A program made the translations under genes and the position numbers. From Acidobacteriota bacterium (lineage in GTDB: Bacteria > Acidobacteriota > Terriglobia > Acidiferrales > UBA7541), in the NCBI GenBank assembly GCA_013287135.1, contig JABDEK010000007.1, positions 1-64,000 on the forward strand: 64,000 nucleotides of DNA, given 5' to 3'. The notes below the pieces were generated by a model. It saw nothing but the letters and a program-made list of their open reading frames with translations. It was not told the DNA's origin and did no database searches. This document shows positions 1 to 64,000 of the stretch, in pieces (position 1 is the stretch's first letter; each line of letters starts with the position of its first letter).

Positions 1-204
1 GCTGGTATTTGCCGCGAGCCAATCTTTCCGAAAATCCAGGCGGTGATCGATGAGCAGCGCGCGGGCGTATGCATAGTATCCCACTCCATCACCGCGCACC
101 CAGGGATTGCTGAGCGGTAAGGTCAAGACAAAGATCAGGATAAGTAGTTTTTCGAATTTATCGGGTTTGAACAAGTATTGCGATTTCCTTGAGATTTCAC
201 TCAA
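1..204 (-). CDS. GT-C-type membrane glycosyltransferase, N-terminal piece (runs off the left edge)
   Basis: A leftward open frame of 68 codons reaches the window edge. It starts at a TTG six bases after the stop of the methyltransferase fragment; a second in-frame TTG at 174 is possible. A basic N-terminus is followed by a hydrophobic segment (LLILIFVLTLPL), then the loop VRGDGVGYYAYARAL. That loop resembles the first extracytoplasmic loop of polytopic GT-C (ArnT/PMT-like) transferases, where an acidic residue is catalytic. The frame looks like the missing head of the protein at 531-1658, which lacks its own N-terminus and lies in the opposite orientation. Function as a lipid-linked-sugar transferase is inferred from family resemblance and the polysaccharide locus. 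Confidence 0.55.
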   Translation of the reverse strand, partial: MSEISRKSQYLFKPDKFEKLLILIFVLTLPLSNPWVRGDGVGYYAYARALLIDHRLDFRKDWLAANTS

Positions 205-210
205 TCGCTG

Positions 211-597
211 TTAGTCCGGACTGCTGGCGCCGCCGGATGATAACCCAGGAGAGGCAGAACCACCGCTCTTCCGGAATATAGCGATAAGAGAAAGCGGCGG
301 AAGCGGAAGCCAAGAATCCATGGCGCGAAATAGAGGTGTCAGAAAATTCAGCAGCCGAATCTGCCCGAGACCAAATGTGGTTCTTCGCAAAACGCGGCCA
401 TTCAACCACCAGGCCGGAACACCGGGACGATTGAACTTCAGCACCTTTTCAACCGTGAATCCCGCTTGCTGGCCCACTTTGGTGAGTTGATCTTCCGTGT
501 ATCTACGGCAGTGGCCTAAAACTTCGTCCAATGTGCCAAAAAGATGCGGACGGATTTTCTTTTCCCTACGTTCTCGCCATGGCAATCGCGACGGCAT
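211..597 (-). pseudogene. Class I SAM methyltransferase, C-terminal fragment
   Basis: Recognisable methyltransferase sequence covers only about 211-546: LFGTLDEVLGHCRRYTEDQL, then LKFNRPGVPAWWLNGRVLRR, then LSLIAIFRK near the end. This is the tail typical of Methyltransf_23-type proteins that sit beside glycosyltransferases in polysaccharide clusters. The first 17 codons of the open frame are simply the complement of the rightward glycosyltransferase and are not methyltransferase. The SAM-binding half (VLDxGxGxG) is absent. The fragment ends six bases before the leftward glycosyltransferase head, as in an operon. It is most likely dead unless the arrangement is reversible or a misassembly. 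Confidence 0.6.
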
Positions 598-1658
598 TTT
601 ATGGTTTTCTCGGTCTTTGGATTTCGTTTCAGCTGACTAGGAAGTATGTCCCGGAAAAATGGGCTTTTTTATCTACGCTTGGCATCTGGTTCGCAAGTTC
701 TCTCCCTGTGTACATGTATTTCAACCCCTCCTGGTCTCACGCGCAATCCGGATGTGCTGCCGCGTTGTATTTCTGGTATTGGGATCGGACCCGTAGCGAT
801 CGCACATGGATGCAGTGGATAATTCTCGGCTTAATATCCGGTTTAATGATGGACGTTTATTATGTGAACGCTGTCTTGCTCATAGTTCCATTATTGGAAT
901 CTCTTATTCGCTATTGGAAGGGTATAACGTCGAAGCAAACTGCGGCTGTTGGACGCCTATTTTTCCAAAATGTTCTTTTCACTCTGGTCATACTAACAGC
1001 GTTTCTTCCCACGCTTATCGCAAAACGTATCATTTACGGAAGCTACTTGAATTTCGGTTATGAGGATCTATGGAATTTTACTTCCCCCGCGCTCCTCAAG
1101 GTTTGCATTTCATCTGAGCACGGTTTGTTTAGTTGGACGCCGATCGTTGTTCTTGCCGTAATCGGGCTCGCCTTACTGCGAAGACACGATAAGATGTTGA
1201 GCCTTTCTTGCACAGCTGCGTTTGCGGCGTACCTGTATACGATCGGTTGTTATGCGGACTGGACCGGTTTTTCATCATTTGGCAACCGTTTCTTCGTCTC
1301 TTTAACGCCACTTTTCATTATCGGCCTAGCCGCGTTCTTTGACTGGATGGCCCGCGGGTGGAAAGAACGGTCTGCAGCGATCGTGGCAACATCCGCCACA
1401 GCGCTTTTTATCATTTGGAATCTTGGACTTATCTTTCAGTGGGGTGTACATCTGATTCCATCGCGCGGGCCAATTTCGTGGCGCGACGCGGCCTACAACC
1501 AAGTGATGGTCGTCCCCAAGCAGACTGTTAGCACATTGAAAACGTACATGACTCGGCGCAGACGATTAATGAACCACATCGAGCAACAAGATGTGCAGCA
1601 ACTCAAAGAACAGAATAAGGCGCCTGCGAATCCGCCCCAAAAAGAAGATAGAGAATGA
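531..1658 (+). CDS. GT-C-type membrane glycosyltransferase, C-terminal two-thirds
   Basis: The frame of 375 codons has about eight hydrophobic segments and a basic, Gln-rich cytoplasmic-looking tail. Its first conserved-looking residues (ADGFSFPYVLAMA) begin near 546, and the five codons before that are antisense to the methyltransferase tail. The ATG at 531 is therefore only the first available start. The family normally opens with a signal-anchor helix and an acidic loop, both missing here but present on the opposite strand at 1-204. The following flippase starts 59 bases downstream. The product is probably inactive in this orientation. If the inversion is undone, the joined protein would be a complete membrane sugar transferase (inference). 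Confidence 0.6.
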   Translation: MCQKDADGFSFPYVLAMAIATAFYGFLGLWISFQLTRKYVPEKWAFLSTLGIWFASSLPVYMYFNPSWSHAQSGCAAALYFWYWDRTRSDRTWMQWIILGLISGLMMDVYYVNAVLLIVPLLESLIRYWKGITSKQTAAVGRLFFQNVLFTLVILTAFLPTLIAKRIIYGSYLNFGYEDLWNFTSPALLKVCISSEHGLFSWTPIVVLAVIGLALLRRHDKMLSLSCTAAFAAYLYTIGCYADWTGFSSFGNRFFVSLTPLFIIGLAAFFDWMARGWKERSAAIVATSATALFIIWNLGLIFQWGVHLIPSRGPISWRDAAYNQVMVVPKQTVSTLKTYMTRRRRLMNHIEQQDVQQLKEQNKAPANPPQKEDRE

Positions 1659-1717
1659 ATTATTTTGGATTTTCACGAATTTGATTCTCTTCCAACATCT
1701 GAAGAGCTTGTAATCCT

Positions 1718-3175
1718 ATGGAAACTCACCCGTCAAAAAGCAAACTTCGAATGCAGACGCGCGTGCTGCAGAACACCGCCGCATCGCTTGGCGGCCGCGG
1801 AATCTCGATTGTCTTATCCGCAGGAGCTTCCATTCTGCTTACACGTTACTTGGGAAGCGAACGGCTCGGCCAATTTGGAGCTATCTACGCTTACCTTGGC
1901 CTTTTCACGTGGATAACGACGCTCGGGATTGAGCCCGTTCTTGTTCGAGAAATCTCTAAAGAAAGAGGGAGCGCAAGCAGCCTGTTGCACACAGCTATCT
2001 TACTGACGTCGCTTTTGAGTATTGGCGCGCTGCTAGCAACTATTTTGGTAGCGCCATGGGCAGGTTTTAGCGATCATCTCCGAACTTTGCTAATTTTCGC
2101 GGGGCTGGAATTCATTCTAATTCCCTTTCGTTTACCGGCAATAATCTTCCAAGTCGACTTGCGGCAATGGTACCCAGCGACGATCAACGTCGTGCGACAG
2201 GGGGTGTGGTTTGGCATTGTCATAATTCTATGGTTGGCCGGAGCGTCGTTGGTCTATGTTATCGTGGGCCGTCTTTTGGCCGCGGCCGTGGAATCTTCCC
2301 TGACATGGGCTTACAGCCGTCAATTCTTATCAGCGGAAAAAAGGTTCCTTCGAGAACGCTCTGGGAAAATCCTTTTGCACTCTATTCCCATTGCATTCAC
2401 GTCGTTGCTCTCTATGGTCTATCTCCGCATTGACCAAGTGATGTTGCACAAAATGGCTTCGGACTTCGTTCTTGGACAATATGTTGCTTCCGTCAGAGTG
2501 AGCGAGCTTTTTGAGTTCTTGCCTGCCGCTCTCATCCTTAGTATGGCTCCAGTCTTGTCCGTGAGCGTCGACGAGCCACACCTATTTCGAGACTACACAG
2601 ACAAACTCTTCCGCTATTTTATGATTATGGCCTCTGGTATTTGTGTATTCATAAGCGCCGGGTCAGGGTTGATTGTCCGAGTACTCTACGGCAAACAATT
2701 CTTGCCTGCGGGTCCGTTGCTCGCAGTTCTAATTTGGTCGGAGATAGCCGTCTTTTTTGCCACAGTCGTCTATAACGTTCTGATCGCAAAAAATCAACAA
2801 TGGCTGCTTCCGATACCCACTCTAGTTGGTGCAGCTATCAACATTGCCCTAAATCTCGTCCTAATTCCGAAATATGACGCCGCGGGAGCCGCCTGGGCTA
2901 CGTTGATTAGCTATACTGTGGCGTGGACGGCAGTTCTATGTTTCTTCAAAGAAACGCGAGCCGTGATTTGGCAGGGTCTACGGTTTGCTTTACCGCTCAC
3001 CGGTTTGGCTCTGTTCGCGGTCGGATGCTCTGCGCTAATCCCCGCGCAAAGTATTGTAAGAATTCTAGTAGCTTCTGGGGTTTTCGGTTTGAGTATTTGG
3101 CTGACGAACTTCATCGAGAGTTCTGATTTGACTGACGCTTACATGATCGCGCGACAGTCCTTCAGGGGCAATTAA
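1718..3175 (+). CDS. Polysaccharide flippase, Wzx-like (MOP superfamily)
   Basis: This 485-residue polytopic membrane protein has the usual length and pattern of 12-14 helices for polysaccharide-biosynthesis flippases of the MOP superfamily. Recognisable regions are the N-terminal LTRYLGSERLGQFGAIYAYL, with the Arg/Glu/Gly-rich first loop, LRIDQVMLHKMASDFVLGQY in the middle, and GAAINIALNLVLIPKYDAAG near the C-terminus. Its role would be to move undecaprenyl-linked repeat units across the inner membrane for assembly by the Wzy-like protein at 10850. It lies in a same-strand run of glycan genes. The start chosen is the first ATG followed by a hydrophilic, basic leader. Confidence 0.88.
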   Translation: METHPSKSKLRMQTRVLQNTAASLGGRGISIVLSAGASILLTRYLGSERLGQFGAIYAYLGLFTWITTLGIEPVLVREISKERGSASSLLHTAILLTSLLSIGALLATILVAPWAGFSDHLRTLLIFAGLEFILIPFRLPAIIFQVDLRQWYPATINVVRQGVWFGIVIILWLAGASLVYVIVGRLLAAAVESSLTWAYSRQFLSAEKRFLRERSGKILLHSIPIAFTSLLSMVYLRIDQVMLHKMASDFVLGQYVASVRVSELFEFLPAALILSMAPVLSVSVDEPHLFRDYTDKLFRYFMIMASGICVFISAGSGLIVRVLYGKQFLPAGPLLAVLIWSEIAVFFATVVYNVLIAKNQQWLLPIPTLVGAAINIALNLVLIPKYDAAGAAWATLISYTVAWTAVLCFFKETRAVIWQGLRFALPLTGLALFAVGCSALIPAQSIVRILVASGVFGLSIWLTNFIESSDLTDAYMIARQSFRGN

Positions 3176-3293
3176 TGCTTATCTTCCGAATGCGGAATCA
3201 AATGTTACGGAGGGAACGCACAGGGTTTCAAATAACGGGATTCTTGTCAATATTGGAGCGGCCAAAAGAAGGTAAAGAGACGGACGCGTTTAG

Positions 3294-4475
3294 ATGAGGA
3301 ATAAGAGGCTGGACATCCTGCGTTGTATTGCCGTGTTGACTGTTCTTCTTCATCACTCGGGAGCCTCCTTTTTCGGGCGAATGGGGTGGATAGGTGTGGA
3401 CCTTTTTTTTGTGCTGAGTGGCTTCTTGATCTCGGGACTCCTGTTCAGCGAGTTTAAAAGATGTCAGGCGATTAACTTGCGGCGATTTTTCATTCGGAGA
3501 GGGCTAAAGATTTACCCGGCATTTTACGTATTCCTGATCCTCACGGGCGTTGCCGGGCAATTGGTTTTTCACGCTCATCCCAACTTTGCCCAGTATTTCC
3601 ACGAAGCGATTTTCGTCATGAACTATGCGCACGGCATCTGGGACCACACTTGGAGTCTGGCGGTCGAAGAACATTTTTATATCTTTCTCGCCGTCTTTTT
3701 AACCGCTCTTGCACGACTTTCCTCAGACCGTGAGAACCCCTTCCGAGCGATTCCTTGGTCGGCAGCGGCGATCGCATTTCTCTGCGTGCTATTTCGGGCG
3801 TTCTCGGTTTATGTCGGAAAACCAAATTTTCACATGACTTATACTGCATCCCATGAACGGATGGATTCTCTTTTCTGTGGCGTGCTAATTGGCTATCTTT
3901 ACCACTTTGAACCCGTGATTCTCGAGGAAACGATGCGGCGCGGGCGCAATCGCACTGGAATCGCGATTGCTTCGACAATTCTGCTCTCTTTTGCGTACTT
4001 CTATGGTCGGGATAGCAGGTTCTTCGCTACGTTTGGCTACTCTTTCATTTATTTGGGATTCGCGGGCGTGTTGCTGTCGAGCCTCTACGTCCGCGGAATC
4101 TTTTCGGGAAGATTGGCTTCTATCCTGAAATTTGGAGGAAGTGCGGCAGCTTATATTGGAATGTATTCATATTCAATCTATTTGTGGCACGAACCTGTGG
4201 CGGCGTGGTTGCCTGGGGTCGTTCGACGCACGTTCGGTTACCCAACGGGAGTATACGGACGGTTCGCAATTTATTTTGCCGGAAGTCTGGCGGTCGGTAT
4301 CCTCATGTCAAAACTAGTCGAGTATCCACTTCTGCGTCTACGCGACCGAATCATTCCTGATTCGCATATCATGCCTGTGGCAGGGTCTGTTGAAATCGAT
4401 CCGCCAAACGCGCGCGTCTCCGAGATCGAAGCGGGACGGCCCAGAATCCTTACCGGCGGTCTTCAGACAAAATGA
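3294..4475 (+). CDS. Acyltransferase 3 family membrane O-acyltransferase (OafA-like)
   Basis: The 393-residue integral membrane protein begins with LDILRCIAVLTVLLHHSG, the classic start of acyltransferase family 3, where the second His of LLHH is thought to be catalytic. HTWSLAVEEHFYIF near residue 120 is the conserved WSLxxExxFY block. SYSIYLWHEP near residue 300 is the usual late motif. It should transfer an acetyl or similar group onto the polysaccharide from the cytoplasmic donor. The stop overlaps the next glycosyltransferase start (ATGA), implying translational coupling and a shared glycan substrate. Confidence 0.9.
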   Translation: MRNKRLDILRCIAVLTVLLHHSGASFFGRMGWIGVDLFFVLSGFLISGLLFSEFKRCQAINLRRFFIRRGLKIYPAFYVFLILTGVAGQLVFHAHPNFAQYFHEAIFVMNYAHGIWDHTWSLAVEEHFYIFLAVFLTALARLSSDRENPFRAIPWSAAAIAFLCVLFRAFSVYVGKPNFHMTYTASHERMDSLFCGVLIGYLYHFEPVILEETMRRGRNRTGIAIASTILLSFAYFYGRDSRFFATFGYSFIYLGFAGVLLSSLYVRGIFSGRLASILKFGGSAAAYIGMYSYSIYLWHEPVAAWLPGVVRRTFGYPTGVYGRFAIYFAGSLAVGILMSKLVEYPLLRLRDRIIPDSHIMPVAGSVEIDPPNARVSEIEAGRPRILTGGLQTK

Positions 4476-5578
4476 GAATAAACCAGCCGGACGAAGTGTT
4501 CATCCTCACTCCCGGGCCTATAGAGCGATTAGGAGGAATGGAGCGATTCCTACAGTATGTCGCGCGTGGGTTTGAGCAACGCGGATTTGGCGTCCGTGTT
4601 TTCCATTCGGAGAACACAGGTCCACGGTTCTGGAGGCATCCCAATTCCAAACGCAAACTCGAATGGCTCTTAGCAGGCAGCCTGCATGGCTATTACATTG
4701 GCAGGGCAGCGAGAGAGGCGCTGCACTCGGGAGTTCGTTTGGTGCTATCAAATTCAACTGTCGGCTGGTATCCACTGAATGGGGTGAAACGCGCACAGTA
4801 TTTTCACGGAACTTACCGCGGACAGGCCGAAGCTATCCGCCCCTTCATAAAGCATCAGGGTTATATGAAACTCAAATGGTGGGATGCGATGGTGCTCGAG
4901 CGATTTTCGGGAAAAAACACGATTGCACTCTGTTGCTCGGAAACGATTCGTGCCGAGATTTACCGCTATTTTGGGTACGATGCCCACGTCATCTGGTACC
5001 CGCTCGATATAGATCATTTCCGACCGCTTGACATGAAGTCTTGTCGAGAAAAACTGAAACTGAATGCTGGCCCCGTGGGACTTTTCGTCGGAAGCATCAG
5101 TCCAACCAAGGGATTCCCGGTCGTAGAGCAGATCGCCCGCGAAAATCCTCAACTGACGATGCTGGTCGCCGTTCGCGGACCGCTACCAGAGGGTATTCAT
5201 AGCTTGCAAAATGTTCGGACGATTCAAGACGCTGGTTACGAATTGCTGCCTACGCTGTACAACGCCGCGGATTTTTCACTGTCCCCTTCCCGTTACGATG
5301 CATTTTCATTCGTGGTTGCTGAGGCGTTGAGTTGCGGCACACCTGTTATTGCCTCGCCCCACGGAGCAAGCCTTACATTCTATGCTGAGCCTCCTTTAGA
5401 ACAGTTGTTGACGGCATCAACTGACGATGTGGAGGGATTTCGGCGGGCGGTTCGAAACGTACTGTCTAATCCACAACGCTGGCGCGCGGTTATTGAGGAG
5501 AAGGTCCGGCCGCGCTTGAAACAAATGATGGCCCCTGAAAATTGGTGGCGGCGGTTCGCTGGAGTTGTGGGACTGTGA
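4472..5578 (+). CDS. Glycosyltransferase family 4
   Basis: The protein is 368 residues with a GT-B fold layout. The N-terminal part carries LTPGPIERLGGMERFLQYVARGF (glycine-rich acceptor loop). The C-terminal part has FVGSISPTKGF and the donor-site region RYDAFSFVVAEALSCGTPVI, in which the last Glu belongs to the E-x7-E motif that contacts the nucleotide sugar. The first Glu is replaced by an Asp-containing variant. It is a cytoplasmic retaining transferase building the repeat unit. The ATG overlaps the acyltransferase stop by four bases. Sugar specificity cannot be read from the sequence. Confidence 0.88.
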   Translation: MRINQPDEVFILTPGPIERLGGMERFLQYVARGFEQRGFGVRVFHSENTGPRFWRHPNSKRKLEWLLAGSLHGYYIGRAAREALHSGVRLVLSNSTVGWYPLNGVKRAQYFHGTYRGQAEAIRPFIKHQGYMKLKWWDAMVLERFSGKNTIALCCSETIRAEIYRYFGYDAHVIWYPLDIDHFRPLDMKSCREKLKLNAGPVGLFVGSISPTKGFPVVEQIARENPQLTMLVAVRGPLPEGIHSLQNVRTIQDAGYELLPTLYNAADFSLSPSRYDAFSFVVAEALSCGTPVIASPHGASLTFYAEPPLEQLLTASTDDVEGFRRAVRNVLSNPQRWRAVIEEKVRPRLKQMMAPENWWRRFAGVVGL

Positions 5579-5624
5579 AACTGACAGAATACTTAGGAAA
5601 CGCCCGGAGCGAAAGTACCGCATC

Positions 5625-6713
5625 ATGAAATACGGACTCATTTATGACGCTGCAAACTGCCACATAACGGGCGATTACCTCCGGCAGTCAATTCCTCAGA
5701 CTCAAGGCATTCCTATCGATATGAGTCTTTTTAAAGCAAACGTGAACATTGAGCGATTGCTGAGGACGATTTGCGAACCAGGCGCGAACCCGGACGTGCT
5801 AATGCATGAAATTGGATCGCATGGCCTTCCCAATGGTCTTGCCACCGTCTCGATCCCAACAGGCTGTCTCGACATCGACACCTTTGGATGGACGAATTTT
5901 CGCCTTAAATGGGCAATGCTTTTTGATTACGTCTTTACTTGGCACCCTTCTTATGTCGGGAAATTTAAAGAGGCAGGGCATCCCCGAGTTTGTGCCATAC
6001 CGCACGCAATCGATGGGCGGCGTTTTGCCGCCGATATCTCCCAGGACCGTCGGTACGACGTGGGTTTTGTAGGCAATTTCGGTTTGCCACAGTATTGGAG
6101 ACGGGACCGTGTAAATTTGGTCCTTAGTAGTAAGTTTCTAATGAACGATTTTCGAAAGAAATATAACGATGAGGAAATGGTCGAGATTTATAGGAGCTCT
6201 CGAATAGTTGTTAATGTAAGTCGCGCAGAATTTCCGCAGGAGGCGAACATGCGCTGCTATGAAGCGATGGCAGGTGGAGCTCTCTTGATAACCGAAATTC
6301 CTACCGAGTTAACGGAGTGGGGATTTCGGGAAGGCGAGCATTTTATCGGCTGGCGTTCAGAACAAGAAATACCGGCTTTGGTTAGTCAATTCCTTAACGA
6401 TAGCGCAAGGCGCAATACGATCGCTCGTGCGGGACACGAACGCACGATCGCACACTTTACGTATCAACAGTGTGTCGAAAGAATGACAGCATTCATCAAT
6501 AAGGATGAAGGGCGGTTGTTTGCCCCGGCCCGGAATTGGCGTGAGGAGAACGTCTTGCTACTTTATTTGAGCTACTACTATCGTTTTCAGGAGTTTGGAG
6601 CAGTAGTTGAAGAGTTTAAAGCCTTACGACACTCAAATCCCAAAGCGTATCTGAAGGGGCTACCGATGGTGTTAAAATCCCTTCGTCGTGTAATAAAATC
6701 TAGCCTGCTATAA
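5625..6713 (+). CDS. CgeB-like glycosyltransferase (Glyco_trans_1_2 type)
   Basis: The open frame begins upstream at 5565, but the likely start is the ATG at 5625 (MKYGLIYDAANCH), giving 362 residues. VGFVGNFG is the start of the C-terminal Rossmann domain. FPQEANMRCYEAMAGGALLITE matches the nucleotide-sugar site of the CgeB/Glyco_trans_1_2 group, in which the Glu of CYEAMA contacts the donor. The last 60 residues look helical and may form a separate cap. It follows the previous transferase closely and shares its strand. It probably adds a sugar or modifies the same chain; specificity is unknown. Confidence 0.8.
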   Translation: MKYGLIYDAANCHITGDYLRQSIPQTQGIPIDMSLFKANVNIERLLRTICEPGANPDVLMHEIGSHGLPNGLATVSIPTGCLDIDTFGWTNFRLKWAMLFDYVFTWHPSYVGKFKEAGHPRVCAIPHAIDGRRFAADISQDRRYDVGFVGNFGLPQYWRRDRVNLVLSSKFLMNDFRKKYNDEEMVEIYRSSRIVVNVSRAEFPQEANMRCYEAMAGGALLITEIPTELTEWGFREGEHFIGWRSEQEIPALVSQFLNDSARRNTIARAGHERTIAHFTYQQCVERMTAFINKDEGRLFAPARNWREENVLLLYLSYYYRFQEFGAVVEEFKALRHSNPKAYLKGLPMVLKSLRRVIKSSLL

Positions 6714-6755
6714 TTGTTTGCGCCGAGTTTAACCGCTGTGGCAACCGGAGCGTGA

Positions 6756-7811
6756 ATGCGAGCTTTAGTGACAGGTGGAATCGGCTTCATTGGCACAAAT
6801 CTGGCAAATCGCTTGCTTCGCGATGGACACGAAGTCACTTTGTTCGACAATGCTAGTCGTAAGGGTGTCCAAAATAACCTCGATTGGCTTAGAGAGCAGC
6901 ATCGAGATCGGGCGCGGTTCATACTGGGAGATGTACGGGATACTGTCGCCATTGAGATGGCGATGAAAGGCGCGGATGCGGTCTTTCACCTGGCGGCGCA
7001 AGTCGCGGTGACGACCTCAGTCGTAAATCCTAGCGAAGATTTTTCGATCAATGCGCAGGGAACCTTGAATATTCTCGAGGCGGCGCGCCGACAAAATCCG
7101 AAGCCGGTTGTTTTGTATACCTCGACGAACAAGGTTTACGGAGGTCTCGAGCATGTACGCGTTGTTGAGCGCCCGTCCCGTTACGAGTTTGAGGATTTAA
7201 ACGAAGGCATAGCGGAAACCTGCCCGCTCGATTTTCACTCGCCATATGGTTGTTCGAAGGGCGCCGCCGATCAATACGTGCGCGATTATCACCGCATCTA
7301 CGGGCTTCCGAGCATCGTTTTCCGAATGTCATGCATTTACGGACCGCATCAGTTCGGGAACGAAGATCAAGGTTGGGTGGCGCATTTCGTGTTAGCGGCA
7401 CTCGGGGAAGGTCGGATCACAATTTACGGGAACGGCAAGCAAGTGCGAGACGTGCTTTATGTCGAAGATTTAGTGGAGCTGATGCTTCGTGCAGTAGATC
7501 AAAAGCGGCGGTCGGCGGGACAAATTTATAATGTCGGTGGTGGACCATCCAATACAACCTCTATCTGGTTAGAGTTTCGTGAAATCTTGTCGAAGCTCAC
7601 CGGCAAAATTCCAGCAATCGATCATGGGGAGTTCCGACCAGGAGATCAGAGTATATATGTCAGCGACATCCGCAAAGCTTGTGCGCAATTTGCTTGGTCG
7701 CCGAAAGTGGGCCTGGTCGAAGGGGTAGGACGCATGCTCGATGAATGGGGTGCTGGCGGGACTAGTGGCAGACTCAAGACAGCTGCGCAAACTCATTTAA
7801 CAAGCTCGTAG
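6756..7811 (+). CDS. Extended SDR sugar epimerase, CDP-paratose 2-epimerase-like
   Basis: The 351-residue extended short-chain dehydrogenase starts with VTGGIGFIGTNL (GGxGFIG NAD-binding motif). YTSTNKVYG supplies the active-site Ser/Thr region, and the TNKVYG wording is characteristic of CDP-paratose/tyvelose 2-epimerases. The catalytic pair is YGCSK. GNGKQVRDVLYVEDLVELM is the usual late SDR block. GGAG stands five bases before the ATG. It would make a nucleotide-activated 3,6-dideoxyhexose or a related sugar for the surface glycan. Partner genes for dideoxyhexose synthesis (CDP-glucose pathway) are not in this window, so the exact substrate stays open. Confidence 0.82.
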   Translation: MRALVTGGIGFIGTNLANRLLRDGHEVTLFDNASRKGVQNNLDWLREQHRDRARFILGDVRDTVAIEMAMKGADAVFHLAAQVAVTTSVVNPSEDFSINAQGTLNILEAARRQNPKPVVLYTSTNKVYGGLEHVRVVERPSRYEFEDLNEGIAETCPLDFHSPYGCSKGAADQYVRDYHRIYGLPSIVFRMSCIYGPHQFGNEDQGWVAHFVLAALGEGRITIYGNGKQVRDVLYVEDLVELMLRAVDQKRRSAGQIYNVGGGPSNTTSIWLEFREILSKLTGKIPAIDHGEFRPGDQSIYVSDIRKACAQFAWSPKVGLVEGVGRMLDEWGAGGTSGRLKTAAQTHLTSS

Positions 7812-7981
7812 GGTGCGACTGCAAAAAGTTTCGAATTGCGATGGCAAGCCTAATAACCGAGTGGGAGAATTTTGCCGCTCGCCATACTTAGGTGGTAATT
7901 CATTTCGGCACACCGGCGAGCCGACCACTCCACTACATGTCTGATTTTGTTAGTGCCGGTTGGTCCGAAGAATTTCCTCTA

Positions 7982-9157
7982 ATGGCCGCAGAAGGGAACA
8001 CTATCGCCAAAAAGGAAACTTGGATTGCTCTTCTCGCGCGAAGAGATACTCCTACTGACGGTGTCCAAGACTACTGCGCGTTTCTCTCGAGAGCGTTAGA
8101 AACAAAAGGAATTCATATGGCTTTGGCGCAGGTCCGTTGGATGGAAGATGGTTGGCTCCGTGGACTTCGACAACTCTGGCGTCAAAGCGCGAGATGGCAA
8201 GGGCAGTGGGTCATCTTGCAATATACTGCGCTCGCATGGTCTCGGCACGGATTCCCTTTTGGCGCGATTGCAACACTCGCGATTCTTCGCCGTCGTCAAG
8301 TCCGCTTCGCCGTTGTGTTTCACGAGCCCTCCCGGCAGAGAGAAGCTTCGACTCGATGGATTGATCGGATTCGCGGAGCTTGCCAGGACTGGGTCATACG
8401 GACACTTTATGCCCGAGCCACGAAGGCTATTTTTACCATTCCACTTGAACGAGTTGCATGGCTTGCGTGGGTACCGAAGCGACGCGACACCGCGGTATTC
8501 ATTCCCATCGGTGCGAATATCCCCGAACCGGTTTCAGGGTCCGAAGCCCGCCGGTCTAGCAACCAACTCAGGACGGTAGTGGTCTTTTGCTTCACGCGAG
8601 GGCCTAACCGCTCTCTGGAGGCCGCCGATGTTGTGACAACCATTCGCATCGTACGCGAGGAAGGAATACAAGTTCAACTAATTGCACTTGGAGGGGGAAG
8701 CGCCGAGGTGCGCGATGAAATCGAATGCGGCTTGGCAGGCACCGGAGTTGAAGTTTCAGTGCTCGGTTTGGTTCCGGCCGATGAGGTAACTAACATTTTG
8801 AGCGCCGCCGATGCCCAGCTCTTCGTGTCCGGATATGTTTCACAGCGCCGTGGTTCCGTTCTGGCTGGAATAGCGTGCGGACTTCCTATCATTGGTTATG
8901 CAGGTGGCGCCGAGGGGACACAGATTGAGGAGGCAGGGCTTTTCTTGGTTCCTTTTCGCGACTCTAAGGCGCTGGGAACCGGCCTTGTCAAAGTGTTAAG
9001 GACTGAGGAACTGGCAGTTCATCTTCGAAGCAGGAGCCGCAAAGCGCAGTCAAATCATTTTTCATGGATTTCGATTGCAAGCAGATACGTGAGCGCGCTG
9101 AAGACGGAAATCGTTCCCGAATCGTCCTCTCGGTCCGTAGGGGACCTTCACATATGA
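7982..9157 (+). CDS. Glycosyltransferase family 4
   Basis: The frame opens at a GTG at 7892, with ATGs at 7937 and 7982. I prefer 7982 because homology-like sequence (ALLARRDTPTDGVQDYCAFL) begins just after it; no start has a convincing Shine-Dalgarno. The protein has a GT-B layout. The C-terminal half shows VFCFTRGPNRSLE, then DAQLFVSGYVSQRRGSVLAGIACGLPII, which replaces the usual E-x7-E with an Arg/Ser-rich version, so catalysis may be altered. Its stop overlaps the next start (ATGA). It is likely cytoplasmic and works on the same glycan. Confidence 0.75.
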   Translation: MAAEGNTIAKKETWIALLARRDTPTDGVQDYCAFLSRALETKGIHMALAQVRWMEDGWLRGLRQLWRQSARWQGQWVILQYTALAWSRHGFPFGAIATLAILRRRQVRFAVVFHEPSRQREASTRWIDRIRGACQDWVIRTLYARATKAIFTIPLERVAWLAWVPKRRDTAVFIPIGANIPEPVSGSEARRSSNQLRTVVVFCFTRGPNRSLEAADVVTTIRIVREEGIQVQLIALGGGSAEVRDEIECGLAGTGVEVSVLGLVPADEVTNILSAADAQLFVSGYVSQRRGSVLAGIACGLPIIGYAGGAEGTQIEEAGLFLVPFRDSKALGTGLVKVLRTEELAVHLRSRSRKAQSNHFSWISIASRYVSALKTEIVPESSSRSVGDLHI

Positions 9158-10368
9158 AACAAGTTTCGGGCTCCATAAAACTTCTAATATATTCCGATTA
9201 CTTTTTGCCCAGCGTCGGAGGTGTAGAAACGGCGGTCGAACTCCTCGCACGAGGTCTGACCAACCGGTTTCCCGATGGCGATCCATCTAGCGCAGATCGT
9301 ATCGAAATTACACTCGTCACGCAGACGGCTTCTAATGGCATGGACGATTCCATTTTCCCTTATCGCATCGTAAGACGTCCGCGATTCATCGAACTAGTTC
9401 GTATTATGCTCCAGTCAGATGTAGTGCATCTGGCGGGCCCCTGTTTGGTGCCTTTGGCACTCACACGAGTTCTCGGAAGACCGACCGTCGTGGAGCATCA
9501 CGGTTATCAGGCCTCATGCCCCAACGGGGTGCTTTTGCTCGAGCCGCAGAAAACTTGTTGCCCCGGCCACTTTATGGCCAAGCGATATCGAAAATGTCTG
9601 AAGTGCAATTCCTACGCGATGGGGCTGTGGAAGAGTTTAAAGACGCTTCTCCTAATGTTTCCACGAAGATGGCTGTGTCAGAAGATTGAGGCTAACGTGA
9701 CCATTACTGAACACGTATTGTTTCGCCTCGCTCTCCCCCGGAGCCGAACCATTTATTATGGTGTGGAAAATGTGAACCCACGTCCGATAGAAAGCGAAGA
9801 AAGGGTTGAAAGACCGTTACGGCTCGCCTACTTAGGCCGCTTGGTTTCAGAAAAAGGCTTGCCCGTTTTGTTTCGGGCTGTTCAACATCTTGAAAAGGAT
9901 GGCTTGCCATTTCGGCTAACAGTAATCGGCGACGGCCCGCAACGTAATAATCTCCAAGCGCTCGCTAATGAAATAGGAATCGATCATCGCGTGACGTTGG
10001 CTGGCGTTATGCAGCGTCAGCAAGTTGACGAGGCGTTGCGTATGACGGATGTAGTTGTGATGCCGTCGCTTTGGGAAGAAACCGCTGGCTTGGCGGCGAT
10101 AGAGCAAATGATGTCCGGTGGCGCTGTGGTTGTCTCTGATATCGGTGGGCTCGCGGAAGTAGTTGGAGATGCAGGTCTAAAATTCGCGCCTGGGAGTTCC
10201 GAAGAACTGTATTCTTGCCTTAAGATCATTGCTGAAGACCGAAGGAAAATTAGACAGCTGGGATCCTTAGGTCGCGCACGCGCGCTGAAAGAATTTTCGG
10301 TGGGGCGCTTTATCACGCAACATGCCGCCCTGTATCGGGAGTTACAGCACGGTCGAAAACGTGATTGA
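9154..10368 (+). CDS. Glycosyltransferase family 4 with Cys-rich insert
   Basis: The true start is the ATG at 9154, which overlaps the previous stop (ATGA) and has an AGGGGA ribosome site; the open frame extends upstream to 9064. The N-domain has DYFLPSVGGVETAVELLARGL, the acceptor loop of GT4. The C-domain has YLGRLVSEKGLPVL and PSLWEETAGLAAIEQMMSGGAVVVSD, with the E-x7-E pair intact. Residues about 115-150 carry a cluster of six cysteines (ASCPNG, KTCCPGH, KCLKC) that could bind a metal. This cluster is seen in some GT4 enzymes, though its role is not known to me. Length 404 residues, normal. Confidence 0.88.
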   Translation: MKQVSGSIKLLIYSDYFLPSVGGVETAVELLARGLTNRFPDGDPSSADRIEITLVTQTASNGMDDSIFPYRIVRRPRFIELVRIMLQSDVVHLAGPCLVPLALTRVLGRPTVVEHHGYQASCPNGVLLLEPQKTCCPGHFMAKRYRKCLKCNSYAMGLWKSLKTLLLMFPRRWLCQKIEANVTITEHVLFRLALPRSRTIYYGVENVNPRPIESEERVERPLRLAYLGRLVSEKGLPVLFRAVQHLEKDGLPFRLTVIGDGPQRNNLQALANEIGIDHRVTLAGVMQRQQVDEALRMTDVVVMPSLWEETAGLAAIEQMMSGGAVVVSDIGGLAEVVGDAGLKFAPGSSEELYSCLKIIAEDRRKIRQLGSLGRARALKEFSVGRFITQHAALYRELQHGRKRD

Positions 10369-10849
10369 CAGATTACGTGCACATCCTTGCCGGCTCGGGG
10401 CATGGCTCCGTAACTAGAGAATAAAGAATCAGATGCGAATTTACTAAGAGGTCTGTGAGATTAGCGAACCACGACAATCCGCAGTCATGATCGCAAACCG
10501 GGGAACCTCAATGAAATTGTGCGTACAGTTAGACCTAGTCAAGGAACTGGCTGCTCAGTTCTTTCTCATGAATACGGAATCTCTTTCAGTTCCGTGGAAC
10601 AGCTGCGGCTGACGCATTCTGTAGCGACGCAGATGATCGGGATTCTGGTGATCTTGAACAAATGCGGTACGGTTCGGATTCTTCACGAGGCCGTGAGTGA
10701 ACTCAATGGCACGATTGATATGCTCATCTCAGGGATTCTCCGACGAGGGTCACTAGAGACAGGTCGAAAAACGAATTGACTTAGGAAGCCATGAGAGACT
10801 CGCAAATGTATACTTCTTATAGGGGCAGGCGAACATAGGTCGCCGGGTC
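10369..10849. other. Intergenic stretch, 480 bp, no supported gene
   Basis: Short open frames exist, the longest a GTG-started frame at 10519-10779. None has a good ribosome site or a recognisable domain, and composition is more AT-rich than the flanking genes. It probably separates the upstream glycosyltransferase run from the polymerase gene and may hold that gene's promoter. No repeat, tRNA or terminator stands out. Confidence 0.4.
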
Positions 10850-12430
10850 ATGAATGCGCGCATTCCCGCCTTGAGGAATCAGACGCTGATTACGTTGAGC
10901 ATTTTTGTCTTCGCTCTCTTCCTTGCATGGCAACTAGCACAACAAATCACACTTAATAATATACGCACCCTGACGTTTGCCGCCGCCGGATTTGTGGGCG
11001 TCAGTGTAGCCATAGCAATTTTGAGAAATTGGCGTTCTGGATTTTACCTTTTCTTCGTGTGGATGCTTTTTGAAGACCTATTTCGTAAATATATGGGCAA
11101 TGGCTTGGCGCTTTTCTTTGGCAAGGATATCCTGATAGCACTGGTATATATTTCTCTGTTTGTGGCGATTCGGCGGGGCCGGGAAAAACGGTTTCGGCCG
11201 CGCTTTTTGCTTTGCCTTAGTTTTTTCTTTCTGTTGGGTGTTCTGCAAGTCTTTAATCCCAATTCACCGCATATCCTGTACGGTCTGCTTGGATTTAAGA
11301 CCTATTTCTACTATATACCGCTTATGTATGTGGGTTACGCTCTAATCCGAAGTGATGAGGATCTTAGAAAATTTCTTGTCTTTAACGCGGCGCTCAGCGG
11401 GTTGATTGCTGCGTTGGGTATCGCTCAGGCCATTCTTGGAAATTCCTTTCTAAATCCTGCGAATCTCGCGCCAGAACTCAAGGACCTTGGGAATCTTGAA
11501 AAGTCCACGCCACTTACCAATCAGCTCTTCTCGCTGCCCGATTCCGTCTTTGTAAGTTCGGGCCGATTCGCCTTGTTCCTTATCCTTGCCTTCATTCTCG
11601 CTTTGGGAGCCAGCGGATACTTGCTATTAACCCAGCTTCGTGGACGTAAGATCGTTTTTTCCGCGATCGCCGTCATCGGAGTCGCGACTTTGCTCTCCGG
11701 CTCTCGAGGTGCGGTCATGTTTGTTATAATCAGCGCGGTGTCGCTGACGGCCGTTCTTCTATGGGGTGCGCCGTGGCGTCATCGTCAAGCCCACCGAATG
11801 CTTAAAGCCATCCGCCGCACAGTGATTGTCAGTGCAATGGGCCTGGCATTGATTCTATTGGTGTTTCCGCAGGAGGCAGGTTCGAGAATTGCATATTATA
11901 CCGAGACCCTCTTGCCTGGCAGCTCTGCTTACGAGTTAGGCAACCGGTCGTGGGATTACCCTTTCCGGAACCTCACTGACACATTCAGCCGACCGAATTG
12001 GGTGTTGGGAAACGGCATTGGCACTGCCTCTATTGGCATGCAGTATGTAGCCAAGATAACTGGACGGCCAATTCCGGAACTCTGGGTAGAAGAAGGATTC
12101 GGTGTATTGATAGTGGAAATGGGAATTATCGCTCCTTTTCTATGGATTCTTTGGACGGGCACCCTCCTTTACCACAGCTGGGGCATGGTAAGCCGTCTTC
12201 GACAGACGCGTTTTTTCCCCATCTCTTTCGCCATTTTCTGGTACATCTTCTTATTGCTCTATCCGATGACCTTCGGTGGATTATCAGCCTATCAGAACTA
12301 TACTAACAATATCTACCTCTGGCTTTTAGTTGGAGTACTTTTTCGTTTGCCGGAAATCCAGGCGAGTACGCCGAGTCTTCTTCAACTACCTTCACCGAAA
12401 AAACGCACGCGAGGCGGATTCCAATTTTGA
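10850..12430 (+). CDS. O-antigen ligase/polymerase-like membrane protein (Wzy_C family)
   Basis: The protein is 526 residues with about 12 hydrophobic segments, starting with a helix at residues 12-32. The signature LLSGSRGAVMFVIISAV near residue 285 matches the SGSRG block of O-antigen ligase/polymerase (PF04932) proteins. The large periplasmic loop that follows contains YYTETLLPGSSAYELGNRSW, with Arg and Asn positions typical of the ligase loop. It would either polymerise repeat units (Wzy) or ligate glycan to lipid in the periplasm, and sequence alone does not separate the two. It sits downstream of the flippase and transferases and converges on the beta-helix protein, 43 bases away. Confidence 0.85.
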   Translation: MNARIPALRNQTLITLSIFVFALFLAWQLAQQITLNNIRTLTFAAAGFVGVSVAIAILRNWRSGFYLFFVWMLFEDLFRKYMGNGLALFFGKDILIALVYISLFVAIRRGREKRFRPRFLLCLSFFFLLGVLQVFNPNSPHILYGLLGFKTYFYYIPLMYVGYALIRSDEDLRKFLVFNAALSGLIAALGIAQAILGNSFLNPANLAPELKDLGNLEKSTPLTNQLFSLPDSVFVSSGRFALFLILAFILALGASGYLLLTQLRGRKIVFSAIAVIGVATLLSGSRGAVMFVIISAVSLTAVLLWGAPWRHRQAHRMLKAIRRTVIVSAMGLALILLVFPQEAGSRIAYYTETLLPGSSAYELGNRSWDYPFRNLTDTFSRPNWVLGNGIGTASIGMQYVAKITGRPIPELWVEEGFGVLIVEMGIIAPFLWILWTGTLLYHSWGMVSRLRQTRFFPISFAIFWYIFLLLYPMTFGGLSAYQNYTNNIYLWLLVGVLFRLPEIQASTPSLLQLPSPKKRTRGGFQF

Positions 12431-12473
12431 AGTCATCCAGCTCAAGCGCAGGAATACAAAAGATCATTGTAGA

Positions 12474-14699
12474 TCACTGAGCTACCCTCACGTTCCAAGA
12501 TACCGCCGATGGCGTAATACTATTTTCAGAAACATTGCACACTCGTATCTTAGCGATCCCGGGGGCACTTATCCATGCCGACCACAGTAGGTTGATACTA
12601 CCCAGAGAAGCCGACGGTGACGCCATTGCGACGCCCTTCGAGTCCGATCCTGTTAAGCTAAAGCTTTGCTCCTGGCAACTGTGTGCGGCAATTGCCGTGT
12701 ATGAGATAACACGCTGTTCCATAAGAATCTTGTTTGTTGGACTACCCCCTCCTATTATCAGCGCGCCGGTGAATTCTCCGGTTCCCGCTACATCGAGATT
12801 ATACTGCGGATTAAGGGTGTTCACCCCAAGTGACGTAGGAGTAAACCGGTGCGCGGCAACCATCGTACTAACTACCGAATCTGGACCACCAGCCGTCGGT
12901 AATCCCACCATGGAATAGCGAACGGTTTTCTCGCCGGGGACAAATATGTAATTGAACTGATCGGGCTGCCAGACGCCTTTATTCAGATCCGGAGTACTGG
13001 AAATGGCGATGCAATAACCAGAAATATTACTGACACCGGCGATCGGCAGAGTCCAAGTGAGGCTTATCGCGTTTTTCGGACCGGACAGGACGACAGGGTC
13101 ACTTTGAATAGAGGGCGCCGACTCTGTTGAATTGCAATTTGTGGTAGTTGAGTACATTGTCGCGTAATAAGTTCCCGCTCTGATCGAGCCGCCTTCCATA
13201 GGAGAAAGAGCTACGTTAGTTGGTGGATATGTTCTTGGGAACTGGATGTCAATGCTACCGCGCACATTTTCCGCAATGCTAGCCCCGTATCCGAAATCGT
13301 TTCCCGTACTTAGCAGTAAACCTAGGACGGGGTCTAAAGCGACGCCGGCAAATCTCCTACCAGCGAATGTAGCACGTACAGCTGGCCCACTTGAATCGGA
13401 AGCAGTGAATATGTCGGAACGTAACCGTGTATCGCCGTTTCCGACACCCTGCATCCCTAAAACGAAATCCCAGCCGCCTCCACTCGTGATAGAACAGCCA
13501 GGCTGAGGGTTGCCAGCCGAATCCACGACCCACCAGGATGTGAAGCTGCTTCCACCCGCCCGGATATTACAACCGGTAACGCGAGACGCGCTTGGATTGT
13601 CTAACTGAATTGCAGGAGATCCGCCGTTGCCACCAATGGACATATCAATTATGACACCTTGCAGAACAGTGCCAGCCGAATTCAGTTCGATGAGGGCGGG
13701 TGTACCAGGTGAATCCGACGATGATACGTTATCAAAAGTAACGCTGGATAAGATTGGCAGAGCGGCGAACCCAGGGTTTCCTGTGCTATTGGTGATGTAA
13801 AGGAATGGCGTGTGGTTTACTTCCCACCCGCGAATGTCTCTGAATACAAAAGTTCCAGGTCCACTGCCAGTCGTATTCACACGCTGGTCGTAATGGAATG
13901 TTCCACCGATTCCTTGCAAATTATCGAATTCCACAAGTCCCACAAGCGGATCCTCATTTGAGAGCCGAGTGTCCCCCGTCATCAAGACACAATACATTCC
14001 TGGTGCTTCGGCGGTGACGCACTCGCCGCCGTGCCATTCGAACCAAAACGAATTGGTCAGTTCGAGAGCCGAGTTGTCGACCATTCCCGTATTCTGAACA
14101 GACAAGTTGACATTCTCGAGCTTATTATCCGAACTGGCATAAAACCATAGGGCCTTGTTGTACCCATCAATCTCTAAATCACGGAAGGTGATTCCCACAT
14201 TGCACCTTGGATAGCGGCAATCAAAAATCGGGGCAGTGTTAGGCCTTGCGCCCGGGATGGATTTTAAAACGGACATCGGAGCTCTGGCAAATTGCTGGGT
14301 GCCAGCAGAGCTGCCGAGGCCCCTGAACGTCAAATGATTGCACGGCACTTCGAAAATTGGGGCCGTTGAGGGAGTCTGTGGTTGGTTCACCACGTAATAA
14401 CCTGCGGGGAAATCAATTTCGGGATATATGTTCACTCCACCGATTTGAGCAGCGCAGGCCGCAGTAATAGCAGACTGAATTGCCGCTCTATCATCTGTGC
14501 GGCCATCGCCCTTCGCTCCGAAGGAGGTCACGTAAATGTACGGACGTGGCTCCCCAGTGACCTGGGAACTCGCATTCGAATCACCTGCATCTTTGACGCC
14601 TGATTCGCCGGATATACTCTTTGACTGAACTCGGCCAATCCTAATCTGCGTTGGCCTCGAAACAAGCAAGATCAACATGCCCAGCATCATTCTTCGCAT
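12474..14699 (-). CDS. Exported right-handed beta-helix protein (pectate-lyase-3 / tail-spike-like)
   Basis: The start is the ATG at 14699, preceded by GGAGG five bases upstream; the open frame extends further to 14867 without support. The 741-residue product begins with a short signal (MRRMMLGMLILLVS). At about residues 55-75 it has VTSFGAKGDGRTDDRAAIQSA, the hallmark of the pectate-lyase-3 beta-helix family. Helical rungs fill residues 90-450. A fibronectin-like segment follows (GTYYATMYSTT to NAISLTWTLP), then a tail-fibre-like LGVNTLNPQYNLDVAG and a C-terminal beta domain. It probably binds or cleaves a polysaccharide, perhaps the one made by this locus. It is the only leftward gene between 0.6 and 21 kb. 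Confidence 0.82.
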   Translation of the reverse strand: MRRMMLGMLILLVSRPTQIRIGRVQSKSISGESGVKDAGDSNASSQVTGEPRPYIYVTSFGAKGDGRTDDRAAIQSAITAACAAQIGGVNIYPEIDFPAGYYVVNQPQTPSTAPIFEVPCNHLTFRGLGSSAGTQQFARAPMSVLKSIPGARPNTAPIFDCRYPRCNVGITFRDLEIDGYNKALWFYASSDNKLENVNLSVQNTGMVDNSALELTNSFWFEWHGGECVTAEAPGMYCVLMTGDTRLSNEDPLVGLVEFDNLQGIGGTFHYDQRVNTTGSGPGTFVFRDIRGWEVNHTPFLYITNSTGNPGFAALPILSSVTFDNVSSSDSPGTPALIELNSAGTVLQGVIIDMSIGGNGGSPAIQLDNPSASRVTGCNIRAGGSSFTSWWVVDSAGNPQPGCSITSGGGWDFVLGMQGVGNGDTRLRSDIFTASDSSGPAVRATFAGRRFAGVALDPVLGLLLSTGNDFGYGASIAENVRGSIDIQFPRTYPPTNVALSPMEGGSIRAGTYYATMYSTTTNCNSTESAPSIQSDPVVLSGPKNAISLTWTLPIAGVSNISGYCIAISSTPDLNKGVWQPDQFNYIFVPGEKTVRYSMVGLPTAGGPDSVVSTMVAAHRFTPTSLGVNTLNPQYNLDVAGTGEFTGALIIGGGSPTNKILMEQRVISYTAIAAHSCQEQSFSLTGSDSKGVAMASPSASLGSINLLWSAWISAPGIAKIRVCNVSENSITPSAVSWNVRVAQ

Positions 14700-15033
14700 C
14701 GCTACCTCCGAACGGTACAGATTTTGGCCAGAAATTACAGCAGATAAGAACATTACCGCAATATGCTCCGGGACGGAGTACTCAAACTGATCGCCAAGGA
14801 TGCTCCATCCTACGCTCGAACGAATCTGAGTTATTGGGCTGCGACTGGTTGAAAACGTGTCTCCCAATCGAAATACGGTCGAACCCCTGTTTGAAAGCCC
14901 GTTAGCTGGGGACTTTTTCCTACGTCGAGAATCTGGTTCTCACTGAGTCCGGTGAGACGAAGCTGATTACGGTCCGCACCGCATCGCGATCGTCGGGATG
15001 GAGGAGATCCCAGAACAATCCTTCTGACAATTG

Positions 15034-15372
15034 TTATCTCAGGATCGACCCCAAACAACTGTGATGTCCGTTTGAATGTGGCGGAGCAGCTAAGGATTGT
15101 GATGAGCCGGAGAATGAACCTAACTCTTCAACCGAACAGAGCCCGATTCCGTAAGCCTTGCGCAAAGCGCGATTGACTGCTCTAGTTTCGGCCACGCGCA
15201 GCTCTGCGCCGCGGACCAAAGGAGATGTGTTGGAAGGATCGGGGTCGCAATAGCGACAAAGCCTTTCGATCGAGATGACCTGTAAACCGTGGCGCTGAAA
15301 ACCCAGCGACATGCCACGCGATCCGAAAACTCCGGCATCAGGCGGCTGCCTATTCCGCTGCAACGGCGACAA
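15034..15372 (-). pseudogene. Fragment carrying an AETRAVNRALR motif (ancestral protein not identified)
   Basis: Within the 14.7-15.5 kb gap, this leftward 112-codon frame contains LQVISIERLCR, then PLVRGAELRVAETRAVNRAL and RKAYGIGLCSVEELG. These sequences are too ordered for a random frame, and the AETRAxxRALR wording recalls phage single-strand-annealing/ERF-like proteins and a class of acidobacterial hypothetical proteins. The N-terminal portion looks unrelated, and the frame stops soon after the motif, so a decayed or truncated gene is likely. No start codon with a ribosome site is seen. The rest of the gap (14700-15033 and 15373-15515) shows nothing I can name. Confidence 0.35.
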
Positions 15373-15515
15373 TTGGCCAAGCGGATCAATCCGCTGTTAG
15401 TCACCTACCATGCGCCATTAAGAAGCCTGCTTTCACCCATGCAAACTGAAAAGCCAAACCGTGTGGTAAGCTCACGTAACGCGTGGCTGCTAAATGTGAT
15501 TAACTGAAAATAAAG

Positions 15516-16757
15516 GTGAGACGAAAACTAAAAATCGCAGTGGTTTCTCCGTTTCTCGACAAGAAGCACGGCAGCGAGCGAATCATCGTCGAATGGCTAT
15601 CTCATCTGTCCGATGAGTTCGAGATTCACGTATATAGCCAGCAGGTGGAAGACTTCGATCGGACAAAATTCACGTGGCATCGTATCCCCAAGCTGCCGGG
15701 CCCGCATCTTTTGAACTTCCTATGGTGGGTTGCGGCCAACCGCCTTTGGCGCGATTGGGATCAGCGGTTCCGCAGGCTGCGACACAATCTAGTTTTCAGC
15801 TCAGGCGCGAATTGCCTGGATGCCGATGTGATCTGCGTGCACATTATTTTTGCCAAGTACGTGCGACAGGTAAGGTCAGAAATGAATTTTGCGCGCAATC
15901 TTACCTGGGAGTGGCCAAGACTCTTGCATCGTAAGCTCTATTATAGGATTTCGGTTTTCATGGAAGACCGGGCATATAAGAATCGCGCGACGGCGCTGGT
16001 CGTGAATTCGCGCAAGACGGTCGGCGAGCTTAAGCAATTTTTTGGCCGTGCAGATCACATTCCGGTTCTGCACGTGGGACTGGACCATGACGTGTTCAAT
16101 ACCGCCACTCGCGCGAAACTGCGCGAGCCCGCGCGCAGCGCCCTGGCCATCCCCCAAAATCAGTTCGTTCTCATTCTCGTCGGGAATGACTGGCGCAATA
16201 AGGGCGTGCCTGTCCTACTCAATGCACTTGCGGGTTTACGGGACCGGCCAATCCGATTGCTAATTGTTACTGGCGAAGATTTATCTGCTTGTCGCCGGCT
16301 CGTCACTAAGAAGGCGTTGGACGATCGCGTCTTTTTTTTGCCGCCGCGCAAAGATATTGAATTCTATTATGCTGCTGCGGATGCCTATGTGGGGCCTTCG
16401 CTTCAGGATTCCTATGGAATCCCTCCAGCAGAAGCCATGGCGTGTGGACTACCCGTAATCGTCTCTTCGGCGGCCGGGGTATCGGAAATAGTCACGAACG
16501 GTGTCGATGGAATGATTCTTGATGATCCGAAGGACGCGACAAAACTTGCGACAATGATTCAGCGTCTTTACGAAGCCCAAGAATTCCGCGATCGGTTGGG
16601 TGTCAAAGCAGCGGAAACCGCGCGACAATATACCTGGGAACGCAACGGACGCGACCTGAGCGCAATTTTCGAAGAAATCGTACGGCGCAAAGCGCAAGCC
16701 GACATGCAAACTCTGACTCAAGAATCAGTTGAAAGCAAACTTAGGAAGGGGCGTTGA
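15516..16757 (+). CDS. Glycosyltransferase family 4
   Basis: The start is a GTG at 15516. The protein is 413 residues of GT-B type. The N-terminal Rossmann half opens IAVVSPFLDKKHGSERIIVEWL, an acceptor loop with Ser-Glu in place of Gly-Gly. The C-terminal half has LVGNDWRNKGVPVLLNAL, then PSLQDSYGIPPAEAMACGLPVIVSS with the late donor-site Glu (in PPAEAM). It is the last glycosyltransferase of the locus and is followed by a methyltransferase whose open frame overlaps it, suggesting they modify the same chain end. Specificity is unknown. Confidence 0.88.
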   Translation: MRRKLKIAVVSPFLDKKHGSERIIVEWLSHLSDEFEIHVYSQQVEDFDRTKFTWHRIPKLPGPHLLNFLWWVAANRLWRDWDQRFRRLRHNLVFSSGANCLDADVICVHIIFAKYVRQVRSEMNFARNLTWEWPRLLHRKLYYRISVFMEDRAYKNRATALVVNSRKTVGELKQFFGRADHIPVLHVGLDHDVFNTATRAKLREPARSALAIPQNQFVLILVGNDWRNKGVPVLLNALAGLRDRPIRLLIVTGEDLSACRRLVTKKALDDRVFFLPPRKDIEFYYAAADAYVGPSLQDSYGIPPAEAMACGLPVIVSSAAGVSEIVTNGVDGMILDDPKDATKLATMIQRLYEAQEFRDRLGVKAAETARQYTWERNGRDLSAIFEEIVRRKAQADMQTLTQESVESKLRKGR

Positions 16758-16833
16758 GAGCGCAGAACGCGCACTGTGCCCCGGAAGATTCAAAAGAGAC
16801 CAGGATCCCGGTTTGCTATTTTGGACAGAAGAT

Positions 16834-17661
16834 ATGACTCCCTACTCACCAAAAGAATATTGGTCCGGTGTCGCTAACGATTTTCGCTCGGTCGATCCCT
16901 TCGGGTTTGCGCCGGTCTTGCATCCAGGCGCGCCTGTCTGGTTCAACCAACTTATCGACAAGCTGCAATTTAAGGCTCTTCGGCGCGCTGTGCAGCTATC
17001 CCAGATTTCACTAGGTTCCAACGTACTTGATGTAGGCTGTGGGACGGGCCGCTGGGTCCGCCGCTACGCAGAGCTTGGATTTTGCGCTACCGGTGTAGAC
17101 GGGGCACTAAATATGCTCACCACCGCGCGCGAACACGGCACCATCACACCTCTGATAGCGGCGGAGGCCAGTCAGTTGCCGTTCTCAGATTGCGTTTTTG
17201 ATTGTGTCGCGGATGTGACGGTCTTGCAGCATATTCCTTCGGATTTGCAACCACGGGCACTTAGCGAGATGACGCGCGTGCTAAAACCCGGAGGTTGCCT
17301 GATTCTAATGGAACTGATCCGGGGAACCGGGGCACACATTTTTCCGAATTCGCCGGCGGATTGGATCAAGCAAGTCACTTCACATGGCGCAACTCTGGTC
17401 GGATGGTTCGGACAGGAATTTCTTTTGCCTGACCGGCTTTTTGTCCGTTTAGCACGATCTCTACGCCGTGGCAACAGTATATCTTCGAACGCAGATTTAG
17501 TGACCGTAAGTTCTCTCTCTCACGCCAATTCTGTTCTACGAAGTGCCTACTGGCATCTTCGACGTATTACAACATCGGTTTCCGCTTGGATCGATCCGCT
17601 GAGCGAAAAAATCTGCACGGCTAAGCTCGCAACTCATGGCGTTTTCGTCTTCCGCAAGTGA
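16834..17661 (+). CDS. Class I SAM-dependent methyltransferase
   Basis: Motif I is complete (NVLDVGCGTGRW), followed by VTVLQHIP and LKPGGCLILME, the post-motif strands of Methyltransf_11/25. The open frame starts at a TTG at 16729 inside the previous gene. I prefer the ATG at 16834 (MTPYSPKEYW), which gives 275 residues and a normal N-terminal helix, but the site upstream is weak. The C-terminal 80 residues form a family-specific extension. It probably methylates a sugar or caps the growing chain after the preceding glycosyltransferase; the acceptor is unknown. Confidence 0.82.
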   Translation: MTPYSPKEYWSGVANDFRSVDPFGFAPVLHPGAPVWFNQLIDKLQFKALRRAVQLSQISLGSNVLDVGCGTGRWVRRYAELGFCATGVDGALNMLTTAREHGTITPLIAAEASQLPFSDCVFDCVADVTVLQHIPSDLQPRALSEMTRVLKPGGCLILMELIRGTGAHIFPNSPADWIKQVTSHGATLVGWFGQEFLLPDRLFVRLARSLRRGNSISSNADLVTVSSLSHANSVLRSAYWHLRRITTSVSAWIDPLSEKICTAKLATHGVFVFRK

Positions 17662-18041
17662 TCGCAAAGAATCCCAAAGGCACGATAAGCTCGATCCCTT
17701 GACAACGAGTATAGAAAGTACTCTTCGTGCGAGCCTGATAAGGAAGGTTTGTTGATTGCGATTTCCCAGCATAACGCCCAGTTTTCGGCTCATGTCGCAA
17801 CATTGAGAATGCAAAACGAACTCCGTTACAAATTAAGAGCATAAGAGATATATCTAAAATGGTCGTTGTGTACTTCGAACGGTTGCTCGCATAAAGGTTG
17901 GAGAGCCGCATGAGTCCACCCCATACCCTCACGGATTTTGAACGAGTCCGCGGTTCTGGAGTTTGAGCTTTTTGCAACCAACCCTGCTAATTTTGATGTA
18001 TGGTTGACACGGCGCGAAATCGGCCTACGATAAGGGAATCC
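17662..18041. other. Intergenic stretch, 380 bp, no supported gene
   Basis: Leftward frames of 77-118 codons cross this stretch but show no domain, no good start and no ribosome site. The sequence is AT-richer than its surroundings. It ends the polysaccharide locus and presumably contains the promoter of the MerR-type regulator. Confidence 0.4.
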
Positions 18042-18479
18042 ATGGCTACTCCTGCTCAAGCTCCAGCGAATTCATCGATTCCGGATAAGAGCCTGTTCCG
18101 CATCGGCGAAGTCAGTCGCCTCACCGCGACAAAAACCTTTGTCCTGCGCTATTGGGAGACGGAATTTCCGACACTTCAGCCCGTGAAAAGCCCCAGTGGT
18201 CATCGGCTTTATCGTCGCGAGGATATCGAAACCGTTTTCGAGATTAAGCGCCTTCTCTATGACGAAGGTTTCACCATCGTCGGCGCCCGCAAACATCTTG
18301 CCGATCAGGCCGCTGCAAACGGCGGAACAAGCAGCTCAATAGGCGAAAGTAGCGCCGACCAAACCGCGGCGCCGGCACGAATCGCTCGACGCGAGCCTCC
18401 GTCGCGGGCGCAACGCAAATTCCTCCTCGATTTGCACGAAGAGCTTCTCGCTGTCTTGACCCTTCTCGAACGCGGGTGA
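18042..18479 (+). CDS. MerR-family transcriptional regulator
   Basis: I place the start at the ATG at 18042, with AAGGGA just upstream; the frame opens at another ATG at 18000. After a 20-residue Ala/Ser-rich leader, LFRIGEVSRLTATKTFVLRY and SGHRLYRREDIETVFEIKRL form a MerR winged helix-turn-helix. A short linker and a helix near the C-terminus (FLLDLHEELLAVLTLLERG) would be the dimerisation element. There are no Cys residues for metal sensing. The compact size (145 aa) and the position just before a tRNA and surE are typical of a housekeeping MerR-like regulator in these bacteria. Targets are unknown. Confidence 0.87.
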   Translation: MATPAQAPANSSIPDKSLFRIGEVSRLTATKTFVLRYWETEFPTLQPVKSPSGHRLYRREDIETVFEIKRLLYDEGFTIVGARKHLADQAAANGGTSSSIGESSADQTAAPARIARREPPSRAQRKFLLDLHEELLAVLTLLERG

Positions 18480-18483
18480 TACG
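18456..18483 (+). promoter_or_regulatory. Candidate sigma-70 promoter for tRNA-Pro
   Basis: TTGACC at 18456-18461 and GATACG at 18478-18483 are separated by 16 bases. They lie across the end of the MerR gene, with about 21 bases from the -10 to the mature tRNA 5' end. The -35 is close to consensus and the -10 is weaker. Confidence 0.35.
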
Positions 18484-18504
18484 CTGATTGCTGTCGAAAG
18501 CGGT

Positions 18505-18581
18505 CGGGACGTAGCGCAGTCTGGTAGCGCGCACGCTTGGGGTGCGTGAGGTCGCTGGTTCGAATCCAGTCGTCCCGACCA
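18505..18581 (+). tRNA. tRNA-Pro (anticodon GGG)
   Basis: The gene is 77 nt including an encoded CCA. The acceptor stem pairs CGGGACG with CGTCCCG, the D arm is GCGC/GCGC, the anticodon stem is CACGC/GCGTG with loop TTGGGGT (anticodon GGG), and the T arm is GCTGG/CCAGT around TTCGAAT. It reads proline CCC and CCU codons. It sits between the MerR gene and surE. Confidence 0.97.
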
Positions 18582-18643
18582 TCTTCCTCTCTCAGTAATA
18601 TTTGAAGAACTTCGAAAGGTGCTTCGCCCGCGCGTATATTTCC

Positions 18644-19429
18644 ATGCCGGACAATCTAACGAAACCACGTATCCTTGTCACCAACGACGACGGCATTCAT
18701 GCCCCCGGCCTTCGAGCGCTGGTCCATGCCGTCACGCCCATAGGCGAAGTCACCGTTGTGGCGCCCTCGCATGAACGTAGCGCCTCAGCGCAATCTCTCA
18801 CGCTACGGCAGCCGATTTACTGCGATCAGATCGGGGAGAATGAATACTCGATCGAAGGCACTCCCGCCGACGCCGTAATACTCGCGTTTCATACGCTACT
18901 TAAACAGAAACCCGATCTCGTAATCTCCGGCATTAATCGCGGCGGTAACATGGGAGAAAACGTTTATTATTCGGGAACCGTCGGTGCGGCCATGGAAGGT
19001 GCCATCAATCGCGTGCCATCCATCGCCGTTTCGGTTTCCTATCGCACCAAGGAGATCGATTTTGCTCCAGCCGCGAATTTTATGCTCACGCTCGTGCCGC
19101 TGATCATCAGGGAAGGTCTTCCACCCGGCATTTTGCTGAACGTCAACGTGCCAGATCCGTGGAACGGCGAAGTGCGTTTCACCAAGCAATCCTCGAAAAT
19201 CACGCGCAACGTGCTTCAACCCGGCTCCGACCCTCGCGGCCGCCGCTATTTCTGGCTGCACGAGCAGAAGCTTGTGGAGGGCATCGAACCTGACACCGAC
19301 ATGGCCGCCATCCGCGACGGCGCCATTTCCATCACCCCTCTCCAGCTTGACCACACGCACGCCCCGTCGCTCAATCATCTTTCACATTGGGCCGGGCTCT
19401 TGTCGCGTCAGTTCGGACACCAAGCTTGA
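18644..19429 (+). CDS. surE: 5'/3'-nucleotidase SurE
   Basis: SurE dephosphorylates nucleoside monophosphates in the cytoplasm using a divalent metal. The metal-binding Asp pair is in ILVTNDDGIHAPG, the Ser in VVAPSHERSASAQS, and the Asn in SGINRGGNMGENVYYSGTVG, all conserved. The open frame begins with a TTG at 18602. I use the ATG at 18644, which leaves a short leader before the first beta strand and gives 261 residues, a normal SurE length. In many bacteria it neighbours pcm or stress genes; here it follows tRNA-Pro. Confidence 0.95.
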   Translation: MPDNLTKPRILVTNDDGIHAPGLRALVHAVTPIGEVTVVAPSHERSASAQSLTLRQPIYCDQIGENEYSIEGTPADAVILAFHTLLKQKPDLVISGINRGGNMGENVYYSGTVGAAMEGAINRVPSIAVSVSYRTKEIDFAPAANFMLTLVPLIIREGLPPGILLNVNVPDPWNGEVRFTKQSSKITRNVLQPGSDPRGRRYFWLHEQKLVEGIEPDTDMAAIRDGAISITPLQLDHTHAPSLNHLSHWAGLLSRQFGHQA

Positions 19430-19690
19430 TGTAATCCTGTCCCACTACGTACGGGTCCGCCAACGTCAAGACATCATGCATCGGCGAGTGTATGAACCCT
19501 ACAAGTTTGCTCGATTCTCATAAGATGCTATGCTTCAATTTCAAATGTCGTCTTTCTCTCGATATAGCTCGACCTTTTATCGCCGCTTTTTTCAATTCGC
19601 ATTTGTTGCTTGGCTATTCTTCGTGAATTTCATCTACTATCGTCAATTCAAGATCCTCTTTCTGTTCCGGCTTGCCGCAATAAAACATCA

Positions 19691-21574
19691 ATGACCTTTG
19701 TAGTCTCACTTTCCGTATTCATTCCTGTATTACTTGTTCTTGCTGTCGCCTTAGCGCTTGGATTTCGGATACTTGAACTCCTCGGCTTTGCGCCCGAAGA
19801 GACATTTGAGTGGGGGCTGTTTGCCGCCGGGATATCTTTTCCTGTCATAGGATTTTTCGTTTTTGGTCTATCGGTACCAGGATGGCTTGGCATGCGCTCC
19901 GCCTGGGGGCTTATGTCTGTTCTAGCGATCGTATCGTGGCCCGGATGGTTTTTGTTGCGAAATTGGCTCGCATCTATGCTGAAAGGCATCAGCCGCTGTT
20001 GCGAAAATGCCAGCTTCGTAAATAGAGTAGCGTTGACTCTGCTCGCTCTTGTTATTGTCCTCGAAGCTTTTGTCTCAGTGGCGCCTCTGACGGGCTCTGA
20101 CGCCATGCACTATCATTTCACAGCGCCAGCGCTCGAACTCGGTCACCCGCTTCACCCTATTTTCTGGCTCACCCACAGCTTTTTGACCGGCCAAGCCCAC
20201 TTGCTTATCTCTCTCGGTATGGCTCTTGGAAGCGAGCGAATTTCACTGGCCTTGATTTTCCTCGGCGGTCTTCTTACTGCTGCCGCCCTATTCGTGATTG
20301 CGCGTCAGCTTATGACCTACCAATGGGCGGTTCTCGCCGTACTTGTATTTTTAATTTCACCGATGGTTTTTTGGCAGATCACCACTTCCGGTTCACCAGA
20401 TGTTTGGATGGGATTCTATGTCGGCCTAACAATAGTCGCTGCGGGGCGCGCAATCCAAGACGCCAGCATGAAATTCTTCCTTTTGGCGGGATTTTTCGCG
20501 GGGGCGGCCGCGGGTATCAAATATACGGGCTGGATTGTTCCATTCGCAATCTGTGTCTATCTCTTGTTCGCGACCCGCTCGTGGAAACTAACGTTGGCTT
20601 GCGGAATAACCTCTTTTATTGCTGGAGCACTAACGCAAGTGCGTAACTTGGTGTGGACCGGGGATCCGTTCTTTCCGTTCCTTATGCCACGGCTTAGTCC
20701 TGCCAATGTAAACGCCTTCGCTTTGCAGGCCTTGGTCACCGACACTCGTGCCGGTAATTTTTCGACGAACTGGCTTCATCTGTTGAAATTCCCGTTTAAT
20801 GTTGTGCTCGATGGCGACCGGTATGGCCTAGGCCAATATTTCGGACCGCTCGTGCTCGCCTTCAGTCCGTTGCTGATTTTCGCTCGATGGAAATCCCACA
20901 CCGTTCGGTTGACTGCGACCGTCTGTGCCCTCGTATTTGCCTCGAACGCTTTGACCACGCAAATGGGAAGGTTTCTGTTACCCGTTTACATTCTGGCGCT
21001 CGCCCTAGTTGTCTCGGGTGTCGCAGATCTCTTCGCGCGCAAGTGGAAGCTTGCATCATCTGCGTGCGCTGTTACGCTCATCCTGTTCTTAACATTCGCG
21101 GGCCTATCCGACATTGTCTATGCACGCGATTTCCTGCCGGTCGTAATCGGGAGCGAGAATAGAGCGGAGTTCCTCGAAAGAATGGGGCCCGATTACAAGT
21201 TGGCAACCTTTATAAACGATACGCTCGGGCCTGAGACTCAGCACAACGCCGGAAACGTAATCGTTTTCTTAAGGCATCTGTACTATCTCAAAGTTCCCTA
21301 TGTCTATGGAGATCCTGGATCTTCCTGGACCTTCGATCCCTCCAAATGCAATAAACCCGACCAGCTCTTGCTGTTGTTAAACAATATCAATGTACGATGG
21401 GTGGTCAGATCACCAGACTATCCCCCGCCTCTGGCCGAAGCGTTCGATGGCTTGGAGTCACAGAATAAACTAGTTCGCATTGCGTCAATGGATCTCGAGA
21501 CTTTTACAGGGAATTCGAGAATCTACAGACAGAAGCGAACCACTAAAGTTGTGATCCTTGAGCTACAAAAATAA
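19691..21574 (+). CDS. Polytopic membrane protein, GT-C glycosyltransferase-like
   Basis: From the ATG at 19691 the product is 627 residues with about 12 helices. The loop LTGSDAMHYHFTAPALELGH after the third or fourth helix has the Asp/His pattern of the first GT-C periplasmic loop. GFFAGAAAGIKYTGWIVP is a typical later helix of dolichyl-phosphate-mannose-transferase-like proteins. A soluble C-terminal domain (residues 510-627) contains DYKLATFINDTL and VRWVVRSPDYP. It probably transfers a lipid-linked sugar in the periplasm. It converges on the spermidine-synthase-like membrane protein, leaving 97 bases between them. Confidence 0.7.
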   Translation: MTFVVSLSVFIPVLLVLAVALALGFRILELLGFAPEETFEWGLFAAGISFPVIGFFVFGLSVPGWLGMRSAWGLMSVLAIVSWPGWFLLRNWLASMLKGISRCCENASFVNRVALTLLALVIVLEAFVSVAPLTGSDAMHYHFTAPALELGHPLHPIFWLTHSFLTGQAHLLISLGMALGSERISLALIFLGGLLTAAALFVIARQLMTYQWAVLAVLVFLISPMVFWQITTSGSPDVWMGFYVGLTIVAAGRAIQDASMKFFLLAGFFAGAAAGIKYTGWIVPFAICVYLLFATRSWKLTLACGITSFIAGALTQVRNLVWTGDPFFPFLMPRLSPANVNAFALQALVTDTRAGNFSTNWLHLLKFPFNVVLDGDRYGLGQYFGPLVLAFSPLLIFARWKSHTVRLTATVCALVFASNALTTQMGRFLLPVYILALALVVSGVADLFARKWKLASSACAVTLILFLTFAGLSDIVYARDFLPVVIGSENRAEFLERMGPDYKLATFINDTLGPETQHNAGNVIVFLRHLYYLKVPYVYGDPGSSWTFDPSKCNKPDQLLLLLNNINVRWVVRSPDYPPPLAEAFDGLESQNKLVRIASMDLETFTGNSRIYRQKRTTKVVILELQK

Positions 21575-21671
21575 AACCTCAATTGGATAATGCCAACTCT
21601 ACGTCCAAATCGGCGATCGTTACTGTATCACGATTGGCACCCAATCGCCTGGCACAAGCGTTTCAATTCAA

Positions 21672-23990
21672 CTATGTCACTGCCTCCTTGCTTGCCTCTA
21701 AATTCGATTGTTGCGAAGATTCCTTTCCTCCGCGTCGCAGAAAAAGAAATGAGAAAAAATAGAGCAGCGCGGCGAATATCAATAGGGCTCGAATACCTGT
21801 CCACAAAGACACTGACTCCAGCATCCCGCCGACTAGCGCGCCCATAAGATTCGATCCGAGTGCCTGCCCGCTGAAATGGTAATCCGCGAAGCTGCGGATG
21901 AAAACGATAGAGGCAAACGCTACCGGAGAGCACAAAACCAGAGTGGCGACCAGAGCTTTAACCCAAAAGGACTGGAAGAAAAGTCTTTCGAGTGGCAACA
22001 AATAGGAGACTAACATACACACTAGGATCCCGGCGTACGCAAATCGCACAGGAACCTCAGGCCACCAATCCACAAGAAAATTGGCTGCTACAATCAGAAC
22101 AAGTATCCCGGCAATTACCACGGAATTCACCAACCAGGTCGTACCGAACAGCATAGCCATACGGCTGACGATTTGTGCTTCGAGCAGCAGAAAGCCCGCA
22201 CCGAGAAAAAAGAAGTGCCAGTTGATTGCCTGTCCTGCCGCCCCTGTTTGTCGGATTAAAAGGCGCGTCAACAGGACGAGTAGAATGGACATAATAATAA
22301 TGATGAGTGGCAAACCTGGCTCGTGTTGATAGAAATAGGGCCAGTCGTCCGTCGTGAGATGAGCGGCTTCCATTTCTACGCCATTGTGAGTTTTAAGATA
22401 GGCGCTGAGTTCGCTGTTCGCAAGAGCTTGGTTTAGACGGTTCTTGGATCCCACCACAAAAAACTGCCCGCCACTACTGTACTTCGAAGCATCCGCGGAG
22501 AAATTTAGAGGAGTTTGGTCAAAGACCGTTTGCAGCAGACCGTAAAGGCGGCCGGCGATCCATGGCGTATGCGCCTGGAATTTTAAAACAAGCAAGCCAT
22601 TATCTGTTAGTAAACGGCGCGCAGCTTCCAGCGCCTGCCGCGTGTAGACATAATTGTCAATGCGAACGGAAGAATAATTCGAAATGTTAGTATGTGAATC
22701 CAGCAACGAATAGACAATCAGATCGAACTTCTCGTGGCTGTTTTCAATATAGCTGCGAGCATCGTTAACCACAGGTGTCACGCGTGGAGACGAATAGGGA
22801 CGTTCAAAATGGTACTCCCGTCCAAGATGTTGAATAAGTGGATCAATTTCGACTGCGACAACATGGCCGGCGCCATTGCGAAGCGCGGCAGCAACATCAT
22901 TTCCCATACCAGCACCAAGAACTAGCACGGAGGGCGGATCGGGATAGAAGTGATACGGAAGATTGTAGGCATCCCAGTCGCTCTTCGTAGTCGAGAAAAA
23001 GTCAGGGTGGCTAGCGACGAAAGCGGGAGAGAGATTAACAACTTGTTGAAACCAGGTGTGATTAGTATCGAGTTGATAGGCTATGATTTCGCCATTCTCA
23101 ACACGAGCGGAAAGTTCTAAGTACTGATAAGGTGACCAATATTGTTGGACGAGACCGTGGGGTTGCAATAAGAAAAAGCTCAGACAGACTGCGAACGCTG
23201 TGAGTGTGGCCCACCGAAGGGCAGCAACCTTGGCAACAAGTAAGGTTAGAAGAATACAGGCAACTGCAAACCAAACCACCGGAGGCTGCCAGTATTGGCA
23301 CAACAGAGTGAATAGAAGAATGCCCGCCAGACTTCCCAGAATATTCACTGAATATGCAAAGATACCGCGAGGGGCAGTTTCCAAATAACCGCCCACGATC
23401 TGTCCGAGTGGGATAAAAATCATTGCATTCAAAATAAAAAGTGGAACAGTTATAGCGATGGCCGCTCCGAGAGCCAGAAGAGCTATTCCAGAAAATGGCA
23501 CCGCCGGGATGCCCATCGAATTCACTTCCGATGACACACCTAGGTAGGAGGGAAGAGCGCTGATTAACGCGCGCAGAGGCTGCCAAGGGAACTCAATCAG
23601 GAAGACAAGAGAAAGCAGCGGCGCAATCAGAGCAATCAAGTTAATGCGCTTGCGACAAAGAAAGCAACCTACGCCAAAACCGAGGAAACAAGAGACCAAC
23701 ATGTAGTTTTTAAGGTACGCAAAGATCCGCACCTCTGAAGAAATCCACCGAATCATCAAAAGCTCTAGAAATAATACTAAGATGCTCGCTAAGAAAAGTC
23801 CGCCGTATGAAAAACCGCCCAGATCCTCTAGTGAAAAATCGAAAATAATCGTCAAACTTCGAAGGGTGCGCACCCAGCGAGAAGGTTTCGCTCGGTAAAA
23901 ACTAAAAGAGTAAAGGCAAGCGAGTACGCTAATTAAGAGCGTAATACAAAAAGCTATTTGAAAGTCGAATCGTGCAAGGTTTTCCCTCAA
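21672..23990 (-). CDS. Membrane protein with spermidine-synthase-like domain
   Basis: This 772-residue protein has two polytopic regions (about residues 10-280 and 560-760) flanking a soluble Rossmann methyltransferase-like domain. That domain contains PSVLVLGAGMGNDVAAALRN, then HVVAVEIDPLIQHLGREY, VVNDARSYIE and FDLIVYSLLDSH, the spermidine/spermine-synthase fold. The aminopropyltransferase Asp motif is weak, so real polyamine synthesis is doubtful. Such fused membrane forms are common in environmental bacteria and usually uncharacterised. Substrates could be lipids or glycans. It faces the GT-C-like protein tail to tail. Confidence 0.75.
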   Translation of the reverse strand: MRENLARFDFQIAFCITLLISVLACLYSFSFYRAKPSRWVRTLRSLTIIFDFSLEDLGGFSYGGLFLASILVLFLELLMIRWISSEVRIFAYLKNYMLVSCFLGFGVGCFLCRKRINLIALIAPLLSLVFLIEFPWQPLRALISALPSYLGVSSEVNSMGIPAVPFSGIALLALGAAIAITVPLFILNAMIFIPLGQIVGGYLETAPRGIFAYSVNILGSLAGILLFTLLCQYWQPPVVWFAVACILLTLLVAKVAALRWATLTAFAVCLSFFLLQPHGLVQQYWSPYQYLELSARVENGEIIAYQLDTNHTWFQQVVNLSPAFVASHPDFFSTTKSDWDAYNLPYHFYPDPPSVLVLGAGMGNDVAAALRNGAGHVVAVEIDPLIQHLGREYHFERPYSSPRVTPVVNDARSYIENSHEKFDLIVYSLLDSHTNISNYSSVRIDNYVYTRQALEAARRLLTDNGLLVLKFQAHTPWIAGRLYGLLQTVFDQTPLNFSADASKYSSGGQFFVVGSKNRLNQALANSELSAYLKTHNGVEMEAAHLTTDDWPYFYQHEPGLPLIIIIMSILLVLLTRLLIRQTGAAGQAINWHFFFLGAGFLLLEAQIVSRMAMLFGTTWLVNSVVIAGILVLIVAANFLVDWWPEVPVRFAYAGILVCMLVSYLLPLERLFFQSFWVKALVATLVLCSPVAFASIVFIRSFADYHFSGQALGSNLMGALVGGMLESVSLWTGIRALLIFAALLYFFSFLFLRRGGKESSQQSNLEASKEAVT

Positions 23991-24450
23991 CTCTTTCTCC
24001 GATCGGCTCGTTCAAGATGTGGCACCAGCCGCGCGGGAGAGTTTACACTAGTACCAGTCCAGTACATCCTGCGATAAGTCATGCCATCAGTGATTACTTA
24101 GAATGTGGTGTCGCAGGGAACGCTTGAGAAGGACCGCCAATCAATACCCGAACAGCGAGGATAGCAGCAGTGGAAACACGTCGTTCGAACGTATAAGGAG
24201 ATGAGGGAGAGAAAGTCTCAAGGAGGACAGGCGGTGCGCGAACTGCATTCGATAGCCGTGTTCGGGTCAGGCTCGAATTCTAATTAAAGACGTCGTACGC
24301 CTTGAACTCAGCACAGATTGCAATCTATTTTGCGACCAGTAACAAGACTCAAGCATCCACTACACAAAAGTTGGGTCATTAGTGGCCAATTTCGCCGATA
24401 GGAATGCACTTCGCCGATAGCGGCGATCTCGGAAGTTCAAAAGGAAAATT
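23991..24450. other. Intergenic stretch, 460 bp, no supported gene
   Basis: It lies between two divergent genes and so should hold both promoters. No open frame with a domain is seen. A direct repetition of the word TTCGCCGATAG occurs at about 24389 and 24410, just before the SDR gene, and may be a regulatory or slipped repeat. Confidence 0.4.
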
Positions 24451-25245
24451 ATGGACCTACAATTAAAACGCAAGAAAGCATTAATCACAGGCTCGACCGC
24501 AGGAATTGGTTTCTCCACCGCGCAAGCTCTGGCTGCGGAGGGCGCGTCGGTCGTGGTTAATGGAAGAACGCAAAAACGCGTAGATTCCGCTATCGCCGAA
24601 ATTCGCAAAGCCCATCCTGGTGCAGAAGTCTCGGGCATCGCTGCTGACGTTTCGAATCGCGAAGGTTGCTCGAAAGTAATCCAATCGGTCCGAGCTGTGG
24701 ATGTTCTGATCAACAACATGGGCATCTTCGAGCCAAAACCGTTCGAGAAAATTCCCGATGAAGATTGGATGCGCTTCTTCGAAGCCAATGTCATGAGCGG
24801 TGTACGCCTCTCCCGTCATTACCTCGCGGGCATGCGTGAAAAAAACTGGGGCCGAATCATTTTCGTCTCCAGTGAGTCAGCCGTTCAAATTCCTGCTGAA
24901 ATGATTCACTACGGCATGACTAAAACAGCACAGGTCGCCGTCGCTCGCGGTATTTCCGAAACAGTCGCCGGCACAGGCATCACCGTGAACAGCGTGCTGG
25001 CCGGCCCCACCAGGTCCGAGGGCGTCGAAACTTTCATCTCGCAAATGGGCGTGCAAAAAGGTTCTGACTCCGCCGCCTTCGAAAAAGAATTCTTCAAAAA
25101 TATTCGCCCATCCTCTCTTCTCCAGCGTTTTGCAAGCACGGATGAAGTCGCTAACATGATCGTTTATCTCTCCAGTCCGCTGGCTTCCGCCACAAACGGC
25201 GCAGCCATCCGCGTCGATGGCGGAGTCATTCGCGCTATCCTGTAG
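24451..25245 (+). CDS. Classical SDR-family oxidoreductase
   Basis: The 264-residue protein has every classical SDR element: TGSTAGIG for NAD(P) binding, ADVSNREG, NNMG, the catalytic Ser in FVSSES and the YGMTK pair. It ends in LSSPLASATNGAAIRVDGG, typical of FabG-like enzymes. It is cytosolic and probably reduces a ketone or oxidises an alcohol; the substrate is not evident. It is followed by the CocE-type hydrolase on the same strand, about 110 bases later, so a shared role in breaking down an ester or amide substrate is possible (inference). Confidence 0.9.
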   Translation: MDLQLKRKKALITGSTAGIGFSTAQALAAEGASVVVNGRTQKRVDSAIAEIRKAHPGAEVSGIAADVSNREGCSKVIQSVRAVDVLINNMGIFEPKPFEKIPDEDWMRFFEANVMSGVRLSRHYLAGMREKNWGRIIFVSSESAVQIPAEMIHYGMTKTAQVAVARGISETVAGTGITVNSVLAGPTRSEGVETFISQMGVQKGSDSAAFEKEFFKNIRPSSLLQRFASTDEVANMIVYLSSPLASATNGAAIRVDGGVIRAIL

Positions 25246-25355
25246 TAAGCGCGCAGGCCGACCGCCAGGCATTCTGGCCCTATACTTCTATCGCATCCTG
25301 AGTCTAACCAGACTCCGTCGTGTGGTAGCCTTGCCCGTCCAGAGGAGCTCGGGAC

Positions 25356-27782
25356 TTGAACCGATCTGTCAGACCCGCGGCCATAGCAGCGATTGTGATT
25401 GCGGCAGCTTATCTTCCGCTTTACGCGCGAGCGGACGTTTCGTCGTCGAACCCCGCGCAAGAACAGGCCCGCTGGGCCACCGTCCACGGAATTGTCACCG
25501 ATCCAACCGGCGCAAAAATCTCCGGAGCTTCGGTAGAATTCTTATGGGATAGGAAATATATCGTCCAGACCAACGCCGCCGGAAAGTACACAATCCAGCT
25601 AGAACCCGGAACTTACGATGTCCAAGTGCGGGAATTTGGATTCTCAATCGCGCGTAAAGAAAGACTGTTGCTTTCACCTAGCGCGCAAATTGAACTGAAT
25701 TTTAAATTAATGCTTCAGCCTAGCGGTGGACCGACGGAAGTCACGCCATCTGAAGGTTCTTCTCCGCAGCCTGCTAGTTACGAGGCCGTGAAAATCGTGC
25801 AAGCCTGGATCCCCATGAAAGACGGCATCCGCTTGGCCGTGAATCTCTACATGCCAAGCGCCCCGGTCCAGCCAAGTACGCCCGACGCAGAGCATGGCGG
25901 AAAATTCCCAGCCATCCTTGAATATCTGCCGTACCGCAAAGATGATTGGACGCTAGCGCGCGACTGGCAACTCCATTCCTATTTCGTAAAACGCGGCTAC
26001 GTCACTGCGCGCGTTGACATTCGTGGCACCGGCGGGAGCGAAGGGAATCCTCCCGACCGCGAATATTCTGATCAAGAGCAGCAGGACGGCCTAGAAGTGA
26101 TCGACTGGCTTTCCAAACAGTCGTGGTCCAACGGCAACGTCGGGATGATGGGAATTTCCTGGGGCGGCTTCAACGCCATTCAGTTGGCGAACCTGCATCC
26201 CCCCGCGCTGAAATCGATCATCGCGATGTGCGCTACCGAAGATCTTTTCCACGACGATATTCATTACATTGATGGCCTCATGCACGTCGATGAATTCGAG
26301 CTCGGCATGGATATGCAGGTCGGCATCACGCGCGCGCCGGATTTTCCCACCGATGAAAAATCTCTTGCGCCGCGTTTCGACGCCACTCCCTGGTTTCTTC
26401 TCTATCTTCATCACCAGCGCGACGGAGCATTTTGGCAACGCGCTTCGATCTCGGGCGATGAGTATGCTGCATACAAAGTGCCGACTTTCATGATCGGCGG
26501 TTTTCTCGACGGCTATCGCGACAGCGTCGGCCGATTCCTCGAACGCGCAAAAAACGCGCCGGTAAAAGCCCTGCTCGGCCCCTGGAATCACAGTTTTCCA
26601 CACGATGCTCAGCCCGGACCAAGCATTGAATGGCGCGTGCAAGCCACGCGCTGGTGGGATTACTGGCTGAAAGGCAGGCAGAACGGCATTCTTGACGAGC
26701 CGCGTTTCGAAGTTTACATGCGCCACTGGTATCCGCCCGATCCGAACATCGCAGAGATTCCCGGCGACTGGCGCGCCGAAAATAGTTTTCCTCCAGCCAA
26801 CGGGCAAAACGAAACTCTTTATCTTTCGCCAAATCATTTACTGCGCGATTCAGCGCCCGCCGCGGCCACGGAAGAATTAAAGTATGTTCCGACCATCGGC
26901 GCCGAAGCAGGATTTTGGTGGGGCGATTTCACCACCGATCAGCGTCCCATCGACGCCTTCAGCTTATTTTACGATTCCGAGCCGCTGGAAAAAGACACCG
27001 CAATTCTTGGATGGCCCAAAGCGCTCCTTCAAGTGTCCGCAAGCGCCCCGCTAGCGGACTGGTTCGCGCGGCTTTCAGATGTGGCGCCCGACGGCACCGT
27101 AACCATGGTTACCGGCGCCGGGCAAAGTGGCGCGCAACGCGATTCGCGCTCCAATCCGACGGATCTCGTTCCGGGCCAAGCGTACTCGCTTCCAATCGAA
27201 CTGCATTTCACAAGCTGGGTGTTTCAACGCGGACATCGCATTCGCCTCGCCATATCAAACGCTATCTGGCCCATGATTTGGCCAACACCGTTCCCGATGA
27301 CTACCTCGTTGCAGCTCGGTGACGCTTCAGCATCTCGATTGGAACTTCCCCTCGTCCCGCTGGAGCCGCCTGCGCGCCCACATTTTTCCGCGCCCGAAGA
27401 AACGCCTCCGCTCGAAAGTGTGAAATCCGAAGGTGACACTTGGCCGCCTCAGGTATGGACCGATACGCACGATTTGCTCACTGGCATCACGCGTATTTCT
27501 TGGATGGGAGACGACGCAAGCCAATACCCCTGGGGCCGTATGAAGGATCACGAGCAGATGAGTTACGTTCTCGGCGATGACCATCCAGAAAAAAGCTCCA
27601 TACACGCTGAAGGTTCCACAACCATCGAATTGACTGGCCGCATTCTGATCTGGAGTGTTGTCATCGATTTCAGCAGCGACCTGCACAATTTCTATTATCA
27701 TTCCGAGCGCCATCTCACCGAGAATGGCAAACTGATTCGCGAAAAAAGCTGGAACGACACGATTCCGAGAGACCATCAATAG
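25356..27782 (+). CDS. CocE/NonD-family hydrolase fused to a carboxypeptidase-regulatory-like domain
   Basis: The start is a TTG at 25356 with AGAGGAG eight bases upstream, followed by a signal peptide that probably ends at ARA-DV near residue 27. Residues about 45-120 form a carboxypeptidase-regulatory-like beta domain (VHGIVTDPTGAKISGASVEF). The X-Pro dipeptidyl-peptidase S15/CocE alpha-beta hydrolase follows. Its nucleophile Ser is in GISWGG (about residue 267), the Asp in GFLDGYRDS (about 382) and the His in GPWNHSF (about 413), with the jelly-roll domain after that. It should act outside the cytoplasm on acyl esters or Xaa-Pro amides. The extra N-terminal beta domain is unusual for CocE enzymes. 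Confidence 0.87.
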   Translation: MNRSVRPAAIAAIVIAAAYLPLYARADVSSSNPAQEQARWATVHGIVTDPTGAKISGASVEFLWDRKYIVQTNAAGKYTIQLEPGTYDVQVREFGFSIARKERLLLSPSAQIELNFKLMLQPSGGPTEVTPSEGSSPQPASYEAVKIVQAWIPMKDGIRLAVNLYMPSAPVQPSTPDAEHGGKFPAILEYLPYRKDDWTLARDWQLHSYFVKRGYVTARVDIRGTGGSEGNPPDREYSDQEQQDGLEVIDWLSKQSWSNGNVGMMGISWGGFNAIQLANLHPPALKSIIAMCATEDLFHDDIHYIDGLMHVDEFELGMDMQVGITRAPDFPTDEKSLAPRFDATPWFLLYLHHQRDGAFWQRASISGDEYAAYKVPTFMIGGFLDGYRDSVGRFLERAKNAPVKALLGPWNHSFPHDAQPGPSIEWRVQATRWWDYWLKGRQNGILDEPRFEVYMRHWYPPDPNIAEIPGDWRAENSFPPANGQNETLYLSPNHLLRDSAPAAATEELKYVPTIGAEAGFWWGDFTTDQRPIDAFSLFYDSEPLEKDTAILGWPKALLQVSASAPLADWFARLSDVAPDGTVTMVTGAGQSGAQRDSRSNPTDLVPGQAYSLPIELHFTSWVFQRGHRIRLAISNAIWPMIWPTPFPMTTSLQLGDASASRLELPLVPLEPPARPHFSAPEETPPLESVKSEGDTWPPQVWTDTHDLLTGITRISWMGDDASQYPWGRMKDHEQMSYVLGDDHPEKSSIHAEGSTTIELTGRILIWSVVIDFSSDLHNFYYHSERHLTENGKLIREKSWNDTIPRDHQ

Positions 27783-27816
27783 CTTTGCCGCGCGAAATCG
27801 CATTCCGGAGCATGGT

Positions 27817-28674
27817 TTGAAAAACAGCGCCATCCTGCTCATCAGTTGCCCTGACCAAAAAGGGCTCAACGCGGCCGTCCACGAATTTATTTATCGCGCC
27901 AACGGAAATACTCTCCACGCCGATGAGCACCAGGACTTCGAGCGGAATCTCTTCTTAATGCGTGTGGAATGGGATCTGGCCGGATTCTCCATCGATATGC
28001 GGGATTTCGCCAAAGAATTCCAGCCCGTTGCGGACCGCTTCGGCATGAAATGGCGCGTCGCACTTTCGAGCTATCGTCCGAGGGTTGCTGTTTTCGTTTC
28101 GCGCTACGATCACTGCCTCGCCGACTTGCTCTACCGCCAGCACAGCCGGGAACTCGCTTGCGAGATCCCTCTCGTCATCAGCAATCACGAAGACGTGCGT
28201 CGCTGGACGGACTTCTACAAAATCCCGCTGCACGTGATCCCGGTGACCAAAGAAAATAAGCCCGACGCCGAACGCCGCGAACTCGATCTACTGCGCCCCC
28301 ACGGAATTGATTTAATCGTCCTCGCGCGTTACATGCAGGTACTGTCTTGGGATTTCATTCGCCAGTATCCGCCGCACCACATTATCAACATCCATCACTC
28401 ATTTTTGCCTGCGTTTGTCGGCGGCAAGCCACATCATCAAGCTTTCGAGCGCGGCGTCAAACTTGTCGGCGCCACCAGCCATTACGTTACCGAAGTTCTC
28501 GACGATGGCCCCATCATCGAACAAGACGTCGTTCGCATTTCTCACCGCGATACTTTGGAAGATTTGATTCAGAAAGGCCGTGACCTCGAGAAAGTTGTTC
28601 TCTCTCGCGCTGTTCGCTGGCACATCGAAAACCGTATCTTGCTATACGGTAATAAAACGGTAATTTTTGATTAG
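27817..28674 (+). CDS. purU: Formyltetrahydrofolate deformylase PurU
   Basis: PurU hydrolyses 10-formyl-tetrahydrofolate to formate and THF. The 285-residue protein has an N-terminal ACT-like domain (LLISCPDQKGLNAAVHEFIY). The formyltransferase-fold domain carries INIHHSFLPAFVG, including the catalytic His, and LDDGPIIEQDV with the catalytic Asp. The start is a TTG at 27817 behind GGAG. Besides purine balance, PurU is known to accompany glycine-betaine and sarcosine demethylation genes. The Rieske oxygenase and methyltransferase next door fit that second use. Confidence 0.94.
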   Translation: MKNSAILLISCPDQKGLNAAVHEFIYRANGNTLHADEHQDFERNLFLMRVEWDLAGFSIDMRDFAKEFQPVADRFGMKWRVALSSYRPRVAVFVSRYDHCLADLLYRQHSRELACEIPLVISNHEDVRRWTDFYKIPLHVIPVTKENKPDAERRELDLLRPHGIDLIVLARYMQVLSWDFIRQYPPHHIINIHHSFLPAFVGGKPHHQAFERGVKLVGATSHYVTEVLDDGPIIEQDVVRISHRDTLEDLIQKGRDLEKVVLSRAVRWHIENRILLYGNKTVIFD

Positions 28675-28718
28675 TTGAATTGGAGAACGCTCTTTCAAAT
28701 ATTCTGCAACTAGCGTGT

Positions 28719-29843
28719 TCAGCGCGCTACGGCAACCCGCGTATCTTTCAAATCAGCAGCCAACAGCCCGTGAAACAAATGCTCGCCCGCTTCACGCCGG
28801 ACGGAAAGTCGGCCCGCCTGATACGCACGTGAACTTAGCCCGCGCTGCACCCCGGCGCAGATCACAATATCTTCTTGCTGCACGATCTCGCTTACTCCCA
28901 TGCTCTCGCGAACGTAGGCCATGTTCGCTTCACTGGTATCGCCAAAATAAAAATCAAAAATCACTTCGCAGCGTCCAACGCCCATCGGTAGCACCAGATT
29001 GGTATCCAGATATCCTTCGTACCAATTCAGCATGAAGTTGGGATATTGCCAGAAATAATATGCGCGGCGGCCTTTGCGCGTATTGGCCGCGCTGGCCTCC
29101 GATGAACTATCCACCGTAACCGGACTTGATTGCACGCAACAGCGATCCACATTTTCAATAGTGTAATTCGTGTAGTCCAAAACACTATTCAAACCTTTGT
29201 GCATGTGCGGCACGTGGTATCCGCCGTCCAGAAAATTATCCACGTACACTTTCCAATTGCAGTCCAATACGTAGCTGCGTCGCTCCACGAATTTCAAATC
29301 GCCAAACCCCAGCGGCTGCGCCAGCTCCACCAGCGCGCCGAGAAAATCCACGAGCGACCCCGCGTGCGGATCCAGATTCACAAAAACAAATTTCTCCCAG
29401 GTCTCCACTCGTATAGGCACCAATCCATTTTGCGAGCGCTCGAAATCGCGAACGCCCTCAAATTCCGTCATCCCGCGGAGTTCGCCTTCCAGATTGTAGG
29501 TCCACCCATGGTACGGGCAACGAAGGTGCGGTGTTTGTCCGCAAGGTTCGTTCATCACCGTCATCGCATGATGCCGGCAAACATTGAAAAACGCGCGCAA
29601 CGTATTGTCGCTTCCGCGTACCACCACCACGGGCTCGCCAGCCACCGTCGTGGTAACATACTGCCCCGGCTTTGCAACCTGTTCCATGCGTCCAACCTGT
29701 TGCCAGGCCCGCGAGAAAACGTTCTGCAGCTCCAGATCGGCGATGCGCATATCGGTGTACCACGGCGCCGGAATCGTGTGCGCTTCCGCCAGCGGAGCCG
29801 ACGCATTATACCAAGCGAGAATTTCTTTCACCGTCTGTTCCAT
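28719..29843 (-). CDS. Rieske ring-hydroxylating oxygenase, alpha subunit
   Basis: The ATG at 29843 has CAGGAG upstream and gives 374 residues. The Rieske [2Fe-2S] site is CRHHAMTVMNEPCG followed by CPYHGW (C-x-H...C-x2-H). The mononuclear iron site lies in NFLDGGYHVPHMH with two His, and a distant Asp is expected in the C-terminal domain. The family includes choline/glycine-betaine, carnitine and stachydrine demethylating monooxygenases as well as aromatic dioxygenases. No reductase or beta subunit is adjacent. Context (PurU, BHMT-like, APC transporter) favours an N-demethylase acting on a quaternary amine (inference). Confidence 0.88.
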   Translation of the reverse strand: MEQTVKEILAWYNASAPLAEAHTIPAPWYTDMRIADLELQNVFSRAWQQVGRMEQVAKPGQYVTTTVAGEPVVVVRGSDNTLRAFFNVCRHHAMTVMNEPCGQTPHLRCPYHGWTYNLEGELRGMTEFEGVRDFERSQNGLVPIRVETWEKFVFVNLDPHAGSLVDFLGALVELAQPLGFGDLKFVERRSYVLDCNWKVYVDNFLDGGYHVPHMHKGLNSVLDYTNYTIENVDRCCVQSSPVTVDSSSEASAANTRKGRRAYYFWQYPNFMLNWYEGYLDTNLVLPMGVGRCEVIFDFYFGDTSEANMAYVRESMGVSEIVQQEDIVICAGVQRGLSSRAYQAGRLSVRREAGEHLFHGLLAADLKDTRVAVAR

Positions 29844-29900
29844 GCGATTTCTCCTGTAGATTTTTGTAAGTGCCGGTAGCAAGAGGACATAATTCTTTTC

Positions 29901-30611
29901 TTACACGCCTATCGCGCCCTCCAACACCAGCAAAAACTGATTGATCCGCATCTGATTTTTCTGTGGGTCCGCAGGATGCGGAAAAAGTCCCGGATCGAGT
30001 TCCTCGGTAAGCAGCGCATCCTGAAAACGTTCCATGGTCCAGTCCAGAATCGATACGATCAGTGTTGAGTCAATGTCCGACCGAACCTGGCCGCGCGCAA
30101 TCCCCAGGCGCACAAACGCCGTGCTGCCGTAGGGATCCTCCGCCAACAAGAACCGGTTGATCTCGCGTTTCAAACTAAGATCCACTCCGTAATTTCCCAG
30201 CAGCGCCACGCGATACGGAATCCAATCTTCGCGCACGAGCCGCTCCGTCCTCAGCAGCCAATAGCGCAAAATCTCAAAAAACCCTCTCTCGCGAATTTGC
30301 GAAGGGGAATCCAGATAAGTGGGAAAAGAGCGCACCGCTTTCTTGTAAGCTTCCAGAAACAAGCCGCCTTTACTGCCGAAATATTGGAAGATGGAACCCT
30401 TGGCCACCCCCACCTGCGCGGAAAGATCCTCAATGCGAGCCGCGTGATATCCGTGTTCGGCGAAATGTTGCATCGCTGCGTTCACGATGCGCTCGCGTTT
30501 TGCTTCCATGCGCGGGTGCCGGTGGGTTTTCCCCGGAACCGGAGTCTCCAATATGGCGCGCCGTTGTTTAATATGCGGGAGTGACCTTAGGTCATTAACT
30601 GAAGCTGTCAT
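29901..30611 (-). CDS. TetR/AcrR-family transcriptional regulator
   Basis: The N-terminal helix-turn-helix is RERIVNAAMQHFAEHGYHAA through VGVAKGSIFQYFGSKGGLFL, a clear TetR_N domain; the C-terminal ligand half is helical. The ATG at 30611 has AGGGGAA seven bases upstream. A second candidate, ATG 30509, would put the protein start just before the helix-turn-helix as in most relatives. It reads in the same direction as the Rieske gene 57 bases on, and divergently from the FAD oxidoreductase. It therefore probably controls both arms in response to a substrate or acyl-type ligand. Confidence 0.88.
   Translation of the reverse strand: MTASVNDLRSLPHIKQRRAILETPVPGKTHRHPRMEAKRERIVNAAMQHFAEHGYHAARIEDLSAQVGVAKGSIFQYFGSKGGLFLEAYKKAVRSFPTYLDSPSQIRERGFFEILRYWLLRTERLVREDWIPYRVALLGNYGVDLSLKREINRFLLAEDPYGSTAFVRLGIARGQVRSDIDSTLIVSILDWTMERFQDALLTEELDPGLFPHPADPQKNQMRINQFLLVLEGAIGV
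30582..30594. promoter_or_regulatory. Perfect palindrome TGACC-TTA-GGTCA, candidate TetR operator
   Basis: This 13-bp perfect inverted repeat lies near the 5' end of the TetR frame, between the divergent regulator and oxidoreductase. If translation starts at 30509 it is in the promoter; if at 30611 it lies within codons 6-10. A second palindrome, GGAATATTCC (30613-30622), is next to it. Confidence 0.4.
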
Positions 30612-30682
30612 TGGAATATTCCCCTATATATGCTATCTAAGTGGTACCGCGTTATTGCTGACTGGCGGTCATACTAAACGAA

Positions 30683-32308
30683 ATGCCTCCTTCGCGCAAG
30701 TCCTATGATGCAATCGTCGTGGGCGCCGGACACAACGGCCTCACTGCCGCTGCCTACCTCGGGCGCGCCGGGCTCTCTACGCTCGTTCTCGAACGCCGTG
30801 AAATTGTGGGAGGCTGCTGCGTCACTGAAGAAATCGCCCCCGACTGCCGCGCTTCCACCACTTCTTATATCGCCAGCATGCTTCGCCCCACCGTGATTCG
30901 CGATCTGAACCTCGGCGCGCACGGTCTGCGCATGGTGCCCTGCGATCCCAGCTTGTTGGTTCCTTTTCCCGACGGACAAGTCGTCCCGTGGTGGGCCGAT
31001 CGTGATCGTGCCATCGCCGAGTTTCGAAAATTGTCAGTCCGCGATGCCGAAACTTTCGTTCGCGTAGACGAGCAATTGAAAAAACTGGCGCGCTACCTCC
31101 AGCCATTTTTTCTCGAGCCGCCCCCCGAACCCTCGCTACACGGCGCCGACGGATTCTGGGGACTTCTGCGCGTAGGCAAACGATTTCGCGGAATGACCAG
31201 CGCAGAGGTGTCCCAGCTTGTCTCTTTCTTAACCGGCAGCCTCGGCGATTTTCTCGATCGCAATTACGAATCCGAAAAAATGAAGACGATGTTTCTCGCC
31301 AACAATCTCTATGGAAAACATGGAGGTCCCTACGACCCAGGCTCCGCCCTCGGCTTGCTGTTTCATTTGCTCGGCGGCGGAGATGGCGAAGTCCAGGGTT
31401 TCTACGGGCATGTAATTGGCGGAATGGGCGCCATCACGCAAGCGCTAGCATCCGCTGGCCGTAAATTTGACGTGGAGATTCTCACCTCTTCTCCCGTCGC
31501 GAAGATAGATGTCCGCGACGGCGTTTCCCGCGGTGTCATCCTGCAAGACGGAACAGAAATTTCAAGCCGCATGGTTCTCTCGAATGCGGATCCCAAGCGC
31601 ACTTTCTTAGGCCTGCTAGACGCAAACCAGCTCCCCGAAGATTTCCGTCACGCCATCGCGGGCATCAAGATGGACGGCCCCTGCGCCAAAGTGAATTTTG
31701 TCCTCAGCGAAGAACCTCGCGTCACCGGCATGCCGCCGGACTGGCCGGCGCCGCAGCGATCGCTCTTCACTTTGGTTCCTTCGCTCGCGTTTGCCGAACG
31801 CTGCTATGACATCGCGAAGTTCGGCGACATTCCCCAAGAACTTTGGGTCGATTGCGTGGTCGCCTCCAACGTCGATTCCACCCTCGCGCCGCAAGGCAAG
31901 CACGTGATGACCACGTTCATTCAGTACGTTCCTTATCGCCTGCGCGAAGGCACTTGGGACGAGAAGCGCGAACTCCTCGGCGATCGCGTAGTAAAGAAAA
32001 TCGCCGAGTACGCGCCCAACGTTCCAAATTCAATTATCGCGCGCCAGGTTCTTACACCGCTCGATCTCGAATGCACCTACGGCCTTACCGAAGGAAATAT
32101 TTTTCACGGCGACCTTTCCCTCGAGCAGCTTTTTTTCATGCGCCCGGTCGCCGGATGGGCGCAATATCGAACGCCAGTCGCCGGACTCTATCTCTGCGGC
32201 GCTGGCGCGCATCCGGGCGGAGGAGTCACCGGCGCCCCAGGTTATAACGCGGCCCACAAAGCTTTGCGCGATTGGAAAACTGGCCGAGTAAAGAAAGCCA
32301 CTGCCTAG
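30683..32308 (+). CDS. FAD-dependent oxidoreductase, PYROXD2 / phytoene-desaturase-like
   Basis: The 541-residue flavoprotein begins YDAIVVGAGHNGLTAAAYLGRAG, the dinucleotide-binding motif, with LVLERREIVGGCCVTEE as the following GG-motif. The C-terminal FAD closure is GLYLCGAGAHPGGGVTGAPG. This arrangement is shared by CrtI-type desaturases and the PYROXD2 group. No carotenoid genes are present nearby. It starts 71 bases from the divergent TetR gene and is followed 40 bases later by the BHMT-like gene, so it probably oxidises an intermediate in the same catabolic pathway (inference). Confidence 0.88.
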   Translation: MPPSRKSYDAIVVGAGHNGLTAAAYLGRAGLSTLVLERREIVGGCCVTEEIAPDCRASTTSYIASMLRPTVIRDLNLGAHGLRMVPCDPSLLVPFPDGQVVPWWADRDRAIAEFRKLSVRDAETFVRVDEQLKKLARYLQPFFLEPPPEPSLHGADGFWGLLRVGKRFRGMTSAEVSQLVSFLTGSLGDFLDRNYESEKMKTMFLANNLYGKHGGPYDPGSALGLLFHLLGGGDGEVQGFYGHVIGGMGAITQALASAGRKFDVEILTSSPVAKIDVRDGVSRGVILQDGTEISSRMVLSNADPKRTFLGLLDANQLPEDFRHAIAGIKMDGPCAKVNFVLSEEPRVTGMPPDWPAPQRSLFTLVPSLAFAERCYDIAKFGDIPQELWVDCVVASNVDSTLAPQGKHVMTTFIQYVPYRLREGTWDEKRELLGDRVVKKIAEYAPNVPNSIIARQVLTPLDLECTYGLTEGNIFHGDLSLEQLFFMRPVAGWAQYRTPVAGLYLCGAGAHPGGGVTGAPGYNAAHKALRDWKTGRVKKATA

Positions 32309-32348
32309 ATTTTCACAGAGCAATGGTTAGCTACGAAAGGAGATCAAA

Positions 32349-33365
32349 ATGGCAAAGCAGCAAAAAAAGGGAATCCTCGAAAAACTAGCGGAAGGCCCCG
32401 TCCTCGGTGATGGTGGCTACTTGCTCGAACTGGAAAAGCGCGGTCGCGTCCGGGCAGGCCCGTTTACCCCCGAAGTAGCGCTCAACAATCCCGACGCCCT
32501 GCTCGAACTCCACCGCGAATTTCGCGATGCCGGCGCGGAAGTTTTGCAGGCACTCACGTTCTACGCCAGCCGCGACAAGCTCGCGACGGTCGGTATGGAA
32601 GAGCGCGTGGAGGAATTAAATCGCGCCGCCGTTCGCATCGCGAAAAAAGCGGCTGAAGACCGCTGTCTGGTCGCTGGAAACCTGAGTCTGACATGGATGT
32701 ACGAGCCCAATGATAAAGCTGCCGCCGACCGAGTGCGCAAAACTTTCGACGAGCAGCTCGACGTTCAAGTAGCCGAAGGTGTTGACTTCATCATCGGCGA
32801 AACATTTTCGTTCCTCGGCGAAGCTCTTCTAGCTGTCGAGCGCGCGAAAGCCACAACGTTGCCGGTAATGGTCACCGTCTGCTTCGAAAATGAAGACATC
32901 ACTCCCGATGGCAAGAAAGCCGCCGACGTCGCGAAAGCTCTAGCCGACGCCGGCGCGGACATCGTTGGCATCAACTGCTTGCGTAGTCCCGAGCACACGC
33001 TGCCACTGATGACAGAAATGCGCAAAGCCGTTAAGAGTTATATCGGCTGCCAGCCCGTGGCCTATCGCACCACACACGAGCATCGCGACTTCACCAGCCT
33101 AGCCGCGTTTCCCGATCAACTAGAGCCCTACCAGCTCACGCGGCGTGAAATGGCCGACTACGCAAGCAAAGCCCGCGAAATTGGAGTGAACTACATCGGC
33201 GCATGTTGCGGAGCCGTCGCTACGCACATCCGAGAAATGGCCCGCGCTCTGGGAAAAATTCCCGCGGACGATCGTGTCTGGAAAAAGGGTGGCGAAAAAC
33301 CAATGTCCGCTTATGAATATTACGGACACGATGACAAGCCCAAGGCCAGCGGAAAGGGGACCTAA
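32349..33365 (+). CDS. Homocysteine S-methyltransferase family, betaine-homocysteine methyltransferase-like
   Basis: The protein is 338 residues, with AGGAG nine bases before the ATG. The TIM barrel of the S-methyl_trans family is evident: GPVLGDGGYLLELEKRG at the start, VDFIIGETFS in the middle, and zinc ligands in GINC and GACCG near residues 200 and 280. Overall wording is closer to BHMT than to MmuM or MetH. It would move a methyl group from a betaine-type donor to homocysteine, producing methionine and a demethylated amine. Placed among PurU, a Rieske oxygenase and a permease, it supports a methylated-amine substrate for this cluster. Confidence 0.86.
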   Translation: MAKQQKKGILEKLAEGPVLGDGGYLLELEKRGRVRAGPFTPEVALNNPDALLELHREFRDAGAEVLQALTFYASRDKLATVGMEERVEELNRAAVRIAKKAAEDRCLVAGNLSLTWMYEPNDKAAADRVRKTFDEQLDVQVAEGVDFIIGETFSFLGEALLAVERAKATTLPVMVTVCFENEDITPDGKKAADVAKALADAGADIVGINCLRSPEHTLPLMTEMRKAVKSYIGCQPVAYRTTHEHRDFTSLAAFPDQLEPYQLTRREMADYASKAREIGVNYIGACCGAVATHIREMARALGKIPADDRVWKKGGEKPMSAYEYYGHDDKPKASGKGT

Positions 33366-33435
33366 GCACTAACGCGCCTCTCGAAACGCTCTCGCTTTCT
33401 GAATCTTCTCGGAGCATGATGTCCGCCTAAAGCCG

Positions 33436-34881
33436 ATGGCTCCAGCGGAATTCACACCCAGCGAAACCGAAAACTCAAATCTTCCCCGCCGGACCATGGG
33501 TTTTCGCGACCTGGTTCTGTTTTACATCGTCACCGGCATCAGCCTCCGCTGGATTGCCACGGCCGCAACAGTCGGCGCCAGCGCTGTTGTCATCTGGTTG
33601 ATCGCCTGGACCGCCTTTTATCTTCCGCTCGCGCTCTCGGTGATGGAACTCTCCTCGCGTTATCCGCAGGAAGGTGGCTTGTACGTATGGTCCAAGCGCG
33701 CCTTCGGAGAATTTACTGGCTTCATCACCGGTTGGACTTACTGGGCCAGCAATCTTCCTTACTATCCTGCAATCCTTTATTTCACGGCCAGCAACGCGCT
33801 TTATATAGGTCCCGCTCGCTGGCAATCGCTTTCAAATAACAGAGCTTACTTTCTGCTTTTCGCGCTTTTTGGCCTGGCGCTGGCAACTTCCCTGAATCTC
33901 ATCGGACTTTCCGTCGGCAAGTGGCTGCATAACCTCGGCGGCATCGGCACTTGGCTGCCCATCGCAATTTTATTCGCCATCGCCGGTATCGCATTCCATC
34001 GCTTCGGATCGGCCACCAGCTTCACGCCCACAACAATGGTCCCGCACATGCGTTTTCACGATGTGCTCTTCATGGCCACCATCGTTTTCGCTCTCGGCGG
34101 GTCCGAATCCGCGTCTTTTCTCGGAGACGAAATCCACGACGCGCGCAAAAATCTTCCCCGCGGATTGCTCGCCGGCGGAGCCTTCGTCACCACCGGCTAC
34201 ATTCTCGGCACCGTGGCCGTGCTCGTCGCGCTTCCCGCGAACGAAGTAAGCGGCCTGCAGGGAATTATGCAAGCAATTTCCAAATCAGTTGAACGCATAG
34301 GCCTCTCCGGCGCCGGCGCCATCGGAATCGTTTCATTCGCAGCTTTGCTAATCACTCTTAGCAATCTGGGAGCAATGGGCGCTTGGCTTGCCGTTTCCGC
34401 GCGCCTTCCTTTCGTCGCCGGGCTCGATCGCTATCTCCCCCCGGCATTCGCGCGCATTCATCCCAAGTGGGGCACGCCCTATGTCGCCCTTCTCGTTCAG
34501 GCCGCCTGCGGAGTTCTTTTCATCTTTCTCGGCCAAGCCGGAACCAGCGTCTACGGCGCGTATGAAGTCCTCGTCAGCATGGGAATTATTTCGTACTTCA
34601 TTCCCTACCTGTTCGTCTTCGCCTCACTGATTCGCTTGCAGCGCGAGCCTCCCGGCCCGGACGTCATGCGAATTCCCGGCGGCAGCCGCGCCGCAAAAAT
34701 AATAGGCGTCCTCGGTTTCACTGCTACCCTAATCACCATCGCCTTCTCTGTGCTCCCCGCGGAAGACGATCCCCACAAAATTCTTGCCGTCGTAAAAATA
34801 ATCGGCCTCACAATCTTGCTTCTCGCCGTGGGCGTCTTCGTTTTCGTTGGGGGAAAATCCCAAGCCGCAAAACGCATCTAG
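33436..34881 (+). CDS. APC-superfamily amino acid/amine permease
   Basis: The protein is 481 residues with about 12 helices. The first helix region VLFYIVTGISLRWIATAATVG and the segment ELSSRYPQEGGLYVWSKRAFGEFTGFITGW match the amino acid-polyamine-organocation superfamily. Sequence at residues 215-235 (FALGGSESASFLGDEIHDAR) is the central helix-6 stretch. It is a proton- or sodium-coupled importer in the inner membrane. Coming 70 bases after the BHMT-like gene on the same strand, it probably brings in the pathway's substrate. The substrate itself cannot be read from the sequence. Confidence 0.88.
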   Translation: MAPAEFTPSETENSNLPRRTMGFRDLVLFYIVTGISLRWIATAATVGASAVVIWLIAWTAFYLPLALSVMELSSRYPQEGGLYVWSKRAFGEFTGFITGWTYWASNLPYYPAILYFTASNALYIGPARWQSLSNNRAYFLLFALFGLALATSLNLIGLSVGKWLHNLGGIGTWLPIAILFAIAGIAFHRFGSATSFTPTTMVPHMRFHDVLFMATIVFALGGSESASFLGDEIHDARKNLPRGLLAGGAFVTTGYILGTVAVLVALPANEVSGLQGIMQAISKSVERIGLSGAGAIGIVSFAALLITLSNLGAMGAWLAVSARLPFVAGLDRYLPPAFARIHPKWGTPYVALLVQAACGVLFIFLGQAGTSVYGAYEVLVSMGIISYFIPYLFVFASLIRLQREPPGPDVMRIPGGSRAAKIIGVLGFTATLITIAFSVLPAEDDPHKILAVVKIIGLTILLLAVGVFVFVGGKSQAAKRI

Positions 34882-35049
34882 CCCAACCGCCGTAACCCCT
34901 AATTGTCCGAAGTTACTTTTTCTACATGCGTGCTCGAGTACGATCCACGATAGGCATCCGAGCGAAGTAAACTGCTGAGGTTCCGGCTCTGCTCACCTCT
35001 CACCTTTACACACTCATCGTCTCGAGCCGAGGGAATATCCGGACGTGAG

Positions 35050-37320
35050 GTGGCGGGCTTGACCACACTCTTAGATGCTGAGACCATTCCTGTTTCAACT
35101 GGCAATCGGCCAGCGACTCCACAAGCCGCTCCCAAGCCGTCTGCTCCCTGGATTTACAGCCCCTGGCTCGACCTGCTCGTAGGCTGCGGCGCGTGGTCCG
35201 CTCCACTGCTAGCCGTCGCCATGTGGATGGCGCCCACGCATTCCCACGCCTGGGTCGTCGCCTTCTACGCACTGGCCCTCGTCTTCAACTATCCGCACTT
35301 CATGGCCACAATTTATCGCGCCTATCACACGCGCGAAAATTTCCAGAAGTATAAATTCTTCACCCTCCACATCACGCTGCTGCTCGCGCTCACCGTGATC
35401 CTGATGCACGCGTCCCCGCGCCTGTTTCCTTGGGTGTTCACGCTCTACATCTGCTGGAGCCCGTGGCATTACAGCGGACAGAATTACGGCCTCCTGATGA
35501 TGTTTGCCCGCCGTAGCGGCGCTGAAGTTACTCAAAACGAACGCCGCTGGCTGCGCGCTGCCTTCATCGCCTCTTACCTGATGCTACTTGCAAGTTTTGA
35601 AACCGGACGCTCGACCGACCCGCTAATTCTTTCGTTGGGTCTTCCCGCAAAATTCACGTTCGCCGTGCGCCTTGTGCTCGGAGCAGCCTTCGCAGTTTTC
35701 ACCTGGCTGGGTTTTCAGCGCATGGTCCGCAAGCACAGCATTCGCGAAATGATCGCGCCCATCACACTCGCAATAACGCAATTTCTCTGGTTTGTTCTGC
35801 CCACGCTCCTCGAATTGCGCTCGGCTTATCAAATTCCGCAAACGCGATACAGCAGCGGAATCCTCGCCGTCCTGCACTCCACGCAATACATATGGATCAC
35901 CAGCTACTACCAGCGTCGCGAAGCGCGGGCCAGTGGTCAATCAAACTGGCGCGTGTCGGTTTATTTCCTGACGCTCTTAGCCGGCGGCATCGCCCTGTTC
36001 ATCCCCGGCCCCTGGCTCGTGAGTTACATCTTTCGTTTCGATTTCACCACCAGCTTTTTGATTTTTATGGCCGTCGTCAACATTCATCATTTCATTCTCG
36101 ATGGCAGATTGTGGAAACTGCGCGACACGCGCGTGGCCTCCTTGTTAGTGGACCGCGCAGCAAAGTCCGCGCCTGATGCCCTAACCCAGCCAGCGGCCAA
36201 AAAAGCATCGCGCAAAAAGCCCGCTGCCGAAAAGCAGTCCGCTCGGCGTATTGCCGCGCCTGCATTCGCTATCGGCGTGGCTGTTTTGCTTTTCCTCTGG
36301 GGCGGCATGGATCAAATCCATTTCGCGCTCAGTAATAATGACGCAGACCTTACTTCTCTTCGCCGCGCCGCCGATATGAATCCCTACGACAGCGCGCTGG
36401 AAGCCCGCATCGCGCTTGCAGAAGCAAAAGCGGGGAATCGCGACGAGGCCGTAGCCGCCCTGGCCGAAGCCGTCGACCTCAATCCTGAAAACATCGGCCT
36501 GCAACACGCCTACGCTCGCGCCCTAATCGAAGCGGGCCGCTATGACGATGCCTACTCTCTGTACAAAAAAACGCTGCAAACATTTCCTCGCGATGTCGAC
36601 TCGCTCGTAAACTTTGGATTGCTCGCAGTCCGCCTCGGCAATCCCGATCAAGCCATCGACTCCTGGCAAAAAGCCGTGGACGTAAACCCAAATGAGACGA
36701 ACGCCCGCCTTTACCTAGCCCAGGCTTTCGATCAAAGAGGCGAGCCCGCAACCGCCGCCCGTCATTGGGAAATCTTTTTGCGCTTGGCCGCGTCACAGCC
36801 GCAAGATTCTAGTGTCATCACTAAGGATCAAATAATTTCCGCCACAATTCAGCTAGCCGACGACGAATCCGCCATTCATCGTTCCGATTCCGCCCTTACC
36901 CGCTATCAATCGGCTATAGCACTCGCGCAAAGCGCAAGTAACCTCAAACTTGAAAGCCTCGCGTTAGCTCACCTGGCTGACTTGCAAGAAAGGAAAAATG
37001 ACGCGGCCGCCGCAGCCCAATCCTATCAACGCAGCCTCGCCCTGGACGCCAAAGCCGGCGATGCGCTAGCCGAAGGCTTCGACTGGTTTAACTACGGCCA
37101 ATTCTTGCGCCGTCATCAATTGCCCAAAGATTTAGCCTACGCTTGTTTTCTTCGCGCCGAAAACCTTCTCGCCAACGCCAATCCAACACAATTAGAAACT
37201 GTACAAGCCGCGCGCCGCCAACTGGAAAGCGAAATGGGAAAGAAGTCTCCAATAGCAGCGCAAAAAGATCTCCCCGGTTTACTCGCTCGCGCCACAAATC
37301 TCCCCGTAGGCTCCTTATAA
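35050..37320 (+). CDS. Polytopic membrane protein with C-terminal TPR domain
   Basis: The start is probably the GTG at 35050 (a TTG at 35059 is also possible). Residues 1-365 contain about ten hydrophobic helices with conserved-looking polar sites: NYPHFMATIYRAYH, WSPWHYSGQNYG and NIHHFILDGRLWKL, whose His clusters recall membrane di-iron or metal enzymes. A Lys/Ala-rich linker (375-400) and one more helix lead to tetratricopeptide repeats at about 430-650 (for example ALAEAVDLNPENIGLQHAYA). Function is unknown. It might anchor an assembly platform in the inner membrane with TPRs outside (inference). Confidence 0.75.
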   Translation: MAGLTTLLDAETIPVSTGNRPATPQAAPKPSAPWIYSPWLDLLVGCGAWSAPLLAVAMWMAPTHSHAWVVAFYALALVFNYPHFMATIYRAYHTRENFQKYKFFTLHITLLLALTVILMHASPRLFPWVFTLYICWSPWHYSGQNYGLLMMFARRSGAEVTQNERRWLRAAFIASYLMLLASFETGRSTDPLILSLGLPAKFTFAVRLVLGAAFAVFTWLGFQRMVRKHSIREMIAPITLAITQFLWFVLPTLLELRSAYQIPQTRYSSGILAVLHSTQYIWITSYYQRREARASGQSNWRVSVYFLTLLAGGIALFIPGPWLVSYIFRFDFTTSFLIFMAVVNIHHFILDGRLWKLRDTRVASLLVDRAAKSAPDALTQPAAKKASRKKPAAEKQSARRIAAPAFAIGVAVLLFLWGGMDQIHFALSNNDADLTSLRRAADMNPYDSALEARIALAEAKAGNRDEAVAALAEAVDLNPENIGLQHAYARALIEAGRYDDAYSLYKKTLQTFPRDVDSLVNFGLLAVRLGNPDQAIDSWQKAVDVNPNETNARLYLAQAFDQRGEPATAARHWEIFLRLAASQPQDSSVITKDQIISATIQLADDESAIHRSDSALTRYQSAIALAQSASNLKLESLALAHLADLQERKNDAAAAAQSYQRSLALDAKAGDALAEGFDWFNYGQFLRRHQLPKDLAYACFLRAENLLANANPTQLETVQAARRQLESEMGKKSPIAAQKDLPGLLARATNLPVGSL

Positions 37321-37756
37321 TTTTCTGGTGATGTAATGACGTCTCCTGGCACACAAGCCAAACCATTCAGTCCGCAACCCTCTTAAAAGTTCAAGGGAAT
37401 CGGCTAACGCTGGCAAGTGGTCAGTAGATTTCCTGGCGCTCGCACGTTCGTGCGGCATATTGTCTTGATTTTAGAATTTCTGGGGTAAAAAACGGGGACC
37501 CTGCCGAATAATTAGCGCAACTTTAGACATTGGCTTCGGCCGATCTAATTTCTCCCAGCCAACCATGGTACTTATGTGGCGTAAGGCGTCCATAGGTCGT
37601 CAGTCGTAATTGGCCCCCAAATTTACTGTAGAAGCCGGGCCTTTAAGGTTGACGTTGTTAAATCAGTACCAGCTGTCCTACAGGCCAACTGGCGCATCCC
37701 ATAGGCACGGTTATGCTTAAGCGGGTAGCTGTGCAACAGCTCTTCAACGAGGTTTC
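37321..37756. other. Intergenic stretch, 436 bp, no supported gene
   Basis: No frame with a recognisable domain or ribosome site is found. It presumably contains the promoter for the protease gene at 37757. No tRNA or clear terminator is visible. Confidence 0.4.
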
Positions 37757-39247
37757 GTGCCACTGAAACTCAATCAGCCATTAAAGCTCAATCTGAAAGC
37801 ACTCGCCCTGGCCGTCATTGCCATCGCCTGTATCGTATGGCCCTTCGTTTCGCCCAGTGCACGAGCGCAAGCCCCTGATGACGAAAAACTCTTCGACGCG
37901 ATCTGCCCCATCATTTATCCCGTCGATCAATCCGCCTCCGACCGCGGGTATCACTATCTGTTTTATGGCAACGGGTTCTTCATCGACAGCGAAGGCTACC
38001 TCATCACCGCGGCTCACGTGCTAAGCCAGCTTCATGGTGGACAGCCTTACGTCCTGCTGCACCAATCTTCCTCGGAGTTTAGTATAGCGCAAGCCGCTTT
38101 GGTAGCCGTTGATCGCGAACATGACGTAGCCATCCTGCGCGTCTCGCCGAATCCATTCGCAGGGAATTACAAAGTTTCGTTTCTGCCGATGACTCCCAAT
38201 AGGCCTTTACCTGGTCAGACCGTCCTAACCGCAGCGCTGCTGCCTTCCAAGCCCCGTGAAGCTTACACACTAAACGCCACCCTAGAAATGCGTGGCCGCG
38301 GGGAGGTTCTCGACTCAGAATTTTCTCAATTGCAGAAGGGAAAGGGTGACACTGAGCTGCTAATCTTCGGCCACCAGGTGGTGCTGGGCCAAAGCGGCGC
38401 TCCCGTAATCTCTACAGAGTCTCAAAAGGTCGTCGGTCTTGTTGAGGGTCAGTGGTTCGGCCACAACTCCCTCGCCATGGTAGCCGCGGAGCGCCAGCCG
38501 GTAGGTGCAATCCTGCCGATTCACTACGCCATCGCATTACTTCAGCAGAAGCACATTACTTGGCATACGAGTTTTCGCGCTGAAGAACAAAATCAGCAAC
38601 ACATCACCGAGCATGCGCAAAACTCTTCCGTACCGGCAGCGCTGTCGTTCGTTCCGGCAGCTTATCCGTCGCAGTCCATTTTCGGCGGTGAAGTTATCCT
38701 CGACGCGCGAATCGATAGCACTGGAACTCTCACAGACATCCAGACTATCCACGGTGATGCTCCCTATCTCGAAAAAGCTCTAGTGTCTGTTCGCACCTGG
38801 ACATTTCTCCCGGCGAGTCAGGACAGCCACTCCAACGAGGCTAGAATCGGAATCGTATTCGGTTTTGTTCCGCGTCTCGCCGCTTCAAAGTCCCCAAATA
38901 CTCACAATTACGAAAATGCCTTTTCAGATTCGCGCGAGCGCAACTCTCCCGAACATGCCGCGCTGCCCGTCGCCACTGTCGAGCCCGAATATCCGCCGGA
39001 CGCAAATGTTCAGTCCAGCGTAATTCTTTCAGCCGACCTCACCCAGCAAGGTCAACTCGATTCCGTAAAAATATTGCGCGGCGCCGCCGACTCGTTTACA
39101 GACTCCGCAACCACCGCTCTCCATCAGTGGCGTTTCGAACCCGGAAAACATCTCGGCGCAACCATCCCTTCGCAAGTAATCATCGTTTTCACATTCGCCC
39201 AACCCCTAGTCGCCGCGAAAACGCAATCGCCCAAGGTATCGCAATAA
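37757..39247 (+). CDS. Exported trypsin-like serine protease with two TonB-C-like domains
   Basis: A GTG start leads into a basic leader, a hydrophobic segment and a likely signal-peptidase site at ARA-QA near residue 38. The trypsin-like domain has a full triad: His87 (TAAHV), Asp123 (HDVAIL) and Ser213 (GQSGAP). Two C-terminal modules follow at about 315-375 (GGEVILDARIDSTGTLTDIQ and RTWTFLPA) and 405-480 (SVILSADLTQQGQLDS and HQWRFEPG), both matching the TonB C-terminal fold. It should act in the periplasm as a DegP-like protease whose TonB-C modules could engage peptidoglycan or outer-membrane partners. PDZ domains, usual in this class, are absent. Confidence 0.84.
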   Translation: MPLKLNQPLKLNLKALALAVIAIACIVWPFVSPSARAQAPDDEKLFDAICPIIYPVDQSASDRGYHYLFYGNGFFIDSEGYLITAAHVLSQLHGGQPYVLLHQSSSEFSIAQAALVAVDREHDVAILRVSPNPFAGNYKVSFLPMTPNRPLPGQTVLTAALLPSKPREAYTLNATLEMRGRGEVLDSEFSQLQKGKGDTELLIFGHQVVLGQSGAPVISTESQKVVGLVEGQWFGHNSLAMVAAERQPVGAILPIHYAIALLQQKHITWHTSFRAEEQNQQHITEHAQNSSVPAALSFVPAAYPSQSIFGGEVILDARIDSTGTLTDIQTIHGDAPYLEKALVSVRTWTFLPASQDSHSNEARIGIVFGFVPRLAASKSPNTHNYENAFSDSRERNSPEHAALPVATVEPEYPPDANVQSSVILSADLTQQGQLDSVKILRGAADSFTDSATTALHQWRFEPGKHLGATIPSQVIIVFTFAQPLVAAKTQSPKVSQ

Positions 39248-39309
39248 GCATCGCAGTTCCGTTACAATTCGCTTTGCTTAACTGTATTTTAGGATTCGCA
39301 AAAGCTTAG

Positions 39310-40746
<1,437 letters not shown>

Positions 40747-40749
40747 GGC

Positions 40750-42108
40750 GTGCACGGTGTAGAGAGGTTTACAGCTCAGAAAGCTTTTCAGAATCGGAGC
40801 ATTAACACGGAAACTCCAGCTCATCTCGTTACCCTGCCAGACGATGACCTCCTCAATGCCCTGCAGCGCGCGGCATTCGGCTATTTTCTAACTCAATGCA
40901 ATTCGGCCAATGGATTGGTCGCCGATAGGTCTGTGGCCGGTGCGCCCTGCAGCATCGCAGTGGTCGGATTCGCGCTGTGCTCGTATCCAATAGCTGTAGA
41001 ACGCCGCTGGATGACGCGTGACGACGCTGCTCGGCGAATTCTTACCACCCTTCTTTTTTTCCTGAATAGCGCGCAAAGTGAGGCGCCGGACGCAACCGGC
41101 TATATGGGTTTCTATTATCACTTTCTTGACATGCAAACTGGCAAACGTGTCTGGGATTGCGAGCTGTCGCTGATCGACACTGCTCTGCTGCTTGGCGGAA
41201 TACTCGCCGCGAGTGCCTATTTTACTGGCAATTCTCCAATCGAGGTTCAGATTCGCCAGGTCGCCGAGACGCTGTATAGTCGCATCGATTGGCAATGGGC
41301 TCAGCATGGCGGGCCCACTCTTCCGCAGGGATGGAAACCGGAATCCGGTTTTCTTCACTACGGTTGGGAAGGCTACAGTGAAGCCATCCTTCTCTATGTT
41401 CTGGCGCTCGCCTCTCCCACCCATGCGATCCCGGCCAATAGCTATTCAGCATGGACCTCGACCTATCAATGGGAAAACCTGTATGGTTATGACTTTCTTT
41501 ACGCTGGTCCCCTGTTCATTCATCAGCTGTCTCACGCGTGGATCGATTTCCGGCGTATTCAAGATCCGTTCATGCGCGAGAAGGGCAGCGATTATTTCAA
41601 AAATAGCTGCCAGGCAACATATATTCAGCGGCAGTATGCGTTGCGCAATCCAAAAGATTTTCGCGGTTATGGCGAGAATGTCTGGGGCTTTTCGGCGGGC
41701 GACGGCCCGAGCCCTCAACGTATCCGAATCGATGGTGTGGATCGTAGCTTCTTCGGCTATACAGCTCGTGGCGTGCCCTATGGACCGGACGACGGCACTA
41801 TTTGTCCCCCCGCAGCTCTGGCCTCCCTTGTTTTCGTACCGGATATGGCGTTGGCGGCGGTCCGCTGCTTGTGTGATCGGTATCCGGAAGTTATCAAGGA
41901 ATACCGGCTTCCCAGCGGGTTCAATCCCAGTTTCATTCGCAATGGATCCCGAGGATGGATCAGCGAAGGGTATTTAGGCCTCGATCAAGGTATTGTTACA
42001 TTGATGATCGAAAACTATCGGTCGCAACTCATATGGAAACTGATGCGTCAGTGCGCATACATCCGGAATGGATTGCGCAGAGCCGGCTTTCGAGGTGGTT
42101 GGTTGTAA
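40750..42108 (+). CDS. Glucoamylase-like family protein (PF10091 type; GH144-like)
   Basis: The start is a GTG three bases after the enolase stop, so translation may be coupled. The 452-residue protein has the (alpha/alpha)6 layout of the glycoamylase-like family. Key stretches are LQRAAFGYFLTQCNSANGLV near the start, WDCELSLIDTALLLGGILAA, GWEGYSEAILLYVLALASPT, WGFSAGDGP and a late SEGYLGLDQG. This family includes endo-beta-1,2-glucanases (GH144) and uncharacterised enzymes often linked to cyclic glucan metabolism. The conserved Asp and Glu in these motifs are likely catalytic. No signal peptide is seen, so it is probably cytoplasmic or exported by another route. Confidence 0.82.
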   Translation: MHGVERFTAQKAFQNRSINTETPAHLVTLPDDDLLNALQRAAFGYFLTQCNSANGLVADRSVAGAPCSIAVVGFALCSYPIAVERRWMTRDDAARRILTTLLFFLNSAQSEAPDATGYMGFYYHFLDMQTGKRVWDCELSLIDTALLLGGILAASAYFTGNSPIEVQIRQVAETLYSRIDWQWAQHGGPTLPQGWKPESGFLHYGWEGYSEAILLYVLALASPTHAIPANSYSAWTSTYQWENLYGYDFLYAGPLFIHQLSHAWIDFRRIQDPFMREKGSDYFKNSCQATYIQRQYALRNPKDFRGYGENVWGFSAGDGPSPQRIRIDGVDRSFFGYTARGVPYGPDDGTICPPAALASLVFVPDMALAAVRCLCDRYPEVIKEYRLPSGFNPSFIRNGSRGWISEGYLGLDQGIVTLMIENYRSQLIWKLMRQCAYIRNGLRRAGFRGGWL

Positions 42109-42136
42109 AGGCTAATCCGCACCTTAGAGGAATCCA

Positions 42137-43651
42137 ATGCCGCCTGAACAATTGTCCTCCAATCGAAAATCGACTGACTTCGACCTGAGGGAATTGCAAA
42201 ATGTCCACCCGCAGGACTGGAAAAATCCCGAGCCGGCTCACAGATACAGCTTGGTAGTCATCGGCGCTGGACCCGCAGGATTTCTCACGGCCCTCAATGC
42301 CGCCAAAGTCGGTGCCAAGGTAGCGATCGTAGAACGTGATCGTTTCGGCGGTGCGTGCTTCAATATTGGCTGCATCCCTTCCAAGACTATTATTCGCACC
42401 TCGCGCCTGTACGCAGAGATACGCAATGCGGATAACTTCGGCGCGGAAGTGCCTAGCGGTATCAGCGTGAATTTTCCGGCTGTGATGGAAAGAATGCGGC
42501 GTGTGCGGGCGCGTGTCAGCCGCCGGGTTTCGGCCCAGAAGTTGACTTCCGCGGGCGTCGACGTATTTTTCGGGCAGGCGCGCTTTGCCGGACCCAAGGC
42601 GGTTGAAGTCGAGGGCAAGCTCTTGCACTTTAAGCGGGCTCTTATCGCTAGCGGTGCCCGGCCGAAAGTTCCTTCGATCCCTGGAATTGCCGCCGCGGGA
42701 TACTTGACCAATGAAAATGTTTTCGATCTGGACGAATGTCCTCGGCGCTTGCTTGTTCTCGGCGGCGGTCCTCTCGGTTGCGAACTGGCGCAGGCCTTCT
42801 GCCGACTGGGTTCGCACGTTAACATCGTGCAGGACGATCCGATGTTCCTCGGCAACGAAGAGCGCGACGCGGCACAGATTCTTTCCGAAGCGCTGGCTCG
42901 CGACGGAATCGACATCCATCTCAACAGCCAAGCTGTCGGTGTACGTGCGGACGGCAAAGGAAAAATCGTTGATCTGGTCAGCGACGATTACAAGTTCACA
43001 CTAACCGTTGACGAAATTCTGGTCGGTATCGGCAGCACGCCTAACGTCACTGATATGAATCTCGAGGACGCCGGGGTGCATTACGATAAAGACGCCGGAA
43101 TTATGACCAATGATTATCTGCAAACTAGCAATCCTCGAATCTATGCTGCCGGCGACGTATGCTCGGAAAAGAAATTCCCTCACATCGAAGTAGCCGCTTC
43201 AGAAATTGTAGTCCGTAACGCACTCTTTTGGGGTCGCGAGAGGCTGAGCATGTCGGCGGTTCCGTTCTGCACCTACACTGATCCGGAAATCGCGCACGTT
43301 GGCCTGTACTTTACCGAGGCGCGCGCAAAAGATATCCCCGTCAAGACTTTCACTGTCATGATGAGCGACGTGGATCGCGCAATCACGGACAGCGAAGATG
43401 AAGGCTTCGTAAAAATTCATGTCAAAGAAGGAACCGACCAGATTATAGGCGCAACTGTAGCGGCCAGCCATGCCGGCGAATTGATAAGCGAAATCTCGCT
43501 AGCCATGAACGCAAAAATCGGCCTCCGGGCTCTGGCCCGTGTAAATTACCCTTATCCAACCCAAGCCCAAGCTATAAAACTTGCCGCCAATGCTTATCTA
43601 GATACACTCCGCAACCCCATACGTAACTGGCTGCGAAAGCAATGGCTGTAG
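42137..43651 (+). CDS. MerA-like / pyridine nucleotide-disulphide oxidoreductase
   Basis: The start ATG has AGAGGA upstream, and the protein is 504 residues. After a 35-residue leader, VVIGAGPAGFLTALNAAKVG binds FAD, and GGACFNIGCIPSKT holds the redox-active Cys pair. GGGPLGCELAQAF is the NAD(P) site, and IYAAGDVC the second FAD motif. The C-terminal dimer domain ends in NYPYPTQAQAIKLAANAYLD, lacking the paired Cys of mercuric reductase and the His-Pro of lipoamide dehydrogenase. It belongs to the broad MerA-like group whose electron acceptor is unknown. It follows the glucoamylase-like gene by 28 bases. Confidence 0.86.
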   Translation: MPPEQLSSNRKSTDFDLRELQNVHPQDWKNPEPAHRYSLVVIGAGPAGFLTALNAAKVGAKVAIVERDRFGGACFNIGCIPSKTIIRTSRLYAEIRNADNFGAEVPSGISVNFPAVMERMRRVRARVSRRVSAQKLTSAGVDVFFGQARFAGPKAVEVEGKLLHFKRALIASGARPKVPSIPGIAAAGYLTNENVFDLDECPRRLLVLGGGPLGCELAQAFCRLGSHVNIVQDDPMFLGNEERDAAQILSEALARDGIDIHLNSQAVGVRADGKGKIVDLVSDDYKFTLTVDEILVGIGSTPNVTDMNLEDAGVHYDKDAGIMTNDYLQTSNPRIYAAGDVCSEKKFPHIEVAASEIVVRNALFWGRERLSMSAVPFCTYTDPEIAHVGLYFTEARAKDIPVKTFTVMMSDVDRAITDSEDEGFVKIHVKEGTDQIIGATVAASHAGELISEISLAMNAKIGLRALARVNYPYPTQAQAIKLAANAYLDTLRNPIRNWLRKQWL

Positions 43652-43756
43652 CGGCGGCCTTCTTCGGCAACTTGCGCCTGCACACCGGCTCAGCCACGAT
43701 TGCGTGTGCCACTCGCGCATGATACGTTTTCCAGCATTCGCACGCTAAAGGTGAAC

Positions 43757-45019
43757 ATGAAACATCATCATCACCGCTCCGCCCACGTGCATCCACATCC
43801 GCACTCGCCTGACCCCACTCGACGCGCCTTTCTTTCCACGCTAAGCGCCGCCGCCGTCCTCGGCCCCTGGGCTTTCCAACAGGAACAAACCGCCTCCGAC
43901 ATGGCCGAGCGTTTTCGCCAAATGTCCGAGGACTTCGAACGCAAAGGCCTCGCCGATCCCTTCAAGGGAATCACCACCGACGGTAACGTCCTTCCCGGCC
44001 TTTTCGAAATCGCGCCCACCGGCGTTTCCACTGAGCCCGTGCGCAATGCCGCCGAAAAATTCATCGCCTCGCTCTCAAACGTCCAACTCGCTCGCACCAT
44101 GTTTCCCGTGGACGACATCAAGTGGCGCAAATGGATGAATCAACATTTCTACGCGCGGCAGGGCGTCAGCCTCCAGGAAATGACCGACGCGCAACGCAAA
44201 GCCGCCTTCGGCCTCATGCGCGCGTCCCTGAGCGCGCGAGGATTCGAGCTCAGCCGAAACGTGATGCGCCTGAACGAAACCCTCGCCGACCTGGTCAACG
44301 AACATACTTTTCTCGGCGAATGGCTCTACTTTTTCGCCGTCATGGGACAACCTTCCGCCACGCAGCCCTGGGGCTGGCAGCTCGACGGCCACCACTGCAT
44401 CGTCAACTATTTCGTCCTGGGCGATCAGGTGGTTATGACGCCGCACTTCTTCGGCTCGGAGCCCGTCCGCGCAAGTTCAGGAAAATATAAGGGTCTGGTA
44501 ATCCTTCAAGAAGAACAGAACAACGGATTGCAGATGCTGCAATCGCTTACCGACACGCAGCGCCACCGCGCCATCATCAATTTCTCCAAGTCGGGTCACA
44601 ATAATTTAACGGAAGCTTTCAAAGACAACGTTGTTCTTGACTACGCGGGCCTCCGCGCCAACGATTTGGCCAAACCTGCGCGCGACCATCTCCGCGACCT
44701 CGCCAATCTCTACGTCAGCAATATGGACGACGGCCACGCTCGCGTCAAAATGGACGAGTTCGACCGCCACCTCGAAAACACCTGGTTCGCATGGATTGGC
44801 GGCACCCAGCCAGACAGCCCCTTCTACTACCGCATCCAAAGCCCGGTCATCCTGATAGAATTCGACCACCAACAACCCGCCAACCTCGCAAAGTTTTCAT
44901 CCGATCCCGATAAGCCCACTCAACAACATATCCACTGCGTAGTGCGCACCCCCAACGGCAACGACTACGGTAAAGACTTGCTAAGGCAGCACTATCTGGC
45001 CCATCCCCACACGACCTAG
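43757..45019 (+). CDS. DUF3500 protein with Tat signal and His-rich N-terminus
   Basis: The likely start is the ATG at 43757. The N-terminus [17 protein letters not shown] is strikingly histidine-rich. It is followed by [18 protein letters not shown], a twin-arginine signal, giving export of a folded, perhaps metal-loaded, protein. The mature part matches DUF3500, with [20 protein letters not shown] and QTNDxR-like late blocks. The histidines may bind metal or only form the positive n-region. Function of DUF3500 is not established. Its end is 55 bases before a promoter and the kinase relic. Confidence 0.84.
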
Positions 45020-45038
45020 TTTCCCTAGGCCAATAACG

Positions 45039-45066
45039 TTGCTCAATACCCCGCTCAAGCTATAAT
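45039..45066 (+). promoter_or_regulatory. Near-consensus sigma-70 promoter
   Basis: TTGCTC (45039-45044) and a perfect TATAAT (45061-45066) are separated by 16 bases. The predicted transcription start coincides with the ATG of the kinase relic at 45075, implying a nearly leaderless message. Confidence 0.55.
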
Positions 45067-45074
45067 CCAGCGCA

Positions 45075-45245
45075 ATGGCCCTCCGTTCAGGCACCAAGCT
45101 CGGCCCTTACGAAACAACCTCCGAGCAAATGTTTTATGACGTTAGCAAGGATGGCCAACGCTTCCTGATTAATACTCAGATTCCGCAAGCATAGACCCAC
45201 CCCATTTCCATAGTCCTGAATTGGCCCGCAAAGCTGACTAACTGA
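45075..45245 (+). pseudogene. Relic of an acidobacterial Ser/Thr kinase with WD40-like C-terminus
   Basis: The first codons read MALRSGTKLGPYE, the usual start of acidobacterial Pkn-like kinases (normally followed by the Gly-rich loop GAGGMGEV). They pass directly into EQMFYDVSKDGQRFLINT, the usual end of the same proteins after the WD40-like propeller. Everything between is deleted. After an in-frame TAG at 45192, the same frame still reads THPISIVLNWPAKLTN before a final TGA, which is the expected kinase C-terminus. The gene is therefore a 57-codon head-to-tail remnant of a roughly 900-codon gene, with a nonsense codon, while its promoter survives. Confidence 0.72.
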
Positions 45246-45609
45246 CCCTGCGTTAACACCGCTCAGGTCCTCGACAGCCCGCGTCCACACAAAACCTGAG
45301 CTGAGAGCAATGTTATAATGGTAAATAGATATAATAATGTGCACAAAATACGATACTTACCGCATCCGGAAGCGCCCTAGATGACGCCGCCTTGGTGCGG
45401 CTCTTCACCGCCCGCCCACGGCCCCTCGATAAATCACCAGGAATCTCTAATCGCGAACGCGGATTATTAGAACACCTCCTAAGTCAATCAAAACAAACAA
45501 CACGAGCTCTTTCTAATCGAGAACTTCCAACCATCTCAAGATCCCGTCCATCTCGTCGCCCTCAAGTTCCCTCCAGATTTGACCCCCGTGCTAGCCTGTT
45601 GGGCGCCAT
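45246..45609. other. Intergenic stretch, 364 bp, no supported gene
   Basis: AT-rich words resembling -10 elements occur at about 45310-45316 (TATAAT) and 45330-45336 (TATAATAAT). No frame shows a domain. It probably holds the gpmI promoter. Confidence 0.4.
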
Positions 45610-47178
45610 ATGACCAAACGCCCAAAACCCATCGTCCTCACCGTCCTCGACGGATGGGGTTACCGCGAAGAAACTAAGGGCAACGCCATCGCTCTCGCGC
45701 GCAAGCCCAATTACGATCGCATCCTCAAAGATTTTCCCCACACGCTAATCCAAACTTCCGGCCCCGCCGTCGGTCTCCCCATTGGACAAATGGGCAACAG
45801 CGAAGTCGGCCACCTGAATATCGGTGCCGGCCGCATCGTCCACATGGACAGCACCCGCATCGATCAGCTCATCGCCGACGGCGAGTTTTATCGCCAGCCT
45901 CTACTGCTCCAAGCGATGGAACGAGGACGCAACACGCAACTTCACCTCCTCGGCCTCGTCAGCGATGGTGGAGTGCACTCGCACCTTAACCATCTTTTCG
46001 CCCTCCTGAAAATGGCACGCGAAAATAAAGTCAAAAATGTTTTCGTCCACTGCTTTCTGGACGGGCGCGACACCTCTCCTCATAGCGGGATTGAATTCAT
46101 CCAGCAGCTCGAACAAAAAATGCGCGAACTCGGTGTCGGACAAATCGCCACCGTCAGCGGACGTTACTACGCCATGGACCGCGACAATCGCTGGGAACGC
46201 GTCGAAAAAGCCTATCGCGCCGTCGTTCACGGCGCTTCGGAAGCGAAGTTCACAGATCCCGCGGCCGCCGTTCGCGCCAGTTATGAAAAAGGCGTCACCG
46301 ACGAATTTATTATTCCCGCCGTCATCACCACCGAGCCTGAGCCAGGAAAGCCGGCCGCCCGGCGCGCCGTAATCCGGGATGACGACGCCGTAATCTTCTT
46401 CAATTTCCGCGCCGATCGCGCCCGAGAAATGACGCGCGCCATGGTTGAGCCTGGTTTCGACAAAATCGTGGATCCCGACCGGCCAAACAATCTTTTCTAC
46501 GTCGCGATGACCCACTATGACAAATCCTGGACCTGGCTCCGCTATCTACTGGCGCCCGAAAAGCTCGAACACATCCTCGCCAACGTTTTTGCTGAGCTGC
46601 AATTCAAAAACTTGCGCGTCGCTGAAACTGAAAAATACGCTCACGTTACCTATTTTTTCAACGGCGGCGTCGAAAAACCCTTTCCCGGTGAAGAACGTAT
46701 TCTTGTCCCGTCGCCGAAAGTCCCCACCTACGATCTGAAGCCGGAAATGTCCGCAGCAGGAATCGCCGACACGGTAGTCCACGCCATTGAAAAAGGCGAA
46801 TTCGACGCCATCATCATGAATTTTGCAAATGCAGACATGGTCGGCCACTCAGGAAATCTGGAAGCCGCCATCAAAGCAGTAGAAACCGTGGACACATGTC
46901 TGGGACAGATTTTTCAGGCGCTGCGTCCCCGCGGCGGCGCGTGGATCATCACTGCCGATCACGGCAACGCCGAAATGATGACCGATCCCGTAACCGGCGA
47001 GCCCCACACCTATCACACCACAAATCCCGTTCCTTTTATTTTGCTCGCTGAAAACGGCCAAACACGGTTATCCCCGGGCGGTTCGCTACGCGATATCGCT
47101 CCCACAATGCTCGGCGTGCTCGGTGTAGCCGAGCCGATCGAAATGACCGGACGCGACTTGCGCGCCCCCACAAGATAA
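45610..47178 (+). CDS. gpmI: 2,3-bisphosphoglycerate-independent phosphoglycerate mutase
   Basis: It interconverts 3- and 2-phosphoglycerate in the cytosol using two manganese ions and a phosphoserine intermediate. The 522-residue protein has [12 protein letters not shown] (metal Asp), the catalytic Ser in [55 protein letters not shown] and ADHGNAE, all diagnostic. It supplies the substrate of enolase, encoded 5 kb upstream, and so ties into pyk downstream. It is unrelated in fold to the dPGM enzymes. Confidence 0.97.
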
Positions 47179-47221
47179 TTTGGGAGGTACAGTTCAGCCG
47201 CGGAAAATATACTGGTAAGAA

Positions 47222-47425
47222 ATGGAAGAAGAACCCAAACACACCGAGAGCGGTGACAAGCGAGCCGAAATCATGGGATATATGCGTCCCATGAACGCTC
47301 TATGGCTCGCACTTCTTTTCGTCGCGACTTGGCTGATGTGGTCGCTACGCGCCGCTTTGATTCTGCTCGGATTGATGATTGCCGCGACGATCCTCGGCGT
47401 GATCTTGCGGCGACCCCAGTCGTGA
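47222..47425 (+). CDS. Small membrane protein, function unknown
   Basis: A 67-residue product with a charged N-terminus (about 25 residues) is followed by two hydrophobic segments, NALWLALLFVATWLMW and ALILLGLMIAATILGVI, then a basic tail (LRRPQS). Its position 43 bases after gpmI and the clean hydrophobicity pattern support a real gene. The tail would be cytoplasmic by the positive-inside rule. I do not recognise the family. Confidence 0.6.
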   Translation: MEEEPKHTESGDKRAEIMGYMRPMNALWLALLFVATWLMWSLRAALILLGLMIAATILGVILRRPQS

Positions 47426-47451
47426 TGCGCCACCCGTTCGCCGTAAAAAAC

Positions 47452-48561
47452 TTAATCGCCGGATGTCGGCTTCGGTGACGTATATCCCTGGCGAGCAATC
47501 ACGATCACCTTTTTCATTTTGCCTTTTTTGTCCGGCTGCATCAGCGGATTGCCTTGCTCGTCCACAATCTCGAGTTTCAGCTTGTGATATTTTCCGTCCG
47601 GAGCGCTGGAAGGCGTAAAGCCCAGCGTGTACTGGCTCCTCAAAAATTCCGCCACACTGTTGAAGATGCTGCCCATCTCGCCCTGGAATCGCGGGAACCA
47701 AGCGTATCCCCCAGTCAGTTCAGCAAAGGTAGTCAGCTGATTCTTCGCCTGAAGATATCCGATACCGTCTCCGCCGCTGAATTTGCGCACGTTCTGTTCT
47801 TCGGCCATTCCCACGCTGAAGATGGGCACTTCGGTTTCCTTCACGCGTCGCAGCGTTTGATCCAGCGTATGCTTGCTAAAAGTATCGTAGCCGCTCGCGA
47901 GCAACAAAATAGACTTTTTGCCTTTCACGTCGCGAAGCTGATCCAGCGTTTCCAGCAGCGCATCAAACAAATTAGCTTCGTGAAAATTTGGAAAATAAAG
48001 TCCCGCCACTGCCTGCGCTACTTCCTGTTTGTTACGGGTGAAATCCACCACCACATGGGTCTGAAGGTCAAAGATCTTCAGCGCGACGTAATCTTTGTCA
48101 GTTAGGTGGCCCAGGAAATTGTAGGCCCAGGTCTTGGCCTGATACGCGAACCACTCGCCGCCTAGCTGGCTGAACTCCATCAGAATGACAATCGTGATCG
48201 GCGCTTCACTGGGAGCGAAATTCGAAATCTGCTGCGGCTGGTTGTTATCCAATACTCGGAAATTTTCTTTCTTCAGATTGGTTAGGATATCGCCTTCCTG
48301 GTCCGTCACCACCGCATCGATATTCACCACATTCGATTCCACCGCGATAGACGTTTGCGGCGCCTGGTTCGGCGCCTGCCCGGCTTTCGGCGATTGTTGC
48401 TGCCCTGTGGGTTGGGGCGGAGTGGCAGGCTGTTGCGTCGGCGCAGGTTTTTGCGGCCCTTCCTGTTGGCGCGACCAAGCGGTCAAAGTGCCGGGAGGTA
48501 TACCTAAAGTTGCCAGCAAAGCTCCCACGAAAATGGCCCGCGTCCACATACTCAAACTCAT
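47452..48561 (-). CDS. VWFA-related acidobacterial domain protein, exported
   Basis: The protein is 369 residues with a good ribosome site (GGGAGG). A signal peptide is followed by a Pro/Gln-rich spacer (residues 33-75) and then the conserved opening VESNVVNIDAVVTDQEGDIL. LRDVKGKKSILLLASGYDTFS lies in the second half, as in TIGR03436 proteins, which are highly expanded in Acidobacteria. The metal-ion site that usually reads DTSGS is ILMEFSQL here, so divalent-cation binding is doubtful. It probably acts in protein binding at the cell surface or periplasm. It stands alone, facing gpmI and the small membrane protein. Confidence 0.85.
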   Translation of the reverse strand: MSLSMWTRAIFVGALLATLGIPPGTLTAWSRQQEGPQKPAPTQQPATPPQPTGQQQSPKAGQAPNQAPQTSIAVESNVVNIDAVVTDQEGDILTNLKKENFRVLDNNQPQQISNFAPSEAPITIVILMEFSQLGGEWFAYQAKTWAYNFLGHLTDKDYVALKIFDLQTHVVVDFTRNKQEVAQAVAGLYFPNFHEANLFDALLETLDQLRDVKGKKSILLLASGYDTFSKHTLDQTLRRVKETEVPIFSVGMAEEQNVRKFSGGDGIGYLQAKNQLTTFAELTGGYAWFPRFQGEMGSIFNSVAEFLRSQYTLGFTPSSAPDGKYHKLKLEIVDEQGNPLMQPDKKGKMKKVIVIARQGYTSPKPTSGD

Positions 48562-48728
48562 GGATTTCCCCCTCCCGCTTTGATGCTGCCAAAGCCTTTT
48601 TCGGATGGTCTGTTGCCATCCAGAAAACGCCTCTTCCCAAGCGCCCGGCTGCTTCCTGACGCCATGATAATATGAATTGCTAGTCTGCTTATCGTTCTAA
48701 TTCACATTCAATTAGGAGAACGAAAAGA

Positions 48729-50186
48729 ATGGCGCGTTTGAACGTCCGAATTCTTGCCCTGGCATTCTGCGGTATGTTTTGTTGGGCCACGAATAGTGCG
48801 GGGCAGGGCCTGGCGTCACAACCGCCGCAGGCGCCCGCTGGTCCCAGCGCGGACATCGTAAAACTTCAAGGCGAAGCGCTCGTTTGGCTCCAAGACCTGA
48901 TTCGCATTAATACCACCAATCCGCCGGGTAACGAGGTCGTGGCCGCCAAATACATCGCCGATGTTCTGAAACGCGAGGGAATTCCTTCGGAAATTTTCGA
49001 GAGCACTCCTGGACGCGGCTTTTTGGTCGCGCGCCTTTCTTCCAGCGCCATGCCCAACCCCTCACGCGCTCTGCTCTTGCTGGCTCATCTGGATGTGGTC
49101 GGCGTCGATAAAGCCAAATGGTCCGTGGATCCTTTCGCCGCGGTAATAAAAGGCGGGTACCTCTACGGGCGCGGCGCGATTGACGACAAAGGAATTTTGG
49201 CCGCGAATCTTGCCGTTTTCATTGCATTAAAGCGCTCGCAAGCCCGATTGAACCGCGATGTAATTTTTCTCGCCGAAGGTGACGAAGAAGCCGGCGGAGA
49301 AACCGGGATGAAGTTCGCCGTCGAAAAACACTGGGATAAAATTGCCTCGGGCTTCGCATTGAACGAATGCGGCCGCACCGTTATGAAAAACGGTAAGGTG
49401 CAATACGTGGCCCTGCAAGTTAGCGAGAAAGTCGCCGTAAACGTGAATGTAATCGCCACCGGCACTTCCGGCCACGGCTCGGTCCCACTAAAAGATAACG
49501 CTGTCACGCATCTATCCGCGGCCATGGCGAAATTGGGCACTTACGAAGCCCCGGTGCAATTCAACTCCGTCACCCGCGGATATTTCGAAGGAATCGCCCC
49601 GCTGCAAGACGAAGAAACCAGCAAATGGATGCTGGCGCTGGAGAGTTCCGACCGCGCCGATCACGCCGCGCGATGGCTTTCCAATGCCAATCCAATCTGG
49701 AATGCCATGCTGCGAGACACCGTGAGTCCCACGATGTTGCAGGCAGGTATTCGCGCAAATGTTGTCCCGTCAGAAGCTCGCGGCGTTCTGAACATACGTC
49801 TTCTGCCGGGCAATATGGCGACTCCGCTCTTAAGCAAGCTCACTCAACTTGTGAACGATCCCCAAGTTCGTTTGGAACCGCAGGCTGGCGCCGGAGAAAC
49901 CGCGCCGTCTTCCTCACTTGAGACGGATTTGTACGCTACAATTAAGAAGGTAACCGCTCAGGAATTCAACGGTGCACCGGTAGTTCCATACATGTCCACT
50001 CCACTTACAGACTCGGCTCGTCTGCGCATGCGCACAGTACAAGCCTATGGGTTCGATCCTTTCCCGCTCACTGAAGAAGACGTGATGCGCATGCACGCCG
50101 ATGACGAACGCATTCCGGTAGAATCTTTCCGCAAGGGAGTTCAGTTCCTCTACGCGGTTGTTGACGCGTTTGCTGTGACAAAATAA
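48729..50186 (+). CDS. Exported M20-family metallopeptidase
   Basis: The protein is 485 residues with AGGAGAA upstream and a signal peptide ending near residue 30. The M20 dizinc site is complete: LAHLDVVGVD (His and Asp), GRGAIDDKG (bridging Asp), EGDEEAGGE (catalytic Glu pair) and a late His in the C-terminal part. A dimerisation insert with GHGSVP lies in the middle. It should cleave C-terminal or dipeptide substrates in the periplasm. The pyruvate kinase gene starts five bases after its stop, so the two are likely co-transcribed although functionally unrelated. Confidence 0.9.
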   Translation: MARLNVRILALAFCGMFCWATNSAGQGLASQPPQAPAGPSADIVKLQGEALVWLQDLIRINTTNPPGNEVVAAKYIADVLKREGIPSEIFESTPGRGFLVARLSSSAMPNPSRALLLLAHLDVVGVDKAKWSVDPFAAVIKGGYLYGRGAIDDKGILAANLAVFIALKRSQARLNRDVIFLAEGDEEAGGETGMKFAVEKHWDKIASGFALNECGRTVMKNGKVQYVALQVSEKVAVNVNVIATGTSGHGSVPLKDNAVTHLSAAMAKLGTYEAPVQFNSVTRGYFEGIAPLQDEETSKWMLALESSDRADHAARWLSNANPIWNAMLRDTVSPTMLQAGIRANVVPSEARGVLNIRLLPGNMATPLLSKLTQLVNDPQVRLEPQAGAGETAPSSSLETDLYATIKKVTAQEFNGAPVVPYMSTPLTDSARLRMRTVQAYGFDPFPLTEEDVMRMHADDERIPVESFRKGVQFLYAVVDAFAVTK

Positions 50187-50191
50187 CAATC

Positions 50192-51613
50192 GTGCAAAAT
50201 CTTCGAAGGGCCAAAATCGTCTGTACCTTGGGACCCGCAAGCTCGTCTCAAAAAATGATTGACGCGCTGCTGCATGCGGGCATGGATGTGGCGCGCCTGA
50301 ATTTTTCACACGGCACTCCAGAAGAAAAAACCCGTCTCATAAATTACGTGCGGCGAGCCTCCGCTCGATACAGCAAGCCCGTTGCAATCATTGCGGATTT
50401 ACAGGGGCCCAAAATCCGTACCGGTGCGTTGCAACAGGGCAAGCCCGTGCACCTCCACTTCGGCCAGCGTTTCGTGATTAGCACCAAGAAGGTAATCGGC
50501 ACGGAGCAAGGTGTCAGCACAACTTTTCTCGCATTGCCGGAGTCCGTGCGCAAGGGTGACCGCATTCTTCTGAACGATGGGGAGATCTCGTTGCGTGTTC
50601 TATCCACCCGTGGCCGGGAAGTTGTCTGCCAGGTGGAAAACGGCGGGGAACTGGGCGAAAACAAAGGAATCAACCTGCCGGGCGTGAAACTGAAAATTCC
50701 TTCGCTCACTCCCAAGGATCGCCGCGACTTGCAGTTCAGCTTGCAAATGGGCGCAAACTACGTGGCCCAAAGTTTTGTGCGCACCGCAGCAGATGTCCGC
50801 GCCGCCAAGGGTGCCATCGCCCGCGCCGGAAAAGACACGCCTATTATCGCTAAATTGGAAAAGCCCGAGGCTATCGACAACCTGGAGGAGATTCTCGAGA
50901 TTGCCGACGGCGTGATGGTGGCGCGCGGAGACTTAGGCGTGGAAATGAGTCTCGAAAAAGTTCCCGTTGTCCAGAAACGGATTATTTCCAGCGCGCGCGA
51001 CGCTTTGGTCCCCGTAATTACCGCCACACAAATGCTCGATTCGATGCAGAAAAATCCGCGGCCCACGCGCGCGGAAGCTTCCGACGTGGCCAATGCAATT
51101 TTCGATGGCAGCGATGCCTTGATGCTTTCCGGCGAGACCGCCGCGGGAAGTTATCCGCTGGAATCGGTGGTAATGATGGACCGCATTATTCGCGAGGCGG
51201 AAGCGAGCGTCACGTCTTTACCTCGCCCGGCGGCCTCCGGCGACTTACTGATCAGTGAAACCATTGCCGAAGCCATTTGCCATGCCGCGGAAGAATTAAA
51301 CATGAAAGTAATCGCCGTCTTCACCGAGTCGGGATCTTCCGCGCGCCTCGTTTCAAAATACCGCCCGAGAGCTCCCATCGTTGCGTTTTCACCTGCGCAG
51401 GAAGCCCGCCGCCGGCTGAGCCTCTTCTGGGGAGTGCTGCCGCGGACCATAGAGCGCGTCCACGACGTCGATCAGCTCGCGGAAACCGCCGAAGCGCGTT
51501 TGCTTGAAGAACATTTAGTGAAGCGCGGCGACATCGTAGGCGTAATCGCCGGCACGCCATTGGGCACCACGGGATCCACTAACTTGATGAAGATCATCCG
51601 AATCGGAGGGTAG
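50192..51613 (+). CDS. pyk: Pyruvate kinase
   Basis: It makes pyruvate and ATP from phosphoenolpyruvate. The start is a GTG followed by LRRAKIVCTLGPASSS. Diagnostic blocks are ARLNFSHG, KIRTGAL, IAKLEKPEAIDNLEEI (catalytic Lys and Glu), MVARGDLGVE and ITATQMLDSM, then a C-terminal domain with PRAPIVAFSP. Length 473 is standard. With eno and gpmI it completes the last three steps of glycolysis within this 12-kb stretch, and its product feeds the acetolactate synthase encoded on the other strand at 53.7-55.4 kb. Confidence 0.97.
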   Translation: MQNLRRAKIVCTLGPASSSQKMIDALLHAGMDVARLNFSHGTPEEKTRLINYVRRASARYSKPVAIIADLQGPKIRTGALQQGKPVHLHFGQRFVISTKKVIGTEQGVSTTFLALPESVRKGDRILLNDGEISLRVLSTRGREVVCQVENGGELGENKGINLPGVKLKIPSLTPKDRRDLQFSLQMGANYVAQSFVRTAADVRAAKGAIARAGKDTPIIAKLEKPEAIDNLEEILEIADGVMVARGDLGVEMSLEKVPVVQKRIISSARDALVPVITATQMLDSMQKNPRPTRAEASDVANAIFDGSDALMLSGETAAGSYPLESVVMMDRIIREAEASVTSLPRPAASGDLLISETIAEAICHAAEELNMKVIAVFTESGSSARLVSKYRPRAPIVAFSPAQEARRRLSLFWGVLPRTIERVHDVDQLAETAEARLLEEHLVKRGDIVGVIAGTPLGTTGSTNLMKIIRIGG

Positions 51614-51763
51614 CTAGCCAGTTGTATGTTCGCGCAAGACTTCTCCGGTGAGAAAGACTCGGCCAATCGTCCTACCCCCATCCCGATGGGTAAATTTGAA
51701 TTCGTAACGAGTGCTTGCGAGGTAGGCAGGATTCAGCTCTGGGATCTGCGGCGTTCTCGGCCC

Positions 51764-52621
51764 CTAATTCACCCAGTTGTCGGGATTTGAAGGCGGCTTT
51801 TCGTTGTGGTCGCGCACATAAACTTCGAATTTCTTCCGTAGCCGCCGTCGTTTCCAATCCGAAAAAAAATTCCGATAGTTGTAGAGATAAGAGCCGCGCC
51901 GCAAGTAAATATATCCCACTAGCATTCCGCCAAGGTGGCAGACATGACTCACTCCATCGCCCGTGGATCCAATGGTGGTAAAAAATTCGATGGCTCCCAT
52001 CACGATCACAAAAATTCGCATGGAAACTGTGACCGGCAGCGGAAATACCCAGACTTGGCGGTGTGGCATCACGATAGCCACCGCTAGCAAGACGCCGTAG
52101 ATCGCTCCCGAAGCTCCAATCGTAGGTATCAGAGCCGTCCCGCGTCCGTGCGGATCGATCAAAAGTTTTACGATGATGTCAACGATTCCCGCGCCCACTC
52201 CGCACACGAAAAAATAAGTGTAGAACCGCCGTGCCCCCCAAGTGTGCTCCAGGTCAGCGCCGAACATCGCGAGGTACAGGAGGTTGAAAAGAATGTGGAG
52301 GATCCCGCCGTGAAGGAAAATGTAGGTGAACGGTTGCCAGATTCGGAAACCCCGTACGACCGCCCAGGGACTGAGCCCGAACCAGCCGATCCAAAATCTT
52401 GCTCCCGCTTCGTGAAACAGCAGCGCCGAAATTGTTTGCAGGAAAAAAACAGAAATACAGATGATGCAAATCGTCTTAATGGCGCGCGGAAAGTACCCGC
52501 TTAAATCAAACCGATGCCCGTATCCGCGCGAAAAGGTTGGCACACAGGAAGTGTAAAGGCTGCGCCCACCGTAGTCAAAGACCTCCAGGGGTAGCTTACA
52601 GGACGGGGAAAAGTGATACAT
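51764..52621 (-). CDS. Rhomboid-family intramembrane serine protease
   Basis: The likely start is the ATG at 52621 behind a GGGGTGGG site; the frame opens at 52684. After an N-terminal soluble stretch there are about six helices. The catalytic Ser is in IGASGAIYG and the partner His in VCHLGGMLVGYI; LHGGILHILFNLLYLAMFG is the usual H-x2-x(N/L) stretch of helix 2. A basic C-terminal tail (DWKRRRLRKKF) is cytosolic. It should cleave membrane-embedded substrates. No obvious partner is adjacent. A copy of the dispersed repeat lies across its upstream region. Confidence 0.88.
   Translation of the reverse strand: MYHFSPSCKLPLEVFDYGGRSLYTSCVPTFSRGYGHRFDLSGYFPRAIKTICIICISVFFLQTISALLFHEAGARFWIGWFGLSPWAVVRGFRIWQPFTYIFLHGGILHILFNLLYLAMFGADLEHTWGARRFYTYFFVCGVGAGIVDIIVKLLIDPHGRGTALIPTIGASGAIYGVLLAVAIVMPHRQVWVFPLPVTVSMRIFVIVMGAIEFFTTIGSTGDGVSHVCHLGGMLVGYIYLRRGSYLYNYRNFFSDWKRRRLRKKFEVYVRDHNEKPPSNPDNWVN
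52574..52595 (+). repeat. Partial copy of the dispersed repeat (copy A)
   Basis: GTCAAAGACCTCCAGGGGT matches the first arm of the copy at 59292 (GTCAGAGACCTCCAGGGGT) with one mismatch, then diverges (AGCTTACAGG instead of GAGCACTAG). It sits just upstream of the rhomboid start. The ACGGGG/CCCCGT pair followed by a T-run at 52603-52635 is adjacent. Confidence 0.45.
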
Positions 52622-52895
52622 CCCACCCCGTTTTTGGCGCGATAACAATTTTAAGCAAGGTTGCAGTCGCCTACGCGTGCACAATTGCAGTCGTGGTTAC
52701 GGCGGAAGTGGCGATTACGATTTAAATTGCGGTGACTGTGAATAACCGCCAACTACGCGAGCACCGACGACTAGAATTCGCATATTGCCATCCCTTCTCA
52801 GTAATCATGTTTGATTGCAAAGAATCAAGAGCTCCTATGGAAACCGTGATTCCGATTGACTCGGGTACGAGCGATTCCGCGGGGTTGCGGCCGGG

Positions 52896-53684
52896 TTATC
52901 CCTCCGCCGATTTGATTTTCTGGTTCAACGCCGGGTCCTCGAGATTCGTCTTGAGGAATTCTGCCGAGGTAGGTAACTCCACCCGGAGATTATGTACGGT
53001 GCAAATCTGCACCTTACCGGCGCGAAGACGATAGTCCAGCGCGTGTCCTCCGGACTGTTTATCCTGCCGCAGAAAGTGCAGGTGAAACCCTGCCACGCCG
53101 ATACCCTGTGCATAAATCGGAGAACGAAATCCGGCCAAGGTTCCCTCCACGTTGGTGAAGACTTTCTCTGCTTGATGTTTCGCTGCTTCGGTGAGGGGAG
53201 GAAACGGCCTAGTCTGACGCTGCACGGTTCGCATGCGAACTTCATCGAAAGCGCCATCCACTCTTACCGCGCTGAAGAGGTTGGCATCCGTAGCTTTCTC
53301 AATCATCGCCAGCAGGTCGCTCTTTGTCATCGGCTGTACCAGATTCAACTCCCGCTCCGGCTGAAAAAAGGTAACCACGGCAAAAGGCGTCTTTTGGTCA
53401 TCTGTGACAGGACGAGCGGATCCATCCGATCTAACCTGATAGAACATCCCGTCAAAGCCCACCATCTCACCGTCGAGATCATTGAAAGTGCCAAGACCAA
53501 AATCGCCATGTTTCCGAATGTCCCCATACGTCATCTGACCTTCGTAATTCCCGGCTATCAAAGCGGACATCAAGGAGGTTTGATACAGCTCACCCGCTCG
53601 ATGATCGTTACTGCCGGAGACGTGGTGCCAAGCTGGCTGGATCATTGCGAGTGAACCGGATACAAGTGAATTGTCCATGCTCAT
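52896..53684 (-). CDS. budA: Alpha-acetolactate decarboxylase
   Basis: It converts (S)-2-acetolactate to acetoin. The 262-residue protein has GDFGLGTFNDLDGEMV near residue 60 and the zinc ligands in GFHLHFL and GGHALDY near residues 200 and 212; GDFGLG and the late His cluster are diagnostic. It begins four bases after the alsS stop. GAGAGG stands one base before the first ATG, so the second ATG (53678) may be the real start. The operon with acetolactate synthase is the standard pyruvate-to-acetoin pair. Confidence 0.93.
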   Translation of the reverse strand: MSMDNSLVSGSLAMIQPAWHHVSGSNDHRAGELYQTSLMSALIAGNYEGQMTYGDIRKHGDFGLGTFNDLDGEMVGFDGMFYQVRSDGSARPVTDDQKTPFAVVTFFQPERELNLVQPMTKSDLLAMIEKATDANLFSAVRVDGAFDEVRMRTVQRQTRPFPPLTEAAKHQAEKVFTNVEGTLAGFRSPIYAQGIGVAGFHLHFLRQDKQSGGHALDYRLRAGKVQICTVHNLRVELPTSAEFLKTNLEDPALNQKIKSAEG

Positions 53685-53688
53685 CCTC

Positions 53689-55374
53689 TCAATCCCACGC
53701 TTCGGGAATCACGTGTTCGCCGATTTCCACGTTCTTGCTGTAATCCGTCGGAATGTCCACCACGACTACGCCGGGCGTCTCGAGTGCTTTGCGCAAGGTA
53801 GGCACAAGTTCATCGGGCTTGTTGACCCTCATACCGACGCATCCGAGGCTCTCCACGTACTTCACAATGTCCGGATTTCCGAAATCCGTGCCTGAAGTAC
53901 GCCCGTAAAGCAGCTCCTGCTGAAAGGCGACCATGTTGTAGCTGCCGTCGCGAAAGACAAGGACTGTAATGTTCAACTTCGACCGAACCGCTGTTTCCAG
54001 TTCCATCGACGAAAAGAGGAAGCCCCCATCGCCCACGACCGCCACCACCTTCTTCGAGGGATAAGTAAAACTCGCCGCCATGGCCCACGGAATTCCTACT
54101 CCCAGTGTTTGCTGCCCATTAGTGAACAGGAGTTTGCGTGGTTCAAACTGGAAGAAGTGCCGCGCCATCCAGATGTGCACCGACCCCATATCGCACGCGA
54201 TAATAGTGTCATCATCGACCAGACTGCGCAGCGCCAGCACGGTGTTAAGCGGATAAACCGACGATCCGTGTGATTTCGGATCAGGAGGATTTTGCAGCGC
54301 CTTCCATTCTGCCTGAATCGCTTGCAGCTCTGGGCCTGCAGTGAACGATTGCTCCTGCAGCATTGATGCGAGCGCCGATATTGTGTCAGAAACCGATCCG
54401 CGCAGCTCCAACTCGGGTTCATAATGGTTATCGATGTCGCAGGGATAATCGTCCAGATGAATGATGGCCCTCGCCTTGCCCACGTTCCAGAAACTCGGGT
54501 CGAACTCGACCGGATCGTACCCGATGGTTAGCACGACGTCCGCCCTGGCGAGCAGCTTGTCTCCCGGTTGATTCCGGAACAGGCCCACGCGGCCGAAAAA
54601 TAGTGGGAGCAGTTCGCGCGATATCGCCCCTGCGCCTTGAAATGTGCCGACGACGGGTAAGGCGTGGCGCTTCAACAGAGCGCGCACTGCTGTGGTCGCA
54701 CGAGGCTCGCTAGCGCCCATGCCGAGAAGGATGACCGGGCTTTTCGCTTTCGATATTTTTTCCGCAGCTCGGCGAATCATGTCTTCAGGGGCTGCCCCCA
54801 ACGGCGGCAGCGGCAGCGGCGGCGGCACGCTGGCTTCGGTCACTGCACCCTGCACATCCCTCGGAAATGCAATAAAGGATGCTCCGGCACGAGGTGTCAT
54901 AGCCGCTCGAAAAGCATTCACAACCGCTTCACCGGCGGCTTCCGGCGCGTTGATGGCGACGCTGAATTTTGTTACCGGTTTCATGACGGCCACCGAGTCC
55001 ATCGATTGGTGCGTCTGCTTGAGGGTGTCCGCCAAAGGAACAATGCCGCCGATCGCCACCATGGGATCACCTTCGGTGGTGGCGGTGGCTGCGCCGGTCA
55101 CGAGATTGCCCGTGCCCGGGCCGGAGGTGACAAGACAGACCCCCGGCCTCCCGGTCAAACGCCCCACAGCGGCGGCCATGAACGCGGCGTTCTGTTCGTG
55201 ACGGCAGACGATCAACTGCGGACCTTCATCACGCAATACATCAAAGGTCGGCATGATCTTTCCACCCGGAATGCCGAATATATATTTGACATTCTGTTGC
55301 ATCAGGCTTCGGATCAATAAACGCCCGGCGGTTTGCTGTTTTTCTCTTGCTTTGGCTTCACCCGGAGTACTCAT
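53689..55374 (-). CDS. alsS: Acetolactate synthase, catabolic type
   Basis: A ThDP-dependent enzyme, it joins two pyruvates into acetolactate and CO2. A strong GGAGGAG precedes the ATG. The active-site Glu is in [17 protein letters not shown] and the ThDP motif [17 protein letters not shown] (GDG) are intact. Length 561 and the lack of an FAD-type regulatory partner, together with the adjacent decarboxylase, favour the catabolic (AlsS/BudB) form over IlvB. Expression likely responds to pyruvate overflow or acid, but no regulator is adjacent. Confidence 0.92.
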
Positions 55375-55629
55375 CGTCTCCTCCAGTGGTAACGCAATCT
55401 GTAGGCAGGGTTGGTTTGGGATTTGGATGCGCGATCAGGGAATAGAGCGAAACTTCTTGCGCAGCGTCCTTACTCAGTCGATTGTTGGGTTCACCGAGAG
55501 TACTCGTCTGGCCGGATTACGGAGGACGACCCTTCTATGAACCAGGGGTTGAGCATAACGTCAGGGCCGGAAAGAGGAATTGTAATCCGCCGCTATGCGC
55601 TTGTAAAGAGCTCTTCCGGTTCTCGTTGC

Positions 55630-56109
55630 TTAAACCCTCCTCGGGCTAGGTAATCCGGAAAACAATTCGACATGACCGCACTGATTGCATACGAGCGGTA
55701 CAACCATCCGCATCGTCATATCGGTTGAGCCGCCAACCCAGAACCTGATTCCGACTGCCTTGTCGCCGGGAATCCGTGGCACGCTTCGTTCAAACTTCTC
55801 ACGTTCATATTGGCTGAGGGCGTGCCCAGGCATTGTCGGGTTTGTGGGGTGGGAGTCTAACTGTCCTCCGGCTTTTATTCTGTCAACGTAAGCGCCAACC
55901 ATCAGGTACAGGTCTAGCGAGGAACTTGCTGAACTCAAAGCCTCACGCGCCTCTTTCAGCACATTACATCGTGATAAACTCCAGCGTATGGCACAGTCTC
56001 CCGATGCTGCGGACAGTGTCGCTCCCGCGCCGGACCTGTTCGTTAGACTGGCGCTTTGCGCGATTGCGGCCAGCGCCCGGGAAGAAAAAGAGGTGTAGAC
56101 TTGCGGCAT
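55630..56109 (-). CDS. Hypothetical protein with a zinc-ribbon-like end
   Basis: The frame of 159 codons ends with MRMVVPLVCNQCGHVELFSG, a CxxC knuckle found in many small unknown proteins. The preceding stretch (HALSQYEREKFERSVPRIP) is helix-rich and consistent with a real protein. The N-terminal third looks less credible, so translation may begin inside (for example at the Val or Met near residues 48-70). It is divergent from the DsrE-like selenoprotein candidate, with 40 bases between frame starts. I do not recognise the family and cannot name a function. Confidence 0.45.
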   Translation of the reverse strand: MPQVYTSFSSRALAAIAQSASLTNRSGAGATLSAASGDCAIRWSLSRCNVLKEAREALSSASSSLDLYLMVGAYVDRIKAGGQLDSHPTNPTMPGHALSQYEREKFERSVPRIPGDKAVGIRFWVGGSTDMTMRMVVPLVCNQCGHVELFSGLPSPRRV

Positions 56110-56149
56110 TCGTTCCTCGAAGGGAATCCCATCTCAGGAGATTAAAAAT

Positions 56150-56593
56150 ATGGCGCGACGCACGTTCCTGACTCAGCTGGCGGGTTTGCCTTTTCTAGCG
56201 TTGGGTCTGAAGGTCGAGGAGTCAAAAAAATCTCTCAAAATTATGATGAAAAGCGCGTGGGGGCCGGATGACCCAACAAGGGCAGCTTTTCCGTTCGCAC
56301 ACGGACTCGTGCTCGCAGAAGCGGGTCACGGGGTACAAATCTTCCTCCTCGCGGAGGCGACTTCTCTGATGCGAAAGTCCATGGTGAACGCGATTCTGCC
56401 GGTTGGCTGGCCACCGCTGAGCGAAACACTCGATAAGGTTGTGGCAAGACACATTCCGATCTTTGCTTGAGGAGCCTGTTCCCGGGCCCGTGGGGTCACG
56501 GAAACAGACTTGAATCAATGGGGAGCAAAATTTGGCAATCCGGCGATCTTTGTCTCGCTCGTGGAGTGGGCAGACCGGATAATCGTAGAGTGA
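56150..56593 (+). CDS. DsrE-family protein, candidate selenoprotein (in-frame TGA as Sec107)
   Basis: AGGAG precedes the ATG by nine bases. The first 106 codons encode MARRTFLTQLAGLPFLALG, a twin-arginine-like leader, and then a DsrE/DsrF core (FPFAHGLVLAEAGHGVQIFL, LDKVVARHIPIFA). A TGA at 56468-56470 follows. The same frame continues for 40 codons, GACSRARGVTETDLNQWGAK then FGNPAIFVSLVEWADRIIVE, before a second TGA. Those residues complete the DsrE fold, and TGA stands at the conserved Cys of the CxxC, giving U-G-A-C. A hairpin immediately follows. Full length would be 147 residues. Read conventionally it is a truncated 106-residue protein. The alternative is a nonsense-mutated gene, which is less likely given the intact tail. 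Confidence 0.78.
56476..56507 (+). promoter_or_regulatory. SECIS-like hairpin after the in-frame TGA
   Basis: In the message, CTGTT (56476-56480) can pair with AACAG (56503-56507), and CCGTG (56488-56492) pairs perfectly with CACGG (56497-56501). The apical loop is GGGT, with a 7-nt bulge on the 5' side. The apex lies 23-26 nt after the TGA. Bacterial SECIS elements place the loop about 16-37 nt past UGA, with G in the first loop positions. SelB recognition is inferred, not shown. Confidence 0.6.
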
Positions 56594-56758
56594 GGATCAG
56601 GTAATGCTTCCCGGGCGGGTGAGCTATCAGCTGTCTTCGACAGACCGTCAACTCCTTCTATGAGAAGCCTTTCGTTCTCAAGTTGTGAGTCCTCGCTGAG
56701 TTGTGAAGGAGTGGTTTGGGTTTTTCTATCTAGCGAGCCGGCTCATTCAAGGCACCTG

Positions 56759-57030
56759 TCATGTTCTGGCCATCAGGTTTCGCAATCGACACAAGTTGTA
56801 GGCGGCCCCGGTTAAGATAAACAGCCACCCCACCTTGTCGATTCCTCTCAACTTCACCTTCTTTAGCATCCCAACCATTTTCATCCATCCGAACGATTGC
56901 TCCACTCGTTTGCGCTTCCGTTGACTCGCCTCGTACCCACATGCCGCGTGGTCCGCTCGTCTATCGCGCTCCTGCGATTGGTCGTGTTCTGTGCCACATG
57001 CAGAGTGATGTTCATCCCGCGCAGTTCGGT
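56759..57030 (-). mobile_element. IS5-family transposase remnant, frameshifted
   Basis: In one leftward frame LRGMNITLHVAQNTTNRRSA then IDERTTRHVG is read (57030 to about 56940). A frame change continues as YEASQRKRKRVEQSFGWMK and LRGIDKVGWLFILTGAAYNL, the C-terminus of IS5-type DDE transposases with the catalytic Glu in RVEQSFGW. The two halves align to one protein only if a frameshift is removed, and the N-terminal half (first Asp) is missing. It is inactive. It lies between the DsrE-like gene and the TetR regulator, showing past insertion and deletion here. Confidence 0.72.
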
Positions 57031-57059
57031 TCGATTGACTTTCCAATAGTTCAACATAC

Positions 57060-57073
57060 ATACTTGTCGGTAT
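57060..57073. promoter_or_regulatory. Candidate TetR operator ATAC-N6-GTAT
   Basis: The inverted repeat ATAC-TTGTCG-GTAT lies 28 bases before the GTG of the TetR gene, overlapping where its promoter should be. Short dyads of this shape are typical TetR-family operators, so autoregulation is likely. Confidence 0.45.
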
Positions 57074-57100
57074 ATTAGATGGGCGCGAGAGGAGGCGGAG

Positions 57101-57772
57101 GTGAGGAAGCGAAGGCTCCGTGATCCGGACGGTACACGGGAACGCTTGCTGCAAGCGGCTTTCCGGGAGGTCCGCCGATCAGGCTTCCAGAGTGCCGGCA
57201 TCAATACAATTCTCGCCGCCACCAACGTCACCAAGGGAGCCCTCTATCACCACTTCGACAGCAAGGAAGCTTTGGGATATGCCATCGTCGACGAGGTCAT
57301 CGCTAAACTTGTCCGGGACAGATGGTTGCTCCCTCTGCTTAGCGACGGGCAACCCATCGACATTTTGATCGGCATTGTCCGGCGGTTACCAACTCGACCC
57401 GCAGACGTTCGAGAAAGTTGTCCGCTGCTCAATTTGGCACAGGAGATGTCTCCGCTGAACGAACAATTCCGCAAGCGGCTGGAGAGGCTATTTCTTGCCT
57501 GGCAGGAAGGAATTGCTACGCTTTTGCGGAAAGGGCAGTCCCAGGGAACCGTTCGCCGCGACCTGAATCCAGACGAGACTGCCAGCTTTCTTGTCGCGAT
57601 GGTCGAGGGCCACGCCTCGTTAGCAAAGAATGCTCAAAATGCCAAGGTTTGGGAAGTCGGAACCAGAAACATAGTGGGGTGGTTGCAGTCTCTCCGGGCG
57701 CCACGTCAATCTCGGAGAGGCGGACGGCGGATGTTGAAGAAGCCTGTTCTCAGGCAACGGCAGGGATTCTGA
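57101..57772 (+). CDS. TetR/AcrR-family regulator
   Basis: The start is a GTG with GGAGGCGGAG directly upstream. The helix-turn-helix is TRERLLQAAFREVRRSGFQS through TNVTKGALYHHFDSKEALGY. The C-terminal domain carries ESCPLLNLAQEMSPLNEQFR, the TetR_C_6/YxaF-type pattern. A basic tail ends the protein. It is followed 40 bases later by an exported protein on the same strand, its most likely regulated partner. The ATAC-N6-GTAT dyad in front suggests autoregulation. The ligand is unknown. Confidence 0.9.
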   Translation: MRKRRLRDPDGTRERLLQAAFREVRRSGFQSAGINTILAATNVTKGALYHHFDSKEALGYAIVDEVIAKLVRDRWLLPLLSDGQPIDILIGIVRRLPTRPADVRESCPLLNLAQEMSPLNEQFRKRLERLFLAWQEGIATLLRKGQSQGTVRRDLNPDETASFLVAMVEGHASLAKNAQNAKVWEVGTRNIVGWLQSLRAPRQSRRGGRRMLKKPVLRQRQGF

Positions 57773-57812
57773 CTAGGAGCAAAACAGCCAGCGATTCACC
57801 GGAGGCAAAACA

Positions 57813-58529
57813 ATGAACCGAAGAACATTGGCAAAGGTAGCTTCTCTAAGTTTCGCTCTAATCCTGGGGCTCATTGCAATGAAGCAAGGGCAGGCACAGG
57901 ACGCTAAGACACCATATTCGAGCATGGCGCCACTCGATCAGTACCTCATGGCAGACCGAAATGCCGAAATAGTCCTGGCGCGGAGCGCGGCCCCGGATGC
58001 CATATCGGCCGATGCAAAAATTCTGGTCCTCGGGCGCCATGGCTACGAAACTGCCGTCGAGGGGAAGAACGGCTTTGTGTGTGTTGTGGAGCGGGGGTGG
58101 ATGTCCCCTTCCAATGCTCCGGAGTTTTGGAACCCCAAGCTTCGAGGCCCAGTCTGTTTCAATCCGCCAGCCGCGCGATCCGTTTTGCCGGCTACTTACA
58201 AGAGAACAGAGCTGGCATTAGCAGGGAAAACGAAGGCTGAGATCATCGAGGGCAACAAGGCAGCGTTCGAAAAAAGTGAACTGCCACCGCTCGAGCCCGG
58301 CTCGATGAGTTACATGATGTCGAAGGAAGCTTATCTCACCGATAGAGGTGATCACAACGTCGCCCACTTGATGTTTTATGCGCCTCCGCTGGACGGCAAG
58401 GCTTGGGGCGCCGATCTCACAAATTCACCGGTAATGCTGAATCCACAATTCAACGGCGTTCAACCGATCGACGTGTTTATCGTTCCCGTGGGCAGGTGGT
58501 CAGACGGATCCGCTGCTCCGGTTATGTAG
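57813..58529 (+). CDS. Exported hypothetical protein
   Basis: The protein is 238 residues with a signal peptide (MNRRTLAKVASLSFALILGL, then IAMKQGQAQ-DA). The mature part has APLDQYLMADRNAEIVLARS near its start and VEGKNGFVCVVERGW further on, a recurrent pattern in soil-bacterial secreted proteins of unknown role. Two Cys (FVCVV and PVCF) could form a disulphide. It is preceded by a TetR regulator and followed by a LytTR regulator, so the three may form one regulated unit. I cannot assign a function. Confidence 0.7.
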   Translation: MNRRTLAKVASLSFALILGLIAMKQGQAQDAKTPYSSMAPLDQYLMADRNAEIVLARSAAPDAISADAKILVLGRHGYETAVEGKNGFVCVVERGWMSPSNAPEFWNPKLRGPVCFNPPAARSVLPATYKRTELALAGKTKAEIIEGNKAAFEKSELPPLEPGSMSYMMSKEAYLTDRGDHNVAHLMFYAPPLDGKAWGADLTNSPVMLNPQFNGVQPIDVFIVPVGRWSDGSAAPVM

Positions 58530-58612
58530 GACCATTTCATTTAGAAGCAGTGCATTCGTCATTCTCGTTTCCGATAGTAGGAAGTCGAAACGAGAGAGCA
58601 AGGGGTTCCATC

Positions 58613-59011
58613 GTGAGTGCCCGCGAAATTCAGGATCAGAAGGCCATTTCACCACAGGCGCCACGAATCGCGTTCAAGGCAAACGGTAGCATCGTACTCT
58701 TGGATTTAGCCGACATCTTGGCAGTGCAAGCCGAAGGTAATTACGTTTCGCTGCGGCCCCGAACTAATCCCTATTTGGTGCACGAGTCTCTGTCGTCCAT
58801 GGCGGAGAAGCTAAAACCCTACGGTTTTGTCCGCATCCACCGCTCGGTCGTCGTGAATATTTCGGCCGTGGAGAAGATCCAACGTTTACCGACGGGGGAA
58901 TACAGGCTGCGGGTAAAGGGTGGGAAGGAATACTTGGTAACACGTAAATACAAACACAGCCTCAGAGATCTGGCTCAACTGTGGGTAGGGCCGGAGCGGC
59001 TTTGCAGCTAG
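58613..59011 (+). CDS. LytTR DNA-binding domain regulator
   Basis: The open frame begins at 58403 inside the previous gene. The plausible start is the GTG at 58613, with AAGGGG upstream, giving 132 residues. The protein is essentially a LytTR domain: VLLDLADILAVQAEGNYVSL, then FVRIHRSVVVNISAVEKIQR and YLVTRKYKHSLRDL. There is no receiver domain, so it is not a classic two-component regulator, and it may be controlled by another protein or membrane partner. It lies 84 bases after the exported protein, suggesting a local regulatory link. Confidence 0.84.
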   Translation: MSAREIQDQKAISPQAPRIAFKANGSIVLLDLADILAVQAEGNYVSLRPRTNPYLVHESLSSMAEKLKPYGFVRIHRSVVVNISAVEKIQRLPTGEYRLRVKGGKEYLVTRKYKHSLRDLAQLWVGPERLCS

Positions 59012-59305
59012 AATCCCGATTCGGAATACTCGAAGGCTACCGGAAAATGCTCCGAAATAGGGTGCGGTAAGCAGATGCGAAATTTGACAGGTTGCCAAAT
59101 CGTTGCAAGTTGCCATAAACAAGAAGGATAGAAAGTCGTATCGCCCACAGAAACCATATCCAGAATGATAGACGAGATTTCGCATTAAATTCGGTGAAAT
59201 GTTGCCGCTCAATGTGAAATAGCTGTGTTGAAGATTTAATTCGCCGCAATTGCAAAAAAGGACAGTTTCACTCCCTCCTATCTCCTATCCCGTCAGAGAC
59301 CTCCA

Positions 59306-59350
59306 GGGGTGAGCACTAGATGGCCCCGTTTCTAGTACACCTGCGCGAGA
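59306..59350 (+). repeat. Left copy (B) of a 45-bp inverted repeat
   Basis: This 45-bp segment beginning GGGGTGAGCACTAGATGGCC matches the reverse complement of 61894-61938 at 42 of 45 positions. On its outer side is the arm GTCAGAGACCTCCA (59292-59305). Immediately inside it a TPR-kinase tail begins. The 59012-59291 stretch before it holds no supported gene. Confidence 0.7.
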
Positions 59351-59558
59351 TCAGAGAATCCTTGACCATCGCGGGATTGTGCAGAACGAGCCCATTGGCG
59401 CCCTAGCCTATCTCGGCCTCGCCCGCGCCTATGCCATGCAAGCCGACTTCGTCAAAGCCCGCGCCGCGTATCATGATTTCTTCACGCTCTGGAATGATGC
59501 TGACGCCGATATCCCGATCCTCCACGCCGCAAAAGCAGAGTACCTGAAGTCAAAGTGA
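59343..59558 (+). pseudogene. C-terminal TPR tail of a Ser/Thr-kinase-type protein
   Basis: In one open frame the sequence reads ILDHRGIVQNEPIGALAYLG, then LARAYAMQADFVKARAAYHD and FFTLWNDADADIPILHAAKA, then EYLKSK before TGA. This is the standard ending of acidobacterial kinases with TPR repeats (ALAxLGLARAYAMxGD...DADPDIPILxxAKAEY). No kinase part or start exists upstream, because the frame emerges directly from the repeat. It is a 71-codon relic. The rest of the gap to 59755 has no gene that I can support. Confidence 0.75.
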
Positions 59559-59755
59559 TCCCGGAATCCGCAGCGCGTTGTTAATCAAACCTGAATCGGC
59601 CTAGTTGGCCTTACGGTTTCGGCCTGACGGATTTTCGCCAACGAAGTTCCGCTCTAAGCGTGAAAAACATTGCGCACACGCAGCTCATCGCATAGGCACC
59701 TAGGGCTGCATTCTCGGGAGGATGTGGCGCAACGCGGTTTGCCGGATGGAAGATC

Positions 59756-60103
59756 TCAAACCTCTTCCACGAACGCGCGGAGACGGCTTAGCGCAGCATC
59801 CCAGTGGGCTGAGATCCGTTGCAGATGCAGTTGCGCCTCCGTAAGCCGCGCCGTCTTAAGCTGCCAAATGCGCTCGCGGCCAACTCGGCCACTCTTCACC
59901 AATCCGGCGGATTCCAGCGAGCGCAGATGCTTAGTGATCGCTTGACGGGAAACGTGGGTGCCTTCAGTGAGTCGCACAATAGACAAGCCACGTCCATTCG
60001 AGAGTCTTGCGACTATATGCAGACGGGTTTTGTCGCCGATTGCGGCGAAAACTTGTGCAGCCTCGGCAAGCGCTCTTCCCGCCATAGGTTGATTGCGTGT
60101 CAT
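59756..60103 (-). CDS. ArsR-family transcriptional regulator
   Basis: The 115-residue winged-helix protein has AAIGDKTRLHIVARLSNGRG and THVSRQAITKHLRSLESAGL, the ArsR fold with its recognition helix. No metal-binding Cys pairs are seen. It follows an SRPBCC-domain gene by 14 bases on the same strand, a very common pairing of an ArsR repressor with an AHSA1-like protein. It probably represses its own operon through the two GCAACC-N4-GGTTGC sites upstream (inference). Confidence 0.9.
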   Translation of the reverse strand: MTRNQPMAGRALAEAAQVFAAIGDKTRLHIVARLSNGRGLSIVRLTEGTHVSRQAITKHLRSLESAGLVKSGRVGRERIWQLKTARLTEAQLHLQRISAHWDAALSRLRAFVEEV

Positions 60104-60117
60104 ACGGTTATTGCGAA

Positions 60118-60624
60118 CTAGCTAGCCGTTGACTCTAATTGACGCGCCGCCAGGTACCTTTGAATAAGCTCCATCTGAATGGTCCATCCACTGTCATTGG
60201 CCTCAAAAGCCTTTGCGCGTCGCGCGAGCGGAATTTGGTCAAAGCCAGACTCGGAAACATCCAGGAGTACGCCGCCATCGACCTGGCGGAGTTCGAACAC
60301 GACAAGGGTCGTGGGCTCCTTCGAATAGTCTACCGCAGGGTCAACGGCGCAGGGGTGCCAGCGAAAGGAAATCTTCTTCATGGGGTCGACACAATCCACC
60401 AGAATCTCAAACTCGATTCCGTCGCAGGCTTTCTGACGTTGAGCGATCTCTTCATCTACGGTCGTAGGACAAAGCCGCCCGGTTAACCGGGCACCCGTTG
60501 TGAAGGGACCATCAAATGAAACGCCGAACCAGGACCCGAATTGCTTGGCATCGCTGATCGCGTGCCAAACCCGGTCGAGCGTTGCACGGATCAGGACTTC
60601 TTTCTCGATCCTGTCTGTGTTCAT
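60118..60624 (-). CDS. SRPBCC-domain (AHSA1-like) protein
   Basis: The ATG at 60624 follows AGGAGG and yields 168 residues. IEKEVLIRATLDRVWHAISD is the typical SRPBCC opening, SGWTIQMELIQRYL the closing helix, and the cavity strands (DCVDPMKKISFRWHP) lie between. Members bind hydrophobic ligands or act as co-chaperones; no substrate is known here. It is the first gene of an operon with the ArsR regulator. Both proposed operators lie at or upstream of its start. Confidence 0.88.
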   Translation of the reverse strand: MNTDRIEKEVLIRATLDRVWHAISDAKQFGSWFGVSFDGPFTTGARLTGRLCPTTVDEEIAQRQKACDGIEFEILVDCVDPMKKISFRWHPCAVDPAVDYSKEPTTLVVFELRQVDGGVLLDVSESGFDQIPLARRAKAFEANDSGWTIQMELIQRYLAARQLESTAS

Positions 60625-60626
60625 CA

Positions 60627-60642
60627 GCAACCTCCTGGTTGC
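60627..60642 (-). promoter_or_regulatory. Proximal GCAACC-N4-GGTTGC site enclosing the ribosome site
   Basis: On the coding strand the sequence is GCAACC-AGGA-GGTTGC. The Shine-Dalgarno AGGAGG is formed across the centre and second arm, ending six bases before the ATG at 60624. Besides being a DNA dyad, its RNA could fold into a 6-bp stem masking the ribosome site. Confidence 0.6.
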
Positions 60643-60668
60643 CTTTCTACCAGAGTATACGAATAAAA

Positions 60669-60684
60669 GCAACCAATTGGTTGC
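60669..60684 (-). promoter_or_regulatory. Distal GCAACC-N4-GGTTGC site over the promoter
   Basis: A perfect 16-bp palindrome, GCAACCAATTGGTTGC, has the same arms as the proximal site. Its centre is 42 bp away, four helical turns. For the leftward operon it covers the -35 area of a promoter whose -10 would be TATACT at about 60653-60658, so a bound repressor would block transcription. Confidence 0.6.
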
Positions 60685-61013
60685 GCGTCTTCAAGAATGC
60701 GGCTGTATCGGCCTCGAATCCAAGGAAAGAGTCTTCTATGCCCGGCTTGCCTGCGGACCAATCTACTTGGAGCGACATCGCTACCTGAATCAAAGAGCTG
60801 ATTAGCTGCCTGATAATACTCGCGCGCAAAGTTGAAAAATGCCATTGCGCCCACGTCGGCGGTCGGATTCGTATTTTACATTTTCATACGTTCTTCTCAT
60901 CAAATAGGGCGGAAATAAAAATTATTCAGCATGAGACAGTAGGTGTCAACCATTCCACCCGGAAGCATCGGGTTACGAATCGACCTTTCGGCGGTACACT
61001 GCCCATTAGACAA
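60685..61013. other. Intergenic stretch, 329 bp, no supported gene
   Basis: Short frames cross it, one leftward reading FFNFAREYYQAANQLFDSG, but there is no ribosome site or second conserved block, so I do not call it. It separates the SRPBCC operon promoter from the AbiEii fragment. Confidence 0.35.
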
Positions 61014-61140
61014 GTGATTACTACCTCAGAAGTAGAGCAGAAATCCCGCGACTTCGGAATCAATCCGGCGGATGTTGAAAAGGACTATGTCTATGGATGC
61101 TTACTCAATGGCATATACACTCAATCGGCGCTTTCTAGCC
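61014..61140 (+). pseudogene. AbiEii/AbiGii toxin nucleotidyltransferase, N-terminal fragment
   Basis: The first 40 codons, MITTSEVEQKSRDFGINPAD then VEKDYVYGCLLNGIYTQSAL, are the usual opening of AbiEii-type proteins (V-x-KDYV-x-G-x-LL). That opening should be followed by VLKGGNALRK and the DLDFS catalytic motif. Here it turns into unrelated sequence near 61135, so the nucleotidyltransferase core is gone. No AbiEi antitoxin gene is adjacent. The remaining frame to 61304 carries no recognised domain. It is a dead remnant of a type IV toxin-antitoxin or phage-defence gene. Confidence 0.62.
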
Positions 61141-61379
61141 GCCTAGGGCGTCTTACGGTTTTTCGACTGGACGCGATAGGCCAGCAAGCTGATGAGAGAA
61201 ATGTATTCAATAGCGCGTTTCTCTGGACCCTCGGGAAAAGAATGACCGCCAGGATTTCGGATTGCCAGTACTCTAGTCGTCTTTTTACAGTAAAGACCCT
61301 ATAGACCCATTAACAGTAATGTTACAACTTTGTGTAAGGCCAAGGTCAATTCGCCCTCGCCGATTTGCGGCTGCGCGAT

Positions 61380-61745
61380 ATGACCAAGACCGTTCTGGTA
61401 GCAGATGACAGTGCAATAATTCGCAAGATGTTGTGCCGGGTTTTTGAAGCCGAAGAAGACTACGACCTTTGCGCAGAAGCCACCAACGGTCAAGAAGCAA
61501 TTGAACTCGCCCTAAAGCATCGCCCAGATCTCATCATCCTCGATTTATCCATGCCCGTTTTAAACGGAATCGACGCGGCGAGAGAATTGAAGAAATTAAT
61601 GCCTTCTGTTCCGATAATTTTGTTTACTCAATACTCCGACCTTAGCCATATTATTTCACGTCACGATCTCATAGTTGACCGCATAGTTTCAAAGGCTGAC
61701 CACGAGGACCTCATGGTTCATGTAAGGGCGCTAGCTCCGGTCTAA
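61380..61745 (+). CDS. Single-domain response regulator
   Basis: The ATG at 61380 gives 121 residues making up a CheY-like receiver domain. VLVADDSAIIRKML has the acidic pair, LIILDLSMPVLNGI contains the phosphorylated Asp, ILFTQYSD the Thr, and VSKADH the conserved Lys. There is no output domain, so it would work by protein binding or by passing phosphate on. A histidine-kinase tail follows directly but is out of frame and truncated. The regulator may therefore be orphaned or itself a truncated LuxR-type regulator whose output domain was lost. Confidence 0.8.
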   Translation: MTKTVLVADDSAIIRKMLCRVFEAEEDYDLCAEATNGQEAIELALKHRPDLIILDLSMPVLNGIDAARELKKLMPSVPIILFTQYSDLSHIISRHDLIVDRIVSKADHEDLMVHVRALAPV

Positions 61746-61750
61746 CAGTC

Positions 61751-61893
61751 TCAGAACGATTGGCGGAGGTTCAATTCCAAGGAGCCGGAGTCGGAATTAG
61801 AGGAATGCGAGAGCGCGTGCGGCAGTCTCGCGGCGAATTGACTATTGATTCAGCCACTGTAAATAATCGAGATAGGAATGTAATAGTCCCTCT
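61751..61893 (+). pseudogene. Histidine kinase C-terminal fragment
   Basis: SERLAEVQFQGAGVGIRGMR then ERVRQSRGELTIDS is the end of a NarX/DegS-type HATPase domain (G-x-GL-x-G-x-R-x-R motif). All upstream parts (sensor, HisKA_3, N box) are missing. It begins just after the response regulator stop and ends at the right repeat copy, so the repeat boundary coincides with the end of the gene relic. Confidence 0.65.
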
Positions 61894-61938
61894 TCTCGCG
61901 CAGGTGTACCAGAATCTGGGCCATCTAGTGCTCACCCC
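61894..61938 (-). repeat. Right copy (C) of the 45-bp inverted repeat
   Basis: Its reverse complement matches 59306-59350 at 42 of 45 bases. On the outer side the neighbouring arm reads, on this strand, TAGAGGTCTTTGAC. That is the reverse complement form of the arm beside copy B, so the arm has flipped relative to the core. Confidence 0.7.
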
Positions 61939-62006
61939 GTCAAAGACCTCTAGGAGACAGCCCTGTCCTGTTAATTTTTCTTGGCTTTCGACGTGCCGGC
62001 TATTGC

Positions 62007-64000
62007 TTAGGTTTTGTCTAACTTCTTCCGCGCAAAGTAGAAGAGCGAAGCCGCAAGTAGAATAAACATGAAGAGTCCAAATAGATTGCTGGTAGCCAGC
62101 GGCCCGAGGATCTTCGGCCCAAACGCAAACAAATCCGCGCGCCATGGCAAATGGAACGCGCTCGTCACCCACCCTGGCACGTGCGTAGAAATTTCGGGGT
62201 CTTGTAATAAATTGATCACAATGCCGAGCAATCCGAATACTCCCCCGGCCGCAATCAATCCGCTCGCATAAAGCGCGCCAGGACTCGCCTCTCCCCCTTC
62301 TGTTTTTTTGGATGTAGTCTCCACCAGCCAACGCACCAACCCGCCCGCAAACATAGTGGCCGTCGTTCCAATCGAAAGATAAGCGCCAACAGCAAACGCC
62401 AGCGAACGCACGCCAAGTATTTCCACGGCAAGCACGAGTGCAACGCCCATCAATACAAGTCGCCACGGCAAACGCTGATTGAGAATCCCATTAATCACCG
62501 TCGCCATCAGACGCGCCTGCGGCGCCGGAGCCTTGTCGCTACCAATCCCTTGCACCCACTGAATCTCAATTTCCTTCGTCGCCGGATCGTACAAATATTC
62601 GCCATCGGGAACCTGTGCCGATCCCAACGCATTAATCAGCACATAATTTTCCCCTTGGTACGTAACAGAACTCCGCTCCACTTTCACGCCGGTAGCCAGC
62701 GCTTCCACATTCACCGGAATTTTCACCGGCAAATATTTCTCCAGCCCCGTGTTCATCAAATTCAGCGTCGCGCCGATAGCAATCGTTGACACGGTCACGC
62801 CAATCAGCAAAGCCATCTGCTGCTTGAATGGAGTAGATCCGACAAGGTACCCAGTTTTCAGATCCTGCGAAGTGGCTCCCGCAATCGCCGCAGCGGTGCA
62901 CACCACGCCACCAATCACCAGTGCCAAAACCGCGTAGTTCGGCGCAGTCCACCCCGCCACAAAAAATATCGCGCAAGTAGCCATCAGCGTCGCAATGCTC
63001 ATTCCGCTCACCGGGTTCGAAGAATTTCCCAGCAACCCGCTAATCCGCGACGCCACGGTCACAAACAAAAATCCAAAAACTACCACAAAAAGTCCCGCCA
63101 GCAAATTTTGGTACCAGGTAGTGCTGGCGCCCTTGATCGGATCAAACGTCAACATCACCCACATCATCGCCACGATCACAATCGATCCGATCACCACCGT
63201 GCGAATCGATACATCATCGTCCAGCCGGTTCCTCTCCGGCCCCGCGCCCGCGCGCTCCGAGCGAACATCCTTCAGCCCCGCGCGCAACGCCGAAATAATT
63301 GTCGGCAGCGTGCGCAGCAGCGTAATCAGCCCCGCAGCAGCCACCGCTCCCGCGCCCATCGGACGAATGTATTGCCGCCACATATCGTCCGGCGTCATTT
63401 GCGGAATCGGAATCGTAGACGGATAAATCGGCGTGTTCCCAGCCAGCTGTCCAAAAAATTGGATCGCAGGCATCACCAGCAGCCAGGAAATCACGCCGCC
63501 TGCAAAAAGAATTCCGGAAACTTTGGGCCCGATGATGTAACCCACTCCCAGATATTCCGAAGTAATCGTCGCGCGAAATGACGCCCCCGGAAACCAGTGT
63601 GGACGCCCTTCCGGCTGCGAGTTCCACGCCTGGATTGTGTTCATGAAAAAAGTGTAAGCGCCGCCAAGTCCCAGCCCCCAGAACACGCGTCCCGCAAACG
63701 ACCCGCCGCGCTCCCCCGCCACTAGCACATCCGCGCAAGCCGTGCCTTCAGGAAACGTCAGGTTCCCATGCTCTTTCACGATGAGCTGCCGACGCAGCGG
63801 AATCATAAACAACACGCCGAGCCACCCGCCCAGCAGCGCCAAAGGAAAAATTCGCCAGAAGGTAAATTCCGTGCCAAACCCCAAAAAGATCAGCGCCGGA
63901 ATCGTGAACATTACCCCGGCCGCCAGCGACTCCCCAGCCGACCCGGTAGTTTGCACGATGTTGTTTTCCAGAATCGTCGAGCGCCCAAACGCGCGCAAAA
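62007..64000 (-). CDS. OPT-family oligopeptide/metal-chelate transporter (N-terminus beyond the right edge)
   Basis: At least 663 residues with about 14 helices are present. RAFGRSTILENNIVQTTGSA then GESLAAGVMF, the internal NLTFPEGTACADVLVAG, GVGYIIGPKVSGILFAGG and GATSQDLKTGYLVGSTPFKQ are signature blocks of the bacterial OPT family. A soluble loop around residues 430-480 (YDPATKEIEIQWVQGI) is characteristic of the TIGR00733-like subgroup. The true start lies beyond 64000, since the family has roughly two more helices before this point. It should import peptides or metal chelates using proton coupling. Its end is 69 bases from the inverted repeat. Confidence 0.93.
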   Translation of the reverse strand, partial: LRAFGRSTILENNIVQTTGSAGESLAAGVMFTIPALIFLGFGTEFTFWRIFPLALLGGWLGVLFMIPLRRQLIVKEHGNLTFPEGTACADVLVAGERGGSFAGRVFWGLGLGGAYTFFMNTIQAWNSQPEGRPHWFPGASFRATITSEYLGVGYIIGPKVSGILFAGGVISWLLVMPAIQFFGQLAGNTPIYPSTIPIPQMTPDDMWRQYIRPMGAGAVAAAGLITLLRTLPTIISALRAGLKDVRSERAGAGPERNRLDDDVSIRTVVIGSIVIVAMMWVMLTFDPIKGASTTWYQNLLAGLFVVVFGFLFVTVASRISGLLGNSSNPVSGMSIATLMATCAIFFVAGWTAPNYAVLALVIGGVVCTAAAIAGATSQDLKTGYLVGSTPFKQQMALLIGVTVSTIAIGATLNLMNTGLEKYLPVKIPVNVEALATGVKVERSSVTYQGENYVLINALGSAQVPDGEYLYDPATKEIEIQWVQGIGSDKAPAPQARLMATVINGILNQRLPWRLVLMGVALVLAVEILGVRSLAFAVGAYLSIGTTATMFAGGLVRWLVETTSKKTEGGEASPGALYASGLIAAGGVFGLLGIVINLLQDPEISTHVPGWVTSAFHLPWRADLFAFGPKILGPLATSNLFGLFMFILLAASLFYFARKKLDKT

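Follow-up and report, generated by a model that had tools for sequence, protein, structure and literature searches.

Does the in-frame TGA at codon 107 of a DsrE-family gene end its protein, or is it read as selenocysteine (Sec)? The gene lies at 56150..56593 on the forward strand of the window, by which we mean the whole 64,000-nucleotide stretch of contig JABDEK010000007.1 (Acidobacteriota bacterium, assembly GCA_013287135.1) that was analysed. An earlier note on this DNA had proposed that the gene encodes a selenoprotein, and our data support this proposal through the alignment of the TGA with Cys codons, a constraint on the RNA, the sel genes of the genome and conservation past the TGA. 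On this comparative evidence, the product is very likely a DsrE/YchN-family selenoprotein of 147 residues with Sec at position 107.

The gene and its domain

The open reading frame starts with ATGGCGCGACGC at ATG 56150 (+), and an AGGAG at 56136..56140 (+), 9 nt upstream of the ATG, is a likely ribosome-binding site. The in-frame TGA (codon 107, 56468..56470, +) is preceded by 106 codons and followed by 40 (56471..56590, +), which run to a final TGA stop at 56591-56593. Together with the codon of its partner Cys110 (56477..56479, +), a column at which all 15 TGA loci described below carry Cys, the TGA forms a U-G-A-C motif. Frame, TGA position and motif are all present in the sequence as first described.

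The read-through protein matches the Pfam family DsrE (PF02635) over residues 38-145 (E 1.3e-9; 38.6 bits, gathering cut-off 22.7), and residues 1-106 alone have no Pfam match at E up to 1, in agreement with the proposal that the 40 codons past the TGA complete the domain. A gene caller stopping at the TGA would yield a 106-residue fragment that lacks a Pfam match, so members of this branch can readily escape notice in soil genomes. PF02635 was found in 35/35 members of relative set A3 (E up to 0.01), 8 of which match TIGR03012 weakly (best E 0.0005). An NCBIfam search of the window protein, with the TusD model included, gave no match at E up to 1.

The predicted fold of the read-through protein is of the YchN, TusD and DsrE type, with a model confidence (pLDDT) of 97-99 past the TGA and about 50 over the leader. 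In the model, Sec107 sits at the end of a strand, ahead of a helix and within U-G-A-C, and it is aligned to the active Cys of TusD, for which the sequence match is weak (E 0.24). E. coli YchN (1jx7) differs in having Cys in place of Sec and in its 117-residue chain, which begins at the domain without a leader. If the TGA were instead a nonsense mutation, the locus would be a pseudogene or encode a truncated 106-residue protein; such truncation would, according to the model, remove helices from the domain as well as its final two strands.

Codon 107 is TGA or Cys among relatives

Species genomes were scanned with two peptide patterns, one of which contains the Cys codon, so TGA genes are under-counted; from the best 80 of 265 matching places, 79 distinct loci were kept, five of which stop short of codon 107. 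In the 74 loci that reach it (from the best 80 of 265), codon 107 is TGA in 15 and Cys with an intact CxxC in 57, all of the latter having TGC or TGT at this codon and Cys at 110 too, whereas TAA and TAG were each found in 0. The earlier note had asked which of the two, Cys or TGA, an alignment of homologues would hold at this site, and the answer is both. Of the remaining loci, L109 has Cys at codon 107 with the second Cys lost, and L124 is frame-broken around its TGA copy. The alignments thus show that coding runs on past the TGA and that close relatives have either TGA or Cys at this site.

Since Cys is the usual residue at codon 107, the TGA might be read as Cys, or as Trp, if the genetic code is altered or a suppressor tRNA acts here. 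In favour of such a reading, some bacterial tRNAs combine Sec decoding with Cys decoding. However, the gene's own final stop is TGA, and 3 of the 11 window ORFs checked end in TGA, two of them with clear Pfam domains over 200 residues. The RNA element described below is conserved only with the TGA, and the genome has tRNA-Sec, selB and selD. Decoding as Cys or Trp is therefore very unlikely.

TGA at codon 107 recurs in other assemblies. In the window's order, 14/95 genomes hold 16 copies (E up to 1e-20), 12 with TGA (the window's included) and 4 with Cys; 10 of these 12 and 3 of these 4 overlap or equal scan loci or the window, and the additional loci of this survey are L161, L167, L163 and L165. 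Two genomes, G515 and G471, carry two TGA copies each. The window's genus holds both forms, with TGA in the window's genome and G515 and Cys in G511, G512 and G521. L052, from Candidatus Acidiferrum typicum, and L158, from a genome (G482) in the family of the window's genome, are one locus, and L048 in G396 is the same locus as L153 in G515, a genome of the same genus. Across the phylum, 35/396 genomes (own included) have a match at E up to 1e-5; two of the distant relatives, L027 and L028, have Ser at the Sec107 site. Several record titles of relatives name other phyla, and the labels of metagenome bins were not relied on. Two plasmid records matched, and the relatives in both are distant (36.7% and 32.8% identity).

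The gene is patchy in the window's genus and order. Sec copies whose proteins are 97% and 95% identical to the window's (L048:6001-6441 and L049:3934-4374, respectively) lie on two contigs of one MAG. In the frame-broken L124:5990-6400, the TGA and the hairpin stretch are still recognisable, and this copy is either a pseudogene or an assembly error.

Codons past the TGA are under purifying selection

Pooled over 13 Sec rows, dN/dS was 0.079 for codons 28-106, 0.037 for codons 119-147 and 0.207 for codons 108-118, the last with dS lowered because of the RNA constraint; dS is near saturation, so these ratios are rough. Past the TGA, the window's gene differs from L048, L049, L050 and L053 by 0-1 non-synonymous and 3-11 synonymous changes. 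The codons past the TGA are under purifying selection, and the decay of downstream codons that a chance nonsense change would bring was looked for and not seen.

These data bear directly on the nonsense mutation, which has in its favour nothing but the stop itself and the relative broken in frame near codon 107 (L124). Besides the constraint on codons 119-147, the 18 Sec rows have their stop at one codon, and it is TGA every time. Chance is excluded mainly by comparison: among the loci read at codon 107, TGA is the only stop, and with it goes a constraint on the RNA that is absent from the Cys genes. We regard a pseudogene or a truncated protein as extremely unlikely.

A hairpin past the TGA

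RNAalifold, run on 15 distinct Sec sequences, gave the consensus hairpin CCGGGCCC-GUG-GGGUC-A-CGG with one bulged base. In the window, this SECIS-like element lies at 56482..56501 (+), with its loop at 56490-56492 and the bulged A at 56498. Among 17 distinct TGA sequences, 93.4% of the cells in this register are paired, and three pairs show changes on both sides (C-G to A-U, G-C to A-U and C-G to G-C). Of 500 shuffles, 0 or 1 came up to what was observed for covariation score, paired cells and both-sided changes, and 14 did so for further pair types. When the partner strand was slid by 1 to 3 columns, pairing fell to 21-65%.

The earlier note had also placed a hairpin past the TGA, and that part stands; the register it gave, CCGTG-GGGT-CACGG with the loop 23-26 nt past the TGA, is possible but needs correcting, since the neighbouring one pairs better. 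In the same 17 sequences, the former was 82.4% paired, with 0 compensatory changes. Because of its 93.4% pairing and three both-sided pairs, CCGGGCCC-GUG-GGGUC-A-CGG is the preferred drawing. The window's own sequence would allow a lower extension of the stem (CUGUU with AACAG, 56476..56507, +), which is broken in many relatives; the longer helix with this lower stem has 83.6% of cells paired, its lower pairs often being broken.

Synonymous codons carry the same signal. Pairs of sequences that agree in the amino acid also agree in the codon, at codons 111-117, in 719/929 comparisons (77%) among 18 Sec rows vs 2058/7824 (26%) among 55 Cys rows. Outside this stretch, Sec and Cys rows were close: 3141/7603 (0.413) for Sec and 32018/80466 (0.398) for Cys at codons 28-106, and 0.459 and 0.427, respectively, at codons 118-147. 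When 300 random Cys subsets were drawn to the same size, none showed the excess at codons 111-117. In the Sec set, the five top-ranking windows of seven codons begin at codons 110 to 114. The first version of this comparison had 16 Sec and 55 Cys rows; its codon counts left out the frame-broken L124, L109, which has lost its second Cys, the early-ending L110, L120, an odd sequence with 46% identity, and all alignments over no more than 100 residues. The trees, the folding energies and the Cys counts of the 18-vs-55-row comparison exclude L111 and L112.

Against synonymous resampling, the folding energy of 16 Sec rows had a mean z of -1.45, with 7/16 in the lowest 5%, vs a mean of 0.0 and 5/53 for the Cys rows. 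Folded singly, the sequences are of modest stability, with z about -2 for the window's and near 0 for some relatives, which counts against a strong hairpin. Rfam placed no RNA family at the hairpin site at gathering scores, and this counts against the selenoprotein reading. Taken together, the covariation and codon comparisons show an RNA hairpin that is conserved with the TGA alone. Recognition of SECIS elements can vary from species to species.

Selenocysteine machinery

The window's own assembly (4.38 Mb in 194 contigs, 79% complete) was searched for the sel genes. It contains a tRNA-Sec (64.6 bits, cut-off 47; called tRNA-SeC with anticodon tca by ARAGORN), a full-length selB (364 bits vs a cut-off of 242) and selD (366 bits vs 125). 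selA alone is missing: neither TIGR00474 nor PF03841 found it in this 79%-complete assembly, which counts against the selenoprotein reading. Its absence is likely due to the incompleteness of the assembly; G396, the genome of the nearest relative (L048, among the best 80 of 265 places), has selA as well as tRNA-Sec and selB. The window's genome is thus probably able to make selenoproteins.

The survey of relatives' genomes for tRNA-Sec applied a threshold of E 1e-9 together with stricter filters. It took in 17 TGA-form genomes, namely the window's own, 14 from the species-genome scan, G410 (which holds the frame-broken L124) and G095 (double TGA, see below); G341 and G407 represent the same locus and were counted once. 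tRNA-Sec was found in 13/17, selA over its cut-off in 13/17 and selB over its cut-off in 15/17, with all three together in 11/17. Two TGA-form genomes, G405 and G408, had none of tRNA-Sec, selA and selB over the cut-off, which again counts against the selenoprotein reading. Among 30 chosen Cys genomes, tRNA-Sec was found in 14, vs 13/17 for the TGA genomes (Fisher p 0.067). The machinery is common in both groups, and the association of tRNA-Sec with the TGA form is therefore suggestive only. selA and selB were sought in 22 of the 30 Cys genomes; as these include all 14 with tRNA-Sec, we draw no Sec/Cys contrast from them.

History of the Sec and Cys forms

A tree of 71 rows (L116 and L118 dropped beforehand) was built on few columns and leaves many forks unresolved. 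It needs five Sec/Cys changes, and well-supported branches force four of these; the first tree, with 69 rows, gave four changes, three of them forced. The Sec clade with the window's gene encloses the Cys genes L055, L165, and L070 with L074. The genome of L055 has tRNA-Sec, selA and selB over the cut-off, so loss of Sec does not require loss of the machinery. A second, leaderless Sec clade stands separate on the tree. Its members (L113, L114, L115, L116 and L121), from bins labelled as several phyla, have the hairpin core GGGCCC-GUG in common.

Export and proposed role

The earlier note's Tat-like leader is there: the N-terminus of the window protein, MARRTFLTQLAGLPFLALGL (56150..56209, +), is a putative export signal with RRxFL, a twin-arginine motif ahead of a hydrophobic stretch. 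Among 57 leader-aligned rows, 56 have RR at residues 3-4 and one has RK/KR; RRxFL is present in 45/57, and the twin arginine is present in 12/12 leader-bearing Sec genes. Judged by this signature only, the protein probably leaves the cytoplasm through the twin-arginine pathway.

The hairpin is conserved and sel genes are present, from which we infer that SelB, bound to the downstream hairpin, would deliver selenocysteinyl-tRNA to UGA codon 107. Outside the cytoplasm, Sec107 may then attack as the nucleophile in sulfur transfer or in disulfide/persulfide reduction, and Cys110 may resolve the intermediate as a selenenylsulfide. This is the likeliest role of Sec107 and Cys110, at about an even chance. 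The active Cys of TusD corresponds to DsrE-Cys78, which has been shown to be a sulfur carrier in Allochromatium, and TusD has Ala at the position of Cys110. The TusD and DsrE sulfurtransferase subunits (2d1p_A, 2hy5_A) act in three-subunit complexes, with DsrEFH cytoplasmic. By comparison, 0/10 neighbouring ORFs in the window match PF02635. No conserved neighbour genes were found in 31 loci (ORFs of at least 90 residues); the only other ORF family common to at least three of these loci, ORFs overlapping the gene aside, is in 3 of them.

The selenoprotein could also be a thiol peroxidase or disulfide reductase rather than a sulfur-transfer enzyme, or stay in the cytosol if its RR leader is no working Tat signal. 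The 2005 survey (PMC1088965) gives U-x-x-C as the motif of several thiol oxidoreductases, and in the second Sec clade 5/5 rows have no twin-arginine leader ahead of the domain start. On the other hand, the fold is that of DsrE/YchN and the position of Sec107 matches the active Cys of TusD. This alternative, to which we assign a chance somewhat below even, is compatible with the selenoprotein reading and is a rival only to the proposed role.

Relation to known DsrE-like selenoproteins

DsrE-like selenoproteins were already in print from environmental sequence, as the earlier note had stated: the Sargasso Sea survey of 2005 describes a DsrE-like UxxC selenoprotein (PF02635, 2 sequences; PMC1088965), and the GOS survey of 2008 lists DsrE 1 and DsrE 2 (PMC2398784). 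Another UxxC member was described in Desulfovibrio vulgaris in 2006 (PMC1794560), and review tables of 2022 (PMC9312934) and 2026 (PMC13188914) list DsrE-like as UxxC. With publications on DsrE-like UxxC selenoproteins going back to 2005, the kind is known and the window's gene is an added member. As described, those proteins share the Pfam family (none is given for GOS DsrE 1), the UxxC motif and, for most, Cys homologues. Those named come from marine sequences and a sulfate reducer. The window's branch, which bears a twin-arginine leader, occurs for the most part in Acidobacteriota from soil. Deep-Sep (PMC12013277) reports one Acidobacteriota genome with three selenoprotein genes, and its main text does not contain the word DsrE. 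Among the literature matches listed, no title or abstract opening names a DsrE selenoprotein from Acidobacteriota or one with a leader. The window's branch thus looks unstudied, and, as far as the literature was searched, the additions made here are a leader-bearing Acidobacteriota branch and repeated Sec/Cys switching.

As a tentative overall picture, for which we would give slightly less than even odds, the gene may encode a Tat-exported DsrE/YchN enzyme of soil Acidobacteriota that depends on Sec and acts on sulfane sulfur or selenium outside the cytoplasm, the active-site codon of its family having flipped between UGA and Cys at least four times with the SECIS gained and lost alongside, and with a distant U-G-A-U relative. 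If export is true, a major soil phylum would carry out selenium chemistry outside the cytoplasm. Close Sec and Cys genes, some within one genus, form a ready set for asking what benefit Sec brings over Cys, and the same set could be used to ask at what pace a SECIS is gained or lost.

A double-TGA relative and neighbouring genes

A distant DsrE relative in G095 (locus L029/L168, L029:1429-1782, -) has 118 residues and TGA at both motif positions (U-G-A-U). It carries the hairpin GAGUCUC-GGUC-GAGACUC, with the loop 20 nt past the second TGA, and its genome has tRNA-Sec, selA and selB. Searches for more double-TGA genes in 38 genomes of its class (E up to 1e-10) and 2 genomes of its family (E up to 1e-12) returned only G095 itself. 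The DsrE-like entry in the 2026 review table (PMC13188914) is UxxC with one Sec, whereas the G095 gene has two TGA codons.

In the window, a DDE transposase remnant (56759-57154, -; PF13751, E 1.1e-7) lies directly downstream of the selenoprotein gene. At 52896-55374 (-), an acetolactate decarboxylase adjoins a thiamine-pyrophosphate enzyme, and the two are likely an acetoin pathway pair.
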